A DNA stretch of 64,000 nt from Ensifer sp. IC4062 (GTDB taxonomy: Bacteria > Pseudomonadota > Alphaproteobacteria > Rhizobiales > Rhizobiaceae). This document shows positions 1 to 64,000 of the stretch, piece after piece. Numbering within the stretch: the stretch's first letter is position 1; the number at the start of each line of letters is the position of its first letter. The stretch lies in the NCBI RefSeq assembly GCF_020193575.1, contig NZ_JADYVD010000012.1, positions 62,001 through 126,000 on the forward strand, written 5' to 3'. The notes under the pieces were generated by a model. It did not search any database, was not told the DNA's origin, and worked only from the letters and a program-made list of their open reading frames with translations. Made by a program: the position numbers and the translations under genes.

Positions 1-2
1 TG

Positions 3-104
3 AGTTCCTGCGCCAACACAATCCGCGGCATGGGGCAGGATACTGCAAACACCGTGAACGCGACACAAGGGGCCGGTCAAAGGGTTGCCAAGGCAGCCAA
101 CTGA
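3..104 (+). CDS. Entericidin A/B-family lipoprotein, 3' end only
   Basis: The window opens inside a reading frame that runs to a TGA at 102-104. It encodes SSCANTIRGMGQDTANTVNA and then a short Gln/Arg/Ala tail. A Cys followed by Ala-Asn-Thr-(Ile/Val)-Arg-Gly-(Met/Val)-Gly-x-Asp-Thr is the mature start of entericidin-type small lipoproteins, where this Cys is the lipidated residue of the lipobox. The signal peptide lies outside the window. A strong terminator at 174-213 follows, which supports a real short transcription unit. Entericidins are small envelope lipoproteins of stress-related but poorly defined function. Confidence 0.7.
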   Translation, partial: SSCANTIRGMGQDTANTVNATQGAGQRVAKAAN

Positions 105-173
105 GGATTCCAACGGCCAGGATGGGCGCCCCTGAGAGTGGCGTCGTTCCTCGCTGCCCCTGAATATAGGAAA

Positions 174-213
174 GCCGGCTGCGGTGTTCATCCACGCAGC
201 CGGTTTCTTTTTT
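174..213 (+). terminator. Rho-independent terminator after the entericidin-like gene
   Basis: CCGGCTGCG (175-183) pairs perfectly with CGCAGCCGG (195-203) across an 11-base loop and is followed by TTTCTTTTTT. The stem also lies just beyond the stop of the converging corrinoid protein gene, but the T-run is only good on the plus strand. Confidence 0.8.
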
Positions 214-229
214 GAAGAGACTTCTGGTC

Positions 230-928
230 TTAGCCAGCTGCGAGTCGGTTGTGCTTGCGCTTCATGAAGTCCTTGGCGGTCTCCACGGCGACGGCGGCAT
301 CGCGACAATAGGCGTCTGCACCGACGGCCTTGCCGAATTCCTCGTTGAGTGGCGCGCCACCGACGAGAACGACGTAGTCGTCGCGCAGGCCTTTTTCCTT
401 CATCGTGTCGATAACGACCTTCATGTAGGGCATCGTGGTCGTCAGCAGGGCCGACATGCCGAGGATGTCCGGCTGTTCGCGTTCGATCGCTTCCAGATAG
501 TTCTCGACCGGGTTGTTGATGCCGAGGTCGACAACGTCGAAGCCGGCACCTTCCATCATCATGCCGACGAGGTTCTTGCCGATGTCATGGATATCGCCCT
601 TGACGGTGCCGATGACCATCTTGCCGAGCTTCGGCGCGCCGGTTTCGGCAAGCAGAGGACGCAGGATCGACATGCCGGCCTTCATCGCATTGGCCGAAAG
701 TAGAACTTCCGGCACGAAGAGAATGCCGTCGCGGAAGTCGATGCCGACAATGCGCATGCCCTCGACGAGCGCCTGGGTGAGGATGTCGTAGGGCGTCCAG
801 CCCCGTTCGAGAAGGATACGCGTCCCTTCCTCGATTTCCTCCTTGAGACCGTCGTAAAGGTCGTCATGCATCTGCTGCACGAGTTCCTCGTCGGAAAGGT
901 CCGCGAGAATGATTTCATCGTCTGCCAT
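230..928 (-). CDS. Methylamine/betaine corrinoid protein (MtbC/MttC-like)
   Basis: Predicted 232-residue cobalamin-binding methyl carrier of the kind that shuttles a methyl group between a substrate:corrinoid methyltransferase and a second methyltransferase. The N-terminal ~90 residues are the helical cap domain. A B12-binding domain follows with the signature D112-x-H114-x-x-G117 (GDIHDIG), in which His is the lower cobalt ligand, then the SxL motif (GMSALL) and the GG motif (VLVGGAP). I start at ATG 928 because GAGGAA lies just upstream and the protein then begins with the usual acidic helix; a longer frame reaches 988. It is divergent from the MttB-family gene at 1460, which is its likely methyl donor partner. 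The methyl acceptor is not evident from sequence. Confidence 0.9.
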   Translation of the reverse strand: MADDEIILADLSDEELVQQMHDDLYDGLKEEIEEGTRILLERGWTPYDILTQALVEGMRIVGIDFRDGILFVPEVLLSANAMKAGMSILRPLLAETGAPKLGKMVIGTVKGDIHDIGKNLVGMMMEGAGFDVVDLGINNPVENYLEAIEREQPDILGMSALLTTTMPYMKVVIDTMKEKGLRDDYVVLVGGAPLNEEFGKAVGADAYCRDAAVAVETAKDFMKRKHNRLAAG

Positions 929-1459
929 ATTAGGGTTCCTCGGTTCCTGGCACGGTAGTCTTCGCGGTGATCTGGCTCGGTCGGGCACGATCCGGACGCG
1001 TTGCCCATCCTTAGCGGTCCAAACCTAAAAATCTCTTTTCGAAAGCGACGTCGCATATGATGAAAAGCGACGGCACTGGTGGTTCGTCCGCGGTTCCATA
1101 GTCCTATCGCACTTCAGCCGCGCACGGAATCGCTTGTCCAGTAAAATCCTGCAACAGTTCAAGATGTTACATTTGGCTACATCGTTTTTCGCACAAGGAC
1201 TTTGGTGGGCGTGGCGTAGATTCTTGGAGCCCTGTCGACCCTTGACTGATCTCACGGTTGAGTGTCTGAGATGCGCCACGCGTTGGCGCATTGAGACCCG
1301 TACCGGTTCGGCGGCTTGGTAGCATTAGCCCAAAATCGATCCCGGCGCATGGTTTCGACCGTTGGTCTCGAACTTCGGGAGGAATATGCGCCACTTAATC
1401 AAAGCGTTGCCGCGTCCCATGGAGAGCCCAGAAAGGCGCGGCGGGAGAGGAATGAGCGA
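929..1459. promoter_or_regulatory. Divergent promoter region of the corrinoid methyltransferase module
   Basis: 531 bases without a gene between two divergent starts. It holds an inverted repeat ATGCGCCA (1271-1278) / TGGCGCAT (1284-1291) around a 5-base centre. The same ATGCGCCAC octamer-plus-one recurs at 1386-1394, close to the mttB-like start. This makes a regulator-binding role plausible but unproven. A TTGACT hexamer near 1241 could be a -35 box. Around 1142-1172 there is a weak match to the repeat family seen at 16.0 and 63.2 kb (AAAATCCTGCAACAGTTCAA against AAAATCATGCAGCAATTCAA). Confidence 0.4.
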
Positions 1460-3034
1460 ATGAGCGACGTAACAGAACAAGGTGCGGTCGAAGGCGGCGG
1501 ACGCCGCGCGCGTGGCGAGGGACGTGGGGCGGCGGCGCGCCGGGCATCGCGCACCGGCGGCGGTCCGGGACCGTCTCTCCCCTACATTCAGCGTAAGATT
1601 CGCGAATACGAAGTGCTGGACGAGGAAGGCCTGCAACTCATCGAGCGCAACGCCGACACCGTGCTCGAGGAGATCGGCATCGAGTTCCGCGACGACGCCG
1701 AAGCGCTCGATCTGTGGAAGGCAGCCGGCGCCGACGTGCGCGGCCAGCGCGTTCACTTCCCGAAGGGGCTCTGCCGCGAACTTCTGAAGACCGCGCCGTC
1801 GAACTTCACCTGGCATGCACGCAATCCCGAGCGCAGTGCGCATGTCGGCGGCAAGGCAACGATCTTTGCACCGGTCTACGGGCCGCCCTTCGTGCGCGAT
1901 CTCGAAGGCAATCGCCGTTACGCGACGATCGAGGATTTCCGCAATTTCGTGAAGCTCGCCTACCTCGCGCCGTCGATGCATTCGTCCGGCGGTACCGTCT
2001 GCGAGCCGGTCGACATCCCGGTCAACAAGCGCCACCTCGATATGGTCTACAGCCATATCAAATATTCCGACAAGCCGTTCATGGGCTCGGTCACGGCGCC
2101 GGAACGCGCCGAAGACACGATAGCCATGGCGAAGATCGTTTTCGGCGACGATTTCGTCGAGAAGAACACAGTGACGTTGAATCTCATCAACGCCAACTCG
2201 CCGATGGTTTTCGACGAGACGATGGTGGGTGCGCTCAAGGTCTACGCACGCCACAACCAGGCCTGCGTGCTTTCGCCGTTCATCCTCTCCGGCGCGATGA
2301 GCCCGGTCACCGTCGCCGGCACGCTGACGCAGATTCTCGCCGAAGTGCTCGCGGGTGCCTCCTTCACTCAGCTCATCCGCAAGGGTGCGCCGGTGCTCTT
2401 CGGCACGTTTGCGGCGTCGATCTCGATGCAGTCGGGTGCGCCGACCTTCGGCACGCCGGAGCCGTCGCTGGTTTCCTACGGCGCAGCGCAGCTTGCCCGC
2501 CGCCTCGGCCTGCCGTTCCGTACAGGCGGCTCGCTCTGCGGTTCCAAGGTTCCGGATGCTCAAGCCGCGCACGAATCTGCCAACACACTCAACATGACGC
2601 TGCTTGCCGGCACCAACTTCGTGCTGCACGCGGCCGGCTGGCTCGAAGGCGGTCTCGTTTCGTCCTACGAGAAGTTCATGATCGACCAGGACCAGCTCGG
2701 CATGATGCAGAAGATGGCCGAAGGGGTGGACCTTTCCGAAAATGCCCAGGCGCTCGACGCCATCCGCGAAGTCGGACCAGGCAGCCACTATCTCGGCTGC
2801 GCACACACGCAGGCAAACTTCCAGACCGCCTTCTACCGCTCCCCGCTCGCCGACAACAACTCTTTCGAGCAGTGGGAAATCGAAGGCGAGAAGCGGATCG
2901 AGCAGCGCGCCAATGCGCTGGCGCGTAGCTGGCTGGAGCATTACGAGGCGCCGTACCTCGATCCGGCGATCGACGATGCGCTGAAGGACTACATTGCCAA
3001 GCGCAAGGACTCGATGCCGGACGCCTTCACCTGA
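1460..3034 (+). CDS. Non-pyrrolysine MttB-family methyltransferase (betaine/methylamine type)
   Basis: A 524-residue member of the trimethylamine/glycine betaine methyltransferase family. These enzymes move a methyl group from a quaternary or tertiary amine to a corrinoid protein; the partner is encoded divergently at 230-928. The frame has no internal TAG, so this is a non-pyrrolysine version. In characterised bacterial cases such enzymes act on glycine betaine rather than trimethylamine; the substrate here is inferred. After a basic, Gly/Arg-rich N-terminal tail (~residues 15-35) the barrel is uninterrupted. I start at ATG 1460 after GGGAGAGGA; the open frame extends to 1316 but that part looks non-coding. 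The same frame continues for 36 codons past the TGA to an ATGA overlap with the next gene. Confidence 0.85.
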   Translation: MSDVTEQGAVEGGGRRARGEGRGAAARRASRTGGGPGPSLPYIQRKIREYEVLDEEGLQLIERNADTVLEEIGIEFRDDAEALDLWKAAGADVRGQRVHFPKGLCRELLKTAPSNFTWHARNPERSAHVGGKATIFAPVYGPPFVRDLEGNRRYATIEDFRNFVKLAYLAPSMHSSGGTVCEPVDIPVNKRHLDMVYSHIKYSDKPFMGSVTAPERAEDTIAMAKIVFGDDFVEKNTVTLNLINANSPMVFDETMVGALKVYARHNQACVLSPFILSGAMSPVTVAGTLTQILAEVLAGASFTQLIRKGAPVLFGTFAASISMQSGAPTFGTPEPSLVSYGAAQLARRLGLPFRTGGSLCGSKVPDAQAAHESANTLNMTLLAGTNFVLHAAGWLEGGLVSSYEKFMIDQDQLGMMQKMAEGVDLSENAQALDAIREVGPGSHYLGCAHTQANFQTAFYRSPLADNNSFEQWEIEGEKRIEQRANALARSWLEHYEAPYLDPAIDDALKDYIAKRKDSMPDAFT

Positions 3035-3141
3035 AAGGCTCCCGAGCGAGCCAGGGAGCAAGGCGGCAGGGCACAGGTGGCCGACATGATCCAGAAGGAC
3101 GTCTGGCGCCCGCATTACGAACTACACGGGCCGAAACCGAA

Positions 3142-3840
3142 ATGACGGTTCCATCGGCGGACGAATTGTTTGAAACGATCCGTGCGGCGCTCGCGCCGCA
3201 CGGTCTTTTTTTGCGTGGCACGGTGAACTTCGTCGATGGCGAGCCCGGCCCGATGCTCGCGGATGGGAAGTCCGCCGCGAGCATCGTGCTCATCGGCAAT
3301 ATCGGCGGCTCGCTTTGGGAGCCTTTTACCCGCTGGAAGGAGGGCGAGCCGGATCGCGGCGGAGCCGATCCGCTCGACAACTGGTCGAAGCTGGTGATCC
3401 GGCCTGTCGCGGAGGAGGCCGGCGCCATCGCCTATTTCCCCTCCGATCCGCCCTGGCAGCCTTTCCAGCAATGGGCGATGCGCGCCGAGACGCTGAAGGC
3501 ATCGCCGCTCGGTATCCTTATCCACCCGCAATACGGCCTCTGGCACGGATATCGCGGCGCGCTCGGCTTTGATCGCGTACTGCCGCAGACAGGCAGCAGC
3601 TCGGTTGGCCATCCTTGCGATGCGTGTGTGGAAAAACCGTGCATCTCCGCCTGTCCGGCTGATGCCTTGGCCGCCGGCACATTCGATGTCGGCCGGTGTC
3701 GCGCATATCTGAGATCCGAGGCGGGGGCGGGCGGCTGTCTCGCTTGCGGCTGTCTTTCGCGCGATGCCTGTCCGGTGGGGCGGGATTATCTTTATCCCGT
3801 TCAGCAACTGCGTTTCCATATGGCGGCGATCAGCCTGTAG
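3142..3840 (+). CDS. Iron-sulfur protein with two 4Fe-4S motifs, possible corrinoid activator
   Basis: A 232-residue soluble protein. The C-terminal third has a ferredoxin-like arrangement: CDACVEKPCISACP (C-x2-C-x4-C-x3-C-P) followed by a split second cluster set (C-RAYLRS...CLACGC...CPVG). This resembles the C-terminal ferredoxin domain of epoxyqueuosine reductase-type and reductive corrinoid-activating proteins. The first ~150 residues are not recognised. Placed 100 bases after the MttB-like gene, it could reduce Co(II) to Co(I) in the corrinoid protein, the role RamA plays in methanogens. That is inference from context; RamA is larger. The start ATG overlaps the TGA of an in-frame extension of the upstream gene (ATGA). 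Confidence 0.7.
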   Translation: MTVPSADELFETIRAALAPHGLFLRGTVNFVDGEPGPMLADGKSAASIVLIGNIGGSLWEPFTRWKEGEPDRGGADPLDNWSKLVIRPVAEEAGAIAYFPSDPPWQPFQQWAMRAETLKASPLGILIHPQYGLWHGYRGALGFDRVLPQTGSSSVGHPCDACVEKPCISACPADALAAGTFDVGRCRAYLRSEAGAGGCLACGCLSRDACPVGRDYLYPVQQLRFHMAAISL

Positions 3841-4268
3841 ATCGTGATGACCCCGCCCGGCTGGCGTGATGCAAGGCGGTTCTCCCGCGCCGTAGACGCG
3901 GCGCTGCTGGATTCCTGTGGCAAGCACAGGAATGAGGGAGAGAATGTTGCTAACGTGCCAACGGCCCAACTGACTTGATGATCGGACGTTTGTGCGGGCC
4001 AGGCTTTCACCAGCCAACTGACCTGGGGAGGGCGAGCGGATAGGCCTGTTGCGACTTGATTCAGAACACCTTCACGCGGGTGGACCCCTGCGCTGCTCGT
4101 GCGCGGCCAAAAATATGCCCCCTCATTCCTGTGCTTGTCACAGGAAACCAGCCACGGCGCGTCCGCGCCGTGATTGACTGCCCATCTGGAGATGAACCAG
4201 AAATCGCGCGCATCAAAGCGCCGCAATCCGTGCGATGCTACGTCACGATCCGCTTCGAGTCGCGAACC
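3841..4268. repeat. Inverted pair of a palindromic intergenic repeat (family A, locus 1)
   Basis: The first arm at about 3885-3947 reads GCGCCG...CGGCGCTGCTGG and then ATTCCTGTGGCAAGCACAGGAATGAGGG, itself a hairpin. The second arm at about 4119-4173 is its inverse (CTCATTCCTGTGCTTGTCAC, then AGG...CCAGCCACGGCGCGTCCGCGCCG). The same inverted pair occurs at 28.2 kb and 63.4 kb. Between the arms I see no gene. The organisation resembles the mosaic intergenic elements of rhizobia, but I cannot assign a catalogue name. Confidence 0.85.
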
Positions 4269-5036
4269 ATGCCACTGTTTCCGAAAGCCTTCCTCGTCGG
4301 CGCCGCCATTCTGACGGCCGGCTTTGCCGAGCCCTCGCCAGCGGACGCCGCAGACGCCGCCTGCCGGAATGTCATCCACCTCGGCGAGGAGTATGTCGTC
4401 TGCTCCTTTGATCCTGCCGCGAGCGACATTCGCCTTTACAACAGGGACCAGGCGGGCGTGCCGTTCAAATCCTTCAAGGCGCTGTCGCTCGAACTGCGCC
4501 AGCGCGACGAATATCTCGTCTTCGCCATGAATGGCGGCATGTATCACGAGGACCTTTCTCCGGTCGGCCTGCATGTGGAGGAGGGCGTGGAGCAGGCGCC
4601 GCTCAACACCAATTCCGGCTGGGGCAATTTCCACCTGCTGCCGAACGGCGTCTTCTATGTCGGCGAAGGCAAGGCGGGCGTGATGGCGGCGGAGGCTTAT
4701 CGCGCCGCCGCAATCAAACCACGCTTTGCCACCCAGTCCGGCCCGATGCTCGTAATCAATGGCGCACTGCATCCGCGCTTCCTGCCGAACAGCGACAGTT
4801 TGAAAACCCGAAACGGCGTCGGCGTGACAAGCGGGGGCGAGGTCGTTTTCGCGGTCTCGAAACGGCCGGTGCGCTTTCATGATTTCGCGACGCTATTTCG
4901 TGACGCCCTCGATTGCCCGAACGCGCTCTTTCTCGACGGCACGATTTCGAGCCTCTATGCGCCGGAAATCAATCGCCACGATCGGCTGTTTCCGCTTGGG
5001 CCGATCATCGCCGTCGTTGCTTCGTTCCCGCGATAA
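4269..5036 (+). CDS. Exported phosphodiester glycosidase-like protein (DUF2233)
   Basis: 255 residues. ATG 4269 gives a clear signal peptide (MPLFPKAFLVGAAILTAGFA, then a likely cut after ...SPADA around residue 27), so the product is probably periplasmic. The body has family landmarks: FAMNGGMYHED, TNSGWGNF, FATQSGPMLVINGALHP, RNGVGV and ALFLDGTISSLY, the conserved Asn/Gly/Asp loops of the NAGPA/DUF2233 phosphodiester glycosidase fold. Physiological substrate unknown. The frame is open back to 4056, through the intergenic repeat, which is why the internal ATG was preferred. It stands alone, with the sigma factor gene starting 77 bases downstream. Confidence 0.8.
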   Translation: MPLFPKAFLVGAAILTAGFAEPSPADAADAACRNVIHLGEEYVVCSFDPAASDIRLYNRDQAGVPFKSFKALSLELRQRDEYLVFAMNGGMYHEDLSPVGLHVEEGVEQAPLNTNSGWGNFHLLPNGVFYVGEGKAGVMAAEAYRAAAIKPRFATQSGPMLVINGALHPRFLPNSDSLKTRNGVGVTSGGEVVFAVSKRPVRFHDFATLFRDALDCPNALFLDGTISSLYAPEINRHDRLFPLGPIIAVVASFPR

Positions 5037-5112
5037 TTTTTTTTCGAAGGTCCCAAAGGAACGGGTGACGCCGAACGTCTAACGGGGAAACAGGTCAAGA
5101 GCGGGCACGGAC

Positions 5113-5640
5113 TTGGACGCGGAACTCGTTGAAAGGGCGGTGAGGGGCGACAGGGAGGCGTTCAGACTCTTGGTCGAGCGCCACTATGCTTTCGTCCACG
5201 CAGTCGCCTGGCGCTGGTCTGGCAACGTGACCGATGCGGAGGATATCACGCAGGACGTCTACGTTCGCCTCGGTTCCGCGATCCGCGGGTTTCGCGGCAC
5301 CAGCCGTTTCCGCACCTGGCTTTATACGCTGACGCTCAATGCCGCGCGCGATCATCGCCGCCGCCGAGTGCGCGACGAGCGCAAGATTGCCGCCTATGCG
5401 TCGGATCGAGCGGCGCAGGGCATACCGGATGGGCAGGACGAGGACCGCCAGGAGGAGCTCTGGACGGCAGTCCGAGCGCTGCCGGAGAAACAATGCGATG
5501 CCGTCCTGCTCGTCTATGCCGAAGGCTTGAGCCATGCCGCAGCTGCAGACGTACTCGGCTGCTCCGAAGCGACCATCTCCTGGCATGTCCATGAGGCGCG
5601 CAAGCGTCTGCGGACAATGCTCGGCAAGGAGGCTGTGTGA
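5113..5640 (+). CDS. ECF-family RNA polymerase sigma factor
   Basis: 175 residues with the two-domain ECF layout. Sigma region 2 (~residues 10-75) includes DAEDITQDVYVRL and SRFRTWLYTLTLNAARDHRR. After an acidic linker, region 4 (~residues 115-170) includes ALPEKQCDAVLLVYAEGLSH and ATISWHVHEARKRLR. The start is TTG 5113; no other start keeps the first sigma-2 helix. The next gene begins within two bases of its stop and encodes a protein with one membrane span and a VWA domain, so the pair is likely co-expressed and that partner may act as the anti-sigma factor. Confidence 0.9.
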   Translation: MDAELVERAVRGDREAFRLLVERHYAFVHAVAWRWSGNVTDAEDITQDVYVRLGSAIRGFRGTSRFRTWLYTLTLNAARDHRRRRVRDERKIAAYASDRAAQGIPDGQDEDRQEELWTAVRALPEKQCDAVLLVYAEGLSHAAAADVLGCSEATISWHVHEARKRLRTMLGKEAV

Positions 5641-5642
5641 TC

Positions 5643-7667
5643 ATGACCGACGATTTCGAAAAGCTTGCCGGAAAGCTGCCGCCGGCGCCTTCGAGCGAGG
5701 CGCGGGCGCGCGCACTCGCTGCGGCTATGGAAGCTTATGATGCGGTGGCGGAAAATTCGGGTGCCGCCCAAGGATCCGCGCCATCAGTTCGTCCAAGCTC
5801 CATCTTCAACCGGATATGGAGCCCCATCATGAACCGGAAACTGCTTGCCGGATCGGCGCTGGCAACCCTGATCGTCGTGCCCGGCGCCGCCTTCCTGACG
5901 CTGGAATTAGCAGGCAACAACCCAAAATCCACACACGAAACTGAGATTGCTGCAAAGACCGAACCGAAGCCTGCCGCGCCTGAGGCGCAGGGCGCCGCGT
6001 CGCTGGCCCGCTCGCATCCGGCACAGGCCGCCGCGAAAATTGCGGAGCAAGTGGAAAGTGAGGCGCCGGCGGCCGCGGAAGCCGACGCCATGGCGAGCCG
6101 AATGGCCACCGATACCGCCGCTCCCATGAGCACGCTCGGCGGAACGGTCGGCTTTGCGGCGCAAGGCCGCATGGAGATCATGCCAGCGCCGACGACACCG
6201 GCCGATAATCTTCCGCCGCCGGTCGAGAACCGCGAGCGTTTTGGCAACGCCGATGCCAATCCGGTGAAGAGTGTCGCGAGCGAGCCGGTCTCGACCTTCT
6301 CCGCCGATGTCGATACGGCCTCCTATTCCTTCGTCCGCCGCTCGCTGATGGCGGGTGAGATGCCCAACCGCGATGCCGTGCGGGTCGAGGAGATGGTCAA
6401 TTATTTCCCCTACGACTGGCCGCGCCCGACCTCGACTGCGGAACCCTTCAAGGCGACGGTCACCGTCACGCCAACCCCGTGGAACGCGGGCACACGCCTG
6501 ATGCATGTGGCGATCAAGGGCTACGAGGTCGTGCCCGCGGAGGCGCCGAAGGCTAACCTCGTATTCCTGATCGACGTTTCCGGTTCCATGGACGAGCCGG
6601 ACAAGCTGCCGCTGTTGAAGAACGCGTTTCGACTGCTCGTCGACAAGCTGAAGCCGGAAGACACGGTGTCGATCGTCACCTATGCCGGGAACGCCGGCAC
6701 CGTGCTCGAGCCGACGGTGGTCAAGGACAAGGCGAAGATCCTGGCGGCGATCGAGACGCTGACACCGGGCGGCTCGACGGCCGGCGCTGCCGGCATCGAC
6801 GCGGCCTATCAGCTGGCCGAAAAGGCTCGCGTCAAGGGCGGCGTCAACCGCATCCTGCTGGCGACCGATGGCGACTTCAATGTCGGCCCGTCGAGCGACG
6901 AGGAGTTGAAGCGGCTGGTCGAGGAAAAGCGCAAGAGCGGCATCTTTCTCTCGGTGCTCGGCTTCGGCCGCGGTAACTACAACGACGCGCTGATGCAGGC
7001 GATCGCCCAGAACGGCAACGGCGTTGCAACCTATATCGACACCCTCGCCGAAGCCCAGAAGACATTGGTCGAGGAGGCGGGCTCGTCCCTCTTCCCGATC
7101 GCCAAGGACGTCAAGCTGCAAGTGGAGTTCAATCCGGCGGCGATCGCGGAGTATCGTCTCATCGGCTACGAGACCCGGGCGCTGAAACGCGAGGATTTCA
7201 ATAACGATCGGATAGACGCCGGCGATATCGGTTCCGGCCACAGCGTCACCGCAATTTACGAAGTGACGCCGAAGGGAAGCCCCGCGGTCCTCAACGACGA
7301 CCTCCGCTATGCCACGGCGGAAAAGCCGGAAGCGAAGGTTGCCGCGGTTGGCCATTCGGGCGAGCTCGCTTATCTCAAAATCCGCTACAAGAAGCCGGAC
7401 AGCGACAAGAGCGAGTTGATCACTACGCCGGTTACAGAGGCGAATGCGGTCCCGTCGCTCGCCGAAGCCTCGGCGGACGTCCAATTCTCCACCGCCGTCG
7501 CCGCTTTCGGCCAGAAGCTTGCAGGAAATACGGCTATTTCGGGCTATTCCTATACAGCGATCGCTGACCTTGCGGCGGGCGCCAAGGGTGCCGATCCCTT
7601 CGCGTACCGCGCCGAGTTCGTCAACATGGTGCGGCTCGCGAAGGGGATTTCTGGCGCTGAAGAGTAG
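5643..7667 (+). CDS. Membrane-anchored VWA-domain protein (YfbK-like), candidate anti-sigma
   Basis: 674 residues from ATG 5643; GTG 5637 is an alternative that would overlap the sigma gene. A short soluble N-terminus of ~60 residues is followed by one membrane span (LLAGSALATLIVVPGAAFL, ~residues 65-84), a low-complexity Ala/Pro/Glu segment, a VWF_N-type segment (FSADVDTASYSFVRR), a VWA domain with an intact MIDAS (DVSGSMD, ~residue 311) and a C-terminal DUF3520-like region. AAGGAGG precedes the start. Coupling to an ECF sigma gene suggests the cytosolic N-terminus binds the sigma factor while the periplasmic VWA domain senses a ligand; this is inference. No zinc-binding anti-sigma HxxxCxxC motif is visible. 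Confidence 0.85.
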   Translation: MTDDFEKLAGKLPPAPSSEARARALAAAMEAYDAVAENSGAAQGSAPSVRPSSIFNRIWSPIMNRKLLAGSALATLIVVPGAAFLTLELAGNNPKSTHETEIAAKTEPKPAAPEAQGAASLARSHPAQAAAKIAEQVESEAPAAAEADAMASRMATDTAAPMSTLGGTVGFAAQGRMEIMPAPTTPADNLPPPVENRERFGNADANPVKSVASEPVSTFSADVDTASYSFVRRSLMAGEMPNRDAVRVEEMVNYFPYDWPRPTSTAEPFKATVTVTPTPWNAGTRLMHVAIKGYEVVPAEAPKANLVFLIDVSGSMDEPDKLPLLKNAFRLLVDKLKPEDTVSIVTYAGNAGTVLEPTVVKDKAKILAAIETLTPGGSTAGAAGIDAAYQLAEKARVKGGVNRILLATDGDFNVGPSSDEELKRLVEEKRKSGIFLSVLGFGRGNYNDALMQAIAQNGNGVATYIDTLAEAQKTLVEEAGSSLFPIAKDVKLQVEFNPAAIAEYRLIGYETRALKREDFNNDRIDAGDIGSGHSVTAIYEVTPKGSPAVLNDDLRYATAEKPEAKVAAVGHSGELAYLKIRYKKPDSDKSELITTPVTEANAVPSLAEASADVQFSTAVAAFGQKLAGNTAISGYSYTAIADLAAGAKGADPFAYRAEFVNMVRLAKGISGAEE

Positions 7668-7804
7668 CCGCAGCACACGGTTCCGGTTCCGGCAACCCAC
7701 CAAGCAGCATATTCGAGAGCTTCATGAAACTGCAGCTTGACCAGCCTGGGGATCATTGCAACTTTGGAGGCCTCAAGCCTCATCAGCAGTCATCGGCAAA
7801 CACT

Positions 7805-8434
7805 GTGCTATCTTCATTTATTTCCAGCTTACTACCGGCACTTCTCAGTTCGGCAGTGTATGGCGGCGCGGCAGTCATGAACCACACTCCGCCGAAGGCT
7901 CTTTTGCCGGCCGCCCATTCACTCAAGCGCGAACGGGAATGGACCGCGGAGCCAGCCTCCTCTGACGACGCTTGGAAAGAGGATGTTTCCTGTAAGGCGG
8001 TAAACCGAGCCTATCTCAAGACCAAGAATGGCCCATTCTATTCAGCAGTGCTCTACAATGTGAAGGCCGATGGCACATTGAAGGCGCACCAAGAAATACG
8101 TGTCATGGAATCCCTTGTGTATGAGAGGTACTCATTCTCTGCGAAGTGGCAGCGATATAGCAGAGCGGACGTGTCAACTGTAGAAGAGCAGGGTCCCGTA
8201 TGGAATTCCTGCAAGCTTCTACCGCAACAGGAAAATGCGACTCCGCAGATTAATCGCTACTCAGCTATCTGGCGGCATTTTCCCTATCGTGCGATTTCCG
8301 AGATATGGATCTCTTCGGAAGATGGAAGATTACTGAGCGTCAAACGTCATTTTCCAGATGACAGGTGGATGCTGCCGTTTCCGACCTCTCTAGTAATATT
8401 TAGTTACGATCCGGCCAGATCTACGCCTCCATGA
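7805..8434 (+). CDS. Hypothetical protein, possibly exported
   Basis: Not recognised. From GTG 7805 the product is ~209 residues and begins with a hydrophobic stretch (LSSFISSLLPALLSSAVYGG) that could be a signal peptide, although it lacks the usual N-terminal Lys/Arg. ATG 7877 is an alternative start, and the frame is open back to 7724. The body has single Cys residues at two places and several Trp/Tyr-rich stretches (VYERYSFSAKWQRYSRAD, EIWISSEDGRLLS), consistent with a small beta-rich secreted protein. Base composition is clearly less GC-rich than its neighbours, a possible sign of later acquisition. No operon partner. Confidence 0.5.
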   Translation: MLSSFISSLLPALLSSAVYGGAAVMNHTPPKALLPAAHSLKREREWTAEPASSDDAWKEDVSCKAVNRAYLKTKNGPFYSAVLYNVKADGTLKAHQEIRVMESLVYERYSFSAKWQRYSRADVSTVEEQGPVWNSCKLLPQQENATPQINRYSAIWRHFPYRAISEIWISSEDGRLLSVKRHFPDDRWMLPFPTSLVIFSYDPARSTPP

Positions 8435-8487
8435 GCACACACCCGAGGTCGGTACCGGACCGTTCGGGCATAAAGGATCACCCTCTA

Positions 8488-8835
8488 TCAAGCCCTTGGA
8501 AATGCCCGCTGCAGCCCGCCGGATTTCGCCAGCCCCGCCCGGAACGCCTGGTAGGCCGGATGCTGGCTGGAGCGTGCTGCTTCCATGAGGCGCATTTGAA
8601 GCCTGGCAGGCGCCTCGTTGCCGAGCCATTCACCGAGTTTCTCCAGCTTCAGCGAGTTCAGGAAGCGCGACTCTGCGGAGAGGTCGAGATGCCGTTGCAG
8701 GCCCTCCATGAGGTTTTCGTCCTGCTCGGGGTTTTCCATCAGCAGCTTGACGAAAGCCTGATCCGTTTCGCCGAAGCTCGAAAGCTTGGCGGCGGTCGTG
8801 TCCCTGTCCGGAAAGGCGGCTGGCCCGACACTCAT
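8488..8835 (-). CDS. Small conserved-looking hypothetical protein
   Basis: 115 residues from ATG 8835. Mostly helical and charged (KLLMENPEQDENLMEGLQRH, SLKLEKLGEWLGNEAPARLQ), with no membrane segment or signal peptide. The longer frame to 9093 is Cys/Arg-rich and looks non-coding, so the internal start is preferred. It lies between the bmt terminator and the preceding hypothetical gene and has no obvious partner. Function unknown. Confidence 0.6.
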   Translation of the reverse strand: MSVGPAAFPDRDTTAAKLSSFGETDQAFVKLLMENPEQDENLMEGLQRHLDLSAESRFLNSLKLEKLGEWLGNEAPARLQMRLMEAARSSQHPAYQAFRAGLAKSGGLQRAFPRA

Positions 8836-9072
8836 GAATCGTCTCCCGTCGAATCGAAACGTCTCCGGGATAGGACAGCAACCCGGCGCCTGCAAGCGTT
8901 GCCGGCAACGATCGCCGCGGCGGTGACCAACGTGACCTTGGGGGGAAAAGCCACTGGCAGCTTGATATTGCCGATGTGCACCGCCGACCGCGTCGGCTTG
9001 GGCTGTAAATATCGCGACCGGCGCACGACGCGCGGCGCGACAGGCCGCAACGCTGACGCTTGCCGGAAAGCA

Positions 9073-9108
9073 AAAGAAAAACGCTCCGGGCATTTCGCTC
9101 CGGAGCGT
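9073..9108 (-). terminator. Rho-independent terminator after bmt
   Basis: On the minus strand ACGCTCCGG and CCGGAGCGT (9100-9108 and 9081-9089) form a perfect 9-bp stem with a 10-base loop, followed by TTTTCTTTTG. It sits 30 bases beyond the bmt stop. Confidence 0.85.
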
Positions 9109-9138
9109 TTGGCATTTGTGCTGCCCAGTTTGGCAGTC

Positions 9139-10158
9139 TCAGGCGCGGCGGCGACCGCCGCGTTCGCGGGTCGGTGCGGAGGCACCTTCGCCGGCGGTCT
9201 TGTTGCGCAAGGGGCCGATCTTTTCGACGATGACGTCGAGCGTCGGGCGTTCGCCCTTTGCGTGGTTATCGAGCGCCAGCCGCATGGCGGCCAGATGATT
9301 GCAGGAGGTGCCGCAGCAGCCGCCGACGATTTTCGCGCCGGCGTCGAGCGCGAGCCGCACATATTCCGCCATCAGCGGCGGGGTGCCGGAATAATGGATC
9401 TCGGAGCCGCGGAATTCCGGAATGCCGCAATTGCCCTTGACGACGACGGTTGCCTCCGGGTCCGCTGCGGTCATGTCGAGCAGCGAAGACAGGATGTCGG
9501 AGGCGCCGACACCGCAATTGGCGCCGACCGCGACAGGGCCCTCACCGATGTCGCCGGCGACGGTGTGAATGTCCTTGGGGTGGAGACCCATCATCGTCTT
9601 GCCGGCGGTGTCGAACGAGCCGGTATAGACGTAAGGGAGGCCGACCTTGGTGGCAGCCTCGGCCGCCGCGCGGATTTCGTCCGGCGAGGACATGGTTTCG
9701 ATCCAGGCGACTTCCGCGCCGCCCGCCTTCAGACCCTCGATCTGCTCGGCAAAGGCCGCAACCGCATCCTCATAGGAGAGCGCTCCGAGCGGGATCAGCA
9801 GTTCACCGGTAGGGCCGACGGAGCCGGCGGTGATGACCTTGCGCGGCGCCTTGTCCGCAACGGCGCGGGCGATCTCGGCGGCGCGCTTGTTCAGCGCGTG
9901 GACTCGGTCCTCGGCTTGGTGCAGCTTCAGCCGATGGCGCGTGCCACCGAACGAATTGGTGAGAATGATGTCGGCGCCGGCATCGACGAAATCCTGATGC
10001 AGCTTGGTGATGTTCTCCGGCTTTGCCTCGTTCCAGAGTTCCGGCGCTTCGCCAGCTTCCAGCCCCATGGCAAAGAGCGACGTCCCGGTCGCGCCGTCGG
10101 CAAGCAGAACGCCCTTCTGGGCAAGGAGGTCAGAAAGGGCATTGGCGGAAGCGGACAT
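9139..10158 (-). CDS. bmt: Betaine-homocysteine S-methyltransferase
   Basis: 339 residues, a homocysteine-binding TIM-barrel methyltransferase (also like the N-terminal domain of MetH). The three zinc-ligand cysteines are present: C215 in GANCGVGAS and C281/C282 in GGCCGTSCNH. The N-terminus has DGATGTSLF and TNSFGGTRHRL. In Sinorhizobium meliloti such a gene (bmt) converts glycine betaine plus homocysteine to dimethylglycine plus methionine; I assign it on family and context, with the betaine-type transporter and corrinoid methyltransferase nearby. ATG 10158 is chosen because the extra 80 residues of the longer frame run into the regulatory palindrome at 10194-10209. The C-terminal ~25 residues are basic and Gly-rich (TRERGGRRRA), an unusual tail. 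Confidence 0.9.
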   Translation of the reverse strand: MSASANALSDLLAQKGVLLADGATGTSLFAMGLEAGEAPELWNEAKPENITKLHQDFVDAGADIILTNSFGGTRHRLKLHQAEDRVHALNKRAAEIARAVADKAPRKVITAGSVGPTGELLIPLGALSYEDAVAAFAEQIEGLKAGGAEVAWIETMSSPDEIRAAAEAATKVGLPYVYTGSFDTAGKTMMGLHPKDIHTVAGDIGEGPVAVGANCGVGASDILSSLLDMTAADPEATVVVKGNCGIPEFRGSEIHYSGTPPLMAEYVRLALDAGAKIVGGCCGTSCNHLAAMRLALDNHAKGERPTLDVIVEKIGPLRNKTAGEGASAPTRERGGRRRA

Positions 10159-10193
10159 CGGTTTTTCCCGGCTGAATGAAATTGCAACAAGAT

Positions 10194-10209
10194 ATAAAGA
10201 TATCTTTAT
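10194..10209. promoter_or_regulatory. Perfect 16-bp palindrome upstream of bmt, likely operator
   Basis: ATAAAGATATCTTTAT is a perfect inverted repeat 36 bases upstream of the bmt start. AT-rich palindromes of this kind are operators for ArsR-type regulators of the methionine/S-adenosylhomocysteine cycle in Proteobacteria, which would suit a homocysteine methyltransferase. The regulator is not encoded in this window, so the assignment is inference. Confidence 0.6.
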
Positions 10210-10312
10210 GTGATTGCAACCAACTTTGCCGTCGCGCGGCGGAAAAGTCGGAAAGCCGATCTGCAGCGCTTTATCGGGCGCGGAGAACGCCGTAGCATAT
10301 TCAATAGAGCTT

Positions 10313-11182
10313 TCACGCTTGCGCTTGGGCGACTCTCGACGGCAAGTCGTTCGCCAGAAGCGCGGCAAGATCCGCCGCGGACTTGTCGCCATTAGCACGC
10401 AAGCGCAGGCTGAACTCGGCTGCGGGCAGGGGCGGCAGGTCGAGATGCGCCGGCGCTGGCTCTATTCCCGGCGCCACGAACCGCGCGGTGCGCGTCGTGA
10501 CGGCGATGCCGCTCACGACGGCGGCGCGGAGGCCCGACAGGCTCGGGCTCGTCGCTGCGATCCGGAAGGGGCGCCCTGCCGCTTCGAGTGCTGAGATCGC
10601 CGCCGCCCGAAAGCCGCAGGGCGGGTCGAGTACGGCGAGCGGTACCTCCGCATCGGCCGTGGCCAATCCCTTGTCGGCACAAAGCCAGATCATCTCTTCT
10701 TTCAGCACCAGCAGTTCGTCGGCCGCGGGCGCCTGCCGCATGGTCAGCAGAATGTCGACCTGGCCCTGATCGAATGCCGTCGTCAGTTCCTTCGATCTGC
10801 CAATCCTGAGATCGAGGCGAACCCGCGGATGAGTGCGAGCGAAGCGGCGCAGGAGGTCGGGCAGCGTCGTATCGGCGAAATCCTGCGTGCTGCCGAGCGA
10901 GATTCGTCCGTCGGCGCGCACACCCCGAAGGCTGAGCCAGGCATCGCGGTGCGCGTCGAGGATGCGGCGGGCGTGATCCACGAGTTCCTCGCCGACCGGA
11001 GTCAGCGCGCGCCCGCGCCCGGCCGGCGCCAGAAGCGGTTCGTCGATCAGAGATTCGAGCCGCTGCATCTGCGCCGTCACGGCGGAGGGTGACCGATTGA
11101 CTGCCACTGCGGCGCGCGCAAGCGAACCGCCTTCGGCGAAGGCGAGGAACGTGCGCAGGAGATCGGGATCGATGACATTCAT
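10313..11182 (-). CDS. LysR-family transcriptional regulator
   Basis: 289 residues. An N-terminal winged helix-turn-helix (~residues 1-60: DLLRTFLAFAEGGSLARAAV, then NRSPSAVTAQMQRLES) is followed by the linker helix and a periplasmic-binding-like effector domain beginning near residue 90 (GRISLGSTQDFADTTLPDLL). It is transcribed toward bmt but 155 bases separate them and the palindrome at 10194-10209 lies between. It is divergent from the tautomerase gene at 11288, its most likely target by the usual LysR arrangement. Effector unknown. Confidence 0.9.
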   Translation of the reverse strand: MNVIDPDLLRTFLAFAEGGSLARAAVAVNRSPSAVTAQMQRLESLIDEPLLAPAGRGRALTPVGEELVDHARRILDAHRDAWLSLRGVRADGRISLGSTQDFADTTLPDLLRRFARTHPRVRLDLRIGRSKELTTAFDQGQVDILLTMRQAPAADELLVLKEEMIWLCADKGLATADAEVPLAVLDPPCGFRAAAISALEAAGRPFRIAATSPSLSGLRAAVVSGIAVTTRTARFVAPGIEPAPAHLDLPPLPAAEFSLRLRANGDKSAADLAALLANDLPSRVAQAQA

Positions 11183-11287
11183 GCTTCGATAATATCAAAC
11201 TATTTATGCAATACAATTTGATTTTCTTGATGTGTAAGCGATGGCAAACTGAACCTGATGAACAACCGCAGTCGAGAGGAGCTTGCT

Positions 11288-11698
11288 ATGCCCATCATCA
11301 ATGTCACCGTCACCGGGCGTCCGGACCCGGAACTGTCCGCAAGGATCGCGGCAGAAGTCAGCGAACTGACGCAAGAGCACCTGCGTAAGGATCCGACCGT
11401 CACCGCGGTTGCGGTCGGCTATGTCGACCCGCAGCACTGGTTTGCCGGCGGAAAGTCGATCGCATCGCAGGAGACCAACAGCTTCTGGCTGGACATCAAG
11501 GTCGTGGACGGCACCAACACCAAGCAGGAAATGGCGGCTTACATAGAAGCGATCTACAGCGCCTTCGGGAAGCTCCTCGGAACGGTCCACCCAGAGAGCT
11601 ATGTGCTCGTTCACGAAGTGTCCGCGGCAGCCTATGGTTACGGCGGCAAGACGCAGGAGTTCCGCTTCATCAGCGGCAAGCTACAGGCGGCTGCGTAG
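11288..11698 (+). CDS. Tautomerase-superfamily enzyme (4-oxalocrotonate tautomerase-like)
   Basis: 136 residues. Met is followed directly by Pro-Ile-Ile (MPIINVTVTG), so the mature protein would begin with the catalytic Pro1 of the tautomerase superfamily; this also fixes the start at ATG 11288, behind GAGAGGAGC. The length suggests a two-unit fused or cis-CaaD-like member rather than the 62-residue oxalocrotonate tautomerase. Divergent from the LysR gene, which probably controls it. Substrate not predictable. Confidence 0.85.
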   Translation: MPIINVTVTGRPDPELSARIAAEVSELTQEHLRKDPTVTAVAVGYVDPQHWFAGGKSIASQETNSFWLDIKVVDGTNTKQEMAAYIEAIYSAFGKLLGTVHPESYVLVHEVSAAAYGYGGKTQEFRFISGKLQAAA

Positions 11699-11720
11699 CG
11701 GGTCTGACGGGCCGGACAGG

Positions 11721-11749
11721 AAAAAGGGCGTCGTGTAAGGCGCCCTTTT
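11721..11749. terminator. Bidirectional terminator between converging genes
   Basis: AAAAGGGCG (11722-11730) pairs with CGCCCTTTT (11741-11749). The A-run on one side and T-run on the other let it serve both the tautomerase gene (plus) and the betaine/choline transporter operon (minus). Confidence 0.8.
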
Positions 11750-11775
11750 CGATCCAGCGGCGATCCCGTGTCTGC

Positions 11776-12822
11776 TTATGCCGCCTGGCGGTCGGCGTGG
11801 CTCGTCGGCGTCACCATGGCGGCGATGATCGTCTGCAGGTCGATCGCGCCGATCGGCCGCCCGTTCTCATCGACGATGTGGGCCGTGGCGACATGCGCGC
11901 CGGTCATCATTCGGGCAGCCGCCTCGAGAACCGTGCCGGCCGGAAGCGACATGCCTTCCGGATTTCCGGAGAGCGGCCGCATGACGGTCTCGACGTGGAC
12001 AACGCGGCCACGGTTCACTTCCTTGACGAAGGCGGTGATGTAGTCGTCCGCCGGCGAAAGCACGATCTGCTGGCCGGTGCCCTGCTGTACCACGCGGCCG
12101 TCGCGCAGGATCGCGATCTTGTCGCCGAGTCTCAGCGCTTCGTCGAGGTCGTGGGTGATGAAGACGACGGTCTTCTTCAGTTCCTTCTGCAGGTCGAGCA
12201 GCACCGTCTGCATGTCGACGCGAATCAGCGGGTCGAGTGCTGAATAGGCCTCGTCCATCAGCAGGATGTCGGCGTCGTTGGTGAGCGCCCGGGCGAGGCC
12301 CACGCGCTGCTGCATGCCACCCGAAAGCTGGTTCGGATAGTGGTTCTCGAACCCCTTGAGGCCGACGCGCTCGATCCAGCCGCGCGCCCGCTTTTCGCTT
12401 TCGCGCCGTTCAATGCCCTGGATCTCCAGACCATATATTGTGTTCTCCAGGACGGTGCGGTGCGGCAGCAGCGCGAACTTCTGGAACACCATTGCCGTCT
12501 TGTGGCGACGGAATTGCCGAAGATCGTTTTCGTTCATCTTGCAGACGTCGGTGCCGTCATAGAGCACCTCGCCCGCGGTAGGGTCGATAAGCCGGTTGAT
12601 GTGACGGATCAGCGTCGACTTGCCGGAACCGGACAGGCCCATGACCACCGTGATGCAGCCACCGGGCATCAGGATATTGATGTCCTGCAGGCCGAGCACG
12701 TGACCGTGCTTCTCGTTGAGTTCGGCCTTGCCCATGCCCTTCTTGACGACATCGACGAAGTCCTCGCCGCGGGGGCCGAAGATTTTGTAGAGGTTCTTTA
12801 CCTCGATTGCGTGACTAGCCAT
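11776..12822 (-). CDS. Betaine/choline ABC transporter ATP-binding protein (ProV/ChoV type)
   Basis: 348 residues, the ATPase of a quaternary-amine uptake system. Walker A GLSGSGKST (~residue 65), the Q-loop MVFQKFALLPHRT typical of ProV/OpuAA proteins, signature LSGGMQQRVGLARAL, Walker B ILLMDEAYSALDP and the H-loop THD are all present. The C-terminal part from ~275 is a regulatory domain related to the CBS region of OpuAA. I use ATG 12822, which overlaps the permease stop by 8 bases; the frame runs further to 12906. Third gene of a minus-strand operon (binding protein, permease, ATPase). Confidence 0.93.
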   Translation of the reverse strand: MASHAIEVKNLYKIFGPRGEDFVDVVKKGMGKAELNEKHGHVLGLQDINILMPGGCITVVMGLSGSGKSTLIRHINRLIDPTAGEVLYDGTDVCKMNENDLRQFRRHKTAMVFQKFALLPHRTVLENTIYGLEIQGIERRESEKRARGWIERVGLKGFENHYPNQLSGGMQQRVGLARALTNDADILLMDEAYSALDPLIRVDMQTVLLDLQKELKKTVVFITHDLDEALRLGDKIAILRDGRVVQQGTGQQIVLSPADDYITAFVKEVNRGRVVHVETVMRPLSGNPEGMSLPAGTVLEAAARMMTGAHVATAHIVDENGRPIGAIDLQTIIAAMVTPTSHADRQAA

Positions 12823-13723
12823 GAATAACCTCCGAGTGCTTTTGCAGCCGCCTTCCGAAGGCCTGGCTGGTACGATCGAAAATGATAGCGATGCCGACGA
12901 GGGCAAAGCCGTTAAGGAAACCGACGGTGAAGAACTGGTTGGCGATTGCCTGGAGCACGTTCTTGCCGAGCCCGCCGACGCCGATCATCGAGGCGACGAC
13001 GACCATTGCCAGCGACATCATGATGGTCTGGTTGATGCCGGCCATGATGGTCGGCAGCGCCAGCGGCATTTGCACGTTCTTGAGCTTCTGCCAGGCGGAG
13101 GAGCCGAATGCATCAGCGGCCTCCAGCACTTCCTTGTCGACGAGCCGGATACCGAGATTGGTGAGCCGGATCATTGGCGGCACGGCGTAAATGACGACGG
13201 CGATCAGGCCCGGCACCTTACCGATGCCGAAGATCATTACCACCGGGATGAGATAGACGAAGCTCGGCATCGTCTGCATAACATCGAGTATCGGGTTGAC
13301 GAAGGCCTGCACACGGCCGGAGCGGGCCATCAGAATGCCGATCGGGATGCCGACAACGATCGAGATCAGCGTGCAGACAGTGACCATGGCGAGCGTGATC
13401 ATCGTGTCGTTCCAGAGCCCGACGAGCCCGATCGCCACCATCGACAGCGCCGTGCCGATGGTGATCTTTACGTGACGGCTGCCGATGTAGACGATGGCAA
13501 CCATGATGATCAGCACCAGGATCCAGGGCGAACTGACGAACGCCCGTTCCAGGTAATTCAGGAACCATTGCAATGGCTGGACCACTGCGTCGATCGCATC
13601 GCCGTAGCTGCGCACGAACCCCTTGAATCCGTCGTCGACGCTCTTACGCGCCATGCGGATAGTGCCATCGTCGATGGCTGGGAACTTGCAAAGCAGTTCC
13701 GGCAAGAAACTGCAGATAGCCAT
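12815..13723 (-). CDS. Betaine/choline ABC transporter permease (ProW/ChoW type)
   Basis: 302 residues with about six membrane segments in the order seen in ProW/OpuAB permeases. The EAA loop is around residue 205 (EVLEAADAFGSSAWQKLKNV, then QMPLALPTI). The N-terminal ~55 residues are soluble. The start at 13723 follows GGAAGGGGGAAAAC. The gene overlaps the ATPase gene by 8 bases and follows the binding-protein gene after a 263-base gap, a spacing often associated with higher expression of the binding protein. Confidence 0.93.
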   Translation of the reverse strand: MAICSFLPELLCKFPAIDDGTIRMARKSVDDGFKGFVRSYGDAIDAVVQPLQWFLNYLERAFVSSPWILVLIIMVAIVYIGSRHVKITIGTALSMVAIGLVGLWNDTMITLAMVTVCTLISIVVGIPIGILMARSGRVQAFVNPILDVMQTMPSFVYLIPVVMIFGIGKVPGLIAVVIYAVPPMIRLTNLGIRLVDKEVLEAADAFGSSAWQKLKNVQMPLALPTIMAGINQTIMMSLAMVVVASMIGVGGLGKNVLQAIANQFFTVGFLNGFALVGIAIIFDRTSQAFGRRLQKHSEVIHG

Positions 13724-13986
13724 GTTTTCCCCCTTCCGACCGGAAGTCTTATGTCGCCGGCTGCGTCTTGGAACGACCGCATGCGGCCGTCCTGCACAGA
13801 CTTGTTTGTGACCTCTTTGTGTCCCGGCACGAGAAATGTGACAGTGGAACGACGATCCCGCTTTACTGTTTGCGACGTTAGAGCAAGCACTTCGCCGTTA
13901 TGAGTCCAGTCCGGCGGGCAATGCTTGCCAAGGCGCGGGGCGCGGCGGTCGGGAGTCCGGCAGCCCGTCCACTGCGACGCTTGTCG

Positions 13987-14985
13987 TCAAAGCGCTGCCT
14001 TGACCTTCTCAGCCACCTCGGGGCTGACCCATTGGGTCCACATGTCCGGGAACTCTTCGAGAAAGTGCTTGGCCGCATCCTCGTTGGTGCCCTGATTCTG
14101 GTCCATCCACGCCAGAACCTTGTTGACCGTGCCGTTGTCCCACTTGCGGATCTTGACGTAGTCCATAGCGACGCCGGCCTTCTCCGCGAAGGACTTCGTC
14201 ACGACCGTGTAGACGTCCGAGACCGGATAGGAATTGACCTTCGGGTTCGGGCAATCGGGAACGGCGGAGCAGGCGTCCCACTCCTTCTTGTCATGGTCGA
14301 CGCCGAAGGAGAGGCGGGTCATTTCATACTTGCCGAGAATGGCGGTCGGCGCCCAGTAGTAGCCGAGCCAGCCGGTCTTCTTCTCGAAGGCGTTGGCGAT
14401 GGAGCCGTCGAGGCCGGCGGCCGAGCCGGTGTCGACCAGTTCGAAGCCGGCTTTTTCGGCTTCGAGCGCCTTGAACAGATTGGCGGTAGAGACCTGGCAG
14501 TTCCATCCGGAGGGGCAGTTGTGGATCGCGCCCTTAGACGGATCTTCCGGCGCAGGGAACAGGTCCGGATGTTTCAAAGCGTCCTGCACCGTCTTGATGT
14601 CCCGGTGCGCATCGGCGAGGAACTTGGGTATCCACCAGCCCTCGACACCGCCTTCGCTCAGCAGTGGCGCGGCCTGGATAAGTCGGCCCTCCTTGATCGC
14701 TGCGTCAAGCGGTGTACGCACGGCATTGACCCAGAGTTCCGGGGCCATGTCAGGCTGCGCCTTCTCGTTCATCGATGCAAAGGTTGGCATCGTGTCGCCG
14801 GTGACGAGCTCCACGGTGCAACCATATCCGTTTTCGAGAATGAATTTGTCGACATGCGCGGCCACACCCGCCGAGGCCCAGTTCATTTCGGCAATGCTGA
14901 CTTCGCCGCATTCCGCGGCTTGCGCCGAGCCCGCCACAGCATAAAGGCCCACGGCGAGAACGGTGGACGCGAGGAGCTTCTTCAT
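13987..14985 (-). CDS. Periplasmic betaine/choline-type binding protein (OpuAC family)
   Basis: 332 residues beginning with a classical signal peptide (MKKLLASTVLAVGLYAVAGS, cleavage after AQA) and a mature N-terminus AECGEVSIAEMNW. The fold has OpuAC-type landmarks including several Trp (WASAG, ELWVNAV, GWWIPK, GYYWAPTAIL) that could form the aromatic cage for a trimethylammonium group. ATG 14985 follows GGGAGG. Exact ligand (glycine betaine, proline betaine, choline or histidine) cannot be told from sequence. The corrinoid methyltransferase and bmt nearby favour a betaine. First gene of the transporter operon. Confidence 0.9.
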   Translation of the reverse strand: MKKLLASTVLAVGLYAVAGSAQAAECGEVSIAEMNWASAGVAAHVDKFILENGYGCTVELVTGDTMPTFASMNEKAQPDMAPELWVNAVRTPLDAAIKEGRLIQAAPLLSEGGVEGWWIPKFLADAHRDIKTVQDALKHPDLFPAPEDPSKGAIHNCPSGWNCQVSTANLFKALEAEKAGFELVDTGSAAGLDGSIANAFEKKTGWLGYYWAPTAILGKYEMTRLSFGVDHDKKEWDACSAVPDCPNPKVNSYPVSDVYTVVTKSFAEKAGVAMDYVKIRKWDNGTVNKVLAWMDQNQGTNEDAAKHFLEEFPDMWTQWVSPEVAEKVKAAL

Positions 14986-15719
14986 GTTTGCAAGACCTCC
15001 CAGTCTTTGTGCAGCCAACGATCGCAGGTGCCGCACGGTTCATCGCTGTCGACACCCGATTATTCAGTAAGCAGCCTGAGGTTCGACATCGGAAGGCCAA
15101 ATCATGCCCCCGCTGCTGCAGTGTGGGAGTTCTTTCAAATCCTGGCTGCGGAACCCTGTCGCCGGCCGGATCTCCTCTTCACCGCTGTGGCAAGCGTAAG
15201 TATTCCTGAAGAGAAATCAACCTCTTCAATCAGCTTGCCGCGCCGAACGGCACCGTCGTCGTGCGCGCCGGTTCTCCCTGTCTGGCCGCAAATTTGAGCA
15301 TTCACGAAAAAACTGCCGCAAAATGCGGCTCAAGGAGCTGCGACACGTCAGAGCCTGTTTCAATCGGGACGTTTCCTGTCGCGATTGCGTCCAGGTATTC
15401 GCCCGAGGAACCTGCGAAAAAAATCTAAAAAAAATGGCGATTCACCATTGCTTAAGCCATCAATAACCATCCGGTAACGATGTCAGGCTAATTGTTTGCC
15501 TGCGGCGGGCGACTGCCGCAGGTCCGGATCAGGTGTTGCGTACCGGACCTGAAACATCCCGCACCCTGTGCATCGCCAGGACGGGAGGCGCTCGGAGAGT
15601 GCAGCGTTTCCGGTATGTTGTGCCGGAGAGATCATGCGTTATTTTGGCGGCCGCATCCCCTCGCAGGAGGTCGGGTGCGGCTTTCGCATTGTGGGTCTAT
15701 TCAACCGGCAAACGGCAAC

Positions 15720-15746
15720 AAAAAAGCCGCCCCGAAAGGAGCGGCT
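15720..15746 (-). terminator. Rho-independent terminator of a minus-strand small transcript
   Basis: Read on the minus strand, AGCCGCTCC / GGGGCGGCT (one mismatch) forms a 9-bp stem closed by a TTTC tetraloop and followed by six T. Its only apparent client is the small ORF or RNA immediately upstream on the minus strand. Confidence 0.75.
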
Positions 15747-15766
15747 CGAAGCGGAAAAGCGCCTGA

Positions 15767-15910
15767 TTATCCAATGTTGGACGTGCGGATGAAACCGAGC
15801 GGGCCACAAGGGGCATCCATCAGGACATTGCGGACGCGTGACTGGCTCGACGGTGCCTTGGAGTTCCAGGCGATCTGAACGAAATTGGGTTTGCTGAAGA
15901 CGAACAGCAT
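15767..15910 (-). CDS. Possible 47-residue protein or small RNA
   Basis: ATG 15910 is preceded at a reasonable distance by CCCAAGGT and encodes MLFVFSKPNFVQIAWNSK, then a Ser/Arg-containing tail ending GFIRTSNIG. It ends 20 bases before a convincing terminator, which is the main reason to think a transcript is made here. I do not recognise the peptide, and the region may instead produce a non-coding RNA. Confidence 0.35.
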   Translation of the reverse strand: MLFVFSKPNFVQIAWNSKAPSSQSRVRNVLMDAPCGPLGFIRTSNIG

Positions 15911-16036
15911 GGCTTTTTTACCTTGGGAGTCGGGGGCTTCGCCCGAGTTGTTTCGATGCCGTCGATATAGGCGTGAGCGGGTGGAATTTAAATGCCAATG
16001 TCGCCATCGCATGTCGCAATCTTGTTACTGCGTGAT

Positions 16037-16134
16037 TCCTTAAATCGAAATCGATTTAAGGACAAAATCATGCAGCAATTCAAAGTGCTACAGCGACCTT
16101 TTGCGCGTCCGATTGGACGCGCGGCGCTGTAGTC
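16037..16134 (+). repeat. Structured intergenic repeat (family B, best copy)
   Basis: Two nested hairpins. CCTTAAATCG with CGATTTAAGG forms one stem (16038-16061). After CATGCAGCAATTCAAAGTGC, CTACAGCG...CGCTGTAG with an inner GCGCGTCC/GGACGCGC forms the second. Partial copies lie at 63228-63299 (plus) and, more diverged, at 28376-28455 (minus) and about 1142-1172. Lies 130 bases upstream of cobQ. Confidence 0.8.
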
Positions 16135-16260
16135 CTGTCGCGATTTCAAACAAGCTTCGTGAGCGCCCGAAACGGGCCGTGATCACCCATGGCGAAATCA
16201 CGCTGAACCGCGTCGAAATCGGCCTTTGCCGGCGATGGTTTCGATGTTACGGGAGGGCGC

Positions 16261-17727
16261 ATGACACAGAAGATCATGCTGCAGGGAACCGGCTCGGATG
16301 TCGGAAAATCGGTACTGGTGGCTGGGCTCTGCCGGCTCGCCTCCAATCGCGGGCTGAAGGTTAGGCCGTTCAAGCCGCAGAACATGTCGAACAATGCGGC
16401 CGTTTCCGACGACGGCGGCGAGATTGGGCGGGCGCAATGGCTGCAGTCCGTGGCCGCGCGTGTGCCGTCCTCAGTCCACATGAACCCGGTGCTTCTGAAG
16501 CCGCAATCGGACATCGGCAGCCAGATCATCCTGCAGGGCAAGGTAGCGGGCCAGGCGAAGGGCAGGGAGTACCAGGCGCTGAAGCCGAAGCTCTTGGGCG
16601 TGGTGATGGAAAGCTTCGAGCTGATGTGTGCCGGTGCTGATCTCGTCATCGTTGAGGGCGCGGGGTCGCCGGCAGAAATCAATTTGAGAGCCGGCGACAT
16701 CGCCAACATGGGCTTTGCCACACGCGCAGGCGTGCCGGTGGTGCTTGTCGGCGATATCGATCGCGGTGGCGTCATCGCCTCGCTGGTCGGCACCTACGCG
16801 ATCCTGCCGGAGGAGGACCGGCGCATGGTCAGCGGCTATCTCATCAACAAGTTCCGTGGTGACGTGACGCTCTTCGACGATGGCATTGCGGCGGTTCACC
16901 GGTTTACAGGTTGGCCCTGCTTCGGGGTCGTGCCGTGGCTGAAAAGTGCCGCGCGGCTGCCTGCGGAGGATTCGGTCGTGCTGGAAAAGCTCGCGCGCGG
17001 TGGCGGCAAGGCGCTCAAGGTCGCGGTGCCCGTCCTGTCGCGGATCGCGAACTTCGACGATCTCGACCCGCTGATGGCGGAGCCGGAGGTCGACCTCGTC
17101 TTCGTCCGGCCGGGCACGCCGCTTCCCGAGGATGCCGGGCTGGTCGTCATTCCCGGCTCGAAGTCGACGATTTCCGACCTCAAGGATTTTCGCGGCGAGG
17201 GCTGGGACCGGGACCTCGAGCGCCACCTGCGGCGTGGCGGCCGCGTGATTGGAATTTGCGGCGGCTACCAGATGCTCGGCGCGCGCGTCACCGATCCGCT
17301 CGGCATCGAAGGCAGTGAACGCGAGATCGCCGGCCTCGGCCTGCTTGCGGTTCAAACGGAGATGGCGCCGCAAAAGACAGTGCGCAACAGCCTCGCCTGG
17401 TCGCTCGAGCATGACGTCCCGCTCGACGGCTATGAGATTCACCTCGGCAAGACAACAGGCACCGATTGCGACCGCGCGCCAGTCTCGATCGACGGCCGCC
17501 GTGACGGGGCGATGTCGGCCGACGGCAAGGTCATGGGCACCTATCTGCACGGACTCTTCGGCAGCGACGCCTACCGCGCGGCACTACTCAAGAGCTTTGG
17601 CATCGAGGGTGGCGGCGGCAACTATCGCCGGTCGGTCGACGCCGCGCTCGACGATGTCGCAGGCGAACTTGAGGCGGTGCTCGACCCTATCTGGCTGGAC
17701 CGGCTGGTCGGCGGCAAGACGGCCTGA
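16261..17727 (+). CDS. cobQ: Cobyric acid synthase
   Basis: 488 residues. Amidates the b, d, e and g side chains of adenosylcobyrinic acid a,c-diamide using glutamine and ATP. The N-terminal dethiobiotin synthetase-like ATPase domain has [15 protein letters not shown] and [11 protein letters not shown]. The C-terminal class I-like glutamine amidotransferase domain carries the nucleophile C333 in [10 protein letters not shown] and the His in YLHGLFGSD. Length is normal for CobQ. It is separated from the other cob genes by an adenylate cyclase gene, and no riboswitch is visible upstream. Confidence 0.96.
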
Positions 17728-17831
17728 CGCTGCGGCGGCGCCACTCGCCAGGAATTTGTTGCTTCTCCGGCTTTGGCATTTAAGCTACGGTTGAAATATC
17801 CTGGCTATACGCCGCAGGAGCGGCTCTCCAC

Positions 17832-19589
17832 GTGGAACGGAAGCTCGCAGTGATCCTTGCCGCTGACGTCGCTGGCTACAGCCGTCTTGTCGCTGCCGAC
17901 GAGGAAGGGGCGCTCGCGACGCTGGGCACCTACAGTGCCGCGATCCGCGATCTGGTCGCCGAGCATGGCGGGCGCATATTCGGTTCGGCCGGTGACAGCG
18001 TCGTGGCCGAGTTCCACAGTGCCGTGCAGGCAGTGCGCGCCGCTGTCGCTATCCAGCGTGTGCTGAATCGCCGCAACGCCGACCTTCCCCCCGACCACCG
18101 GATGGAGTTCCGCATCGGCCTCAACCTCGGTGATGTCGTCGTCGAAGGCGACAATCTTCTCGGCGACGGCGTCAACGTGGCTGCCCGGCTGCAGGAAGTC
18201 GCGCTGCCGGGGGGAATCTGCATTTCGGGCGCCCTTCACGACCAGATCGAGGGCAAGCTCGATTTCCCGCTGACTCACCTCGGTGACCGGAACCTCAAGA
18301 ATATTCCGCGTCCCGTGCCGGTGCACAGGGTCGACTGGCGTCGCGAGGACCCCGTGGAGGCCGGCGCGCTCGGCGGGCCGCTCGTCCTTCCGGACAAGCC
18401 CTCGATCGTCGTCCTTCCCTTCGTCAACATGTCGGGCGACCCGGAGCAGGAGTACTTTGCCGACGGGCTAACCGAAGACATCATCACCGCGCTTTCGCTG
18501 TACCGCTGGTTCTTCGTCATCGCCCGCAACTCGTCCTTCGCTTACAAGGGGCGCGCCGTCGACGTGAAGCAGGTCGGCCGCGATCTTGGCGTGCGCTATA
18601 TCGTCGAGGGGAGCGTGCGCCGGGCCGGCACGCGTCTGCGTGTGACCGGCCAGCTCATCGAAGCCGAGACCGGAGTCCACCTATGGGCCCAGCGCTACGA
18701 CCGGGAACTTGCGGATATCTTCGCCATCCAGGACGAACTCACACAGAATGTCGTCGGCGCGATCGAACCGGAAATCCTCATCGGGGAGAGCCGGCGTGCC
18801 CAGTTCAGTCCCACCAACAACCTCGATGCTTATGAGTGTCACATGCGCGGCACGTGGCTGCACAATGCGCAGGACACCGCCGAACACTTTAAGGAAGCGA
18901 TAATGTGGCATCGGCGGGCGATCGCTCTCGATCCCGATTTCGGCCGCGCGCATATGATGCTCGCCCGCTCGCTCTATGCTCGCTGCTTCCACGGCTTCAG
19001 CGAGGATGTCGATCGCGACAGTGCCGAACTCCATGCTGCGGCCGAGCGTGCCGTCGCGCTGGAAGAGCGCGACCCCTATTCGCACTACGCGATGTGCCTT
19101 GCGCATTTCGTGGCGCACCGTGCGCCCGCGGCGGTGGAAGAGGCGCAGCGGGCGATCGACCTTAACCCCAACCTGGCGCTCGCGCATATGGGACTCGGCT
19201 GGGCGCGGATCTTCGCGGGACACTTCGCCGAGGCGCTTGATCCGCTCCACATGGCTCTGAGGCTCAGTCCGCATGACCCGATGACCTATCTGTTCCTCAA
19301 CCACATCGCGCTCGCCCACTATCATCTCGGCAACTACGAGGAGGCGCTGCACTATTCGGAGCGCGGAATTTCACTCCGCCGGGCCTACTTCAACCGGGTC
19401 GTGCTTCTCGCGAGCCTCGGACAGCTCGGTCACGACGAGGAGGCGCGCGAGCTCATTCCGGAAATCATGGCCAACGTGCCGGCCGACATCACCCACTATT
19501 GGAAGATCCTCACGCCCTACGTCGATCCGAACCACTATGCGCATCTCATCGACGGGCTGCGCAAGGCAGGATTCCCGCTCGTTGACTGA
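17832..19589 (+). CDS. Class III adenylate cyclase with TPR repeats
   Basis: 585 residues from GTG 17832. The first ~170 residues are a class III cyclase catalytic domain: the metal-binding Asp in ILAADVAGYSRL, the second Asp in FGSAGDSVVAEFH, and RIGLNLGDVVVEGDNLLGDG. Next comes a domain typical of rhizobial cyclases (SIVVLPFVNMSGDPEQEYFA, DGLTEDIITALSLYRWFFVI, then VKQVGRDLGVRYIVEGSVRR), followed by about five TPR-like repeats from ~residue 350. It is cytosolic. Rhizobia carry many such cyclases and individual roles are mostly unknown. It splits cobQ from the riboswitch-led operon and ends with a short conserved repeat motif. Confidence 0.92.
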   Translation: MERKLAVILAADVAGYSRLVAADEEGALATLGTYSAAIRDLVAEHGGRIFGSAGDSVVAEFHSAVQAVRAAVAIQRVLNRRNADLPPDHRMEFRIGLNLGDVVVEGDNLLGDGVNVAARLQEVALPGGICISGALHDQIEGKLDFPLTHLGDRNLKNIPRPVPVHRVDWRREDPVEAGALGGPLVLPDKPSIVVLPFVNMSGDPEQEYFADGLTEDIITALSLYRWFFVIARNSSFAYKGRAVDVKQVGRDLGVRYIVEGSVRRAGTRLRVTGQLIEAETGVHLWAQRYDRELADIFAIQDELTQNVVGAIEPEILIGESRRAQFSPTNNLDAYECHMRGTWLHNAQDTAEHFKEAIMWHRRAIALDPDFGRAHMMLARSLYARCFHGFSEDVDRDSAELHAAAERAVALEERDPYSHYAMCLAHFVAHRAPAAVEEAQRAIDLNPNLALAHMGLGWARIFAGHFAEALDPLHMALRLSPHDPMTYLFLNHIALAHYHLGNYEEALHYSERGISLRRAYFNRVVLLASLGQLGHDEEARELIPEIMANVPADITHYWKILTPYVDPNHYAHLIDGLRKAGFPLVD

Positions 19590-19689
19590 AGCAACGCTAG
19601 AAAAGTGTGTAACGGTTTTCCGTTTTCAGGGCTGCCCATGTCGCAGGCCGTCGATTGACTTTGCCGGTGCCGCTTCATAATTAACGTGA

Positions 19690-19900
19690 ATGGATGGTTC
19701 CCCCGCGCCGGAACGGAGCAGGGGAGTAAATGGGAATGTGACAGGGCGGACCCACACCGGGCGCCCTTATCACAGCCGACCCCGCGACTGTAGAACGGTC
19801 AGGGTTCGCCATCGGATCTGTCGTCCTTCCTGACGAGCTGCATGGGGCAGTCTTGAGGGATTGGACGTCAGGTCGGAAAAGCCACTGGCATGGCATCGTG
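19690..19900 (+). promoter_or_regulatory. Cobalamin riboswitch (adenosylcobalamin)
   Basis: The conserved core is present in order: GGTTCCCC near 19696, TAAATGGGAA (19727-19736), the GCCGACCCCGCGACTGT segment (19775-19791) and the B12 box GCCACTGG at 19881-19888. It lies ~320 bases before cobP and should repress cobPWNO when adenosylcobalamin is plentiful. A possible promoter, TTGACT (19655) and CATAAT (19676), lies just upstream, with a short 15-base spacer. The expression platform is not obvious; a stem ATTTCC...GGAAAT near 20075-20100 is a candidate. Confidence 0.93.
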
Positions 19901-20127
19901 ATCAGCCGGGCTGGACGCCTCTTCTTCTACGAATCGTCCGCCTTTCACGATGCCGCAAATGCCGGGAAGGCGAGGCGGCCCGTTCGGCTTCGGCCAGCAT
20001 GTGTTCAGCAATCGCTGAACGCACGCTGCCTCGAAGTCGTGACGCCGTGAGCCAGGAGACCTGCCATCCGTGAGGGCATTTCCGCCCGAAGGGGAAATCA
20101 ATCCCCGGTGCCAGCACGGAGGTTGTC

Positions 20128-20205
20128 GTGGCTTACGAATTGTCTTTTGAACGCGCGACAGGCGTGTTGCTCGCCCATTTCCGGTCGAAGCCGTCAGTGA
20201 ACTGA
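20128..20205 (+). CDS. Possible 25-residue leader peptide before cobP
   Basis: GTG 20128 follows GGAGG at a suitable distance (CACGGAGGTTGTCGTG). The frame encodes [20 protein letters not shown] and KPSVN and stops 11 bases before the cobP ATG. It lies downstream of the riboswitch aptamer in the same transcript, so it could couple translation to cobP or form part of the expression platform. No family recognised; it may be chance. Confidence 0.35.
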
Positions 20206-20215
20206 GGCCGGCCGT

Positions 20216-20743
20216 ATGTCCACTTCCCGTGCCGGGCCGATTCTCGTGCTTGGCGGCGCCCGTTCCGGCAAATCTTCTTTCGCGGAAAACCTCATCGAAG
20301 CCGCCGGGCTGCCGATGCATTACGTCGCCACGGGGCAAGCCTGGGACGACGAGATGCGCGATCGCATCCGCCACCACCAGGATATGCGGCGCGGCAAGGG
20401 CTGGACCATCCATGAGGAGCCGGTCGAACTCGTGGCTTTGCTTCGCCGGATCGACGATCCGGCACGCGCGATCCTTGTCGATTGCCTGACGCTCTGGGTT
20501 ACCAACCTGATGATGGAAGCGCGCGACATTGCGGCCGAATTCGCGGCGCTCGCCGCCTTCCTGCCCGAGGCGCGGGCGCGCCTCATCTTCGTTTCCAATG
20601 AGGTCGGTCTTGGCATTGTTCCGGAAAACCGGATGGCGCGCGATTTCCGCGACCATGCCGGCCGCCTCCATCAGATCGTGGCGGAGAAATCCGCCGAAGT
20701 TTACTTTGTCGCGGCTGGATTGCCGCTGAAAATGAAGGGTTGA
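20216..20743 (+). CDS. cobP: Adenosylcobinamide kinase / adenosylcobinamide-phosphate guanylyltransferase
   Basis: 175 residues, the bifunctional CobP/CobU enzyme of nucleotide-loop assembly. The P-loop [12 protein letters not shown] is at ~residues 13-24. [12 protein letters not shown] includes the His that is guanylylated in this family, and [11 protein letters not shown] and [20 protein letters not shown] are the other hallmark segments. First full-length gene after the cobalamin riboswitch, and it runs into cobW with a two-base gap. Confidence 0.96.
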
Positions 20744-20745
20744 TC

Positions 20746-21810
20746 ATGACACTCGCAAAGGCCCAGCAGGGCAAGATCCCGGCCACCGTCATCACCGGGT
20801 TCCTCGGCGCCGGCAAAACGACGATGATCCGCAATCTGTTGCAGAATGCCGACGGTAAGCGCATAGCGCTGATCATCAACGAGTTCGGCGATCTCGGCGT
20901 CGACGGCGATGTCCTGAAGGGCTGCGGCGCGGAGGCCTGCTCCGAGGACGACATCATCGAACTCACCAACGGCTGCATCTGCTGCACGGTCGCCGATGAT
21001 TTCATCCCGACGATGACGAAGCTGCTTGAACGCGAGAACCGGCCGGACCACATCGTCATCGAGACCTCGGGTCTCGCCCTGCCGCAGCCGCTCGTCGCCG
21101 CCTTCAATTGGCCGGACATCCGCAGCGAAGTAACGGTTGATGGCGTCGTCACTGTCGTTGACAGCGCCGCGGTTGCCGCCGGCCGCTTTGCGGACGACCA
21201 CGACAAGGTCGATGCGCTGCGCGTCAACGACGACAATCTCGACCATGAGAGCCCGCTCGAAGAGCTCTTCGAGGACCAATTGACGGCCGCTGACCTCATC
21301 GTTCTCAACAAGACCGACCTGATCGATGCGTCCGGCCTGAAGTCGGTGCGCGACGAGGTGGCGTCCCGCATCAGCCGCAAGCCGACGATGATCGAGGCGA
21401 AGAACGGCGAGGTGGCTGCCGCCATCCTGCTCGGCCTTGGCGTCGGCACCGAGGGCGAGATCGCCAACCGCAAGTCTCATCACGAGATGGAGCACGAGGC
21501 CGGCGAAGAGCACGACCACGACGAATTCGACAGTTTCGTCGTCGAGCTCGGCGCGATCAGCGATCCCGCCGCCTTCATCGACCGGCTGAAGGGGGTGATC
21601 GCGGAGCACGATGTGCTGCGCCTCAAGGGCTTCGCCGACGTCCCGGGCAAGCCGATGCGCCTCCTGATCCAGGCGGTCGGCAGCCGCATCGACCAGTATT
21701 ACGACCGGGCCTGGGCGGCCGGCGAAGCACGCGGCACGCGCCTCGTCGTCATCGGCCTGCACGACATGGATGAGGCCGCCGTGCGCGCCGCGATCTCGGC
21801 GCTGGTGTGA
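20746..21810 (+). CDS. cobW: CobW GTPase, cobalt-delivery type
   Basis: 354 residues of the COG0523 G3E GTPase family. The P-loop GFLGAGKTT is at residues 18-26, the metal-binding CxCC motif at C77-I-C79-C80 (NGCICCT) and NKTDLID is the guanine-specificity motif. A His/Asp/Glu-rich stretch near residues 240-257 (HHEMEHEAGEEHDHDEF) suggests metal binding. In cob operons this protein is thought to supply Co(II) to the CobNST chelatase. ATG 20746 is used; TTG 20740 would overlap cobP. Confidence 0.95.
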   Translation: MTLAKAQQGKIPATVITGFLGAGKTTMIRNLLQNADGKRIALIINEFGDLGVDGDVLKGCGAEACSEDDIIELTNGCICCTVADDFIPTMTKLLERENRPDHIVIETSGLALPQPLVAAFNWPDIRSEVTVDGVVTVVDSAAVAAGRFADDHDKVDALRVNDDNLDHESPLEELFEDQLTAADLIVLNKTDLIDASGLKSVRDEVASRISRKPTMIEAKNGEVAAAILLGLGVGTEGEIANRKSHHEMEHEAGEEHDHDEFDSFVVELGAISDPAAFIDRLKGVIAEHDVLRLKGFADVPGKPMRLLIQAVGSRIDQYYDRAWAAGEARGTRLVVIGLHDMDEAAVRAAISALV

Positions 21811-21821
21811 TCGGATAAAAA

Positions 21822-24800
21822 ATGCATCTGCTTCTCGCCCAGAAAGGCACGATCGCCGACGGCAACGAGGCGATCGATCTCGGGCAAAGCCCAGCCGACA
21901 TCCTGTTCCTCTCGGCTGCGGACACGGAACTCGCCTCGATCGCCGCGGCCTACAGGCGCCGCGCTGGGGCGAGGACGCTGCGCATCGCCAGCCTGATGAA
22001 CCTGATGCATCCGATGTCGGTCGACACCTATCTCGAGCGCACGGCGCGGCACGCGAAGCTCATCGTCGTCCGCCCGCTCGGCGGCGCGAGCTATTTCCGC
22101 TACGTGTTGGAGGCGCTGCATGCCGCGGCGGTGATGCGCAAGTTCCAGATCGCTGTGCTTCCCGGCGATGACAAGCCGGACCCAGGTCTCGATCCGTTCT
22201 CTACCGTGTCTGCGGAGGACCGCGCGCGCCTCTGGGCCTATTTCACCGAGGGCGGCGCCGATAATGCCGGGCTCTTCCTGGACTATGCCGAGGCGCTGAT
22301 TGCCGGCAGCGAGAAGCCGCAGCCGGCAAGGCCGCTTTTGAAGGCGGGCATCTGGTGGCCGGGCGAGGGCGTGGTCGGGGTGGACCGGTGGCGCGCGATT
22401 GCGGGTGTGCGGGGCACACCCCCCTCTGTCCTGCCGGACATCTCCCCTACAAGGGGGGAGATTGACCCGCGGCCAAGCCCCGTTCCTCAAACGCCCTCAG
22501 CAACGACACCCTCTGCCGGGCAGCCTCCCAACTCAGTGGCCGTCGAAGCGGTTGCCTCCGTGATCGCCCCCCTTGTGGGGGAGATGCCCGGCAGGGCAGA
22601 GGGGGGTACTCCCCACACCGACGCCGTTTCCGAGATCACCGTCGCCATCTGCTTCTACCGCGCCCTCGTGCAAAGCGGCGAAACGAAACCCGTCGAAGCC
22701 TTGATCGAGGCGCTTGCGGCCGAGGGCATGCGAGCACTGCCGGTCTTTGTCTCGAGCCTCAAGGATCAGGTCTCGATCGGCACGCTGCAGGCGATCTTCG
22801 CAGAGGCCGCACCGGACGTGGTGATGAATGCTACCGGCTTTGCGGTTTCCGCGCCCGGTGCCGACCGTCAGCCGACGGTGCTCGAATCGACCGGCGCGCC
22901 GGTGCTGCAGGTGATCTTTTCCGGCTCCTCGCGTGCCGCCTGGGAGGCTTCGCCGCAAGGACTGATGGCGCGTGATCTCGGCATGAACGTCGCGCTGCCG
23001 GAGGTGGATGGCCGCATTCTCTCCCGTGCCGTCTCGTTCAAGGCGGCGTCCGTCTACGATCCGGCGGTGGAAGCCAACATCGTCGGGCACGAACCGCTTG
23101 CCGATCGCGTCCGCTTTGCCGCCCGGCTTGCCGCCAATTGGGCACGGCTGCGGCGGGCAAGGCCGGAGGCGCGCCGCGTTGCCATCGTCATGGCCAATTA
23201 TCCCAACCGCGACGGGCGGCTCGGCAATGGCGTCGGCCTCGACACGCCGGCCGGTACCATCGAGGTGCTGAAGGCGATGGCGGCGGAGGGCTATCCCGTC
23301 GGCGATCTTCCCGAAGACGGCGATGCGCTCATGCGCTTCCTGATGACCGGGCCGACCAATGCGGCGAGCCGCGACCGCGAAATCCGCGAGGTCATTTCGC
23401 TCGCGCAATACAAGGATTTCCTGGACTCCCTTCCGCAGCAAATTCAGGACGAGGTGACGGCGCGTTGGGGCGATCCCGAAGCCGATCCCTTCTTCCTCGA
23501 CGGCGCTTTCGCGCTGCCGCTTGCGCGCTTCGGTGACGTGCTCGTCGGCATCCAGCCGGCGCGCGGCTACAACATCGATCCGAAAGAAACCTATCACGCG
23601 CCGGACCTCGTTCCGCCGCACGGCTATCTCGCCTTCTATGCTTTCCTGCGGCAGGTCTTCAAAGCCGACGCGATCATCCACATGGGCAAGCACGGCAATC
23701 TCGAATGGCTGCCGGGCAAGGCACTGGCGCTTTCGGAGAATTGTTATCCTGAGGCTGTCTTCGGCCCGACGCCGCATCTTTACCCGTTCATCGTCAACGA
23801 TCCGGGCGAGGGCACGCAGGCCAAGCGCCGCACCAGCGCCGTCATCATCGACCATCTGACGCCGCCTTTGACGCGGGCGGAGTCCTATGGGCCGCTGAAG
23901 GACCTGGAGGCTCTGGTCGACGAATATTACGAGGCAGCCGGCGGCGACCCGCGGCGGCTGAGGCTCCTGAGCCGACAGATCCTCGATCTCGTCCGCGACA
24001 TCGGCCTCGATCACGATGCCGGGATCGAAAAAGCCGACAGTGACGACAAGGCGCTGGAAAAGCTCGATGCCTATCTTTGCGACCTGAAGGAGATGCAGAT
24101 CCGCGACGGGCTGCACATCTTCGGCGTCGCGCCGGAAGGGCGCCTTCTGACGGACCTCACCGTGGCGCTGGCGCGGGTGCCGCGCGGCCTGGGCGAGGGG
24201 GGCGACCAGAGCCTGCAGCGGGCGATCGCGATGGATCTGGGATTGGGGGCGTCGGCGCGGGTACCCCCCTCTGTCCTGCCGGACTTCTCCCCCACAAGGA
24301 GGGAGATCAGGGAGGCGAGCGCTCGTATCTCGGCGGCACCCTCGCATGAGGCGAAGTCAGCGGCCCAGCAACGCGGTGCGAATCTGGTGGCCCAGCATCC
24401 CCAGGTGCGTCCGGCGGGTGAAGCTGCGTCTAATACCAACAGCACTGGTGAACCGAGCGGCAGCCACCTGCCAATCTCCCCTCTTGTGGGGAAGATGCCC
24501 GGCAGGGCAGAGGGGGGTGCGCCTCCGCAGTCCCAACCTTTCGATCCCCTCGATTGCGTCATGTCCGCGCCGTGGACCGGCCCGGAGCCCGCGCTTCTCG
24601 CCTCGCTCTCGGAAGCGCCCTGGCGCACCGCCGGCGACACCGTCGAGCGTATCGAAATCCTCGCCGCAAAGCTGGTCTCAGGCGAGATCGTCTGTCCCGC
24701 AGACTGGCCCGCCACACGCGCTGTCCTTGACGAGATCGGTACTCGACTGAAGCCCTCGATAGAAGGCTCCGGGGAAGCGGAAATCAAAGGCCTGCTCACC

Positions 24801-26090
24801 GGCCTCGACGGCCGCTTCGTAGCACCTGGGCCGTCCGGCGCGCCGACGCGCGGCCGTCCCGACGTGCTGCCGACCGGCCGCAATTTCTATTCCGTCGACA
24901 GCCGCGCCGTACCGACGCCGGCGGCCTATGAGCTCGGCAAGAAATCCGCTGAGCTGCTTATCCGTCGCTATTTGCAGGACCATGGCGAATGGCCGTCCTC
25001 CTTCGGGCTCACCGCCTGGGGCACCTCCAACATGCGCACCGGCGGCGACGATATCGCCCAGGCGCTGGCGCTGATCGGCGCGAAGCCGGTCTGGGACATG
25101 GCCTCGCGCCGCGTGACCGGCTACGAGATCGTGCCGCTGGCTGTGCTCGGGCGTCCGCGCGTCGATGTCACGCTCCGGATTTCCGGATTCTTCCGTGACG
25201 CTTTTCCAGAACAGATAGCGCTTTTCGACAAGGCGATCCGTGCTGTCGGCGCGCTGGAAGAGGATGACGGCGACAACATGATCGCCGCCCGCATGCGCGT
25301 CGAGACGCGGCGACTCGAGGAGAGGGGCGTAGATCCGAAGGAAGCAGCGCGGCGCGCCTCTTACCGCGTCTTCGGCGCCAAGCCGGGTGCCTACGGCGCC
25401 GGGCTGCAGGCGCTGATCGACGAGAAGGGCTGGGACAAGCGCAGCGATCTCGCCGATGCCTATCTCACCTGGGGCGGCTATGCTTATGGCGCCGGCGAGG
25501 AGGGCAAGGCCGAGCGCGGCCTTTTCGAGGAACGGCTGCGGTCGATCGAGGCTGTCGTCCAGAACCAGGACAATCGCGAACACGACCTCCTCGACAGCGA
25601 CGACTATTACCAGTTCGAAGGCGGCATGAGCGCTGCGGCGGAGCACCTCATCGGTCAGCGCCCGGCGATCTACCACAACGATCATTCGCGTCCGGAAAAG
25701 CCGGTGATCCGCTCGCTCGAAGAGGAGATTGGCCGGGTCGTGCGCGCCCGCGTCGTCAACCCGAAATGGATCGATGGCGTCATGCGCCACGGCTACAAGG
25801 GCGCCTTCGAGATCGCCGCGACGGTCGACTACATGTTCGCCTTCGCCGCGACCACCGGCGCAGTAGGCGACCACCATTTCGAGGCCGCTTACCGGGCATT
25901 CATCGCCGACGAAAAGGTCCTTGACTTCCTGCGCGACAAGAACTCGGCTGCGCTTACCGAAATATCGGAACGCTTCCTGGAGGCGATCGATCGCGGCCTC
26001 TGGAATCCGCGCTCCAACTCGGCGCGCTTTGAACTGAACAACCTGTCCGGTGACGCGGCCGCCCCTCCGCTGCGTACCGGAAACGAATAG
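21822..26090 (+). CDS. cobN: Cobaltochelatase large subunit CobN with two repeat-derived insertions
   Basis: 1422 residues, the catalytic subunit that with CobS and CobT inserts Co(II) into hydrogenobyrinic acid a,c-diamide. Chelatase landmarks include PPHGYLAFYAFLRQ, IIHMGKHGNLEWLPGKALAL, NDPGEGTQAKRR, LTAWGTSNMRTGGDD and MRHGYKGAFEIAATVDYMF. CobN of Pseudomonas denitrificans is 1275 residues. The surplus is largely explained by two inserted segments, residues ~200-263 and ~814-899, each built from the two arms of an inverted repeat that is intergenic elsewhere. Both are Pro/Ser/Gly-rich, keep the frame, and interrupt otherwise normal CobN sequence before AICFYRALVQSGE and before MSAPWTGPEPALLA. 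cobS and cobT are not in the window. Confidence 0.96.
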   Translation: MHLLLAQKGTIADGNEAIDLGQSPADILFLSAADTELASIAAAYRRRAGARTLRIASLMNLMHPMSVDTYLERTARHAKLIVVRPLGGASYFRYVLEALHAAAVMRKFQIAVLPGDDKPDPGLDPFSTVSAEDRARLWAYFTEGGADNAGLFLDYAEALIAGSEKPQPARPLLKAGIWWPGEGVVGVDRWRAIAGVRGTPPSVLPDISPTRGEIDPRPSPVPQTPSATTPSAGQPPNSVAVEAVASVIAPLVGEMPGRAEGGTPHTDAVSEITVAICFYRALVQSGETKPVEALIEALAAEGMRALPVFVSSLKDQVSIGTLQAIFAEAAPDVVMNATGFAVSAPGADRQPTVLESTGAPVLQVIFSGSSRAAWEASPQGLMARDLGMNVALPEVDGRILSRAVSFKAASVYDPAVEANIVGHEPLADRVRFAARLAANWARLRRARPEARRVAIVMANYPNRDGRLGNGVGLDTPAGTIEVLKAMAAEGYPVGDLPEDGDALMRFLMTGPTNAASRDREIREVISLAQYKDFLDSLPQQIQDEVTARWGDPEADPFFLDGAFALPLARFGDVLVGIQPARGYNIDPKETYHAPDLVPPHGYLAFYAFLRQVFKADAIIHMGKHGNLEWLPGKALALSENCYPEAVFGPTPHLYPFIVNDPGEGTQAKRRTSAVIIDHLTPPLTRAESYGPLKDLEALVDEYYEAAGGDPRRLRLLSRQILDLVRDIGLDHDAGIEKADSDDKALEKLDAYLCDLKEMQIRDGLHIFGVAPEGRLLTDLTVALARVPRGLGEGGDQSLQRAIAMDLGLGASARVPPSVLPDFSPTRREIREASARISAAPSHEAKSAAQQRGANLVAQHPQVRPAGEAASNTNSTGEPSGSHLPISPLVGKMPGRAEGGAPPQSQPFDPLDCVMSAPWTGPEPALLASLSEAPWRTAGDTVERIEILAAKLVSGEIVCPADWPATRAVLDEIGTRLKPSIEGSGEAEIKGLLTGLDGRFVAPGPSGAPTRGRPDVLPTGRNFYSVDSRAVPTPAAYELGKKSAELLIRRYLQDHGEWPSSFGLTAWGTSNMRTGGDDIAQALALIGAKPVWDMASRRVTGYEIVPLAVLGRPRVDVTLRISGFFRDAFPEQIALFDKAIRAVGALEEDDGDNMIAARMRVETRRLEERGVDPKEAARRASYRVFGAKPGAYGAGLQALIDEKGWDKRSDLADAYLTWGGYAYGAGEEGKAERGLFEERLRSIEAVVQNQDNREHDLLDSDDYYQFEGGMSAAAEHLIGQRPAIYHNDHSRPEKPVIRSLEEEIGRVVRARVVNPKWIDGVMRHGYKGAFEIAATVDYMFAFAATTGAVGDHHFEAAYRAFIADEKVLDFLRDKNSAALTEISERFLEAIDRGLWNPRSNSARFELNNLSGDAAAPPLRTGNE
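22419..22607. repeat. Composite inverted repeat (family C) inside cobN, copy 1
   Basis: The left arm 22419-22463 (CCCCCCTCTGTCCTGCCGGA, then CATCTCCCCTACAAGGGGGGAG) and right arm 22563-22607 (CCCCCCTTGTGGGGGAGATG, then CCCGGCAGGGCAGAGGGGGGT) are near-perfect inverses separated by about 100 bases. They are translated as PPSVLPDISPTRGEI and APLVGEMPGRAEGGTP. Confidence 0.9.
24263..24518. repeat. Composite inverted repeat (family C) inside cobN, copy 2
   Basis: Left arm 24263-24308 and right arm 24473-24518, the same sequences as copy 1 with a few changes, about 165 bases apart. Translated in the same frame as copy 1: PPSVLPDFSPTRREI and SPLVGKMPGRAEGGAP. Confidence 0.9.
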
Positions 26091-26102
26091 GGAGAGATCA
26101 CC

Positions 26103-26747
26103 ATGAGCGACGAAACACCAAACAGCGGGGAAGCCGGGCCGGAAAAGGACGAAGCCCGCCACGCCATGAAGATGGCGAAGAAGAAGACTGCGCGCGAAAA
26201 GATCATGGCGACGAAGACGGACGAAAAAGGCCTGATTATCGTCCACACCGGAAAGGGCAAAGGCAAATCGACCGCCGGCTTCGGGATGATCTTCCGCCAC
26301 ATCGCCCACGGCATGCCCTGCGCCGTCGTGCAGTTCATCAAGGGCGCCATGCAGACCGGAGAACGCGATCTGATCGAGAAGCATTTCGGCAATCTATGCC
26401 AGTTCTACACGCTCGGTGAGGGTTTCACCTGGGAAACGCAGGACCGCGCCCGCGACGTGGCAGCGGCCGAAAAGGCTTGGGAAATAGCCAAGGAACTGAT
26501 CCGCGACGAGCGCAACTCCATGGTGCTGCTCGACGAGATCAACATCGCTCTGCGCTATGACTACATCGATATCAACGAGGTCGTGCGGTTCCTGAAAGAG
26601 GAAAAGCCGCACATGACGCACGTTGTGCTGACCGGTCGCAACGCCAAGGAAGATCTGATCGAGATCGCCGATCTGGTGACCGAGATGGAACTCGTCAAAC
26701 ATCCCTTCCGGTCAGGCATCAAGGCGCAGAAGGGCGTCGAATTCTGA
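26103..26747 (+). CDS. cobO: Cob(I)yrinic acid a,c-diamide adenosyltransferase
   Basis: 214 residues of the CobA/BtuR/CobO family. It adenosylates the corrin cobalt using ATP. The P-loop is HTGKGKGKSTAGFGMI; VQFIKGAMQTGERD and VLLDEINIALRYDYIDINEV are hallmark segments. An N-terminal ~40-residue charged extension (KMAKKKTAREKIMATKTDEK) precedes the core, as is usual for CobO compared with shorter BtuR. Follows cobN by 12 bases and shares one base with the next gene (TGATG). Confidence 0.96.
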   Translation: MSDETPNSGEAGPEKDEARHAMKMAKKKTAREKIMATKTDEKGLIIVHTGKGKGKSTAGFGMIFRHIAHGMPCAVVQFIKGAMQTGERDLIEKHFGNLCQFYTLGEGFTWETQDRARDVAAAEKAWEIAKELIRDERNSMVLLDEINIALRYDYIDINEVVRFLKEEKPHMTHVVLTGRNAKEDLIEIADLVTEMELVKHPFRSGIKAQKGVEF

Positions 26748-27172
26748 TGATTCAGACGTGGCAGGTCTGGGCGCTGCTCTCAGCCGTGTTCGCGGCGCTC
26801 ACTGCCATCTTCGCGAAAGTCGGTGTCGCGAATGTCAATTCCGACTTCGCGACGCTCATCCGCACCGTTGTGATCCTCGCGGTGCTAGCCGCGATTGTCA
26901 CAGCGACGGGGCAGTGGCAAAGGCCGACTGAGATTTCCGGACGCACGTGGCTTTTCCTCGCGCTTTCCGGCCTCGCCACGGGCGCCTCCTGGCTTGCCTA
27001 TTTCCGCGCCCTGAAGCTCGGCGATGCCGCTCGTGTCGCCCCGATAGACAAGCTCTCGATCGTCTTTGTCGCCGCGTTCGGCGTGCTTTTCCTGGGCGAG
27101 GAACTCAATCTGATGAACTGGCTCGGCGTTGGCCTGATCGCCGCCGGCGCGTTGCTGCTAGCGGTGTTTTAG
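26747..27172 (+). CDS. Half-size EamA/DMT-family membrane protein
   Basis: 141 residues with four or five membrane segments (WALLSAVFAALTAIFAKVGV, LIRTVVILAVLAAIV, WLFLALSGLATGASWLAYF, then IVFVAAFGVLFLGEEL and WLGVGLIAAGALLLAVF). This is a single EamA repeat, so it likely works as a dimer. Its ATG shares a base with the cobO stop, placing it under the cobalamin riboswitch. A link to cobalt or corrinoid movement is suggested only by position. Confidence 0.85.
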   Translation: MIQTWQVWALLSAVFAALTAIFAKVGVANVNSDFATLIRTVVILAVLAAIVTATGQWQRPTEISGRTWLFLALSGLATGASWLAYFRALKLGDAARVAPIDKLSIVFVAAFGVLFLGEELNLMNWLGVGLIAAGALLLAVF

Positions 27173-27188
27173 CGCGGCCGCGGAACCA

Positions 27189-27974
27189 TCACATGCCAAG
27201 CCAGATCCTAAGCGGATGCGTCGGATCGGCAAGCAGCCGAATCGCCAACGCGATTGAGGTGATGACGAGCAGCGGCTTGATGATCTTGGCGCCCTTCGCC
27301 ATCGCGAAGCGCGAGCCGACCTGCGCGCCGAGGAACTGACCCGCGCCCATCGTCAGGCCGACCTTCCAGAGCACCACACCATAGGCAAGGAAAACGAAGA
27401 AGGCGCCGAGATTAGAGCCGAAATTCAGGAACTTCGTGTGGGCGGTCGCCTTGATGATGCCGAAGCCACCAAGGGTGACGAACCCGAGCATGAAGAAGGA
27501 CCCGGTCCCGGGACCGAAGACGCCGTCATAGAAGCCGATGAGCGGCACGAAGCTGAGGGTGAAGGCGAGCTTCGAGATACGGTGATGCCTTTCGACGTCG
27601 CCGATATTGGGCTTGCAGCCGAAATAGACAGCGATGGCAATCAGCAGGAAAGGCAGAACGGCCTTCAGCGCGTCGGCGGGAACGACGGTCGCGAGCAGCG
27701 CACCCAAGATGGAGCCGAGCGCCGCCATTGCCGCCATCGGCAATTGCTCCTTCAGGCTCACGTGGCCGTGCCGCGCATAGGCGAGGCTTGCTGAACCCGA
27801 ACCGAAGAGCGATTGCAGCTTGTTGGTGCCGAGCGTTTCGAGCGGCGGAATACCCGCGATCAGCATGGCGGGAATTGTGATCATTCCACCGCCGCCGGCG
27901 ATCGAATCGATGAATCCGGCGATGAAGGCCGCGGCGAAGAGGAAGAGCAGGATATGAAGCGCGAGGTCGTGCAC
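27189..27974 (-). CDS. TSUP-family (TauE/SafE) membrane permease
   Basis: About 261 residues from GTG 27974; a longer frame from GTG 28052 is possible and has a slightly better upstream purine tract. Eight membrane segments with the duplicated TSUP motifs: AGFIDSIAGGGGMITIPAML near the N-terminus and GFYDGVFGPGTGSFFMLGFV in the second half. Family members export sulfite, sulfoacetate or related anions. It converges on the cobO operon and has no partner that reveals its substrate. Confidence 0.88.
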   Translation of the reverse strand: MHDLALHILLFLFAAAFIAGFIDSIAGGGGMITIPAMLIAGIPPLETLGTNKLQSLFGSGSASLAYARHGHVSLKEQLPMAAMAALGSILGALLATVVPADALKAVLPFLLIAIAVYFGCKPNIGDVERHHRISKLAFTLSFVPLIGFYDGVFGPGTGSFFMLGFVTLGGFGIIKATAHTKFLNFGSNLGAFFVFLAYGVVLWKVGLTMGAGQFLGAQVGSRFAMAKGAKIIKPLLVITSIALAIRLLADPTHPLRIWLGM

Positions 27975-28174
27975 GGTGGGCTCGGAAGCGAAATGCCAGC
28001 GGAATTGTTTCCGCCTTGTGTCAGAGCTTGGCGGGAAATGCAAAGGGCGCACGGCGGGTTTTTCCCCGAATCGCCCTGCGTTGGCGTTGATATATGGACG
28101 GCGCCGATCACTTTGATGAGCCTGGACAAGGTGTCCAAGACTTCCGATCAGTATCGAGGGTTCGGAATAGTTTC

Positions 28175-28369
28175 CGCGCCGCCGACGCGGCGCTGCTGGA
28201 TTCCTGTGACAAGCACAGGAATGAGGGAATTTGCTGCGGCGGCGCGCGCTTTGGCGGTGATGAAAAGCGGCTGAATGCGCCTTGGCCGAGGAAATCTTTG
28301 ACCAACATGCACGCCCTCATTCCTGTGCTTGTCACAGGAATCCAGCCACGGCGCGTCCGCGCCGTGAAT
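28175..28369. repeat. Inverted pair of palindromic repeat (family A, locus 2)
   Basis: Left arm ...GACGCGGCGCTGCTGG, then ATTCCTGTGACAAGCACAGG and AATGAGGG; right arm CCCTCATTCCTGTGCTTGTC, then ACAGGAATCCAGCCACGGCG. Same arrangement as at 3.9-4.2 and 63.3-63.5 kb. The inner ATTCCTGTG-ACAAG-CACAGGAAT is a perfect hairpin. Confidence 0.9.
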
Positions 28370-28375
28370 GACTCT

Positions 28376-28455
28376 TACAGTGCCGCGCGTCTAGCTAGGT
28401 GCGCAGAGTCGCTGTAGTTGAATCCCTGCATGATTTCCTCCTAATCGAATCCGAG
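28376..28455 (-). repeat. Diverged copy of structured repeat (family B)
   Basis: Read on the minus strand: ATCGATT-like start, AGGAGGAAATCATGCAGGGA, TTCAAC..CTACAGCG...GACGCGCGGCACTGTA. The order of elements is that of the 16.0-kb copy. It happens to hold an 18-codon ORF with a good-looking ribosome site, which I regard as part of the repeat. Confidence 0.6.
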
Positions 28456-28823
28456 TAGCCGATACACCCAGCGATTGCTGCGACTTTCGCGCTTTCGCCT
28501 CCGCCCGGCACTCTGCGCCGATTGCGACGCAGCGATGGCGCAATCCGGTTTGACCGACCGGAAGGGCTCCGATAAAAATGACAATCATGCGACGGCGTCT
28601 GCTTTGAGCGGACTGTAAGAGCGTCCGGTGCGGCCGACCCACACAGGGGGCCCGAGCCGGTGCTGTCCAGACCGGTGCGGCTATTTGCCCAGGCCGGCGC
28701 TTCGTATGGAACGCCGACCGCTGCTGGTATCCGGAGGTTTCCGGAGGCCGTGCGGCAAAATCACGGAGCAGCTTTGCGCATCGAGGCGGATGCGTGGGCG
28801 CTGCAGGGGGAGCCGCGCAGCAT

Positions 28824-29279
28824 ATGCCTTCGGTCAATGGACCAACTGTCATCAAGCTTGTACTCGGCCTCGGTTGCGAGCGAAACACCGCGCCCGAGGA
28901 AGTGATCGAACTTGCGGAGCAGGCGCTTGCCAAGGCTGGCGTGGACCGTGGTGACGTCGATTTGGTCGCCTCGCTCGATACCCGTGCCGAGGAGCCGGCG
29001 ATCCATGCTGCCGCCCGTCATTTTTCCGTGCCGGTGCGCTTCTTTGACGCCCCCACGCTGGAGGCGGAAACCGCGCGTCTGCAGAACCCTTCAGAGATCG
29101 TCTTCGCCCATACCGGCTGCCACGGCGTGGCGGAAGGTGCGGCGCTCGCCGGCGCAGGCCCGGACGGGGTGCTGATCGTGCCCAAAATCCGTTCGGCTCG
29201 GGCGACAGCGGCGATCGCCGGTCCCTTGGCTGCGACCGCAGGCGCCGACATCAAGGCAAAGCGCGCGGGGGCCGGATAA
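28824..29279 (+). CDS. cobE: CobE/CbiG-C-like cobalamin biosynthesis protein
   Basis: 151 residues from ATG 28824. Family features are VLGLGCERNTAPEEVIELAE near the N-terminus, SLDTRAEEPAIHAAA and AHTGCHGVAEGAAL(A). The fold is that of the C-terminal domain of CbiG. CobE is needed for the oxygen-dependent corrin pathway but its precise step is not settled. First gene of the cobE-A-B-C-D run. Its TAA overlaps the ATG of a 46-codon frame that leads to cobA. Confidence 0.88.
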   Translation: MPSVNGPTVIKLVLGLGCERNTAPEEVIELAEQALAKAGVDRGDVDLVASLDTRAEEPAIHAAARHFSVPVRFFDAPTLEAETARLQNPSEIVFAHTGCHGVAEGAALAGAGPDGVLIVPKIRSARATAAIAGPLAATAGADIKAKRAGAG

Positions 29280-29419
29280 TGGCTGCGCCCTTTCGCTTTC
29301 CTGTTTCGCTTAAAGAGCAGATTCAATGCTCTGTCGCCAATTTCTATGAAAACAAATCACCTGCGTCGCAGGTTGAATCAGGTCTGCTGTCCCGCGACAC
29401 CCCAAGGATCATGCCATGA
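29279..29419 (+). CDS. Possible 46-residue protein between cobE and cobA
   Basis: The frame starts in a TAATG overlap with the cobE stop and ends in an ATGA overlap with the cobA start, exactly filling the gap. It begins MAAPFRFPVSLKEQIQCSVA and ends SRDTPRIMP. Third codon positions are about half G/C, far below the neighbouring genes, which argues against strong coding selection. It may be a leader ORF that couples translation, or chance. Confidence 0.3.
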   Translation: MAAPFRFPVSLKEQIQCSVANFYENKSPASQVESGLLSRDTPRIMP

Positions 29420-30258
29420 CGGATGCAATTTTCGCCGGTCTACCCGAACTCGAATCCGGTTCCGTCTGGCTGGTCGGCGCCGGGCCGGGCGATCCCGGGC
29501 TTTTGACACTGCATGCCGCCAATGCGCTGCGGCAAGCCGACGTCATCGTTCATGATGCGCTGGTGAACAGCGATTGCCTGAAGCTCGCAAAGCCGGGCGC
29601 CGCCCTCGAATATGCCGGAAAGCGTGGCGGCAAACCTTCGCCGAAGCAGCGCGACATCTCGCTGCGCCTCGTCGAACTGGCGCGCGCCGGAAACCGCGTG
29701 CTTCGCCTCAAGGGCGGCGATCCTTTCGTCTTCGGCCGGGGCGGCGAGGAGGCTCTGACGCTCGTCGAGCATCACATTCCGTTCCGCATCGTTCCCGGCA
29801 TCACCGCCGGCATCGGTGGGCTTGCCTATGCCGGCATTCCGGTGACGCACCGCGAGGTCAACCATGCGGTCACATTCCTGACCGGGCATGATTCCTCGGG
29901 CGTCGTGCCGGATCGAATCAACTGGGAGGGCATCGCCAAGGGGTCACCGGTGATCGTGATGTACATGGCGATGAAGCATATCGGCCAGATTACCGCCAAT
30001 CTCATTGCCGGCGGCCGCTCGCCGGAAGAGCCGATGGCCTTCGTTTGCAATGCCGCGACGCCTGAACAGGTGGTGCTGGAGACGACCCTTTCGCGCGCCG
30101 AAGCCGATGTCGCGGCCTCCGGCCTCGAGCCACCGGCAATCGGCGTCGTCGGCGAGGTCGTTCGCCTGCGCGCGGCGCTCGACTGGCTCGGGGCACGCGA
30201 TGGCCGCGTGCTGGCGGCGGACCCCTTTGCGAATCGTATTCAACGGGATCGCGCATGA
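29416..30258 (+). CDS. cobA: Uroporphyrinogen-III C-methyltransferase
   Basis: 280 residues. Methylates uroporphyrinogen III at C2 and C7 with S-adenosylmethionine to give precorrin-2, the branch point to cobalamin. The SAM-binding loop VGAGPGDPGLLTLHA is near residue 15; RLKGGDPFVFGRGGEE, PGITAGIGGLAYAGIPVTHR and MYMAMKHIGQI are family segments. It is a stand-alone methyltransferase without the CysG oxidase part. Its TGA overlaps the cobB ATG by four bases. Confidence 0.96.
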   Translation: MTDAIFAGLPELESGSVWLVGAGPGDPGLLTLHAANALRQADVIVHDALVNSDCLKLAKPGAALEYAGKRGGKPSPKQRDISLRLVELARAGNRVLRLKGGDPFVFGRGGEEALTLVEHHIPFRIVPGITAGIGGLAYAGIPVTHREVNHAVTFLTGHDSSGVVPDRINWEGIAKGSPVIVMYMAMKHIGQITANLIAGGRSPEEPMAFVCNAATPEQVVLETTLSRAEADVAASGLEPPAIGVVGEVVRLRAALDWLGARDGRVLAADPFANRIQRDRA

Positions 30259-31559
30259 GCGGTCTACTGATTGCCGCCCCGAGCTCCGGCTCGGGCAAGA
30301 CGACGGTGACGCTCGGCCTGATGCGGGCCGTAAGGCGGCGCGGGATCCCTATCGCGCCAGGCAAGGCGGGGCCCGACTATATCGACCCGGCCTTCCATAC
30401 CGCGGCAAGCGGCCAGCCCTGCTTCAACTATGACCCCTGGGCGATGCGGCCCGAGCTACTCGTCGCCAATGCCGGCCAGGCGGTGGCCGGCGGCCGCACG
30501 CTTGTCGTCGAGGCGATGATGGGTCTCTATGATGGCGCCGCCGACGGCACGGGCGCGCCTGCGGATCTCGCGGCGACGCTCGGGCTCGCCGTGGTTCTCG
30601 TTGTCGATTGTGCCCGCCTGTCCCATTCGGTGGCGGCGCTGGTACGCGGTTACTCCGACTACCGCGATGATATTTGCGTCGCTGGCGTCATCCTCAACAA
30701 GGTCGGCAGCGACCGACATGAGATGATGCTGCGCGATGCGCTCGACCGCGCCGGTGTGCCGATTTTCGGCGTGCTCCGGCATGAGAGCACGCTGAAACTG
30801 CCGGAGCGTCACTTGGGCCTCGTGCAGGCCGGAGAGCACGGGAGCCTGGAACCGTTCATCGAGCACGCCGCGGACCTCGTCGAGGCGAATTGCGACCTTG
30901 ATGCCATCCTGGCTGCCGCAACACCCCTGCTGCCACAGCCGACCAAATCGGAATCCAACTCGCTGAGACCGCTTGGCCAGCGAATCGCCATCGCCCGCGA
31001 CGTCGCCTTCGCCTTCTGCTACGCGCACCTCGTTTCCGGTTGGCGCGGGCAGGGCGCGGAAATTTCTTTCTTCTCGCCGCTTCAGTACGAAACGCCCGAA
31101 AGCGGCGTGGACGCGATCTATCTCCCCGGTGGCTATCCCGAGCTGCACGCTGAAAAACTGGCCGGGGCGACGCAGTTCCGCAAGGGCTTGCAAAGCGCCG
31201 CAGAGGAGGGCGTGCGTATCTTCGGCGAGTGCGGCGGCTACATGACCCTCGGTGAAGGGCTTGTCGCCGCGGATGGCAGGCGTTACGAAATGCTAGGCCT
31301 CTTGCCGCTGGTGACCAGTTTCGCCGAGCGCAAGCGGCATCTCGGCTACCGGCGCGTCGCGCCGCTCGACAACGCATTCTTCGATGGACCGATGACGGCG
31401 CACGAGTTCCACTACGCGACCATTGTATCCGAAGGGGCGGCCGAACCGCTCTTTACGGTGCATGACGCGGCGGGCAACGATCTCGGCCAAGCCGGGCTCA
31501 GGCGCAGGAATGTCGCCGGCTCCTTTATGCATCTCATCGATCTCTCCGGCAGACAATGA
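30255..31559 (+). CDS. cobB: Cobyrinic (hydrogenobyrinic) acid a,c-diamide synthase
   Basis: 434 residues. An ATPase domain with APSSGSGKTTVTLGLM at residues ~7-22 and APGKAGPDYIDPAFHTAASG, followed by a glutamine amidotransferase domain with nucleophile C326 in FGECGGYMTLGEGL. In the aerobic pathway it amidates the a and c side chains of hydrogenobyrinic acid. The start overlaps cobA and the stop overlaps cobC, both by ATGA, which indicates tight translational coupling. Confidence 0.96.
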   Translation: MSGLLIAAPSSGSGKTTVTLGLMRAVRRRGIPIAPGKAGPDYIDPAFHTAASGQPCFNYDPWAMRPELLVANAGQAVAGGRTLVVEAMMGLYDGAADGTGAPADLAATLGLAVVLVVDCARLSHSVAALVRGYSDYRDDICVAGVILNKVGSDRHEMMLRDALDRAGVPIFGVLRHESTLKLPERHLGLVQAGEHGSLEPFIEHAADLVEANCDLDAILAAATPLLPQPTKSESNSLRPLGQRIAIARDVAFAFCYAHLVSGWRGQGAEISFFSPLQYETPESGVDAIYLPGGYPELHAEKLAGATQFRKGLQSAAEEGVRIFGECGGYMTLGEGLVAADGRRYEMLGLLPLVTSFAERKRHLGYRRVAPLDNAFFDGPMTAHEFHYATIVSEGAAEPLFTVHDAAGNDLGQAGLRRRNVAGSFMHLIDLSGRQ

Positions 31560-32557
31560 CCGCTCCCATCCTCCATGGCGGCGGGGTTACCGAAGCCGCC
31601 GCAAGTTTCGGCGGTGCGCCGGCCGAATGGCTCGACCTTTCGACCGGCATCAACCCGTGCCCGGTTTCATTGCCTGAGATCGATCCCAGCGTCTGGCATC
31701 GCCTCCCGGACCGGCATGTCGAGGAGGCAGCGCGTCTTGCCGCGAGCCGCTACTATGGAACCGGTGACGCCATGCCCCTGCCGGTGCCCGGCACCCAGGC
31801 CGCGATCCAGTTGCTGCCACGGCTCGTCGACGCCGGAAGACGTGCCGCCGTCTTCGCGCCGACCTATGGCGAATACGCCCGCGTGCTTTCTGTTGCCGGT
31901 TTCGCGGTCGATCCCGTCCAGCGCGCCGACGATCTTGCCGTCGCGCACGGTCTCGCCGTGGTCGTCAATCCCAACAACCCGACCGGGCGGCTCTTGTCTC
32001 CGGAGGAAGTCCTTGCCATGGCTGCGGCCATGAAAGCGCATGGCGGCTTGCTCGTGGTCGACGAGGCCTTTGGCGACCTCGAGCCGGATGCGAGCGTCGC
32101 CCGCTATGCAGCGACCTCCGACAATCTCATCGTCTTTCGCTCCTTCGGCAAGTTTTTCGGCCTCGCAGGACTGAGGCTCGGCTTCGTCGTGGCTCGTGCC
32201 TCCGTGCTTGGGGCGTTCCGCGAATGGCTCGGTCCCTGGGCGGTTTCCGGCCCGGCACTTGCCATTTCGGCAAAACTCATGGAAGGCGACACCGAGGCGG
32301 CCGCGAGGGGCATTCTCGCGCGCAAGGCCGGTCTCGATACGGTACTCAGTGCGGCCGGCCTAAAGATCGCGGGCGGCACGGGCCTTTTCACTCTGGTCGA
32401 GAACGATCGGGCATGCGAACTTCATACCGCGCTTTGCGAAGCGCACATCCTGACGCGCAAGTTCGACTACAACCCGCGCTGGCTCAGGATCGGACTCACC
32501 CCGGACGAAAACGGCGATCGGCGCCTTGCCGAAGCTTTGCAGCGGACAGGTGTGTAA
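31556..32557 (+). CDS. cobC: Threonine-phosphate decarboxylase-like aminotransferase
   Basis: 333 residues, a fold-type I PLP enzyme. WLDLSTGINPCP, VVVNPNNPTGRLL, VVDEAFGDLEPD and RSFGKFFGLAGLRLGF include the PLP-binding Lys of SFGK and the Asp of VVDEAF. In Salmonella the homologue CobD makes (R)-1-amino-2-propanol phosphate; in the aerobic scheme CobC contributes, with CobD, to attaching the aminopropanol arm. Four-base overlap with cobB. Confidence 0.95.
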   Translation: MTAPILHGGGVTEAAASFGGAPAEWLDLSTGINPCPVSLPEIDPSVWHRLPDRHVEEAARLAASRYYGTGDAMPLPVPGTQAAIQLLPRLVDAGRRAAVFAPTYGEYARVLSVAGFAVDPVQRADDLAVAHGLAVVVNPNNPTGRLLSPEEVLAMAAAMKAHGGLLVVDEAFGDLEPDASVARYAATSDNLIVFRSFGKFFGLAGLRLGFVVARASVLGAFREWLGPWAVSGPALAISAKLMEGDTEAAARGILARKAGLDTVLSAAGLKIAGGTGLFTLVENDRACELHTALCEAHILTRKFDYNPRWLRIGLTPDENGDRRLAEALQRTGV

Positions 32558-32560
32558 TAA

Positions 32561-33544
32561 TTGACCTTTGAAATTTTCCTCATACTCGTTGTGGCGCTGG
32601 TCATCGACCGCCTGATCGGCGATCCCGACTGGCTCTGGGAGCGCGTGACGCATCCGGTCGTCTTTTTCGGCAAAGGGATCGCGCTATTCGATCAGGCGCT
32701 CAACCGCGGCAGCGCGGGAGCGGCCGCCCTGAAGATGAGGGGGCTGGCGGCGATCCTGCTCCTGCTTGCGGCAAGCATCGCGGTCGGCGTGGTCTTTCAT
32801 CGCCTGTTCGATGTGTTGGGTGCCATTGGCTTCGCGCTGGAAGCCATCGTCGTCGCCGTCTTTCTTGCACAGAAGAGCCTCGCCGATCACGTGAAGCGCG
32901 TGGCAGACGCCCTGCGTCAAGACGGGCTTGAAGGCGGCAGGGCCGCCGTGTCGATGATCGTTGGCCGCGATCCGAAGACGCTCGGCGAGCCCGCCGTCTG
33001 CCGGGCGGCGATCGAAAGCCTTGCGGAAAATTTCTCCGATGGCGTCGTGGCGCCGGCCTTCTGGTACGCAATCGCCGGGCTTCCAGGCCTGTTCGCCTAC
33101 AAAATGCTGAATACGGCGGATTCGATGATCGGCCACAAGAGCCCGAAATACCTGCATTTCGGCTGGGCATCGGCACGCCTGGACGACCTCGCCAACTGGC
33201 CTGCTGCGCGCCTCTCGATCCTGCTGGTAGCCGCCGGGACCTATTTCAAGCGAGGTGCGGAGGAGGCGAGAACTGCGCTCGACGTGGCACGCCGCGACCA
33301 CGGGCTCCATCGCTCGCCGAATTCCGGCTGGCCCGAGGCGGCGATGGCGGGGGCTCTCAATGTCCAGCTTGCCGGGCCGCGGACCTATGGGGGCGTGAAG
33401 GTTGACGAGCCGATGATCAATGAGCCCGGCCGATCGATCGCGACACCGGAGGATATCGATGCCGCCGTTTCCCTTTTTTATGGAGCCTGCTCGGCGATGA
33501 TCCTGGTCTTTGCTGTCGCCGCTCTGGTTGCATCGTTGTTCTGA
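32561..33544 (+). CDS. cobD: Cobinamide (adenosylcobinamide-phosphate) synthase, membrane protein
   Basis: 327 residues from TTG 32561, three bases after cobC. The CbiB/CobD family landmarks are present: DRLIGDPDWLWERVTHPVVF, GRDPKTLGEPAVCRAAIESL, ENFSDGVVAPAFWYAIAGLP, NTADSMIGHKSPKYLHFGWA and SPNSGWPEAAMAGALNVQLA. Several membrane segments (first ~residues 1-15, then ~60-85, last ~305-327). Last gene of the second cob run. Confidence 0.95.
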   Translation: MTFEIFLILVVALVIDRLIGDPDWLWERVTHPVVFFGKGIALFDQALNRGSAGAAALKMRGLAAILLLLAASIAVGVVFHRLFDVLGAIGFALEAIVVAVFLAQKSLADHVKRVADALRQDGLEGGRAAVSMIVGRDPKTLGEPAVCRAAIESLAENFSDGVVAPAFWYAIAGLPGLFAYKMLNTADSMIGHKSPKYLHFGWASARLDDLANWPAARLSILLVAAGTYFKRGAEEARTALDVARRDHGLHRSPNSGWPEAAMAGALNVQLAGPRTYGGVKVDEPMINEPGRSIATPEDIDAAVSLFYGACSAMILVFAVAALVASLF

Positions 33545-33587
33545 TTTCTTCTGTCTGATCCCGGGTGTACGAGGTGTAAGCACGGCA

Positions 33588-34331
33588 TTGTGGAACGAGA
33601 TACCAAAGCGCAAGCCGCTGATCATCGCTCATCGCGCAGGTGCGGCGCTCGGCGACGAGAATACCGTCGGTACGCTCCGCGCAGCCGCGGCTGCGGGCGC
33701 CGATGCCATCGAGACGGATATCCGCCGGACGAGGGATGGAGCCTTGGTCTGCATGCACGACGCCGATCTTCGGCGGTTGTGCGGTGACACCCGTGCCGTG
33801 GCAGATATCGATCTGGCGACACTCCGGAGCTTGCTGCCGGCGGTGATGACATTAAGGGACGCCCTTTCTGCTTCCCAACCGCTGGGCGTTCTGCTCGACG
33901 TCAAGCTGATGGAGGAACGGCATCTTTCGGAGATTATCGGCGAAATCGTGCTCATGGACGCGGTCGAGCGAACGCTGCTTGGATTGCGTGACATTGGGCT
34001 TATTGGTGCCGGGCAAGACATCATGGCGGATATCGCCGTCCTTGCCTTCCTGGAGAAGCCGGATTCTGCGCCAGAGGCGCGGCGAGCGGGAGCAAGCTGG
34101 TTCAGGTTGTGGCAAGGTGATGCGACCGCCGACCGTGCTGCGGCCGTGCGCGACGCGGGCATGCGTCTTGCCGTGATGGTTGGTCAACCGCGTACGATCC
34201 CTCGTGCCGAGTACCCGCCGTTTCCTGTCGGTCAGGTCGATCGGGAAGGGCTTGAAAGGCTGCGAACGTTAGCACCGGACGCAATTCTTCTCGATGATCC
34301 ACGCTTGGCTGCGGCAGGCGCCTGCAGGTAG
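33588..34331 (+). CDS. Glycerophosphodiester phosphodiesterase-like protein
   Basis: About 247 residues from TTG 33588 (the frame is open from 33510, inside cobD). The GDPD barrel start is clear: IAHRAGAALGDENTVGTLRA, AGADAIETDIRRTRDGALVC, then MHDADLRR, giving the catalytic His pair and the metal ligands Glu/Asp. The second half is less conserved. No signal peptide, so probably cytosolic. Start uncertain; GAGG at 33571 is 13 bases from TTG. Downstream lies the hemN pseudogene. Confidence 0.8.
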   Translation: MWNEIPKRKPLIIAHRAGAALGDENTVGTLRAAAAAGADAIETDIRRTRDGALVCMHDADLRRLCGDTRAVADIDLATLRSLLPAVMTLRDALSASQPLGVLLDVKLMEERHLSEIIGEIVLMDAVERTLLGLRDIGLIGAGQDIMADIAVLAFLEKPDSAPEARRAGASWFRLWQGDATADRAAAVRDAGMRLAVMVGQPRTIPRAEYPPFPVGQVDREGLERLRTLAPDAILLDDPRLAAAGACR

Positions 34332-34392
34332 AGCTGACTGCGATGCAACGCGGTGCATTGCATCAATCCATGCCGGCGACGCGCATCAGGCC

Positions 34393-34872
34393 GACTATTT
34401 GACGGGCCCGCACCGGGAGATGGAGGCGATCGGTAAACGGGTGACAGCCGGCGCATGCGTCACTGCCTTGCACCTCGGCGGCGGCTCGCCGACACTCGTC
34501 CGGCCGGGACGACCTCGTCGCGCTCAAAAGCCAGTTCTCGCGACATTTCATCTTTGCCGCGGATTGCGAGATCAGCGTCGAGAAGGATCCGAATGACCTT
34601 GACGAGGCGCGCCACGATGCGCTGGCCGCGATCGGCATGACCCGCGCGAGCTTCGGCATCCAGGGTTTCGATCCGGTTGTGCAGAAGGCAATCAACCGCA
34701 TCCAGACCTATGAGCAGACGCGCGGCGCGATTGAGGCGTCGCGGGCGCGCGGCGTGCGTTCCGTCAACTGCGATGTGCTCTACGGCTTGCCGCACCAAAC
34801 GATGGCGATGCTTTAGCGGACGATCGAGGCGGTTCTGTCGCTCTGCCCCGATCGGGTCGCGCTGTTGGGCCG
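34393..34872 (+). pseudogene. hemN: hemN remnant (oxygen-independent coproporphyrinogen III oxidase)
   Basis: Three fragments in order match the radical-SAM HemN core. YLTGPHREMEAIG...LHLGGGSPTLVRPG runs to about 34507. After a +1 frameshift it continues DDLVALKSQFSRHF...EISVEKDPNDLDEARHDALA, then SFGIQGFDPVVQKAINRIQT and VRSVNCDVLYGLPHQTMAML. An in-frame TAG at 34813-34815 is followed by RTIEAVLSLCPDRVALLG. The N-terminal CxxxCxxC cluster region and everything after ~residue 250 are missing. HemN is normally FixK/FNR-controlled and needed at low oxygen. Confidence 0.88.
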
Positions 34873-34982
34873 GCCCTTCGCCCGCTCCGTTGCAGCCGCC
34901 TTCGACGCCATCTTTCCAGCGGGCGTGGCCGGCATTCGGTCGCTGTTTAGCAACACCGCATTTTTAATCGCCACGGCAATCG

Positions 34983-35026
34983 GCACGGCAAAAGCCAAGA
35001 GGCATTGGCTTTTGCCGTGCATTTTT
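34983..35026 (+). terminator. Very strong terminator-like hairpin in the acpXL leader
   Basis: GCACGGCAAAAGCCAA (34983-34998) pairs perfectly with TTGGCTTTTGCCGTGC (35005-35020) across a six-base loop, followed by ATTTTT. Only about 40 bases separate it from the acpXL start. It either ends a transcript from upstream (a small RNA or the hemN remnant) or works as an attenuator for acpXL. Confidence 0.85.
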
Positions 35027-35067
35027 CTATAGGGATCGCCAAGACTCGATTTTCAAGAGGTATGCGC

Positions 35068-35349
35068 GTGACAGCAACATTCGACAAGGTCGCCGATATT
35101 ATTGCGGAAACCAGCGAGATCGATCGCGAGACGATCAAGCCGGAAAGCCACACGATCGATGATCTCGGCATTGACAGCCTGGACTTCCTCGACATCGTTT
35201 TTGCGATCGACAAGGAATTCGGGATCAAGATCCCGCTTGAGCAATGGACCCAGGAAGTCAACGAAGGCAAGGTGTCGACGGAGGAATACTTCGTGCTGAA
35301 GAACCTCTGTGCGAAAATCGACGAACTTCGGGCCGCTAAGGCGGAATGA
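35068..35349 (+). CDS. acpXL: Acyl carrier protein AcpXL for the very-long-chain lipid A fatty acid
   Basis: 93 residues. The phosphopantetheine attachment site is S37 in [12 protein letters not shown]. AcpXL carries the growing C28 chain that becomes 27-hydroxyoctacosanoate on rhizobial lipid A. I choose GTG 35068 (giving [14 protein letters not shown]) because AAGAGG lies seven bases upstream, whereas ATG 35062 would be one base from it. Length fits rhizobial AcpXL (about 92-93). Head of the six-gene lipid A acyl cluster; followed by a hairpin terminator at 35493. Confidence 0.95.
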
Positions 35350-35492
35350 GGAAAAGTGTGAAGCGGTTTTACGCCTGCATCCCGCTTTACTTTCCTGGAA
35401 CCGTTCACGTTTATGATTTTGGTTTTTCAAACCAAACTCACGTGATCTAAAGCCTGATTGACCTTCCGCTGACGCGGTTCGACCTGTTTCAC

Positions 35493-35540
35493 GATGCCGC
35501 CTGTCGCGTCCCGCGCTTGACAGGCGGCATCGGCGTTTTT
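35493..35540 (+). terminator. Terminator or attenuator between acpXL and fabZXL
   Basis: GATGCCGCCTGTC (35493-35505) and GACAGGCGGCATC (35519-35531) form a perfect 13-bp stem, followed by GGCGTTTTT. It would let acpXL be made in excess of the downstream enzymes. A conserved motif GAAAAGTGTG-A-GCGGTTTT lies at 35351-35370, directly after the acpXL stop. Confidence 0.75.
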
Positions 35541-35574
35541 ACTTGAGCCCGAAACCAAACGGGGATCAGCCTTC

Positions 35575-36051
35575 ATGCTCCTTGAGTACTTCCAGATGAT
35601 CGACCGCGTCGAAACGGTGGATCTTGCGGCGGGCCGCCTGACGGCAAGGTCCGTCGTTCCGGAGAAGAGTCCTGTGTTCGAGGGGCATTTTCCGGGTTAT
35701 CCACTGGTTCCGGGCGTGCTTTTGATCGAGACCATGGCGCAGGCCTCGGGGTTCCTCGTGCTTGCCGCGACGAAATTTGCGGCGATGCCTTTCCTGATGT
35801 CGGTCGACGGCGCCAAGATGCGCACTTTCGTAGAGCCTTCCGCCGAGCTTGAGATCGAGGCGCTGCTGGAGCATGAAGGATCCGGCTTTGCCGTGACCAA
35901 AGCGAAGATCACCTCGGGCGGCAAGAAGATATGCGATGCCCAGTTGAAACTGAGGACGATGCCGTTTGACCAGGTGCCGCTCGGCGATATCGTCCGCAAG
36001 CGCGCCGAGGAACTGGGACTGATGGCCGCGACGGCCGGTTCGGAGAGGTGA
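35575..36051 (+). CDS. fabZXL: 3-hydroxyacyl-ACP dehydratase FabZXL
   Basis: 158 residues of the FabZ hotdog fold. The active-site His is in FEGHFPGYPLVPGVLLIETM and the family Glu is in the central helix start (LLIETMAQASGFLVL). It would dehydrate 3-hydroxyacyl-AcpXL intermediates during elongation of the C28 chain. Two bases separate its TGA from the next start, so it is coupled to the two ketosynthase genes. Confidence 0.93.
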   Translation: MLLEYFQMIDRVETVDLAAGRLTARSVVPEKSPVFEGHFPGYPLVPGVLLIETMAQASGFLVLAATKFAAMPFLMSVDGAKMRTFVEPSAELEIEALLEHEGSGFAVTKAKITSGGKKICDAQLKLRTMPFDQVPLGDIVRKRAEELGLMAATAGSER

Positions 36052-36053
36052 AT

Positions 36054-37256
36054 ATGACGAAATTCGCAAACGACGTGGTGATCACTGGCGTCGGCATTGT
36101 GACGAGCCAGGGTGTCGGCGTCGAGCCGCATGTCGCGCTGTTGAGCGCCGCCGAGCCACCGAAAGCTCGCATCGAGACCGAACGATTCGCGCCTTATCCG
36201 GTCCATCCCCTGCCGGAAATCGACTGGTCCCAGCAGATCGCCAAGCGTGGCGACCAGCGGCAGATGGAAAACTGGCAACGCCTTGGCGTCTTTGCCGCCG
36301 GCCTGGCACTCGATGATGCGGGCTTGAAAGACAATCTCGAAGCCTGCGGCAGCATGGATATGATCGTGGCTGCCGGCGGCGGCGAGCGCGACATCAACGT
36401 CGATTCGCTGATCGTGGACGAGGGACTGAAGCGCAACGACCGCGAGCAGCTCTTGAACGAGAAGCTGACGACGGAACTGCGCCCGACGCTCTTTCTTGCC
36501 CAGCTCTCCAATCTGCTCGCCGGCAATATCTCCATCGTCCACAAGGTGACAGGCTCTTCGCGCACCTTCATGGGTGAGGAGGCTGCCGGCATTTCGGCCT
36601 TCGAAACCGCCTTCGCGCGCATCAAGGCCGGCCAGTCGACCCATACGCTCGTCGGCGGCGCATTTTCCGCCGAACGTATCGATATCATCCTGCTGATCGA
36701 AGCCATCCAGGGCTGTGCTGTTGGCGACTGGCATCCGATCTGGTCGCGCAGTCCGGAGCACGGCGGCGGCCTCATCCTCGGTTCGGTCGGCGCATTCCTC
36801 GTGCTCGAATCGCGTCAATATGCGGAGGCGCGCGGCGCCCGCATCTATGCCTCGATCGAAGCGGTCGGTGGAGACCGCGGCAACCGTCAGGATGGGCGGC
36901 TGGAGGCACGCCTTGCCGATCTGACCGCGCCTGCGACCGCTTTCGAACCGCAGTCGAGCGTCGTCTTTTCCGGCACCAGCGGCTTTCACGATCTCTCCCG
37001 CCGCGAGAAAGCCTTCCTTGAAACGGCACTCGCCGGCAGGCCGGTCCGCGCCTATGGCGGTCTCGTCGGGCATGGCATCGAGGCACAGTTTCCGGTGGGC
37101 CTGGCGCTCGCGGCGCTTTCTCTCGGCCACGCCGCCAAAGTCCCGCCCTTCGATCCCGATGCCGAGGCGGTGATGGCGGCGCCAGCCAAGACAGCGATCG
37201 TGACAACGATTGGCCACGCACGCGGCGAAGGCGTCGCCGTGCTTTCTGCGGAATAA
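36054..37256 (+). CDS. fabF2XL: Ketosynthase-like protein FabF2XL, apparently without catalytic residues
   Basis: 400 residues with the thiolase/KAS fold. At the place where active KAS enzymes have T-A-C-A-S-G it reads VTGSSRTFMGEEAAG, with no Cys. The first catalytic His loop (NAHGTST) is replaced by FSGTSGFHD; the last region YGGLVGHGIEAQFPVG keeps a His. It therefore looks like the inactive partner of the next gene, as KS-beta/chain-length factors are in type II polyketide synthases. ATG 36054 follows GAGAGG. The name follows the published rhizobial cluster; the catalytic argument is mine from sequence. Confidence 0.9.
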   Translation: MTKFANDVVITGVGIVTSQGVGVEPHVALLSAAEPPKARIETERFAPYPVHPLPEIDWSQQIAKRGDQRQMENWQRLGVFAAGLALDDAGLKDNLEACGSMDMIVAAGGGERDINVDSLIVDEGLKRNDREQLLNEKLTTELRPTLFLAQLSNLLAGNISIVHKVTGSSRTFMGEEAAGISAFETAFARIKAGQSTHTLVGGAFSAERIDIILLIEAIQGCAVGDWHPIWSRSPEHGGGLILGSVGAFLVLESRQYAEARGARIYASIEAVGGDRGNRQDGRLEARLADLTAPATAFEPQSSVVFSGTSGFHDLSRREKAFLETALAGRPVRAYGGLVGHGIEAQFPVGLALAALSLGHAAKVPPFDPDAEAVMAAPAKTAIVTTIGHARGEGVAVLSAE

Positions 37257-37268
37257 GGGGCTCGAACC

Positions 37269-38552
37269 ATGAGCAAGGCATATACGGATCATCTCGGCCG
37301 CCCGATCGTCGCCGTTACCGGCATGGGCGTAATCACCTCGCTCGGCCAGGGTCTCGAAGACAACTGGGCGGCGCTTTCAGGCGGCGTTTCCGGTATCCAC
37401 AAGATCACCCGCTTCCCGACCGAGGGCCTTTCGACGCGCATCAGCGGCACGGTCGATTTCATCGAACTGCCGGCGGAGAATGCGGTTGAGCGCTCCTATG
37501 CGATGGCACGCGAAACGACGCTGGAGGCCCTGGCGCAGGCCGGGCTTTCCGGTGATTTCAATGGTCCGCTGTTCCTCGCTGCCCCGCCGATCGAACCGGA
37601 ATGGAGCGCACGCTTCGAGCTTGCCGACCGTTCGCCGCCGTCCGAGCGGCCCGGCGACGCCTATAACCGCTTCCTTGCTGCCATGCGCCAGAAGGCGGAT
37701 CCGGTATTCCACGAGGCCGTGCTCTTCGGTTCGATCTCTGAGCGGCTTGCCGACCGTTTCGGCACCCGCGGCCTGCCGGTCACCCTTTCGACCGCCTGCG
37801 CTTCCGGTGCGACCGCGATCCAGCTCGGTGTTGAGGCGATCCGCCAGGGCCGCACGGATCGCGCCTTGACGGTTGCAACCGACGGCTCGGTCAGCGCGGA
37901 GGCGCTGATCCGCTTCTCGCTGCTCTCCGCGCTGTCGACCCAGAACGATCCGCCGGAGAAGGCTTCGAAACCCTTCACCAAGGACCGCGACGGTTTCGTC
38001 ATTGCCGAAGGTGCCGCGACGCTGGTGCTTGAATCTCTGGAAGCGGCGATTGCGCGCGGCGCTCGCATCTACGGCATCCTCAAGGGCTGCGGCGAAAAGG
38101 CTGACCTCTTCCACCGCACGCGCTCGTCTCCGGACGGCGGCCCGGCGATCGCCACGATCCGCGCAGCGCTCGAGGATGCCGGCATCGACGAGAGCGGCAT
38201 CGGTTATATCAATGCCCACGGCACCTCGACGCCAGAGAACGACAAGATGGAATATCTGTCGATGTCGTCCGTCTTCGGCGAGCGTCTGCCGACGATCCCG
38301 GTTTCGTCGAACAAGTCGATGATCGGCCATACGCTGACGGCCGCCGGTGCGGTCGAGGCGGTCTTCTCGCTGCAGACGATGCTGACCGGCACGCTGCCGC
38401 CGACGATCAACTACCAGAACCCCGATCCGGCAATCGTTCTCGACGTGGTGCCGAATGCGAAGCGCAGCCAGCAGGTCACTGCCGTGCTGTCGAACTCCTT
38501 CGGCTTCGGTGGTCAGAACGCCAGCTTGGTCATGACCGCCGAGCCGGCTTGA
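37269..38552 (+). CDS. fabF1XL: Active 3-oxoacyl-ACP synthase FabF1XL
   Basis: 427 residues with the full KAS II triad: C177 in LSTACASGATAIQLG, His in INAHGTSTPENDKMEY and His in SSNKSMIGHTLTAAGAVE. An N-terminal VTGMGVITSLG start and NSFGFGGQNASLV end are canonical. It is ~15 residues longer than standard FabF. With FabF2XL it is expected to extend AcpXL-bound acyl chains to C26-C28. Twelve bases after FabF2XL. Confidence 0.95.
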   Translation: MSKAYTDHLGRPIVAVTGMGVITSLGQGLEDNWAALSGGVSGIHKITRFPTEGLSTRISGTVDFIELPAENAVERSYAMARETTLEALAQAGLSGDFNGPLFLAAPPIEPEWSARFELADRSPPSERPGDAYNRFLAAMRQKADPVFHEAVLFGSISERLADRFGTRGLPVTLSTACASGATAIQLGVEAIRQGRTDRALTVATDGSVSAEALIRFSLLSALSTQNDPPEKASKPFTKDRDGFVIAEGAATLVLESLEAAIARGARIYGILKGCGEKADLFHRTRSSPDGGPAIATIRAALEDAGIDESGIGYINAHGTSTPENDKMEYLSMSSVFGERLPTIPVSSNKSMIGHTLTAAGAVEAVFSLQTMLTGTLPPTINYQNPDPAIVLDVVPNAKRSQQVTAVLSNSFGFGGQNASLVMTAEPA

Positions 38553-38565
38553 GGATGGCGCAACC

Positions 38566-38730
38566 GCTACCCCTCTGGCCTGCCGGCCATCTCCCCCACA
38601 AGGGGGGAGAATGGATGTGGCGCTCCCCAGTGCCAATCTGGAGACTGGCGACCTTCTGTTGGAGCGAATAGGTTGCCGCGAGTCGATCTCCCCCTTGTGG
38701 GGGAGATGGCCGGCAGGCCAGAGGGGGGTG
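38566..38730. repeat. Composite inverted repeat (family C), intergenic copy
   Basis: Left arm 38566-38611 (CTACCCCTCTGGCCTGCCGG, then CCATCTCCCCCACAAGGGGG) and right arm 38683-38730 (ATCTCCCCCTTGTGGGGGAG, then ATGGCCGGCAGGCCAGAGGG) about 70 bases apart. Same element as the two inside cobN. Sits between fabF1XL and the alcohol dehydrogenase gene. Confidence 0.9.
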
Positions 38731-38822
38731 AAACGTCGGCGCTGGCCTGACGCGTCCAGAATACATGCATAAGCCCTAAACACGACTAGCCGCTCGACGA
38801 CGGAATACTCAAAGGAAACACC

Positions 38823-39851
38823 ATGCGCGCCCTGCAACTGCTCGATGACCGCAAGCTTGAAATCACAGACCTTCCGGAACCGGAAGCGCCGGGTGCCGGT
38901 GAAGTCACGCTGCGCGTCAAAGCGGTCGCGCTCAACCATATCGACGTCTGGGGTTGGCGTGGCATGGCCTTTGCCAAGCGCAAGATGCCGCTGGTGATCG
39001 GTGCGGAAGCCTCCGGCGTGGTCGAGAGCATCGGCCCGGGCGTCGCCAATGTCCTGCCCGGCCAGCTCGTTTCGATCTATGGCGCGCGCACCTGCGGGCT
39101 GTGCCGCGCCTGCCGCGAGGGACGCGACAATCTCTGCGAACACGTAAGCGGCGTGCACGGCTTCCACCTCGACGGTTTCGCGCAGCAACTGGTGAACCTC
39201 CCGGCGCGCTTGCTCGTTCCGGCTCCTCCGGGCGTCGATGCCATCGGGGCTGCGCTGGCGCCCGTCACCTTCGGCACGGTCGAGCACATGCTCTTCGACA
39301 ACGCCAAGCTCGAACCCGGCGAAACGATCCTCGTCCATGCGGGCGGTTCCGGCATCGGCACGGCGGCGATTCAGCTTGCCAAGAAGATCGGCTGCACAGT
39401 GATCACCACCGTCGGGTCGGACGACAAGATCGAGAAGGCCAAGGCGCTCGGCGCCGATCACGTCATCAACTACCGCACCGACCGCTTCGAGGGTGTGGTC
39501 CGCAAGCTCACCAAGAAGAAGGGCGTCGATGTCGTCTTCGAACATGTCGGCAAAGACACCTGGGCAGGCTCGATGCTGTCGATGAAGCGGGGAGGCCGGC
39601 TCGTCACTTGCGGCTCGACTTCCGGCGTTTCGACTGACATGAACCTGATGATGCTCTTCCAGCAGCAGTTGAAGCTGCTCGGCTCCTTCGGGTGCCGTAT
39701 GGAAAACATGGCGAACGCGATGCAGAAGATGGGCCGTGGCCTCGTGCATCCAGTGATCGATACGGAAGTCGGCTTTAACGATATCGATCGCGCGCTGGAG
39801 CGGATGGAATCGCGTCAGGTCTTCGGCAAGATCATCCTTCGGATGGACTGA
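38823..39851 (+). CDS. adh2XL: Zinc-type alcohol dehydrogenase/enoyl reductase of the acpXL cluster
   Basis: 342 residues of the medium-chain dehydrogenase family. GroES-like half with IGAEASGVVESIGPGVANVL and the structural zinc Cys set CGLCRACREGRDNLC; Rossmann half with VHAGGSGIGTAAIQLAKKIG. The substrate position (NHIDVWGWRGMAF) lacks the usual catalytic-zinc Cys, resembling quinone oxidoreductase/enoyl reductase members. In the lipid A cluster it is a good candidate for the enoyl-AcpXL reduction step; inference. Separated from fabF1XL by the family C repeat. Confidence 0.88.
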   Translation: MRALQLLDDRKLEITDLPEPEAPGAGEVTLRVKAVALNHIDVWGWRGMAFAKRKMPLVIGAEASGVVESIGPGVANVLPGQLVSIYGARTCGLCRACREGRDNLCEHVSGVHGFHLDGFAQQLVNLPARLLVPAPPGVDAIGAALAPVTFGTVEHMLFDNAKLEPGETILVHAGGSGIGTAAIQLAKKIGCTVITTVGSDDKIEKAKALGADHVINYRTDRFEGVVRKLTKKKGVDVVFEHVGKDTWAGSMLSMKRGGRLVTCGSTSGVSTDMNLMMLFQQQLKLLGSFGCRMENMANAMQKMGRGLVHPVIDTEVGFNDIDRALERMESRQVFGKIILRMD

Positions 39852-39856
39852 ACATC

Positions 39857-40786
39857 GTGCGGATGCTGATCACGCGGCTGGTGCTGGCCGCCAACCATTT
39901 TTGGCAATGGCTGATTGCGCAGCTCGTGTTCCTGCTGCTGACTGTTCTGAAGCTCTTCCCGGCTGACACGGCGATCAACTTCATGGATCGCGTCGCCCGC
40001 TGGATCGGCCCGAAGACCGGACGTCACAAGCTGACGCTCACCAATCTGCGCAACGCCTTTCCGGAAAAGAGCGAGGCGGAGCTTCAGGAGATTGCGCTCG
40101 ATAGCTGGGGCAATATGGGCCGAATGGCGGCGGAATATGTCTTCCTCGACCAACTCTTCGATTTCGATCCATACCGGTCGGAGCCGGGCAGGGTGGAGGT
40201 CTCCGGCATCCCGCTGTTCCTGGATCTGCGCGACAATCCGCGGCCCTTCATCGTCTTTACCGCGCACAGCGGCAACTTCGAGATGCTACCTGTCGCGGGC
40301 TCGGCCTTCGGCCTCGACGTCACGGTCCTCTTCCGCCCGCCGAACAACCCGTACATGGCCGACAAGGTCTTCGAGTTTCGGAAGGCGCGGATGGGCAATC
40401 TCGTGCCCTCTCACGCAGGTTCCTCCTTCGCGCTCGCCCGGCAGCTCGAGCGCGGCGGTGGTGTCGGCGTTCTGGTCGACCAGAAGTTCCGCAAGGGACT
40501 GAAGACGAAGTTCTTCGGCCGGGACGTGCAGACCAATCCGCTGCTTGCCAAACTGGTGCGTCAATTCAACTGCGAGGTCTATCCAGCCCGCTGCATCCGT
40601 CTCCCCGGCGGTCGTTTCCGGCTGGAGCTTGAACCGGCGATTACGATCCCGCGCCGGACGGACGGCAGCGTCGACGTCAACGCCACCGCACAGATGCTGA
40701 ACGACAAGGTCGAGAGCTGGGTCCGTGAATATCCGGGCCAATGGCTCTGGTATCACGACCGCTGGAACATCAAGCGCAGCCTGTAA
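39857..40786 (+). CDS. lpxXL: Lipid A VLCFA acyltransferase LpxXL
   Basis: 309 residues from GTG 39857, six bases after the dehydrogenase. LpxL/HtrB-type acyltransferase with an N-terminal membrane anchor (LIAQLVFLLLTVLKLFP) and the catalytic HX4E motif H137-SGNF-E142, followed by FRPPNNPYMADKVFEFRKAR and GVLVDQKFRKGLKTKFFGR. It transfers the 27-hydroxyoctacosanoyl group from AcpXL to lipid A at the inner membrane. Last gene of the cluster. Confidence 0.95.
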   Translation: MRMLITRLVLAANHFWQWLIAQLVFLLLTVLKLFPADTAINFMDRVARWIGPKTGRHKLTLTNLRNAFPEKSEAELQEIALDSWGNMGRMAAEYVFLDQLFDFDPYRSEPGRVEVSGIPLFLDLRDNPRPFIVFTAHSGNFEMLPVAGSAFGLDVTVLFRPPNNPYMADKVFEFRKARMGNLVPSHAGSSFALARQLERGGGVGVLVDQKFRKGLKTKFFGRDVQTNPLLAKLVRQFNCEVYPARCIRLPGGRFRLELEPAITIPRRTDGSVDVNATAQMLNDKVESWVREYPGQWLWYHDRWNIKRSL

Positions 40787-41163
40787 ACGTCCTCCGGCTA
40801 GCCCATTCAAGGCGCCGCCTTGTTGCGTGTCGCAAGGTTCCGGGTGCCAGCAGCAACTGGACGAGGTGGCGGAACATATCGCCGTGCTTGCTGGCACTTC
40901 GAATGCGACCCCTGTTCGCTCGGCGCGTCCGCAACATCTCCTATCGCGATCCGACTGCTCCGGCGTTCTCCTGTTGAACGATGGCGCGATGCGTGTAAAC
41001 TCATCGTTGTAGTTCGGGGGCGACTGCAAGCGCTTTGGGTAGCGAGCGCAGCGCAGTTACGCGTGGCATTGAGGGGGAATCATCAAAATCTGAGTCTGTC
41101 TGCAACACCGTCTATCTTGAAGTGCATCGACGCGGCCTGGCCGTGGGGGAATGGGGATTCGAA
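40787..41163. other. Intergenic region, no gene seen
   Basis: About 380 bases between lpxXL and the PAS gene. Short overlapping frames in several phases have Arg/Ser-rich composition and look non-coding. A palindromic GCGCCGCCTTGTTGCGTGTC-type stretch near 40811 is not clearly a terminator. Nothing else recognised. Confidence 0.5.
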
Positions 41164-41874
41164 TTGAACGCACTGATTGAGCTGTTCTGGTTCAAGTATT
41201 CACAGTTGCAGTATGCCGTGAAAGCGGCGGACGAACATCTGATCGGTATTCTGGATCGTGAGCTCGATCCCATCCTGAAGGCAGTTTACGACCAGAAGGC
41301 CGTTAGCATCGAAGATGCCCGCCTGCAGTTTCACTTCCTTATCGATATCTTGCGCGCAGAGGCGGCAGATATGGCTTGCGTGCTGCGCCATTCGAAGTTG
41401 CTTCAATCGCTGATCGATCGATATTTCGCGGCGACTGGAGTGGCGGATCTCACCGGTCTCGACCTCGAGGGCCCAGCGAGATTGCCCAGCAAGGGGCTCG
41501 CCGACGAAGGACTGCTCAACGAAGCGATTCTCGACTGTCTTCCCGACCGGATCGCCGTCATCACGCCGGACTACCGCTATCTCTACACCAACCCGGCCAA
41601 TGCGAGCCATCTGGAGAGCAGGCCGATGGACCTCATCGGCCGGCATATCGTCGAGTTCATCGGTCTCCAACGCTTCGAACAGCGGGTGAAGGCCTATCTC
41701 GACCGTTGCTTCGGCGGCGAAGTCGTCGAGTACACTTTTGCCAAGAATGTCGATGCGCGCACGGTTGTGGTTCGATGTCGCATGACGCCGTGCCTATCGA
41801 GCAACAGCAAGCTGATCGGCGCCATCCTGGTGATCCAGGAACATGCGGACCGGCGCAGGGCGATTGCCGCCTGA
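41164..41874 (+). CDS. PAS-domain protein
   Basis: About 236 residues from TTG 41164 (open from 41035). The N-terminal half is helical (LIELFWFKYSQLQYAVKAAD, then ARLQFHFLIDILRAEAADM). The C-terminal ~115 residues are a PAS fold (AILDCLPDRIAVITPDYRYL, YTNPANASHLESRPMDLIGR, then HIVEFIGLQRFEQRVKAYLD). No output domain such as kinase, GGDEF or HTH, so it may be a sensor module acting through partners. Borders the decay zone of microaerobic genes, which makes a redox/oxygen role conceivable. Confidence 0.75.
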   Translation: MNALIELFWFKYSQLQYAVKAADEHLIGILDRELDPILKAVYDQKAVSIEDARLQFHFLIDILRAEAADMACVLRHSKLLQSLIDRYFAATGVADLTGLDLEGPARLPSKGLADEGLLNEAILDCLPDRIAVITPDYRYLYTNPANASHLESRPMDLIGRHIVEFIGLQRFEQRVKAYLDRCFGGEVVEYTFAKNVDARTVVVRCRMTPCLSSNSKLIGAILVIQEHADRRRAIAA

Positions 41875-41944
41875 GCGTTGAGGGGTAGGCGAAGCGGACC
41901 TTACGTGCGGGCGTCTCCCGCCTTTTACGGCACCTCGCGTCCAT

Positions 41945-42381
41945 TTAAAGGAATTTGGCCGTCGGTTCGCCACCGAGGTGCTGGACGAGGATCCCCCGCA
42001 AGCACTCCTGCTCGAAGCTGATGTGCCGCCGCACGCTGGTGAAGAAGCCGCGCAACATGTAACCGGCGGTCTCGGCATTGACGGTACTGTCGGCCGCCCC
42101 CAGGCGAGCCAGCATTTCGGTCAGTTCCTCGGCGAAACACTCGTCTTCGCAGTGCTCGTATTTCAGGCGGTCCAGTAGGGCACGCGCGGAAGCGTCGTCC
42201 GCAAAGCGTTGCTCGATCCAGGCAAAAACCCGCTGTTCCTCTCCGACATGAGGAGCCCGCATCATCGGTCCGATCACCTATAGCCACAGGTCTCGCAGCT
42301 GATCTCCTCCGGCAGGCTGTGGGCAATCGCCTCCAGGCTGTCGCAGAGCGCGAGCTGATCATGGTGGGCGCTGGCCAGCCA
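41945..42381 (-). pseudogene. Hemerythrin-like protein remnant
   Basis: On the minus strand the first fragment reads WLASAHHDQLALCDSLEAIA, then HSLPEEISCETCGYR and a stop. A second frame (from ATG 42277) resumes with MRAPHVGEEQRVFAWIEQRF and continues through YEHCEDECFAEELTEML and FFTSVRRHISFEQECL. The His/Glu spacing (HxxD, YEHCEDE, HISFEQE) fits a hemerythrin HHE four-helix bundle. No start remains upstream of the first fragment, and the frame change near 42280 breaks the gene; residual translation of the 110-residue part is possible. Confidence 0.7.
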
Positions 42382-42542
42382 GGCCAACGGTTACACCGGC
42401 GGCTCTCCTGATGCAGGGAGGCCGCGCTCTGCTCGGTAGCGTTCGGCCGTTGATCTTATTCTCATGCGCTGCGGCCCTTCCCACCATCGCCTGACGTGCA
42501 GCCTTCCATGCTCGCAAGATACGTCAACGCGGCAGGGCCAGC

Positions 42543-42556
42543 TTGATCTGGATCAA
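42543..42556. promoter_or_regulatory. FixK/FNR-type box before the fixN remnant
   Basis: TTGATCTGGATCAA is a perfect match to the symmetrical anaerobox TTGAT-N4-ATCAA, 102 bases before the fixN ATG. It has survived although the gene has not. Confidence 0.85.
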
Positions 42557-42657
42557 GGTTGACGATGAGCGATTCTGACAAATCAGGGCAGGTTGCAGCG
42601 GCTTGCGCCGTTTTGATGCGCCGTCGTCAGCGATTTGAGAAAGTTGGGGACCCAACC

Positions 42658-42799
42658 ATGAAATATACATTCGAGATGATCGTGCTCGGGGTTCGAAGAG
42701 CTACTCCGCCTTCTCGGGCGTTCAGGACGCGCTGACACAGTGGTGGTACGGGCACAACGCTGTCGGCTTCTTCCTGACGGCCGGCTTCCTGGCGATGAG
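42658..42799 (+). pseudogene. fixN: fixN remnant (cbb3 cytochrome oxidase subunit I)
   Basis: ATG 42658 starts [11 protein letters not shown], like the FixN N-terminus. After six bases it jumps to [20 protein letters not shown], then [13 protein letters not shown], the internal FixN segment around a haem-ligand His. Several hundred codons between these two parts and all later sequence are missing, so this is an internally deleted remnant. fixO, fixQ and fixP are not seen. Confidence 0.85.
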
Positions 42800-42992
42800 G
42801 GGCACGAGGTCTCGCGTATTAAAAGGCGCGAGGCCTTTTGGCGCAAGGGTCACCTGGATGTCGGACTCGCTATTGTTACCCGTCAGGTTCATCATCGATG
42901 GGAACACCCGCGGGGGAAGGGAGTTCAGGTTCCACAGCGCCCTGTGCGCGTCTTCACTAGATGCGCGGCGCCGTAGAGAGGAGAAAATCGAG

Positions 42993-43079
42993 ATGTCACC
43001 AGAGTGGCCAATGTTCATTCTACAGTGCATCGTCGTCTTCGGCCTCGTCAGTGCGCTGTTCATCCGGTTCGGCGAGTAG
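42993..43079 (+). CDS. Possible 28-residue single-span membrane peptide
   Basis: ATG 42993 follows GAGAGGAGAAAATCGAG and encodes [20 protein letters not shown] and ALFIRFGE, one hydrophobic helix with a short charged end. It has the look of small subunits associated with membrane oxidases, and it lies after the fixN remnant, but I do not recognise a family. It could equally be a fragment. Confidence 0.35.
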
Positions 43080-43086
43080 CACCCGC

Positions 43087-43440
43087 TTACCGGGCCGACC
43101 AGACCGCGAGCTCGTATCCGTCCGGGTCGGCGAAATGGAAGCGGCGGCCGCCGGGGAAGGCATAGATCGGCTTGACGATCTTGCCGCCGGCCGCTTCCAC
43201 CTTCCGCACCGCCTCCTCAAGATCGTCGGCATAGACGATGACGAGCGGCCCGCCGCTTCGGACCGGACCAAGTGTCGTGAAGCCGCCCGTCAGGCGACCG
43301 TCTGCGAATTCGCAATATTCCGGGCCATAGTCGGTGAAGGTCCAACCGAAGGTGCCGCCGTAAAAGGCCTTGCTTGCTTCGATGCTCGCCACGTTGAACT
43401 CGATATAGTCGATGCGGCGGTCGTTGGCCTTGTTGCTCAT
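43087..43440 (-). CDS. VOC/glyoxalase-superfamily protein
   Basis: 117 residues. Single vicinal-oxygen-chelate domain: YIEFNVASIEASKAFYGGTF near the start, then GGPLVIVYADDLEEAVRKVE and GRRFHFADPDGYELAVWS. Start ATG 43440 overlaps the stop of the SRPBCC gene by four bases (ATGA). Such pairs are common in soil bacteria, often under ArsR or AraC regulators; function not defined. Confidence 0.88.
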   Translation of the reverse strand: MSNKANDRRIDYIEFNVASIEASKAFYGGTFGWTFTDYGPEYCEFADGRLTGGFTTLGPVRSGGPLVIVYADDLEEAVRKVEAAGGKIVKPIYAFPGGRRFHFADPDGYELAVWSAR

Positions 43441-43877
43441 TTGCGTGTCGTCCTTCCTGTGGGTTGCCTGGTTTCCTGGTGAGATTCCATGATCGACTTG
43501 AGCATCGCGAGGTCCTTTTCGACGGCCGCCGCATCGGCGGCGAACTCCTCGTCGCTCATGTCCGGCTGCCGGAGCAGGGTAAACATGACCTCTGCGCCTT
43601 CGCCGTTCGGCACTACACGTAACGCATTGTGCACCTTGAGCCCGCTTTCGAGCGTCACGAGATGGTCGACCACGCCGAGATCATTCTCCGGCGCAAAGCG
43701 CACACGCGCGTTGCCAAGCGGACCGGGCGCCATCCATTCGTCGCCGTCGCGGGTGAGGCCCGTGGAAAGCCCTGCGGCCCAAACCGGCATTTTCTCGTGA
43801 TCGGCCATGAAGGCATAGACCTCCCGCCAGTCACGCGCGATCGATGTGTGGATGATTTTTGCCGCCATGGTTGCCAT
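43437..43877 (-). CDS. SRPBCC-family protein
   Basis: 146 residues. Polyketide cyclase/START-like fold: AAKIIHTSIARDWREVYAFM, WMAPGPLGNARVRFAPENDL, GVVDHLVTLESGLKVHNALR. No catalytic motif to pin down a substrate. Transcribed first, with the VOC gene overlapping its end by four bases, so the two form an operon. The AraC gene lies upstream in the same direction. Confidence 0.85.
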   Translation of the reverse strand: MATMAAKIIHTSIARDWREVYAFMADHEKMPVWAAGLSTGLTRDGDEWMAPGPLGNARVRFAPENDLGVVDHLVTLESGLKVHNALRVVPNGEGAEVMFTLLRQPDMSDEEFAADAAAVEKDLAMLKSIMESHQETRQPTGRTTRK

Positions 43878-43991
43878 GCATTCGCTCCCTTTTGCGCCAC
43901 GGCTACCACGTTCCGAGGGGTTTCGTCTTGAACGGAACGGCCAACGACGGTCAGCGGCAAGGCCATTCTGGCGCTGCAGCGGGACTTAATA

Positions 43992-44831
43992 TTATCGTTC
44001 CGGATTAGTAGGTTGTCGAAAGTTTCTAGAGCCTTGCATCATGTATGCGAGCTGCCTCTGGATATCGCCGGGGCTCAATGACGTCAGTACCTTCGCCTCG
44101 CGGCTGAGATGCGCCTGATCGGCATAGCCTGCCTCGAGTGCGAGCGTCGCCAATGTGGATTGCGGCGAGGTGCGGCAAGCGACGAGGAAGCGCTGCAGCC
44201 GAAGGATGCGGTCGAGGGTCTTGGCGCCGTAGCCGAAATGCTCGCGACAGCGACGACGTAGCGTCCGTTCGCTGGTTCCTGTTTCTTGCACGAGCACGCG
44301 GATTGGTTCTACGGAGCTCAACCGGTCGTTTTCGAGAAGCGCGACACAGGCGGCGATCTCGGCCGATTGCGGCTTCACCATGGGAAGCCTGCCTTGCAGG
44401 GCCGCGCGAAGAACGGCAATCCGGGCCGCGGCATCCGTCGCTTCCGCTATCTGCGCTTCCAGCGCGCGTGCCGCGCGGCCCCAGAATGCGTCGAGCGGAA
44501 CCGTTTTGCCGGTGATTGCGTCAAGCGGCGTGTGCAGCCAGGAGACGGCCGAACCCATGCGGAAGCGCGCGCCGACGACGGTTTCGCCGGCGACGAGTTC
44601 GGGAAAGGCTGCAACCTTGTCCGGCCCGACGACGGCAAGACCGCCGTAAATCCAGATAATATCGACACAGCCATCCGGCACCACCGCAACCCGCGCCGGT
44701 TCGTGCAAGCGGTGCGTCCAGAAGCACTTCACGTCGCCCGCCAACGCGCCTGATGACGCCTGCTCGCGATAAATACCTCGGCTTTGGGCGAGGCCGGGAC
44801 GGTCGGATTGGTCTTGGGTAATTTCCTTCAT
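43992..44831 (-). CDS. AraC-family transcriptional regulator
   Basis: 279 residues. The N-terminal ~150 residues form a DUF6597-like sensor (RVAVVPDGCVDIIWIYGGLA). The C-terminal AraC double helix-turn-helix runs from about residue 170 (IRVLVQETGTSERTLRRRCR, EHFGYGAKTLDRILRLQRFL, LEAGYADQAHLSREAKVLTS). It is upstream of the SRPBCC-VOC pair on the same strand, with 115 bases between, and is a likely regulator of them. Confidence 0.9.
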   Translation of the reverse strand: MKEITQDQSDRPGLAQSRGIYREQASSGALAGDVKCFWTHRLHEPARVAVVPDGCVDIIWIYGGLAVVGPDKVAAFPELVAGETVVGARFRMGSAVSWLHTPLDAITGKTVPLDAFWGRAARALEAQIAEATDAAARIAVLRAALQGRLPMVKPQSAEIAACVALLENDRLSSVEPIRVLVQETGTSERTLRRRCREHFGYGAKTLDRILRLQRFLVACRTSPQSTLATLALEAGYADQAHLSREAKVLTSLSPGDIQRQLAYMMQGSRNFRQPTNPER

Positions 44832-44955
44832 GCGGCGCGATCCGTCCTACAAAGCTCTTTGGATCTTACACCGGAAATCGGGCACTAGCGTGCAGGCAAA
44901 ATGCAACGGGTGCGCGACCTGGACGTTTCGACGCAACGTGCATTGGGGCGCAAAC

Positions 44956-44969
44956 TTGACGCAGATCAA
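44956..44969. promoter_or_regulatory. FixK/FNR-type box before the fixI remnant
   Basis: TTGACGCAGATCAA matches the anaerobox with one change in the left half (TTGAC-N4-ATCAA). It lies about 115 bases before the first recognisable fixI codons, where the start of a fixGHIS-type operon would be expected. Confidence 0.65.
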
Positions 44970-45084
44970 GGTTTGGCGCGGCCAGATCCGGCAAAAGCGG
45001 CTCGAAGCAAGCCATTTTCGGATTCCCATAAATGCGTCCCCAGCCTGTCACCAAAGCTGCGTCCGTCAAACGGCTCGAGGCCGA

Positions 45085-46875
45085 ACTCGGCGATGATCGC
45101 GGCGCCGGCGATGATCTATGCGGGACGGTTCTTCTATCAGTCGGCCTGGAATGCGCTTCGCCATGGCCGCACCAACATGGATGTGCCGATCGCGCTAACG
45201 GTGACGCTTTCCTACGGCATGTCGCTCCATGAGACGATCGGCCATGGCGCGCACGCCTGGTTCGACGCCTCGGTGACGCTGCTTTTCTTCCTGCTGATCG
45301 GCCGCACGCTGGATCACATGATGCGTGGGCGCGCGCGCTCGGCGATCAGCGGCCTTGCCCGGCTCTCCGCGCGGCGCCACGGTCGTCAACCCTGACGGCT
45401 CGCGTGACTTCGTCCGGTCGATGAGATCAAGCCCGGCGAGCGCCTGCTCGTTGCCGCCGGCGAGCGCATTCCGGTCGATGGGCGCGTGCTTTCGGGAGCG
45501 AGCGATCTCGACCGCTCGGTCGTCAACGGCGAAAGCGCGCCGGTCGCGGTGAGTGCGGGCGACGCCGTGCAGGCCGGCACGCTCAATCTAACCGGCCCGC
45601 TGACGCTCGAGGCGACGGCGGCGGCGCGCGACTCGTTCCTAGCCGAGATCATGGGGCTGATGGAGGCCGCCGAAGGGGGTAGGGCGCGTTATCGTCGTAT
45701 CGCCGACCGTGCCGCGCGCTATTATTCACCGGCCGTCCACCTGTTGGCGCTGCTTTCCTTCATCGGCTGGATGCTGGTCGAAGGCGATGTTCGCCATGCG
45801 ATGCTGATCGCGGTTGCGGTTCTCATCATCACTTGCCCCTGCGCCCTCGGCCTTGCGGTGCCGGTGGTTCAGGTCGTTGCCGCCGGCCCGGCTGTTCCAG
45901 GGTGGTGTCATGGTCAAGGACGGATCGGCGATGGAGCGCCTTGCCGAAATCGACACGGTGCTGCTCGACAAGACCGGCACGGTCACTGTGGGCGAGCCGC
46001 GACTCGTCAATGCGGGCGAGGTCGACCCGCGTGCGCTCGCGACCGCCGCCGCACTCGCTCTCCATTCACGCCATCCGATTGCGACAGCGCTGCATGAGGC
46101 GACGGGCGCGGTGCAGCCGCTCGTCGGCGAGATCCGCGAAGTACCGGGCGCCGGAATCGAGGCTGAGACGAGCGATGGCGTCTACCGGCTCGGCAGTCGC
46201 GTCTTTGCCTGTGGCGGCGCCGGTGCGGCCAGCGGCCAGTCGGAAGCGATCCTGTCGCTGGATCGCCGCGAGCTTGCCTGCTTCCGCTCGAGGCCCGGCT
46301 ACGTCCCGCTGCCCGCGAAAGCGTCGACGCCCTCTCGCGCCTTGGGCTTACGACGGGCATCCTTTCGGGCGACCGCGAGCCGGTCGTCGCCGCGCTTGCC
46401 CGTAGGCTCGGGATTGCAAGATGGCGCGCAGAGCTTTCGCCGCGCGGCAAGGTAGAGGCCTGTGCGGCTGCTGCCGAAGGAAGGCATAGGGTTCTGATGG
46501 TCGGCGACGGTATCAACGACGCGCCGGCCCTTCGGGCGGCGTCTCGATGGCGCCCGCGACCGCCGCAGATGTCGGGCGGCAGGCCGCGGATTTCGTCTTC
46601 ATGCATCAGAGCCTCCACGCCGTTCCCTTCGCCATCGAAACGTCGCGTCGCGCCGGCCGGCTGATCCGGCAGAATTCGCGCTGGCGATCGGCTACAACGT
46701 TATCGCCGTGCCAGTCGCGATTCTCGGCTATGCGACGCCGCTTGTTGCCGCCATCGCCATGTCGACTTCATCGCTGATCGTGGTGTTCAATGCTCTGCGG
46801 CTGAAGGGGGGTGGTACCGCCTCGGCTCCGGCAGCGCCTGCGGCGGGGCTGCGGCCGGCCAGGAGCGCGCCATGA
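45085..46875 (+). pseudogene. fixI: fixI remnant (copper-type P-ATPase for cbb3 oxidase assembly)
   Basis: Fragments in changing frames follow FixI order: MIAAPAMIYAGRFFYQSAWN with RTNMDVPIALTVTLSYGMSL and LLFFLLIGRTLDHMM; then [14 protein letters not shown]; then [20 protein letters not shown] and [20 protein letters not shown]; then [19 protein letters not shown]; then [16 protein letters not shown]; then a last segment with [28 protein letters not shown] and GDGINDAP motifs survive but at least five frameshifts (near 45395, 45420, 45890, 46310 and 46540) break it, and the metal-binding N-terminus is gone. The end overlaps fixS by ATGA, as in intact operons. Confidence 0.9.
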
Positions 46876-47023
46876 ACACGCTCATCTATCTCATCCCGAT
46901 CGCGCTCTTCCTCGGAGGCTCGGGCCTCGCGGCTTGGCGCCGAAGAGCGGGCAGTACGAAGACCTGGACGGAGCCTCTTGGCGTGTCCTTGATGACGGCG
47001 ACGGCAAGCCTGAAAAGGATTGA
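46872..47023 (+). pseudogene. fixS: fixS remnant (cbb3 oxidase maturation protein)
   Basis: ATG 46872 behind AGGAG gives [20 protein letters not shown], the FixS membrane helix. A frameshift near 46930 changes phase, and the second half continues as KSGQYEDLDGASWRVLDDGD, the conserved FixS tail, ending at TGA 47021. A few bases between helix and tail are missing compared with intact FixS. Confidence 0.88.
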
Positions 47024-47199
47024 ATTTATCAGCAGTGGCTTGTCGTAAATCGATTTGAGTGCCAAAAGAACTCCGCCGCCGCATGTCCCAGCCGCCCATC
47101 CTCTTCCGGACCGGCCAAGCATGCGCAGATCAATATCGAGGGGCTATCCCGCGCGTCTGTTCGGATCGTGGCGGCTCTTCTTCCAACGGAGGCAATCAC

Positions 47200-48630
47200 G
47201 TGTCACAGGCGGAAATCGGGCTTATCGGCCTCGGCGTCATGGGGTCGAACCTCGCGCTCAATATTGCTGAAAAAGGCAACAAGATCGCGGTGTTCAACCG
47301 CACGGTCGAAGCGACGCGCAAGTTCTATGCCGAAGCCGGCGCGCTCAAGGAGCAGATCGTTCCCTGCGATACGATCGACGAGTTTGTCGCCGCGATCCGC
47401 CCGCCGCGGCCGATCATCATCATGATCAAGGCCGGTGAGCCCGTTGACCAGCAGATGGAAATTCTGAAGCCCTATCTCGCCAAGGGCGACATCATGATCG
47501 ATGCGGGCAATGCCAATTTCCGTGACACGATGCGCCGCTTCGAGGCGCTGAAGGACTCGGGCCTCACCTTCATCGGCATGGGCGTGTCGGGCGGCGAGGA
47601 GGGCGCGCGCCATGGTCCGTCGATCATGGTCGGCGGCACGGAAGAGTCGTACCGCCGCGTCGAGAAGGTGCTGACCTCGATTGCCGCGAAATACGAGAAC
47701 GACCCTTGCGTCGCCTGGCTCGGTGAAAATGGCGCCGGCCACTTCGTCAAGACGATCCACAACGGCATCGAATATGCCGACATGCAGATGATTGCCGAAA
47801 TCTATGGCATCCTGCGCGACGGCCTGAAGATGAGCGCCGCCGAGATCGGCGACGTCTTCGGCGCCTGGAACAAGGGTCGGCTCAACTCCTATCTGATCGA
47901 GATCACCGAAAAGGTGCTGAAAGCCGCCGATCCCTTGACCGGCAAGCCGATCGTCGACCTGATCCTCGACAAGGCCGGCCAGAAGGGCACGGGCAAATGG
48001 TCTGTCATCGAGGCGCAGAACATGGGAGTTCCGGCGACCGGCATCGAAGCGGCCGTCGCCGCCCGCAGCATTTCCTCGATGAAGGAAGAGCGCGAAGCAG
48101 CCGAGAAGATCCTCGGCCTGCCGGCGGTCGGCGACTTCACCGTGGCCGACAGGGACGCCTTCCTCAAGGATCTCGAAAACGCGCTGCTCGCCGCCAAGAT
48201 CGGCGCCTATGCCCAAGGCTTCGCGGTGATGTCGGCCGCCTCGAAGGAGTTCGGCTGGAACTTGCCAATGCCGACGATCGCAAAAATCTGGCGCGCCGGC
48301 TGCATCATCCGCTCGCAGTTCCTTGACGAGATCACTACGGCCTTCACCAAGGCGCCGGATGCCGCCAACCTGATCGTGACGCCCGCCTTTGCAGCGATGG
48401 TCAAGGAAACGGATGCAGCGCTCCGCCGTGTCGTTTCCGCCGCCGTGCTCGGCGGCCTGCCGGTGCCGGCGCTCGCCTCCGCACTCGGCTATTTCGACAG
48501 CTATCGCCGCGCTCGCGGCACGGCCAACGTCATCCAGGCGCAGCGCGACTTCTTCGGCGCCCACGGCTTCGACCGCGTCGATGGTGCCGACAGCCACCAC
48601 GGCCCTTGGGGCAGCGGATTGAACGCATAA
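47200..48630 (+). CDS. gnd: 6-phosphogluconate dehydrogenase (decarboxylating)
   Basis: 476 residues from GTG 47200, behind GGAGG; the open frame reaches back to 47059 but that is leader. NADP-binding GLGVMGSNLALNIAEKG, catalytic GHFVKTIHNGIEYADMQMIA with the Lys, and the C-terminal AQRDFFGAHGFDRVDG are canonical. It catalyses the oxidative decarboxylation of 6-phosphogluconate to ribulose 5-phosphate. Monocistronic; a GGGGCGGC/GCCGCCCC hairpin with a weak T-run follows at about 48658. Confidence 0.96.
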   Translation: MSQAEIGLIGLGVMGSNLALNIAEKGNKIAVFNRTVEATRKFYAEAGALKEQIVPCDTIDEFVAAIRPPRPIIIMIKAGEPVDQQMEILKPYLAKGDIMIDAGNANFRDTMRRFEALKDSGLTFIGMGVSGGEEGARHGPSIMVGGTEESYRRVEKVLTSIAAKYENDPCVAWLGENGAGHFVKTIHNGIEYADMQMIAEIYGILRDGLKMSAAEIGDVFGAWNKGRLNSYLIEITEKVLKAADPLTGKPIVDLILDKAGQKGTGKWSVIEAQNMGVPATGIEAAVAARSISSMKEEREAAEKILGLPAVGDFTVADRDAFLKDLENALLAAKIGAYAQGFAVMSAASKEFGWNLPMPTIAKIWRAGCIIRSQFLDEITTAFTKAPDAANLIVTPAFAAMVKETDAALRRVVSAAVLGGLPVPALASALGYFDSYRRARGTANVIQAQRDFFGAHGFDRVDGADSHHGPWGSGLNA

Positions 48631-48755
48631 GACCGGATCGGTCTTGGTGTAAAGGATGGGGCGGCCGTCGCCGCCGCCCCTCTAAACTTTTGAAACTGCG
48701 CAATTCCGGACGGAATTGCCCTCAATTCCATCCAGAAATCCGTCGAAATACCAGC

Positions 48756-49022
48756 ATGAAGTTCAAAGTCATCGACGGCGGCAAAGCCAATGAAGCCATG
48801 TCCGCCGATAAACCAAATGTCCGCGTCGAAGCGGAGCGACGGATAAAGGCAATCGGCTACGAGCAATGGCGGGTTCGCAGCCTCGCAACCGGCTCGCCGA
48901 TTCCGAGCTCCATCCAATATCTAAAGATACAGATCGAATTCGTTGCCGAGAAACTCGAGCTGCTCAATCCTATTCCCGGTGATTTCACCGACGACAAGTA
49001 CTGGCCGACTATCGGCGCGTGA
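48756..49022 (+). CDS. Small hypothetical protein
   Basis: 88 residues from ATG 48756 (MKFKVIDGGKANEAMSADKP). Charged, soluble, with a helical middle (VRVEAERRIKAIGYEQWRVR) and an end in LLNPIPGDFTDDKYWPTIGA. No family recognised. It follows gnd by 125 bases in the same direction. Confidence 0.65.
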   Translation: MKFKVIDGGKANEAMSADKPNVRVEAERRIKAIGYEQWRVRSLATGSPIPSSIQYLKIQIEFVAEKLELLNPIPGDFTDDKYWPTIGA

Positions 49023-49162
49023 TGAGCGCGCCTGCGCAGGCAGGTCCCGCTATTTGGTTGGCGTGCTCTCGCCTGGAGTGCCTGCCGCTTCCGGGCCAGT
49101 GAGGCGTCGCGACAATCAAAGCCGAAGCGAACGGCGCAGAGAGATACTGTCGGCCATCTCTG

Positions 49163-50224
49163 CTACACCTTCCGCGACTTCGATACGGGCCGCTGGAATT
49201 CCGGCTGGCTGAGGCTTTGCAGCGTCTCGGGCGGCTTACCTTCGATGTGGCCGATCACAGCCTTGGCGAGCTCGCGACCGGCAAGCCGGATGTCCTCGTA
49301 CATGGTCATGACTTCGGGGCGCAGCCAGCGCAGGAAATCGCTCGGCGCCTTGGTGACCATGTCCACATCCTGGCCGACTTTCTTGCCTGCCGATTCGATC
49401 GCCGCGATCAACGCAATCGCTCCGGAGCCGCTGCCGGATACGATGCCGTCCGGGGCGTCAACCGAGCGCATCAGTTGCTCGAAGGCGTCGCGGATGGCGA
49501 CGAGGCTGTGATCGATGTTGACGTGGTGGAAGCTCACCGCCTCCGCACCGAAATCCTTAAGCCCGCGCTCGAAGCCGGTGCGCATGTGGGAATGGAAAGT
49601 GAGGTTCGGCGGCGGCTCCAATAGCACGAGCCGGCGGCGGCCGCATTCGGTGAGCCGACGCACCGCCTCATAGGCGAAACGTTCGTTATCGAAGTCATGG
49701 AAGGGATGGACAATCCCCATTTCCGTGCGGCCATGGGTGACAAAGGGCAGGTGGCGCTCGGTCATCAGCGTGACGCGCGCATCGTGCGGCTCCGTCCGCG
49801 AGATGATTACGCCGTCGGCCGCGCCCGTATCAAGGATATACCGGATTGGCCCCAGAGGATCCTTTGTGGAGCTGTAAGGGGTTACCACCAGATGATATGG
49901 CGTGCCGGCGAGGATTTCGGTGATGCCGACGACCATGGGGCTGGTGATGCCCATGATCTCTTCCTCCAGCGTCAGCACGAGGCTGATGACATTGGTCTTG
50001 CCGGTCCTAAGGCGCACGCCGGCACGGTTCGGCTGGTAGCCGATCTGCTTGGCGACGAGGCGCACCCTTTCCTTGGTTTCGGCGCCAATATCGGGCGCAT
50101 CCTTCAATGCTCGGGATACCGTGGTGATCCCAAGACCGGTCATGAAGGCGATCGTTTTCAGCGTCGGCCTGGCGCCGGCTGGCGGCGGCACTGTCGCCGC
50201 CCTATTCTTCGTCTTGCCTTCCAT
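49163..50224 (-). CDS. LacI-family repressor of the sugar operon
   Basis: 353 residues from ATG 50224. The helix-turn-helix and hinge are at residues ~20-70 (PTLKTIAFMTGLGITTVSRA, LKDAPDIGAETKERVRLVAK, QIGYQPNRAGVRLRTGKTNV), followed by a periplasmic-binding-like effector domain. Divergent from the ABC transporter gene at 50742. Two similar palindromes in between (50391-50404, 50714-50723) are probable operators, one near each unit. Confidence 0.92.
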   Translation of the reverse strand: MEGKTKNRAATVPPPAGARPTLKTIAFMTGLGITTVSRALKDAPDIGAETKERVRLVAKQIGYQPNRAGVRLRTGKTNVISLVLTLEEEIMGITSPMVVGITEILAGTPYHLVVTPYSSTKDPLGPIRYILDTGAADGVIISRTEPHDARVTLMTERHLPFVTHGRTEMGIVHPFHDFDNERFAYEAVRRLTECGRRRLVLLEPPPNLTFHSHMRTGFERGLKDFGAEAVSFHHVNIDHSLVAIRDAFEQLMRSVDAPDGIVSGSGSGAIALIAAIESAGKKVGQDVDMVTKAPSDFLRWLRPEVMTMYEDIRLAGRELAKAVIGHIEGKPPETLQSLSQPEFQRPVSKSRKV

Positions 50225-50390
50225 CCCCGTCACCCAGCCCCGTCCCCTTTTGAGACCTTTGCGTGAACCGCCACGATCAAGCGCCCACTTGACCCGCAGC
50301 GTCGATACGAACACGTCCGATCCGGTTCCGCCTTATATACGAATTGTGACCGGTGGCCAGATTTGTCGGAGCGGTGTCGCGGGACGAAAT

Positions 50391-50404
50391 CTGTAACGAT
50401 ACAG
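50391..50404. promoter_or_regulatory. Probable LacI-family operator, repressor side
   Basis: CTGTAACGATACAG is a near-perfect palindrome with the CG centre usual for LacI-family sites. It shares the TGTAACG core with the site at 50714-50723 and lies 167 bases upstream of the repressor start. Confidence 0.6.
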
Positions 50405-50713
50405 TAGCGATGTCGAGCATTTTCGTTGCTGCGCTGCGAAGAACATAACCATATGGTTGAATCCCGCACTTGCGAAGCGAGATGCTGCATTTGCGAAGCC
50501 GTCTTCGAATGCCCAGCAATCTATTTTGACCCAAAAATCCCTCGAATCAAAGCGTTATGGGGGAGGATGGGAGCTCGTACGGCTGCATCGAGGGTCGCAT
50601 GTTGTCTTCTTTGAAGTGACGCCTGTTACACGTGTTAGGAGAGCAGGAAATAATATCCGGAATTATCCGTTGTGGGTGTTGCGTCGGAAAATCGTTTGAA
50701 CTAAGTTTTTACG

Positions 50714-50723
50714 GTAACGTTAC
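50714..50723. promoter_or_regulatory. Probable LacI-family operator, transporter side
   Basis: GTAACGTTAC (in the context ACGGTAACGTTACAGT) is a perfect palindrome with a central CG. It ends 18 bases before the binding-protein ATG and sits against the ribosome site GGGAGGAG, so repressor binding would block early transcription. Confidence 0.65.
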
Positions 50724-50741
50724 AGTGAGGGAGGAGAACTC

Positions 50742-51977
50742 ATGAAATTGCGTTCCATGGCCGCCGCATTGGCCGCAACCGTCGCCCTGCCGCTCGGCGT
50801 GGCCAATGCCGCCGATCTGGAGGTCACGCATTGGTGGACCTCCGGCGGTGAAGCCGCGGCGGTCGCCGAACTGGCCAAGGCATTCGACGCGACCGGCAAC
50901 AAGTGGGTCGACGGCGCAATCGCCGGCTCAGGCGGGACGGCGCGTCCGATCATGATCAGCCGCATCACCGGCGGCGATCCGATGGCTGCGACCCAGTTCA
51001 ATCACGGCCGTCAGGCTGAGGAGCTCGTGCAGTCGGGTTTGATGCGTGATCTGACCGATGTCGCCGAGCGCGAGAACTGGAAGGAGATCGTCAAGCCGGC
51101 AAGCTTGCTTGAGTCCTGCACCATTGAGGGCAAGATCTATTGCGCGCCCGTCAACATCCATTCCTGGCAGTGGCTGTGGCTTTCGAATGCGGCTTTCAAG
51201 CAGGCCGGCGTGCCCGTGCCGAAGAACTGGGATGAATTCGTCGCGGCAGCACCGGCGCTGGAAAAGGCCGGCATCGTGCCGCTCGCCGTTGGCGGCCAGC
51301 CGTGGCAGGCAGCAGGTGCCTTTGACGTGCTGATGGTGGCGATCGCCGGGAAAGACACGTTCGAGAAGGTCTTCGCCCAGAAGGACGAGGAAGTGGCTGC
51401 AGGTCCGGAGATCGCCAAGGTCTTCAAGGCTGCCGACGATGCGCGTCGCATGTCGAAGGGCAGCAATGTTCAAGACTGGAACCAGGCAACCAACCTCGTC
51501 ATCACCGGCAAGGCCGGCGGCCAGATCATGGGTGACTGGGCCCAGGGCGAGTTCCAGCTTGCTGGCCAGAAGGCCGGTGTGGATTATACCTGCCTTCCGG
51601 GGCTCGGCGTCAACGAGGTGATCTCGACCGGTGGTGACGCATTCTACTTCCCGCTGCTGGAGGATGAGGAAAAGTCGAAGGCGCAGGAGGCGTTGGCATC
51701 GACCCTGCTGAAGCCGGAGACGCAGGTTGCTTTCAACCTGAAGAAGGGTTCGCTGCCGGTGCGTGGCGACGTCGACCTCGCAACCGCAAATGATTGTATG
51801 AAGAAGGGGCTCGATATCCTTGCCAAGGGTAATGTGATCAAGGGCACTGACCAGCTTCTGTCTGCCGACAGCCAGAAGCAGAAGGAGGACCTTTTCTCCG
51901 AGTTCTTTGCAAACCCGTCGATGACGCCGGAGGATGCGCAGAAGCGCTTCGCTGAGATCATCGCGGCGGCGGACTGA
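50742..51977 (+). CDS. Sugar ABC transporter substrate-binding protein
   Basis: 411 residues of the extracellular solute-binding family 1. Signal peptide MKLRSMAAALAATVALPLGV with cleavage after ANA; mature start ADLEVTHWWTSGGEAAA. Features include INARGE-like HSWQWLWLSNAAFKQAG and GQIMGDWAQGEFQLAG. Operon context (beta-mannosidase, mannose/lyxose isomerase) suggests a beta-mannoside or related sugar; not proven. Followed by a strong hairpin at 51993-52014 before the permease genes. Confidence 0.93.
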   Translation: MKLRSMAAALAATVALPLGVANAADLEVTHWWTSGGEAAAVAELAKAFDATGNKWVDGAIAGSGGTARPIMISRITGGDPMAATQFNHGRQAEELVQSGLMRDLTDVAERENWKEIVKPASLLESCTIEGKIYCAPVNIHSWQWLWLSNAAFKQAGVPVPKNWDEFVAAAPALEKAGIVPLAVGGQPWQAAGAFDVLMVAIAGKDTFEKVFAQKDEEVAAGPEIAKVFKAADDARRMSKGSNVQDWNQATNLVITGKAGGQIMGDWAQGEFQLAGQKAGVDYTCLPGLGVNEVISTGGDAFYFPLLEDEEKSKAQEALASTLLKPETQVAFNLKKGSLPVRGDVDLATANDCMKKGLDILAKGNVIKGTDQLLSADSQKQKEDLFSEFFANPSMTPEDAQKRFAEIIAAAD

Positions 51978-52287
51978 TAGTCGTCGCCTGAAGGCCCCGC
52001 GCACGCGCGGGGCCGCCCTCATGCCCATTCGGTACGACGCGTTCGCGCCGGGCGCCCGTGACGATGTCTGCTGGCATCGCACGCGAGGAGCATCCCCGCT
52101 TTCAAGCTGAATTGCGATGCGGATAAGATGTTCCAGAATCAAAGCGTTCTGAGCGTTGTTATATGTTCGCATGAACGCGGAGTGCCAAGCAGGGGGCCAT
52201 TACGATGGTGAGGCGGCCGCGTATCGGCAGCGTATTTTCGCTGTGAGTACCGCCCATCGAATACGTTGCAGTTCCGGAGGAGCAAAC
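51978..52287 (+). other. Intercistronic region with mRNA hairpin
   Basis: 310 bases. GGCCCCGCGC/GCGCGGGGCC (51993-52002 and 52005-52014) is a perfect stem soon after the binding-protein stop, with no T-run. Such hairpins typically stabilise the binding-protein message and lower permease expression. No gene recognised in the rest; GGAGG precedes the permease ATG. Confidence 0.6.
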
Positions 52288-53196
52288 ATGACAGGCCAGA
52301 CACGCGGCTCGGCTCGCCCGAATCAGTGGTTGCGGAACCTGAATGCGAAAATCGCCTCTATTCCGATGATCCTGACAGCCGTGGTCATCTTCGTCGGCGG
52401 CACAGCCTGGACGGTTCTCTATTCCTTCACAAACTCGAAGCTGCTGCCAAGGCTTTCCTTCGTCGGCCTCGACCAATATGAGCGGCTGTGGGCCGCACCG
52501 CGTTGGCTCGTCTCGATAGAGAATCTCGCCATCTACGGCTTTTTCTCACTGATTTTCAGCCTCGTGATCGGTTTTGTGCTCGCCGCACTGATGGACCAGA
52601 AGATCCGCTTCGAGAATACATTCCGAACGATCATGCTCTACCCCTTCGCCCTGTCGTTCATCGTCACGGGCTTGGTCTGGCAGTGGCTGCTCAATCCGCA
52701 GTACGGAATACAGTCTATCGTGCGGTCCCTTGGCTGGACGAACTTCAACTTCGACCCGCTCTACAATTCCGACATCGTCATTTACGGCATTCTGATCGCA
52801 GCGCTCTGGCAGGGCACCGGCCTTGTCATGTGCCTGATGCTTGCCGGTCTGCGCGGCATCGACGAGGACATCTGGAAGGCTGCGCGGGTGGATGGCATCC
52901 CGATGTGGAAGACCTATGTGCTCATCATAATCCCGATGATGCGCGGCGTCTTCATCACGACGCTCGTCATTATCGCGAGCGGCATCGTCAAGGTCTACGA
53001 CCTCGTCGTGGCCCAGACGAGCGGCGGTCCCGGCATCGCCTCCGAAGTGCCTGCCAAATACGTCTACGATTACATGTTCCAGGCCCAGAATCTGGGGCAG
53101 GGCTTTGCCGCCTCCACCATGATGCTCGTGACCGTCGCGATCATCATCGTGCCATGGGCGTATCTGGAATTCGGAGGAGGTCGCAAGCGTGCTTAA
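52288..53196 (+). CDS. Sugar ABC transporter permease (MalF type)
   Basis: 302 residues from ATG 52288, behind GGAGG. Six membrane segments, starting with IPMILTAVVIFVGGTAWTVL. EAA loop: DIWKAARVDGIPMWKTYVLI, then IPMMRG. Overlaps the next permease gene by eight bases. Partner of the MalG-type permease and the ATPase that follow. Confidence 0.93.
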   Translation: MTGQTRGSARPNQWLRNLNAKIASIPMILTAVVIFVGGTAWTVLYSFTNSKLLPRLSFVGLDQYERLWAAPRWLVSIENLAIYGFFSLIFSLVIGFVLAALMDQKIRFENTFRTIMLYPFALSFIVTGLVWQWLLNPQYGIQSIVRSLGWTNFNFDPLYNSDIVIYGILIAALWQGTGLVMCLMLAGLRGIDEDIWKAARVDGIPMWKTYVLIIIPMMRGVFITTLVIIASGIVKVYDLVVAQTSGGPGIASEVPAKYVYDYMFQAQNLGQGFAASTMMLVTVAIIIVPWAYLEFGGGRKRA

Positions 53197-54133
53197 TCTC
53201 GTCGCCAACAACAGCATGGTTACCGAGCACGAGGAGGTTCCCGACAGGATCACTGTCGGTCCGAGCGGGCCCAAGCCGCGCCGGACGCTCTCCCGCCGCA
53301 ACATCGTCGTATACGGCACGTTGATCGTGGTCGCTCTCTACTATCTGCTGCCGCTCTACGTGATGTTCATGACGTCCCTCAAGGGCATGCCGGAAATCCG
53401 CGTCGGCAACATCTTCGCGCCCCCGGTCGAAATCACCTTCGAGCCCTGGGTAAAGGCCTGGGCCCAGGCTTGCACCGGCCTCAATTGCGACGGGCTTTCG
53501 CGCGGCTTCTGGAATTCGGTGCGCATCACCGTTCCCTCGGTGATCATATCGATCGCAATTGCCTCGGTGAACGGCTACGCGCTCGCCAACTGGCGCTTCA
53601 AAGGGGCCGACCTGTTTTTCACCATCCTCATCGTCGGCGCCTTCATCCCCTATCAGGTGATGATCTATCCGATCGTGATCGTGCTCAGAGAAATGGGCGT
53701 TTACGGCACGCTGACCGGTCTCATCATCGTGCATACGATCTTCGGCATGCCGATCCTGACGCTCCTGTTCCGCAACTATTTCGCCGGCTTGCCCGAGGAG
53801 CTCTTCAAGGCGGCGCGCGTCGACGGCGCCGGGTTCTGGACGATCTACCTCAAGATCATGCTGCCGATGTCGCTGCCGATCTTCGTTGTTGCGATGATCC
53901 TTCAGGTGACCGGCATCTGGAACGACTTCCTGTTCGGTGTGGTTTTCACCCGACCGGAGTACTACCCGATGACCGTGCAGCTCAACAACATCGTCAACTC
54001 GGTGCAGGGCGTGAAGGAATACAACGTCAACATGGCGGCGACGCTGCTGACCGGCCTCGTGCCGTTGACGATCTACTTCATCTCGGGCCGGCTGTTCGTG
54101 CGCGGCATCGCCGCCGGCGCAGTGAAAGGATAA
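53189..54133 (+). CDS. Sugar ABC transporter permease (MalG type)
   Basis: 314 residues from GTG 53189, with GGAGGAGG upstream. Soluble ~35-residue N-terminus, then six membrane segments. EAA loop: ELFKAARVDGAGFWTIYLKI, then MLPMSLPIF. An insertion with two Cys (QACTGLNCDGLSRG) lies in the first periplasmic loop. Followed after six bases by the ATPase gene. Confidence 0.93.
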   Translation: MLNLVANNSMVTEHEEVPDRITVGPSGPKPRRTLSRRNIVVYGTLIVVALYYLLPLYVMFMTSLKGMPEIRVGNIFAPPVEITFEPWVKAWAQACTGLNCDGLSRGFWNSVRITVPSVIISIAIASVNGYALANWRFKGADLFFTILIVGAFIPYQVMIYPIVIVLREMGVYGTLTGLIIVHTIFGMPILTLLFRNYFAGLPEELFKAARVDGAGFWTIYLKIMLPMSLPIFVVAMILQVTGIWNDFLFGVVFTRPEYYPMTVQLNNIVNSVQGVKEYNVNMAATLLTGLVPLTIYFISGRLFVRGIAAGAVKG

Positions 54134-54139
54134 GCAAGC

Positions 54140-55225
54140 ATGACCAGTGTTTCAGTCAGGGACCTGTCGCTGAACTTCGGCGCCATCACCGTTCTCGACA
54201 AGCTCAACCTCGACATCAATCATGGCGAATTCCTTGTCCTGCTCGGCTCGTCCGGATGCGGCAAGTCCACGCTTTTGAACTGCATCGCCGGCCTGCTTGA
54301 CGTTTCGGAAGGACAGATCTTCATCAAAGACCGCAATGTCACATGGGAGGAGCCGAAGGACCGAGGGATCGGCATGGTGTTCCAGTCCTACGCGCTCTAC
54401 CCGCAGATGTCGGTCGAGAAGAACCTTTCCTTCGGGCTACAGGTTGCCAGGGTGCCGCAAGCCGAAATCGACAAGCGTGTCGCGCGGGCTGCGGAAATCC
54501 TGCAGATCCAGCCGCTTCTAAAGCGCAAGCCGGCTGAACTTTCCGGCGGGCAGCGCCAGCGCGTGGCGATCGGCCGCGCACTTGTGCGCGATGTCGATGT
54601 CTTCCTCTTCGACGAGCCCTTGTCGAACCTTGACGCCAAGCTGCGCTCGGAACTGCGCGTCGAGATCAAGCGACTGCACCAGTCGCTGAAAAACACGATG
54701 ATCTATGTCACGCACGACCAGATCGAAGCGTTGACGCTCGCCGACCGCATCGCCGTCATGAAGGGCGGCGTCATCCAGCAGCTCGCCGATCCGATGACGA
54801 TCTACAACGCGCCGGAGAACCTCTTCGTCGCCGGCTTCATCGGTTCGCCATCGATGAATTTCTTCCGCGGCGAGGTCGCCGCCAAGGACGGCCGCAGCTT
54901 CGTGCAGGTCGGCGGTGTTGCCTTCGACGTCACGGGCTATCCGGCGCGCACAGGGTTGCAGCCGGGGCAGAAAGTCGTGCTTGGGCTCCGGCCGGAGCAT
55001 GTCAAGATCGATGAGGCCGGGGCGGGGGACGCTGCACATCAGGCCGTCGTCGACATCGAAGAGCCGATGGGTGCCGACAACCTCTTGTGGCTGACCTTGG
55101 CCGGTCAATCGATGTCCGTGCGCATCGCCGGCCAGCGGCGCTACAAGCCCGGCACGGCCGTGCGCCTTTCTTTCGACATGGGGGTCGCCTCGATCTTCGA
55201 CGCTGCCAGCGAAAACCGTCTTTAA
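54140..55225 (+). CDS. Sugar ABC transporter ATP-binding protein (MalK/UgpC type)
   Basis: 361 residues. Walker A LLGSSGCGKSTLLN, Q-loop MVFQSYALYPQMSVEKNLSF, signature LSGGQRQRVAIGRALVRD, Walker B VFLFDEPLSNLDAKLR and H-loop VTHDQIEAL. C-terminal MalK-type OB/TOBE regulatory domain from about residue 240. Completes the importer (binding protein, two permeases, ATPase). Confidence 0.95.
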   Translation: MTSVSVRDLSLNFGAITVLDKLNLDINHGEFLVLLGSSGCGKSTLLNCIAGLLDVSEGQIFIKDRNVTWEEPKDRGIGMVFQSYALYPQMSVEKNLSFGLQVARVPQAEIDKRVARAAEILQIQPLLKRKPAELSGGQRQRVAIGRALVRDVDVFLFDEPLSNLDAKLRSELRVEIKRLHQSLKNTMIYVTHDQIEALTLADRIAVMKGGVIQQLADPMTIYNAPENLFVAGFIGSPSMNFFRGEVAAKDGRSFVQVGGVAFDVTGYPARTGLQPGQKVVLGLRPEHVKIDEAGAGDAAHQAVVDIEEPMGADNLLWLTLAGQSMSVRIAGQRRYKPGTAVRLSFDMGVASIFDAASENRL

Positions 55226-55318
55226 AAAGCGATATCGAGTCCGGGCGATGCCGTCCGGGCTTAAAACAAACGATAATGATGTCGGCCTCGACCGCCGGCC
55301 CATACATGGATTGAGGAA

Positions 55319-57793
55319 ATGCCCCCCGAAACCCTGAACCGCGACGCCATCCGCATTGATTTGTCCGGTGACTGGCTGCTCGCCTCGACGGACAACAGCC
55401 ACGCGCTCACCATTACGCTTCCAGGCGATGTACACAGCGCGTTGCAGCAGGCGGGCATCATCGCAGATCCCTATGCCGGCCGAAACGAGGCCGAGGTGCA
55501 ATGGGTCGCGGACAAGGACTGGGTTCTCGAGCGCACGGTCGTCGTAGATGCGGACGATCTGGACGGGTGCTGGTATCTCGATTTCGAAAGCATCGACACG
55601 ATTGCGTCTATCTTCGTCAACGATCGATTGGTGCTGCAGGCCGAAAACTGCTTTCGCCGCTATCGCCCCGACGTATCAAGTGCGCTTGTCGTCGGCGAGA
55701 ACCGCATCCGGGTCGTGCTGCATTCTTCGATTGCCGAGGGTGCGCGCCGGCAGCAGGCGCAGCCATTTTACGTGCCTTACCACGATGGAAATTCGCCGAT
55801 CGCCAACGGCAACATGCTGCGCAAGCCCCAGTGCCACTTCGGCTGGGACTGGAACATCGCCATCGCGCCGCTAGGCATCTATGGCTCGCTGGCACTTCGC
55901 CGGCTGGAGACGGCGCGCATCGAACACGTCACCACACGTCAGCTCTGGCTTACCGACGGCTCCGTTGATCTGCAGGTAACCGTGACGCTCTTTGCCCGCG
56001 ATCCCGGAATCGTACCCATTCATTTCGAGCTCGATGGCGTGCGGGAGCGTCTGGACTGCGCGGTCGCTGCCGGCGAGACCCGCATCACCCACGTCTTCAC
56101 GGTTACAAAGCCGAGATTATGGTGGCCGTCGGGCAGCGGCGAACAGGCGCTTTCCATCCTTAACGTCGAGCTGCCGGACGAGAGCGTGACGCGCCAGATC
56201 GGCTTCCGCACGATCGATCTCGTCACCGACAAGGACGAGGCGGGCAGCCGTTTTGCCTTCCGCATCAACGGCCGCGAGATCTTCTGCCGCGGAGCGAACT
56301 GGATCCCGGCGGATGCCCTGGTGTCACGTGTGACGCCGCAAGGGGTCGAGGACCTCCTGCTATCGGCCGTTGATGCCAATATGAACATGATCCGCGTCTG
56401 GGGCGGTGGCTTCTACGAGCCAGACTGGTTCTACGATCTCTGCGACCGGCTGGGACTGCTTGTCTGGCAGGACTTCATGTTCGCCTGCAATCTCTATCCC
56501 TCGACGCCGGACTTCCTCGACAATGTCGCGGCCGAGGTGGACCATCAGGTCAAGCGTCTGTCGTCCCACCCGTCGATTGCGATTTGGTGCGGGGACAACG
56601 AGCTTGTCGGCGCGCTCACCTGGTTCGAGGAAAGCCGCAAGGATCGCGACCGTTACCTCGTCGCTTATGACCGGCTGAACCGTACGGTCGAGACGGCGAT
56701 GAAGTCAGCCTGCCCGGAAGCGATCTGGTGGCCTTCGAGCCCGTCCGTCGGCTACCTCAATTTCGGCGATGCCTGGCATGCGGACGGTGCGGGCGACATG
56801 CACTACTGGTCCGTCTGGCACGAGAACAAGTCTTTCGACAATTATCGTACCGTCCGCCCGCGCTTCTGCTCGGAATTCGGTTTTCAGTCCTACACCTCGA
56901 TGCCGGTCGTCCGGCAATTCGCCGAGGCGCGCGATCTCAACATCGCCTCGCCGGTGATGGAGGCGCATCAGAAGAATGTCGGCGGCAACGAGCGGATCGC
57001 CGGGACCATGTTCCGCTATTTCCGCTTTCCGAGGGATTTCCCGAGCTTCGTCTATCTGAGCCAGATCCAGCAGGGGCTCGCGATCCGCACTGCCGTCGAC
57101 TACTGGCGGTCGCTGAAGCCGCACTGTATGGGGACGCTTTATTGGCAGCTCAACGACACGTGGCCCGTCGCCTCCTGGTCCAGCCTGGATTATGGCGGCC
57201 ACTGGAAGGCCATGCACTATATGGCCCGGCGCTTCTTCCAGCCGGTTGCCGTTGCCGCCATTCCTTCCGCGGACGGGAAGGAAATCACCTTCTCGATGGT
57301 GAACGACACGGCCGAGACGGTGACAATCGAACTCCAGACATTCCTCGTTTCACTGGACGGCGAGCGTCGCCCGCTGGCAGCGGCCGCGGGTTCCTGTGCA
57401 CCGGACCGTGCCGTCACGCTCGTCACCATCGCGAGCGACGACGTTCCGGATGGAATGTTGCTCTTCTGGTCGTTCGAAGCCTCCAACGGCATGTGCGGCG
57501 AGGGGCATCATGTCCAGGACACCTATAAGGCGCTCGATCTTTCCCCATCCGGCCTGACACTGGAGACCGTGCCGCGACTGGACGGCGCCTTCGATGTGAT
57601 TGTCGCAGCGAGCGGTCTCGCGCTGCACGTGATGGTCGAGGGGGATGTCGAAGGGCGCTATTCCGACAACGCCTTCGACCTGACCGCCGGCGAGACGAAG
57701 GTGATCCGCTACACACCGAAGGCGCCACTCGCCGAAGGCATCGTCCCGAGCTTCAGCGCCTATGACCTCGAATCTTGTCAGGGAAAGGGGTGA
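55319..57793 (+). CDS. Beta-mannosidase, glycoside hydrolase family 2
   Basis: 824 residues, no signal peptide, so cytosolic. GH2 layout: jelly-roll sugar-binding domain (~1-190), Ig-like domain (~190-290), TIM barrel (~290-600) and C-terminal Ig-like domains. The acid/base Glu is in IWCGDNELVGA and the nucleophile Glu is in RFCSEFGFQSYTSMP; RGANWIPADAL and DLCDRLGLLVWQDFMFACNL are typical of family 2 beta-mannosidases. It would release mannose from imported beta-mannosides. Runs into the isomerase gene with a five-base gap. Confidence 0.92.
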   Translation: MPPETLNRDAIRIDLSGDWLLASTDNSHALTITLPGDVHSALQQAGIIADPYAGRNEAEVQWVADKDWVLERTVVVDADDLDGCWYLDFESIDTIASIFVNDRLVLQAENCFRRYRPDVSSALVVGENRIRVVLHSSIAEGARRQQAQPFYVPYHDGNSPIANGNMLRKPQCHFGWDWNIAIAPLGIYGSLALRRLETARIEHVTTRQLWLTDGSVDLQVTVTLFARDPGIVPIHFELDGVRERLDCAVAAGETRITHVFTVTKPRLWWPSGSGEQALSILNVELPDESVTRQIGFRTIDLVTDKDEAGSRFAFRINGREIFCRGANWIPADALVSRVTPQGVEDLLLSAVDANMNMIRVWGGGFYEPDWFYDLCDRLGLLVWQDFMFACNLYPSTPDFLDNVAAEVDHQVKRLSSHPSIAIWCGDNELVGALTWFEESRKDRDRYLVAYDRLNRTVETAMKSACPEAIWWPSSPSVGYLNFGDAWHADGAGDMHYWSVWHENKSFDNYRTVRPRFCSEFGFQSYTSMPVVRQFAEARDLNIASPVMEAHQKNVGGNERIAGTMFRYFRFPRDFPSFVYLSQIQQGLAIRTAVDYWRSLKPHCMGTLYWQLNDTWPVASWSSLDYGGHWKAMHYMARRFFQPVAVAAIPSADGKEITFSMVNDTAETVTIELQTFLVSLDGERRPLAAAAGSCAPDRAVTLVTIASDDVPDGMLLFWSFEASNGMCGEGHHVQDTYKALDLSPSGLTLETVPRLDGAFDVIVAASGLALHVMVEGDVEGRYSDNAFDLTAGETKVIRYTPKAPLAEGIVPSFSAYDLESCQGKG

Positions 57794-57798
57794 GCCGG

Positions 57799-58497
57799 AT
57801 GAAACGCAGCCACGTCAACGAGGTGATCCGCGAAAGTGACGCCTTCATGCGCAGCCACGGCTTCGTGCTGCCGCCCTTTGCCTACTGGTCGCCGGAGGAA
57901 TTGCAGACGCGCGTCGCGACCGACAGCCCAACGATTTTGGAGGCGCGGCTCGGCTGGGACATTACCGACTACGGCAAGGGCCGTTTCAATGAATTCGGCC
58001 TCGTCCTTTTCACCTTGAGGAACGGTGCCGCGGCCAATCTCGGCACCGGCAAGGGCATGGTCTATGCCGAGAAGCTGATGATCACGCGCGCCGGCCAGGT
58101 CAATCCGCTGCACCGTCATGCGGTGAAGACTGAGGACATCATCAATCGCGGCGGCGGCACGCTGGTACTGGAGATGTACAACTCGCTGCCGGACGGCTCA
58201 GTCGACGAGGAAAGCGACGTCGAAGTGGCGTGCGACGCGCGCCTGCGCCGGCAGAAGGCGGGCGACCTCCTGAAGCTTGAACCCGGCGAGAGCGTCACTT
58301 TGCTGCCCGGAAACTGGCATGCCTTTTGGGCGGAGGGAGGCGACGTGTTGATGGGCGAAGTTTCGACCGTCAACGACGATCTTACCGACAACTATTTTCG
58401 CGAGCCGGTGGGCCGCTTTTCCGTAATCGAGGAGGACGAGCATCCGCTCCACCTGCTCGTGTCGGACTACGACACCTGGCTGAAGGCAACAGGGTGA
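57799..58497 (+). CDS. D-lyxose/D-mannose ketol-isomerase family enzyme
   Basis: 232 residues, a cupin-fold sugar isomerase. Metal-binding residues are visible in NPLHRHAVKTEDIINRGGGT (His, His, Glu) and in LLPGNWHAFWAEGGD (His). Family members interconvert D-lyxose/D-xylulose and D-mannose/D-fructose. Directly after beta-mannosidase, conversion of mannose to fructose is the natural reading. ATG 57799 is used rather than the frame start at 57775 inside the previous gene. Confidence 0.88.
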   Translation: MKRSHVNEVIRESDAFMRSHGFVLPPFAYWSPEELQTRVATDSPTILEARLGWDITDYGKGRFNEFGLVLFTLRNGAAANLGTGKGMVYAEKLMITRAGQVNPLHRHAVKTEDIINRGGGTLVLEMYNSLPDGSVDEESDVEVACDARLRRQKAGDLLKLEPGESVTLLPGNWHAFWAEGGDVLMGEVSTVNDDLTDNYFREPVGRFSVIEEDEHPLHLLVSDYDTWLKATG

Positions 58498-58555
58498 AAC
58501 GCCCGAACCTGCTCCCCAACAATCATTCCTGCGCACTCAACGAGGAGAACTTTTG

Positions 58556-59317
58556 ATGAAAGACGTCAGTTTCCAACTCTACAGCGCCCGCAATTTTCCG
58601 CCGCTTGCCGACGTGCTCGCGGCCGTCGGCAAGGCCGGCTATACCCAGGTCGAGGGCTACGGCGCGCTTTACGCATCGCTGAGCGACGAAGAGGTCGCTG
58701 ATTTCAGGCGCGGTCTCGAACGCAACGGCGTCAGCATGCCAACCGCGCATTTCGGCATCGATATGCTCGAGCAGGAGCCGGCGCGGGTGCTAAGGATCGC
58801 CGATGCGCTCGGCATCCGTGCAATCTACTGCCCTTACCTGATGCCGGACCAGCGCCCGAGCGACGCGGCCGGCTGGCGCGCCTTTGGTGCGCGGCTGCAA
58901 GCGGCGGGCAACCCTTTCCGGGACGCGGGCCTCGACTTCGGCTGGCACAACCACGACTTCGAATTTCATGCCCTCGCAGATGGCTCCATACCGCTGGACC
59001 ACATTTTCGCCGGCGGTCCGGATCTTTCCTGGGAAGCGGATATCGCGTGGATCGTGCGCGGCGGCGCCGATCCCTTCGTCTGGATCGCGAAATATGGCAG
59101 CCGTATCACTGCCGTCCACGTCAAGGACATCGCGCCCAAGGGTGAAAAGACGGATGAGGACGGCTGGGCCGATGTCGGCCACGGCACGATCGACTGGCAG
59201 GGAGTCGTAAGGGCGCTCTCCGCGACGTCGGTAAAATATTTCATCGCCGAACACGACAACCCCAGCGACTTCCGGCGCTTTGCTGAACGTTCGCTGGCTT
59301 CCATCCAATCCTATTGA
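58556..59317 (+). CDS. Sugar phosphate isomerase/epimerase (xylose isomerase-like barrel)
   Basis: 253 residues, AP endonuclease family 2/TIM-barrel. SFQLYSARNFPPLADVLAAV, GWHNHDFEFHALADG, ITAVHVKDIAPKGEKTDEDG, WADVGHGTIDW carry the metal-binding His/Asp/Glu set of the family. ATG 58556 is behind CGAGGAG. The end overlaps an early start of the next gene, so the two are coupled. Sugar substrate unknown. Confidence 0.88.
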   Translation: MKDVSFQLYSARNFPPLADVLAAVGKAGYTQVEGYGALYASLSDEEVADFRRGLERNGVSMPTAHFGIDMLEQEPARVLRIADALGIRAIYCPYLMPDQRPSDAAGWRAFGARLQAAGNPFRDAGLDFGWHNHDFEFHALADGSIPLDHIFAGGPDLSWEADIAWIVRGGADPFVWIAKYGSRITAVHVKDIAPKGEKTDEDGWADVGHGTIDWQGVVRALSATSVKYFIAEHDNPSDFRRFAERSLASIQSY

Positions 59318-59331
59318 GTGACGGAAAGAAC

Positions 59332-60468
59332 ATGAAGATGAAGGAACTTGGCGTCGGTATCATTGGATGCGGCAACATCTCCACCACCTATTTCAAGCTC
59401 GCGCCTCTCTTCAAGGGCATCAGGATGGTCGCCTGCGCCGACATCAACCCGGCGGCGGCCGAGGGGCGGGGCGCCGAATATGACGTGACGGCGCAGAGCA
59501 TCGAGGCGCTGCTGGCCAATCCGGAAGTGGACATCATCGTCAATCTGACCATCCCGGATGCGCATTTTCCCGTGTCGAAGGTAATCCTCGAAGCCGGAAA
59601 GCATGTCTATTCCGAAAAGCCCCTGGTGCTGACTCTGGAGCAGGGTGAGGAACTCAGGGCGATCGCCAAGGTGAAAGGACTTACGGTCGGCTGTGCACCG
59701 GATACCTTCCTCGGCGGCGCGCACCAGCTCGCCCGCGACTACATCGACGCCGGCAAGATCGGTCGGATTACATCGGGAACCTGCCACGTCATGAGCCCCG
59801 GCATGGAGATGTGGCATCCGAACCCGGATTTCTTCTTCCTGCCGGGTGGCGGTCCGGTACTCGATCTCGGACCTTACTACATCGCCAACCTCATCAACCT
59901 GATCGGCCCGGTTAAGCGCGTCGCGGCGCTTTCCTCGATGGCGAACGAGACCCGCACCATCACCAGCGCGCCGCGCAATGGTGAAGTCATCCCGGTTAAG
60001 ACGCCGACCAACATCCATGCGCTGCTCGAATTCCAGAACGGCGCAACGATCACGCTTTCGGCAAGCTGGGATGTCTGGTCGCACCGCCACGCCAACATGG
60101 AGCTCTATGGCACCGAAGGATCGCTGTTCGTACCGGATCCAAACTTCTTCGGTGGTCCAGTCGAGGCGAGCGGGCGCGACAAGAACATCCAGACCCTCGA
60201 AATGTGGGACCATCCCTTTGCGGTCAACAATTGGGATCACCCGGCGGGCCCGATCGCCAATTACCGAACGGCCGGTCTCGCCGACATGGCCGACGCCATC
60301 CTCAACGGCCGCGACCCGCGCTGCTCGCTGGACCGCGCGCTCCACGGCGTCGACGTGATGGTGTCGATCCTGAAATCCGGCGAGGAGGGGCGGTTCGTGA
60401 CGCTTTCGACCACCTGCGCGCAGCCGGCCGCTCTCGGCATCGAAGAGGCGCAGGCGCTGCTGCGCTGA
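59332..60468 (+). CDS. Gfo/Idh/MocA-family sugar dehydrogenase
   Basis: 378 residues. NAD(P)-binding GVGIIGCGNISTTYFKLAPL, the family EKP motif in HVYSEKPLVLT and a C-terminal alpha/beta domain with GGPVLDLGPYYIANLINLIG. Start ATG 59332 behind GGAAAG; TTG 59314 is an alternative that would overlap the preceding stop. Probably oxidises or epimerises a sugar derived from the imported substrate. Confidence 0.9.
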   Translation: MKMKELGVGIIGCGNISTTYFKLAPLFKGIRMVACADINPAAAEGRGAEYDVTAQSIEALLANPEVDIIVNLTIPDAHFPVSKVILEAGKHVYSEKPLVLTLEQGEELRAIAKVKGLTVGCAPDTFLGGAHQLARDYIDAGKIGRITSGTCHVMSPGMEMWHPNPDFFFLPGGGPVLDLGPYYIANLINLIGPVKRVAALSSMANETRTITSAPRNGEVIPVKTPTNIHALLEFQNGATITLSASWDVWSHRHANMELYGTEGSLFVPDPNFFGGPVEASGRDKNIQTLEMWDHPFAVNNWDHPAGPIANYRTAGLADMADAILNGRDPRCSLDRALHGVDVMVSILKSGEEGRFVTLSTTCAQPAALGIEEAQALLR

Positions 60469-60473
60469 GCGAA

Positions 60474-60629
60474 CTCTCCCCAACCCCTCCCCACAAGGGG
60501 AGGGGCTTGGCGCCACGGCACGCGCCTGCCTATTTCTAACCTTTGCGTTCGGTCGATGTCGCTGGGACGGAGGAGGGAAGGTGCGGCAAGTTGAGCCCCT
60601 CCCTCTTGTGGGCAGGGGTTGCGGAAGGG
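60474..60629. repeat. Inverted repeat pair of low-complexity palindromes
   Basis: CTCCCCAACCCCTCCCCACA, then AGGGGAGGGGCTT (60474-60510) and, inverted, TTGAGCCCCTCCCTCTTGTG, then GGCAGGGGTTGCGG (60590-60629). Similar in style to family C but with a different sequence. Sits in the gap before the aldo-keto reductase gene. Confidence 0.65.
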
Positions 60630-60664
60630 TATCAAGCCTCATCCGAAACGAAGGAACGTCACAC

Positions 60665-61693
60665 ATGACCTGGCAACCGGCGGAGAGCCGATACGCGACG
60701 ATGAAATACAACCGCTGCGGCAGGAGCGGGCTGAAGCTGCCGGCGATCTCGCTCGGGCTCTGGCATAATTTCGGCGGCGACACGCCGCACGATCGCAAGG
60801 TCGACATGTGCCGTACGGCCTTCGATCTCGGCATTACACATTTTGATCTCGCCAACAACTACGGTCCCCCGCCCGGATCGGCGGAAACCGCGTTCGGCGA
60901 GATCATGCGCACCGACTTCGCCGGCCTGCGCGACGAACTGATTATCTCCTCCAAGGCCGGTTACGAGATGTGGCCGGGACCCTATGGCGAATGGGGCAGC
61001 CGCAAATATCTCATCGCTTCCTGCGACCAGAGCCTGAAGCGGATGGGCCTCGACTATGTCGACATCTTCTATTCTCACCGCTTCGATCCGGATACGCCAC
61101 TCGAGGAGACCTGCGGCGCACTCGACCATATCGTCCGCTCCGGCAGGGCGCTATATGTAGGCATCTCGTCCTACAACTCGCAGCGCACCCGCGAAGCGGC
61201 GGCGATCCTTAAGGATCTCGGCACGCCATGCCTGATTCACCAGCCGAGCTATTCCATGCTCAACCGCTGGGTCGAGGACGACGGGCTCGTCGATACGCTC
61301 GAAGATCTGGGCATCGGGTCGATCGTCTTCTCGCCGCTTGCCCAGGGCATGCTGACGACGAAGTATCTGAACGGGATCCCGGAAGACAGCCGCGCAGCCC
61401 AGAACCACTTCCTCAAGAGGGATTTCATCCGCCCGGCGATCATCGACAACATCCGCAAATTGAACAGCATCGCCGAACGTCGCGGCCAGACACTGGCGCA
61501 GATGGCGCTTGCCTGGGTGCTGCGCGGCGGCCGCATAACCTCGGCTCTGATCGGCGCGAGCCGCTCCGCACAAATCGTCGATTGCGTCAAAGCGCTCGAC
61601 AACGACAGCTTCACGGCGGAGGAACTGGCCGAGATCGATCTCTATGCGCGCGAGGCCGATGTCAACCTCTGGGCCAAGTCGGCCGAGCTCTGA
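60665..61693 (+). CDS. Aldo-keto reductase (YghZ/Kv-beta type)
   Basis: 342 residues from ATG 60665. LKLPAISLGLWHNFGGDTPH at the N-terminus; catalytic Asp/Tyr in ITHFDLANNYGPPPGSAE, Lys in ELIISSKAGYEMWPGPYGEW, then LKRMGLDYVDIFYSHRFDPD, and the NADP site TSALIGASRSAQI. Closest in style to E. coli YghZ, a glyceraldehyde 3-phosphate reductase. Probably last gene of the sugar operon, though the repeat pair lies between. Confidence 0.9.
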   Translation: MTWQPAESRYATMKYNRCGRSGLKLPAISLGLWHNFGGDTPHDRKVDMCRTAFDLGITHFDLANNYGPPPGSAETAFGEIMRTDFAGLRDELIISSKAGYEMWPGPYGEWGSRKYLIASCDQSLKRMGLDYVDIFYSHRFDPDTPLEETCGALDHIVRSGRALYVGISSYNSQRTREAAAILKDLGTPCLIHQPSYSMLNRWVEDDGLVDTLEDLGIGSIVFSPLAQGMLTTKYLNGIPEDSRAAQNHFLKRDFIRPAIIDNIRKLNSIAERRGQTLAQMALAWVLRGGRITSALIGASRSAQIVDCVKALDNDSFTAEELAEIDLYAREADVNLWAKSAEL

Positions 61694-61976
61694 ACTACGG
61701 CGAATTCGTTGATTTGCCTCGATTTTAGGCAATATTGATTATCTCCGGCGCCTTAGACAAAAGTCGAAGAGGGCGCCGGAAAACGGTCGCTGGACATGCA
61801 TTAGTGAATATGTATGGTGCAGTGGTGCCGGTCCCACGTGCAAGACGCTTTGCGTGCGCGCGGCTGGCAAAACGAGGAGGCATGAGCTCTCGACGCGCTC
61901 AGCGGACCGAGGAAAGGCTCAACGAACGGTGTCGCAGGCGCGCGATTGTGCCTGTAGCCGTCATGGCGGGAAATAG

Positions 61977-63092
<1,116 letters not shown>

Positions 63093-63123
63093 GCGGCTTC
63101 ATCATATCATCATCGAGTAATGG

Positions 63124-63155
63124 AAACCCCGGGGCTTGCTCCGGGGTTTTTCTTT
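63124..63155 (+). terminator. Rho-independent terminator after the TRAP binding protein
   Basis: AAACCCCGG (63124-63132) pairs with CCGGGGTTT (63141-63149), eight-base loop, then TTCTTTC. Confidence 0.85.
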
Positions 63156-63227
63156 CCCAGGGGGGTCGAAATACGGCATGCCATGCCAAGACAAGCTCGC
63201 GGGACTCATTCGCAACGACTGCATGTT

Positions 63228-63299
63228 TCGCCAAATCGCAGCCGATTAGGATAAAAACATGCAGCAATTCAAAGTGCTACGGCGCCCTTGGCGCGCCTG
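63228..63299 (+). repeat. Structured repeat (family B), partial copy
   Basis: AACATGCAGCAATTCAAAGT, then GCTACGGCGCCCTTGGCGCG. Matches the 16.0-kb copy over the central block; the first stem is degenerate and the last stem is shortened. Confidence 0.75.
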
Positions 63300-63348
63300 A
63301 CCACAGTACACGACAGCAGCTCAATTGGTTTGGCGGATGCTTTTTTCG

Positions 63349-63468
63349 CCCCCATTCCTGTGCTTGTCACAGGAGTCCAGCAGCGCCGCGTCTGCGGCGC
63401 GGAAGAAACTTTTCAGCCCAAGGACTTGGGCTGACTAGATTCCTGTGACAAGCACAGGAATGAGGACA
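63349..63468. repeat. Inverted pair of palindromic repeat (family A, locus 3)
   Basis: CCCATTCCTGTGCTTGTCAC, then AGGAGTCCAGCAGCGCCGCG, and, inverted, ATTCCTGTGACAAGCACAGG, then AATGAGGACAGG. The arms are only about 33 bases apart, the most compact of the three loci. Confidence 0.88.
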
Positions 63469-63574
63469 GGAGGAGATGCGTTACCGGACCGCAACCAACG
63501 AGGCAGAAGCTGACTACGTCGCGTACGGTAGCGTCTGAAAAGACGCGCCGCGCTGCAAGGGGCGATAGCAAACG

Positions 63575-63608
63575 GAAAAGGCCCGAATGCCACTTCGGCA
63601 TTCGGGCC
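63575..63608 (-). terminator. Rho-independent terminator of the TRAP large permease gene
   Basis: GGCCCGAATGCC (63580-63591) and GGCATTCGGGCC (63597-63608) form a perfect 12-bp stem with a five-base loop. On the minus strand it is followed by TTTTCC. Confidence 0.85.
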
Positions 63609-63655
63609 TCATTGTTGGCCGGCTTCCTTTGCGACTTTCAGGCCGGATTGCCGCG

Positions 63656-64000
63656 TCAGTTGAACGACGGCGGTGCGCTGAGGTCGGTCGCCGGCTTGTT
63701 CTGCTGGGCGGGCGCGTTGTTCGGCTGGGCCGGCTGCTGACCGTTGTCGAGCGGGCTGCCGCCCGGCAGTTGCAGGCCGCCCGGGAGGCCGAGGCCGCCG
63801 CCGTTGTCGGGGAGCGTCAGTCCGCCGCCGCCCGTTCCGAACCCGGGAACCTCGATCTTGATGGTGGACGGATCGACGGCCGCGCCGCTGCCCTTGTAGT
63901 GCATGACCATCTGCGGGAAGATGATCGTCAACGCCACCATGAGGATCTGGATGCCGACGAAAGGCACGGCACCCCAGTAGATCTGGCCGGTAGTGACCGG
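63656..64000 (-). CDS. TRAP transporter large permease (DctM), C-terminal part
   Basis: The frame enters from beyond the window edge. The visible part reads PVTTGQIYWGAVPFVGIQIL, then MVALTIIFPQMVMHYKGSGA, the last membrane segment and end of a DctM/SiaM large subunit. A ~75-residue hydrophilic tail follows, rich in Gly, Pro, Asn and Gln (GTGGGGLTLPDNGGGLGLPG, then QPAQPNNAPAQQNKP), which goes well beyond the usual DctM end. Convergent with the TRAP binding-protein gene. Confidence 0.85.
   Translation of the reverse strand, partial: PVTTGQIYWGAVPFVGIQILMVALTIIFPQMVMHYKGSGAAVDPSTIKIEVPGFGTGGGGLTLPDNGGGLGLPGGLQLPGGSPLDNGQQPAQPNNAPAQQNKPATDLSAPPSFN

Follow-up and report, generated by a model that had tools for sequence, protein, structure and literature searches.

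Rickettsia palindromic elements (RPE) were reportedly described by Ogata in 2000 and 2002, and RIME and the AB and C palindromes of Sinorhizobium are said to go back to Osteras in 1995. In those parts of the sources cited here that were available to us, RPE are palindromes of 105-146 bp with open reading frames that lie in frame in genes for conserved proteins as well as between genes, and one enzyme with such an insert, gmk, was reported to be active (PMC2229807). Repetitive extragenic palindromes (REPs) of the GTAG/CGTC class occur within genes, uvrB among them, as units and as inverted dimers, and different REPs lie at about one site of recB in two Xanthomonas (PMC3733652). In a REPIN, which is associated with a RAYT, two conserved REPs in inverted orientation flank a spacer (PMC3116915), and RIME and the AB and C palindromes are dispersed repeats described as intergenic (PMC2573895, PMC2245857, PMC2873474).

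We analysed a window of 64,000 nucleotides from Ensifer sp. IC4062 whose cobN gene carries two palindromic inserts in frame. As in the accessible account of RPE, a palindrome sits in frame in a conserved gene, the host sequence resumes behind it and homologues without it exist (PMC2229807); the earlier note had been reminded of the coding palindromes of Rickettsia, and the likeness is one of behaviour, compared by description. Unlike RPE as described there, the elements reported here belong to another bacterial order and to other host genes, occupy two sites of one gene with several repeat types across a whole family, and have arms and spacers that evolve at very different rates. With the GTAG/CGTC REPs they share an intragenic position, uvrB as a host and recurrence at one site, but their arms end in neither GTAG nor CGTC and recurrence at the same site is far wider here; the accessible part of that report makes no mention of CobN, FtsY, PbpC or the di-haem DHOR protein as REP hosts (PMC3733652). 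An inverted pair of conserved arms flanking a spacer is also the plan of a REPIN as outlined in the available text (PMC3116915), from which the present elements differ in that some copies are translated and that no PF01797 protein was found in the window's genome. Compared by description, they resemble RIME and the AB and C palindromes as dispersed palindromic repeats of rhizobia, but have translated copies, of which the accessible parts of those sources make no mention. The titles and abstract openings of the matches listed in one literature library include no in-frame palindrome in CobN or in rhizobial genes; as far as these literature searches show, what is new is that one gene is hit recurrently at two sites and that frozen arms go together with neutral spacers.

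The 1422-residue frame reported in the earlier note was recovered as such, and its identity as CobN is supported by a score of 1779 bits against the TIGR02257 profile (cut-off 822) [Table 1]. Repeat search, open reading frame and fold z-scores agree on the two in-frame palindromic inserts that the note had proposed, the predicted RNA folds amounting to -130.3 kcal/mol (z -8.35; matched by 0 of 200 shuffles) at site 1 and -161.3 kcal/mol (z -7.10; likewise matched by none) at site 2. Translation of the frame also bears out that the left-arm peptides of the two sites, and equally the right-arm peptides, are near-identical and read in one phase, and alignments show that regular CobN sequence picks up again past each insert. 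The further claim that the same composite repeat occurs three times in the window is right for the arms, since a whole-window repeat search places all six in one family, including those of the third copy (forward, 38567-38611; reverse, 38685-38734), in which 37 of 37 arm bases are complementary (38570-38606 with 38690-38726). It does not extend to the sequence between the arms, which differs between sites 1 and 2, and the sizes needed slight correction, site 1 holding an element of ~182-195 bp and site 2 one of ~248-261 bp. Rfam gave no match anywhere in the window. A second inverted-repeat family (CCCTCATTCCTGTGCTTGTCACAGGAATCCAGC...), perhaps a RIME-type element, is seen in the window at 3880-4180, 28172-28373 and 63343-63467.

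Table 1. cobN, its inserts and related sequences (window positions unless a locus is named)
Feature	Position	Strand	Remarks	Basis
cobN	21822..26090	+	cobaltochelatase subunit CobN, 1422 aa, two in-frame repeat inserts	ORF, TIGR02257
Site 1 insert	22418..22612	+	palindromic, inverted arms flanking a spacer, ~residues 199-264	repeat search, alignment, fold
Site 1 left arm	22418..22462	+	translated PPSVLPDISPTRGEI	repeat search, ORF translation
Site 1 right arm	22563..22612	-	inverted, translated IAPLVGEMPGRAEGG	repeat search, ORF translation
Site 2 insert	24263..24523	+	palindromic, spacer longer than and unlike that of site 1, ~residues 814-900	repeat search, alignment, fold
Site 2 left arm	24263..24307	+	translated PPSVLPDFSPTRREI	repeat search, ORF translation
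Site 2 right arm	24474..24523	-	inverted, translated ISPLVGKMPGRAEGG	repeat search, ORF translation
Third element copy	38567..38734	.	intergenic according to the earlier note	repeat search
Apparent antisense tRNA 3' ends, CobN site 1 right edge	L162 5568-5636; L105 5568-5813; L095 5568-5849; L117 5562-5630			

Each arm carries, besides a small hairpin with a variable complementary pair (G-N-CCTGCCGG-N-C), a second hairpin (TCTCCCCC...GGGGGAGA). At up to three mismatches the arm core gave 47+46 matches (93) in genome G000 against 16+15 (31) for a reversed-pattern control, and 48 to 111 arm matches apiece in six other genomes of the genus, where controls gave 0; the element as a whole was found in Rhizobiaceae and their neighbours. 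The set of excised sequences comprises 79 full elements and 37 single arms; it draws on the window, on loci of G000, G007, G009 and part of G010, and on single loci of G016 and G030. The commonest ends, those of most of the 79 elements, are YACCCCCC...GGGGGGTR, with neither GTAG nor CGTC at a unit end, and no constant target duplication was found among the 79; TA was discarded as a candidate duplication, flanking both sides in only 2 of them. The elements are short and dispersed and have terminal inverted repeats, as MITEs do, and consist of two inverted REP-like units with strongly conserved arms round a short spacer, as REPINs do. A profile search of four genomes for the Y1/RAYT transposase (PF01797) found none in G000, G009 and G010 and four copies with equal scores in G007, and a RAYT was set aside as the mobiliser given its absence from three of the four. 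A candidate parent element in G007, suggested by two arm pairs ~1.4 kb apart, proved on reading to be an insertion sequence within an arm; no parental insertion sequence with matching ends was recognized among the loci inspected, and no transposition event was observed. Seemingly one and the same insertion sequence, possibly ISAs1-like, lies in an arm twice in that genome (L196 2900-4380 and L248 2940-4440). We liken this to the insertion sequences of S. meliloti that target REPs, as the available part of that report describes them (PMC1525189). The inserts are best read as non-autonomous elements of a REP/MITE-like kind that are tolerated as protein and not selected for it.

Copies of the element are also found in other genes. 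A codon-usage gene finder placed 25 arm matches within genes and 156 between genes, with the caveat that genes starting at the ATG of an arm are likely start-site artefacts and that it missed L169 and put L234 on the wrong strand; host genes were therefore confirmed by family matches and reading. Those recognized by one or the other besides cobN are ftsY (with two insertions in G000), pbpC, the gene for a DHOR protein and, in G009, uvrB. The inserts in all four lie outside the family-matched domains, that of the G009 uvrB past the end of the UvrB match. The phase of the matched arms is that of CobN in ftsY, pbpC and uvrB and another in the DHOR gene; in ftsY some forward arms read TPPSVPSGHLPHKGGD, the phase shifting within the arm. 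Among the 33 genomes, FtsY open frames vary in length between 523 and 770 aa, and PbpC family matches start at varying N-terminal positions.

An AlphaFold2 model of CobN residues 1-1192, made from 25 sequences and weak overall (mean pLDDT 61.5, pTM 0.50), with other low stretches present, gives pLDDT values of ~25-35 over residues 197-268 and 811-904 between ordered flanks. The site 1 insert is modelled between a helix and a strand and the site 2 insert after a helix, both inserts being predicted to be disordered. We consider it likely that the inserts are members of a dispersed palindrome family whose coding copies survive in disordered linkers, the spacer peptide being neutral and the arms being kept at the nucleic-acid level. 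Short palindromes (~155-250 bp, with two inverted ~45-nt arms) are spread through Rhizobiaceae genomes, presumably by mobility, and copies that reach coding DNA would last only in disordered linkers, where the added residues do no harm. Survivors mostly use an open phase with little Cys and Trp, a bias that probably reflects the same filter. CobN would have two tolerant linkers of this kind, so that the same two places have been hit repeatedly, internally deleted and hit again by several repeat types. The spacer peptide would thereafter drift as neutral sequence, and the arms would stay near-identical through a nucleic-acid process, most likely by being homogenised with copies elsewhere in the genome or copied from them; the main alternative for their upkeep is selection on the hairpin itself.

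Across eight pairs of genomes of the genus, dN/dS was 0.06-0.09 in the CobN core and 0.55-1.65 in the inserts. In seven pairs, which like the former share species and in which some spacers may be unrelated rather than diverged, the spacers had dS 0.393 and dN 0.363 at site 1 and 0.254 for both at site 2; the arms, dS 0.034 and dN 0.060 at site 1 and 0.035 for both at site 2; and the core, dS 0.319 and dN 0.031. Because dN equals dS in the spacers of the pairs tested, we take the spacer to be neutral as protein, with no detectable constraint on its peptide. The arms, with a synonymous divergence about ninefold below that of the core, are therefore held at the DNA or RNA level. Outside cobN, 17 orthologous pairs, several of which share loci, differ at 133 of 1541 arm positions (8.6%) and 726 of 1599 spacer positions (45%). 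Arms and spacers differ by 2.2% and 34.3% in four pairs of DHOR copies (mean flank identity 81.7%; L232 was counted as DHOR on its flanks only), by 9.3% and 50.7% in seven pairs of pbpC copies (82.8%), and by 12.3% and 47.2% in six pairs of copies without a confirmed host gene (84.0%), meaning none by gene finder, family match or reading. The contrast is thus not confined to genes and is weaker outside confirmed ones. The earlier note had suggested that the element tolerates being translated or is adapted to it; the neutral spacer peptide, the conservation of the arms at synonymous sites as well and the persistence of the contrast without a confirmed host gene (12% against 47%) speak against the latter.

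It is conceivable that the hairpins are functional in the mRNA, stem-loops at domain boundaries slowing the ribosome and aiding co-translational folding, or setting the level of CobN, with selection on RNA structure keeping the arms. The weaker contrast outside confirmed genes is a point in favour of this explanation, and the lower divergence of DHOR and pbpC arms than the 12.3% of copies without a confirmed host gene leaves room for a constraint specific to coding copies. The very stable predicted folds, the roughly ninefold synonymous conservation of the arms and the placement of the inserts between segments that the model predicts to be ordered are in keeping with it, as is the variable hairpin pair of the coding copies in CobN, whose complementarity is intact in 189 of 195 arms (84 of 88 left, 105 of 107 right). 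We nevertheless regard such a function as unlikely, given that an insert is absent at site 1 from 17 of the 33 genomes of the genus and at site 2 from 17, of which 5 keep a remnant there, and that the contrast between arms and spacers persists where no host gene was confirmed. In addition, the left and right arms of one insert often have unlike variable pairs, so that long-range pairing between them is imperfect.

The distribution of the inserts bears on whether each site received a single ancestral insertion that was subsequently lost, decayed or altered by gene conversion. All 33 Sinorhizobium/Ensifer genomes that make up the genus set have CobN (32 were aligned and G028 was read separately); 16 have an insert at site 1 and 16 at site 2, and the remainder have short linkers or in-frame remnants. 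The insert is partly deleted at site 1 in G024 and G027 and at site 2 in G016 and G019, and a short arm remnant alone is left at site 2 in 5 of the 33 and at site 1 in G002; the remnant CTGCCCTGCCGGGC-GGCAGGGCAG of G004 seems to have lost its middle by an in-frame deletion. No segment homologous to the inserts exists at either site in CobNs that lack the repeat DNA, in agreement with the insertion of a repeat element that the earlier note had proposed, and the inserts are recurrent across genus and family in the CobN alignment rather than strain-specific. The solved CobN 9uk9 (1263 aa) has neither, query matches breaking between its residues 186 and 201 and at 745. CobNs of other families have mostly short linkers; among 41 that could be aligned (in one of which, L320, the contig ends short of site 1; L278-L285 yielded no CobN), an insert is present at site 1 in one (L322) and at site 2 in none. 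One is also seen at site 1 in L294, which belongs to the window's family. A family sample of 61 genomes, 51 with a match, contributed 19 new regions picked for long frames or split matches, of which 16 gave a CobN (L337-L339 did not); 9 of these 16 have an insert on reading, some of them also belonging to the named set described below. In G186, G198 and G156, which have a divergent group of CobNs (~40% identity), the match breaks near query residues 185-209, and the same linker may have been hit in this group as well.

Several types of repeat were found at the same two linkers. The named loci are the best 80 of 594, mostly from Rhizobium and its relatives, and 78 of them gave an open CobN (L113 and L136 did not). 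Of the CobNs parsed, 53 of 73 have a repeat motif at site 1 and 77 of 77 at site 2; these frequencies are inflated, since the loci were chosen by their similarity to a query that itself bears inserts. By motif, five palindrome types can be told apart, namely that of the window, one with a TCAGC...GCTGA first hairpin and the same second hairpin, CTTCTCCCC...GGGGAGAAG, CCCCTCCCC... and CCCTGACCCTCTCCCC, and some sites hold two or three repeats in tandem. The flanking DNA of the named loci, outside cobN itself, contains matches to 129 of 131 insert sequences and to 0 of 78 control stretches of cobN; the outside copy lies in the same locus for 36 of the 131 and in loci of other genomes only for the rest. 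On a FastTree tree of 135 CobN cores, from which the site columns were removed and L152, L154, L158, L159, L161 and L299 were left out as truncated, there are at least 26 changes of presence or absence at site 1 and at least 14 at site 2, gains and losses being counted together. Type changes on the same tree number 42 at site 1 and 37 at site 2. The tree counts used stricter motifs than the counts among the parsed CobNs, where one motif was loose and overlapped another.

Many spacers are alignable within the genus and the remnants indicate internal deletion, both of which would be expected of a single old insertion per site. Such a history is nonetheless quite improbable in view of the different repeat types that different genera have at one site, the copies elsewhere, the many type changes on the tree and the near-complete lack of inserts in outgroups.

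Other sequences were observed at or near these sites. A further palindrome of ~40 nt is nested in frame inside a repeat arm in cobN at site 1 of L103, both sites of L122 and site 1 of L294, and palindromic repeats lie directly upstream of cobN, at ~4700-4990, in L133, L141, L142, L151, L098 and L134. The site 1 peptide of L327, SGLDWIPGQARDDE, may stem from a dispersed repeat of still another kind. Several Rhizobium have at the right edge of site 1 what resembles an antisense tRNA 3' end [Table 1], and in L162 and L105 a 25-nt edge pattern fits, with at most one mismatch, the cobN copy as well as the 3' end of a tRNA-Met (cat) gene of the same genome. A full tRNA at this site was rejected, the tRNA model scoring 20.4 bits in L095 (cut-off 29) and L162 giving no tRNA-family match and only 8.5 bits for tmRNA; judging from the sequence, the putative tRNA-derived part is the 3' end only. 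MIR1846, which scored 42.4 bits in L095, below its cut-off of 77.5, was likewise dismissed, the score being due to the long palindrome.

Among 116 non-identical, though not independent, CobN sequences, arms of the window's type share one phase in 82 of 88 cases on the left and 104 of 107 on the right, the other frames being used by 6 and 3, respectively, so that the shared phase is strong, not absolute. In 158 readings taken in the left-arm direction, the three frames of the arms are open 157, 154 and 153 times, and Cys makes up 0.1% of the used frame against 7.1% and 5.2% of the others. The openness of all three frames is a property of the arms alone, and the notion that stops are irrelevant to phase was dropped, whole elements and shifted insert frames both carrying stops. 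Read in their real frame, the 147 CobN inserts contain 37 Cys and 29 Trp among 9889 residues, against 288 and 458 Cys, 239 and 191 Trp, and 149 and 311 stops in the shifted frames (9742 residues each). Since 68 whole elements outside the listed coding ones have on average 3.2 of 6 frames open, and the shifted frames are fully open in just 50 and 15 of the 147 inserts, stops contribute to the phase bias. The bias fits a filter against stops, Cys and Trp, and we infer no more than that one or several of these act.

The single phase and the near-identical arm peptides found at both sites in many species could also suggest that the inserts are adaptive protein segments with a role in CobN, such as the binding of a partner subunit. 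We hold this to be very improbable, however, as the spacers evolve with dN equal to dS, related species do without the inserts, the same sites are occupied by other repeat types encoding other peptides, and arm conservation is equally strong at synonymous sites. That the inserts are an artefact of assembly or sequencing, to which the draft state of the window's genome (175 contigs) might lend some colour, can be practically dismissed, the same inserts recurring with substitutions of their own in independent genomes that include G010 (3 contigs, 94% identity) and at each site in 16 of the 33 genomes of the genus.

Beyond the preferred reading of tolerated palindromes in disordered linkers, we tentatively put forward as a possibility that the two CobN linkers have long served as landing sites for structured DNA whatever its origin, including the five palindrome types, the nested palindromes and the tRNA 3' ends, and that the arms might be actively maintained as hairpins within a gene that is translated, whether through concerted evolution with copies elsewhere in the genome or because hairpins placed between domains tune the translation of CobN. 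The positions hit in CobN, FtsY, PbpC and UvrB are candidate insertion-tolerant sites, and masking them in the annotation and phylogenies of Rhizobiales proteins would be advisable. A simple survival rule is suggested for phase (open, poor in Cys and Trp, and disordered), and a single coding insert makes it possible to separate constraint on nucleic acid, as seen in the arms, from constraint on peptide, none of which was detected in the spacer. With two sites, many outcomes, and inserted and empty versions in sister species, the CobN linkers may be viewed as a natural experiment on how repeat DNA turns into protein.
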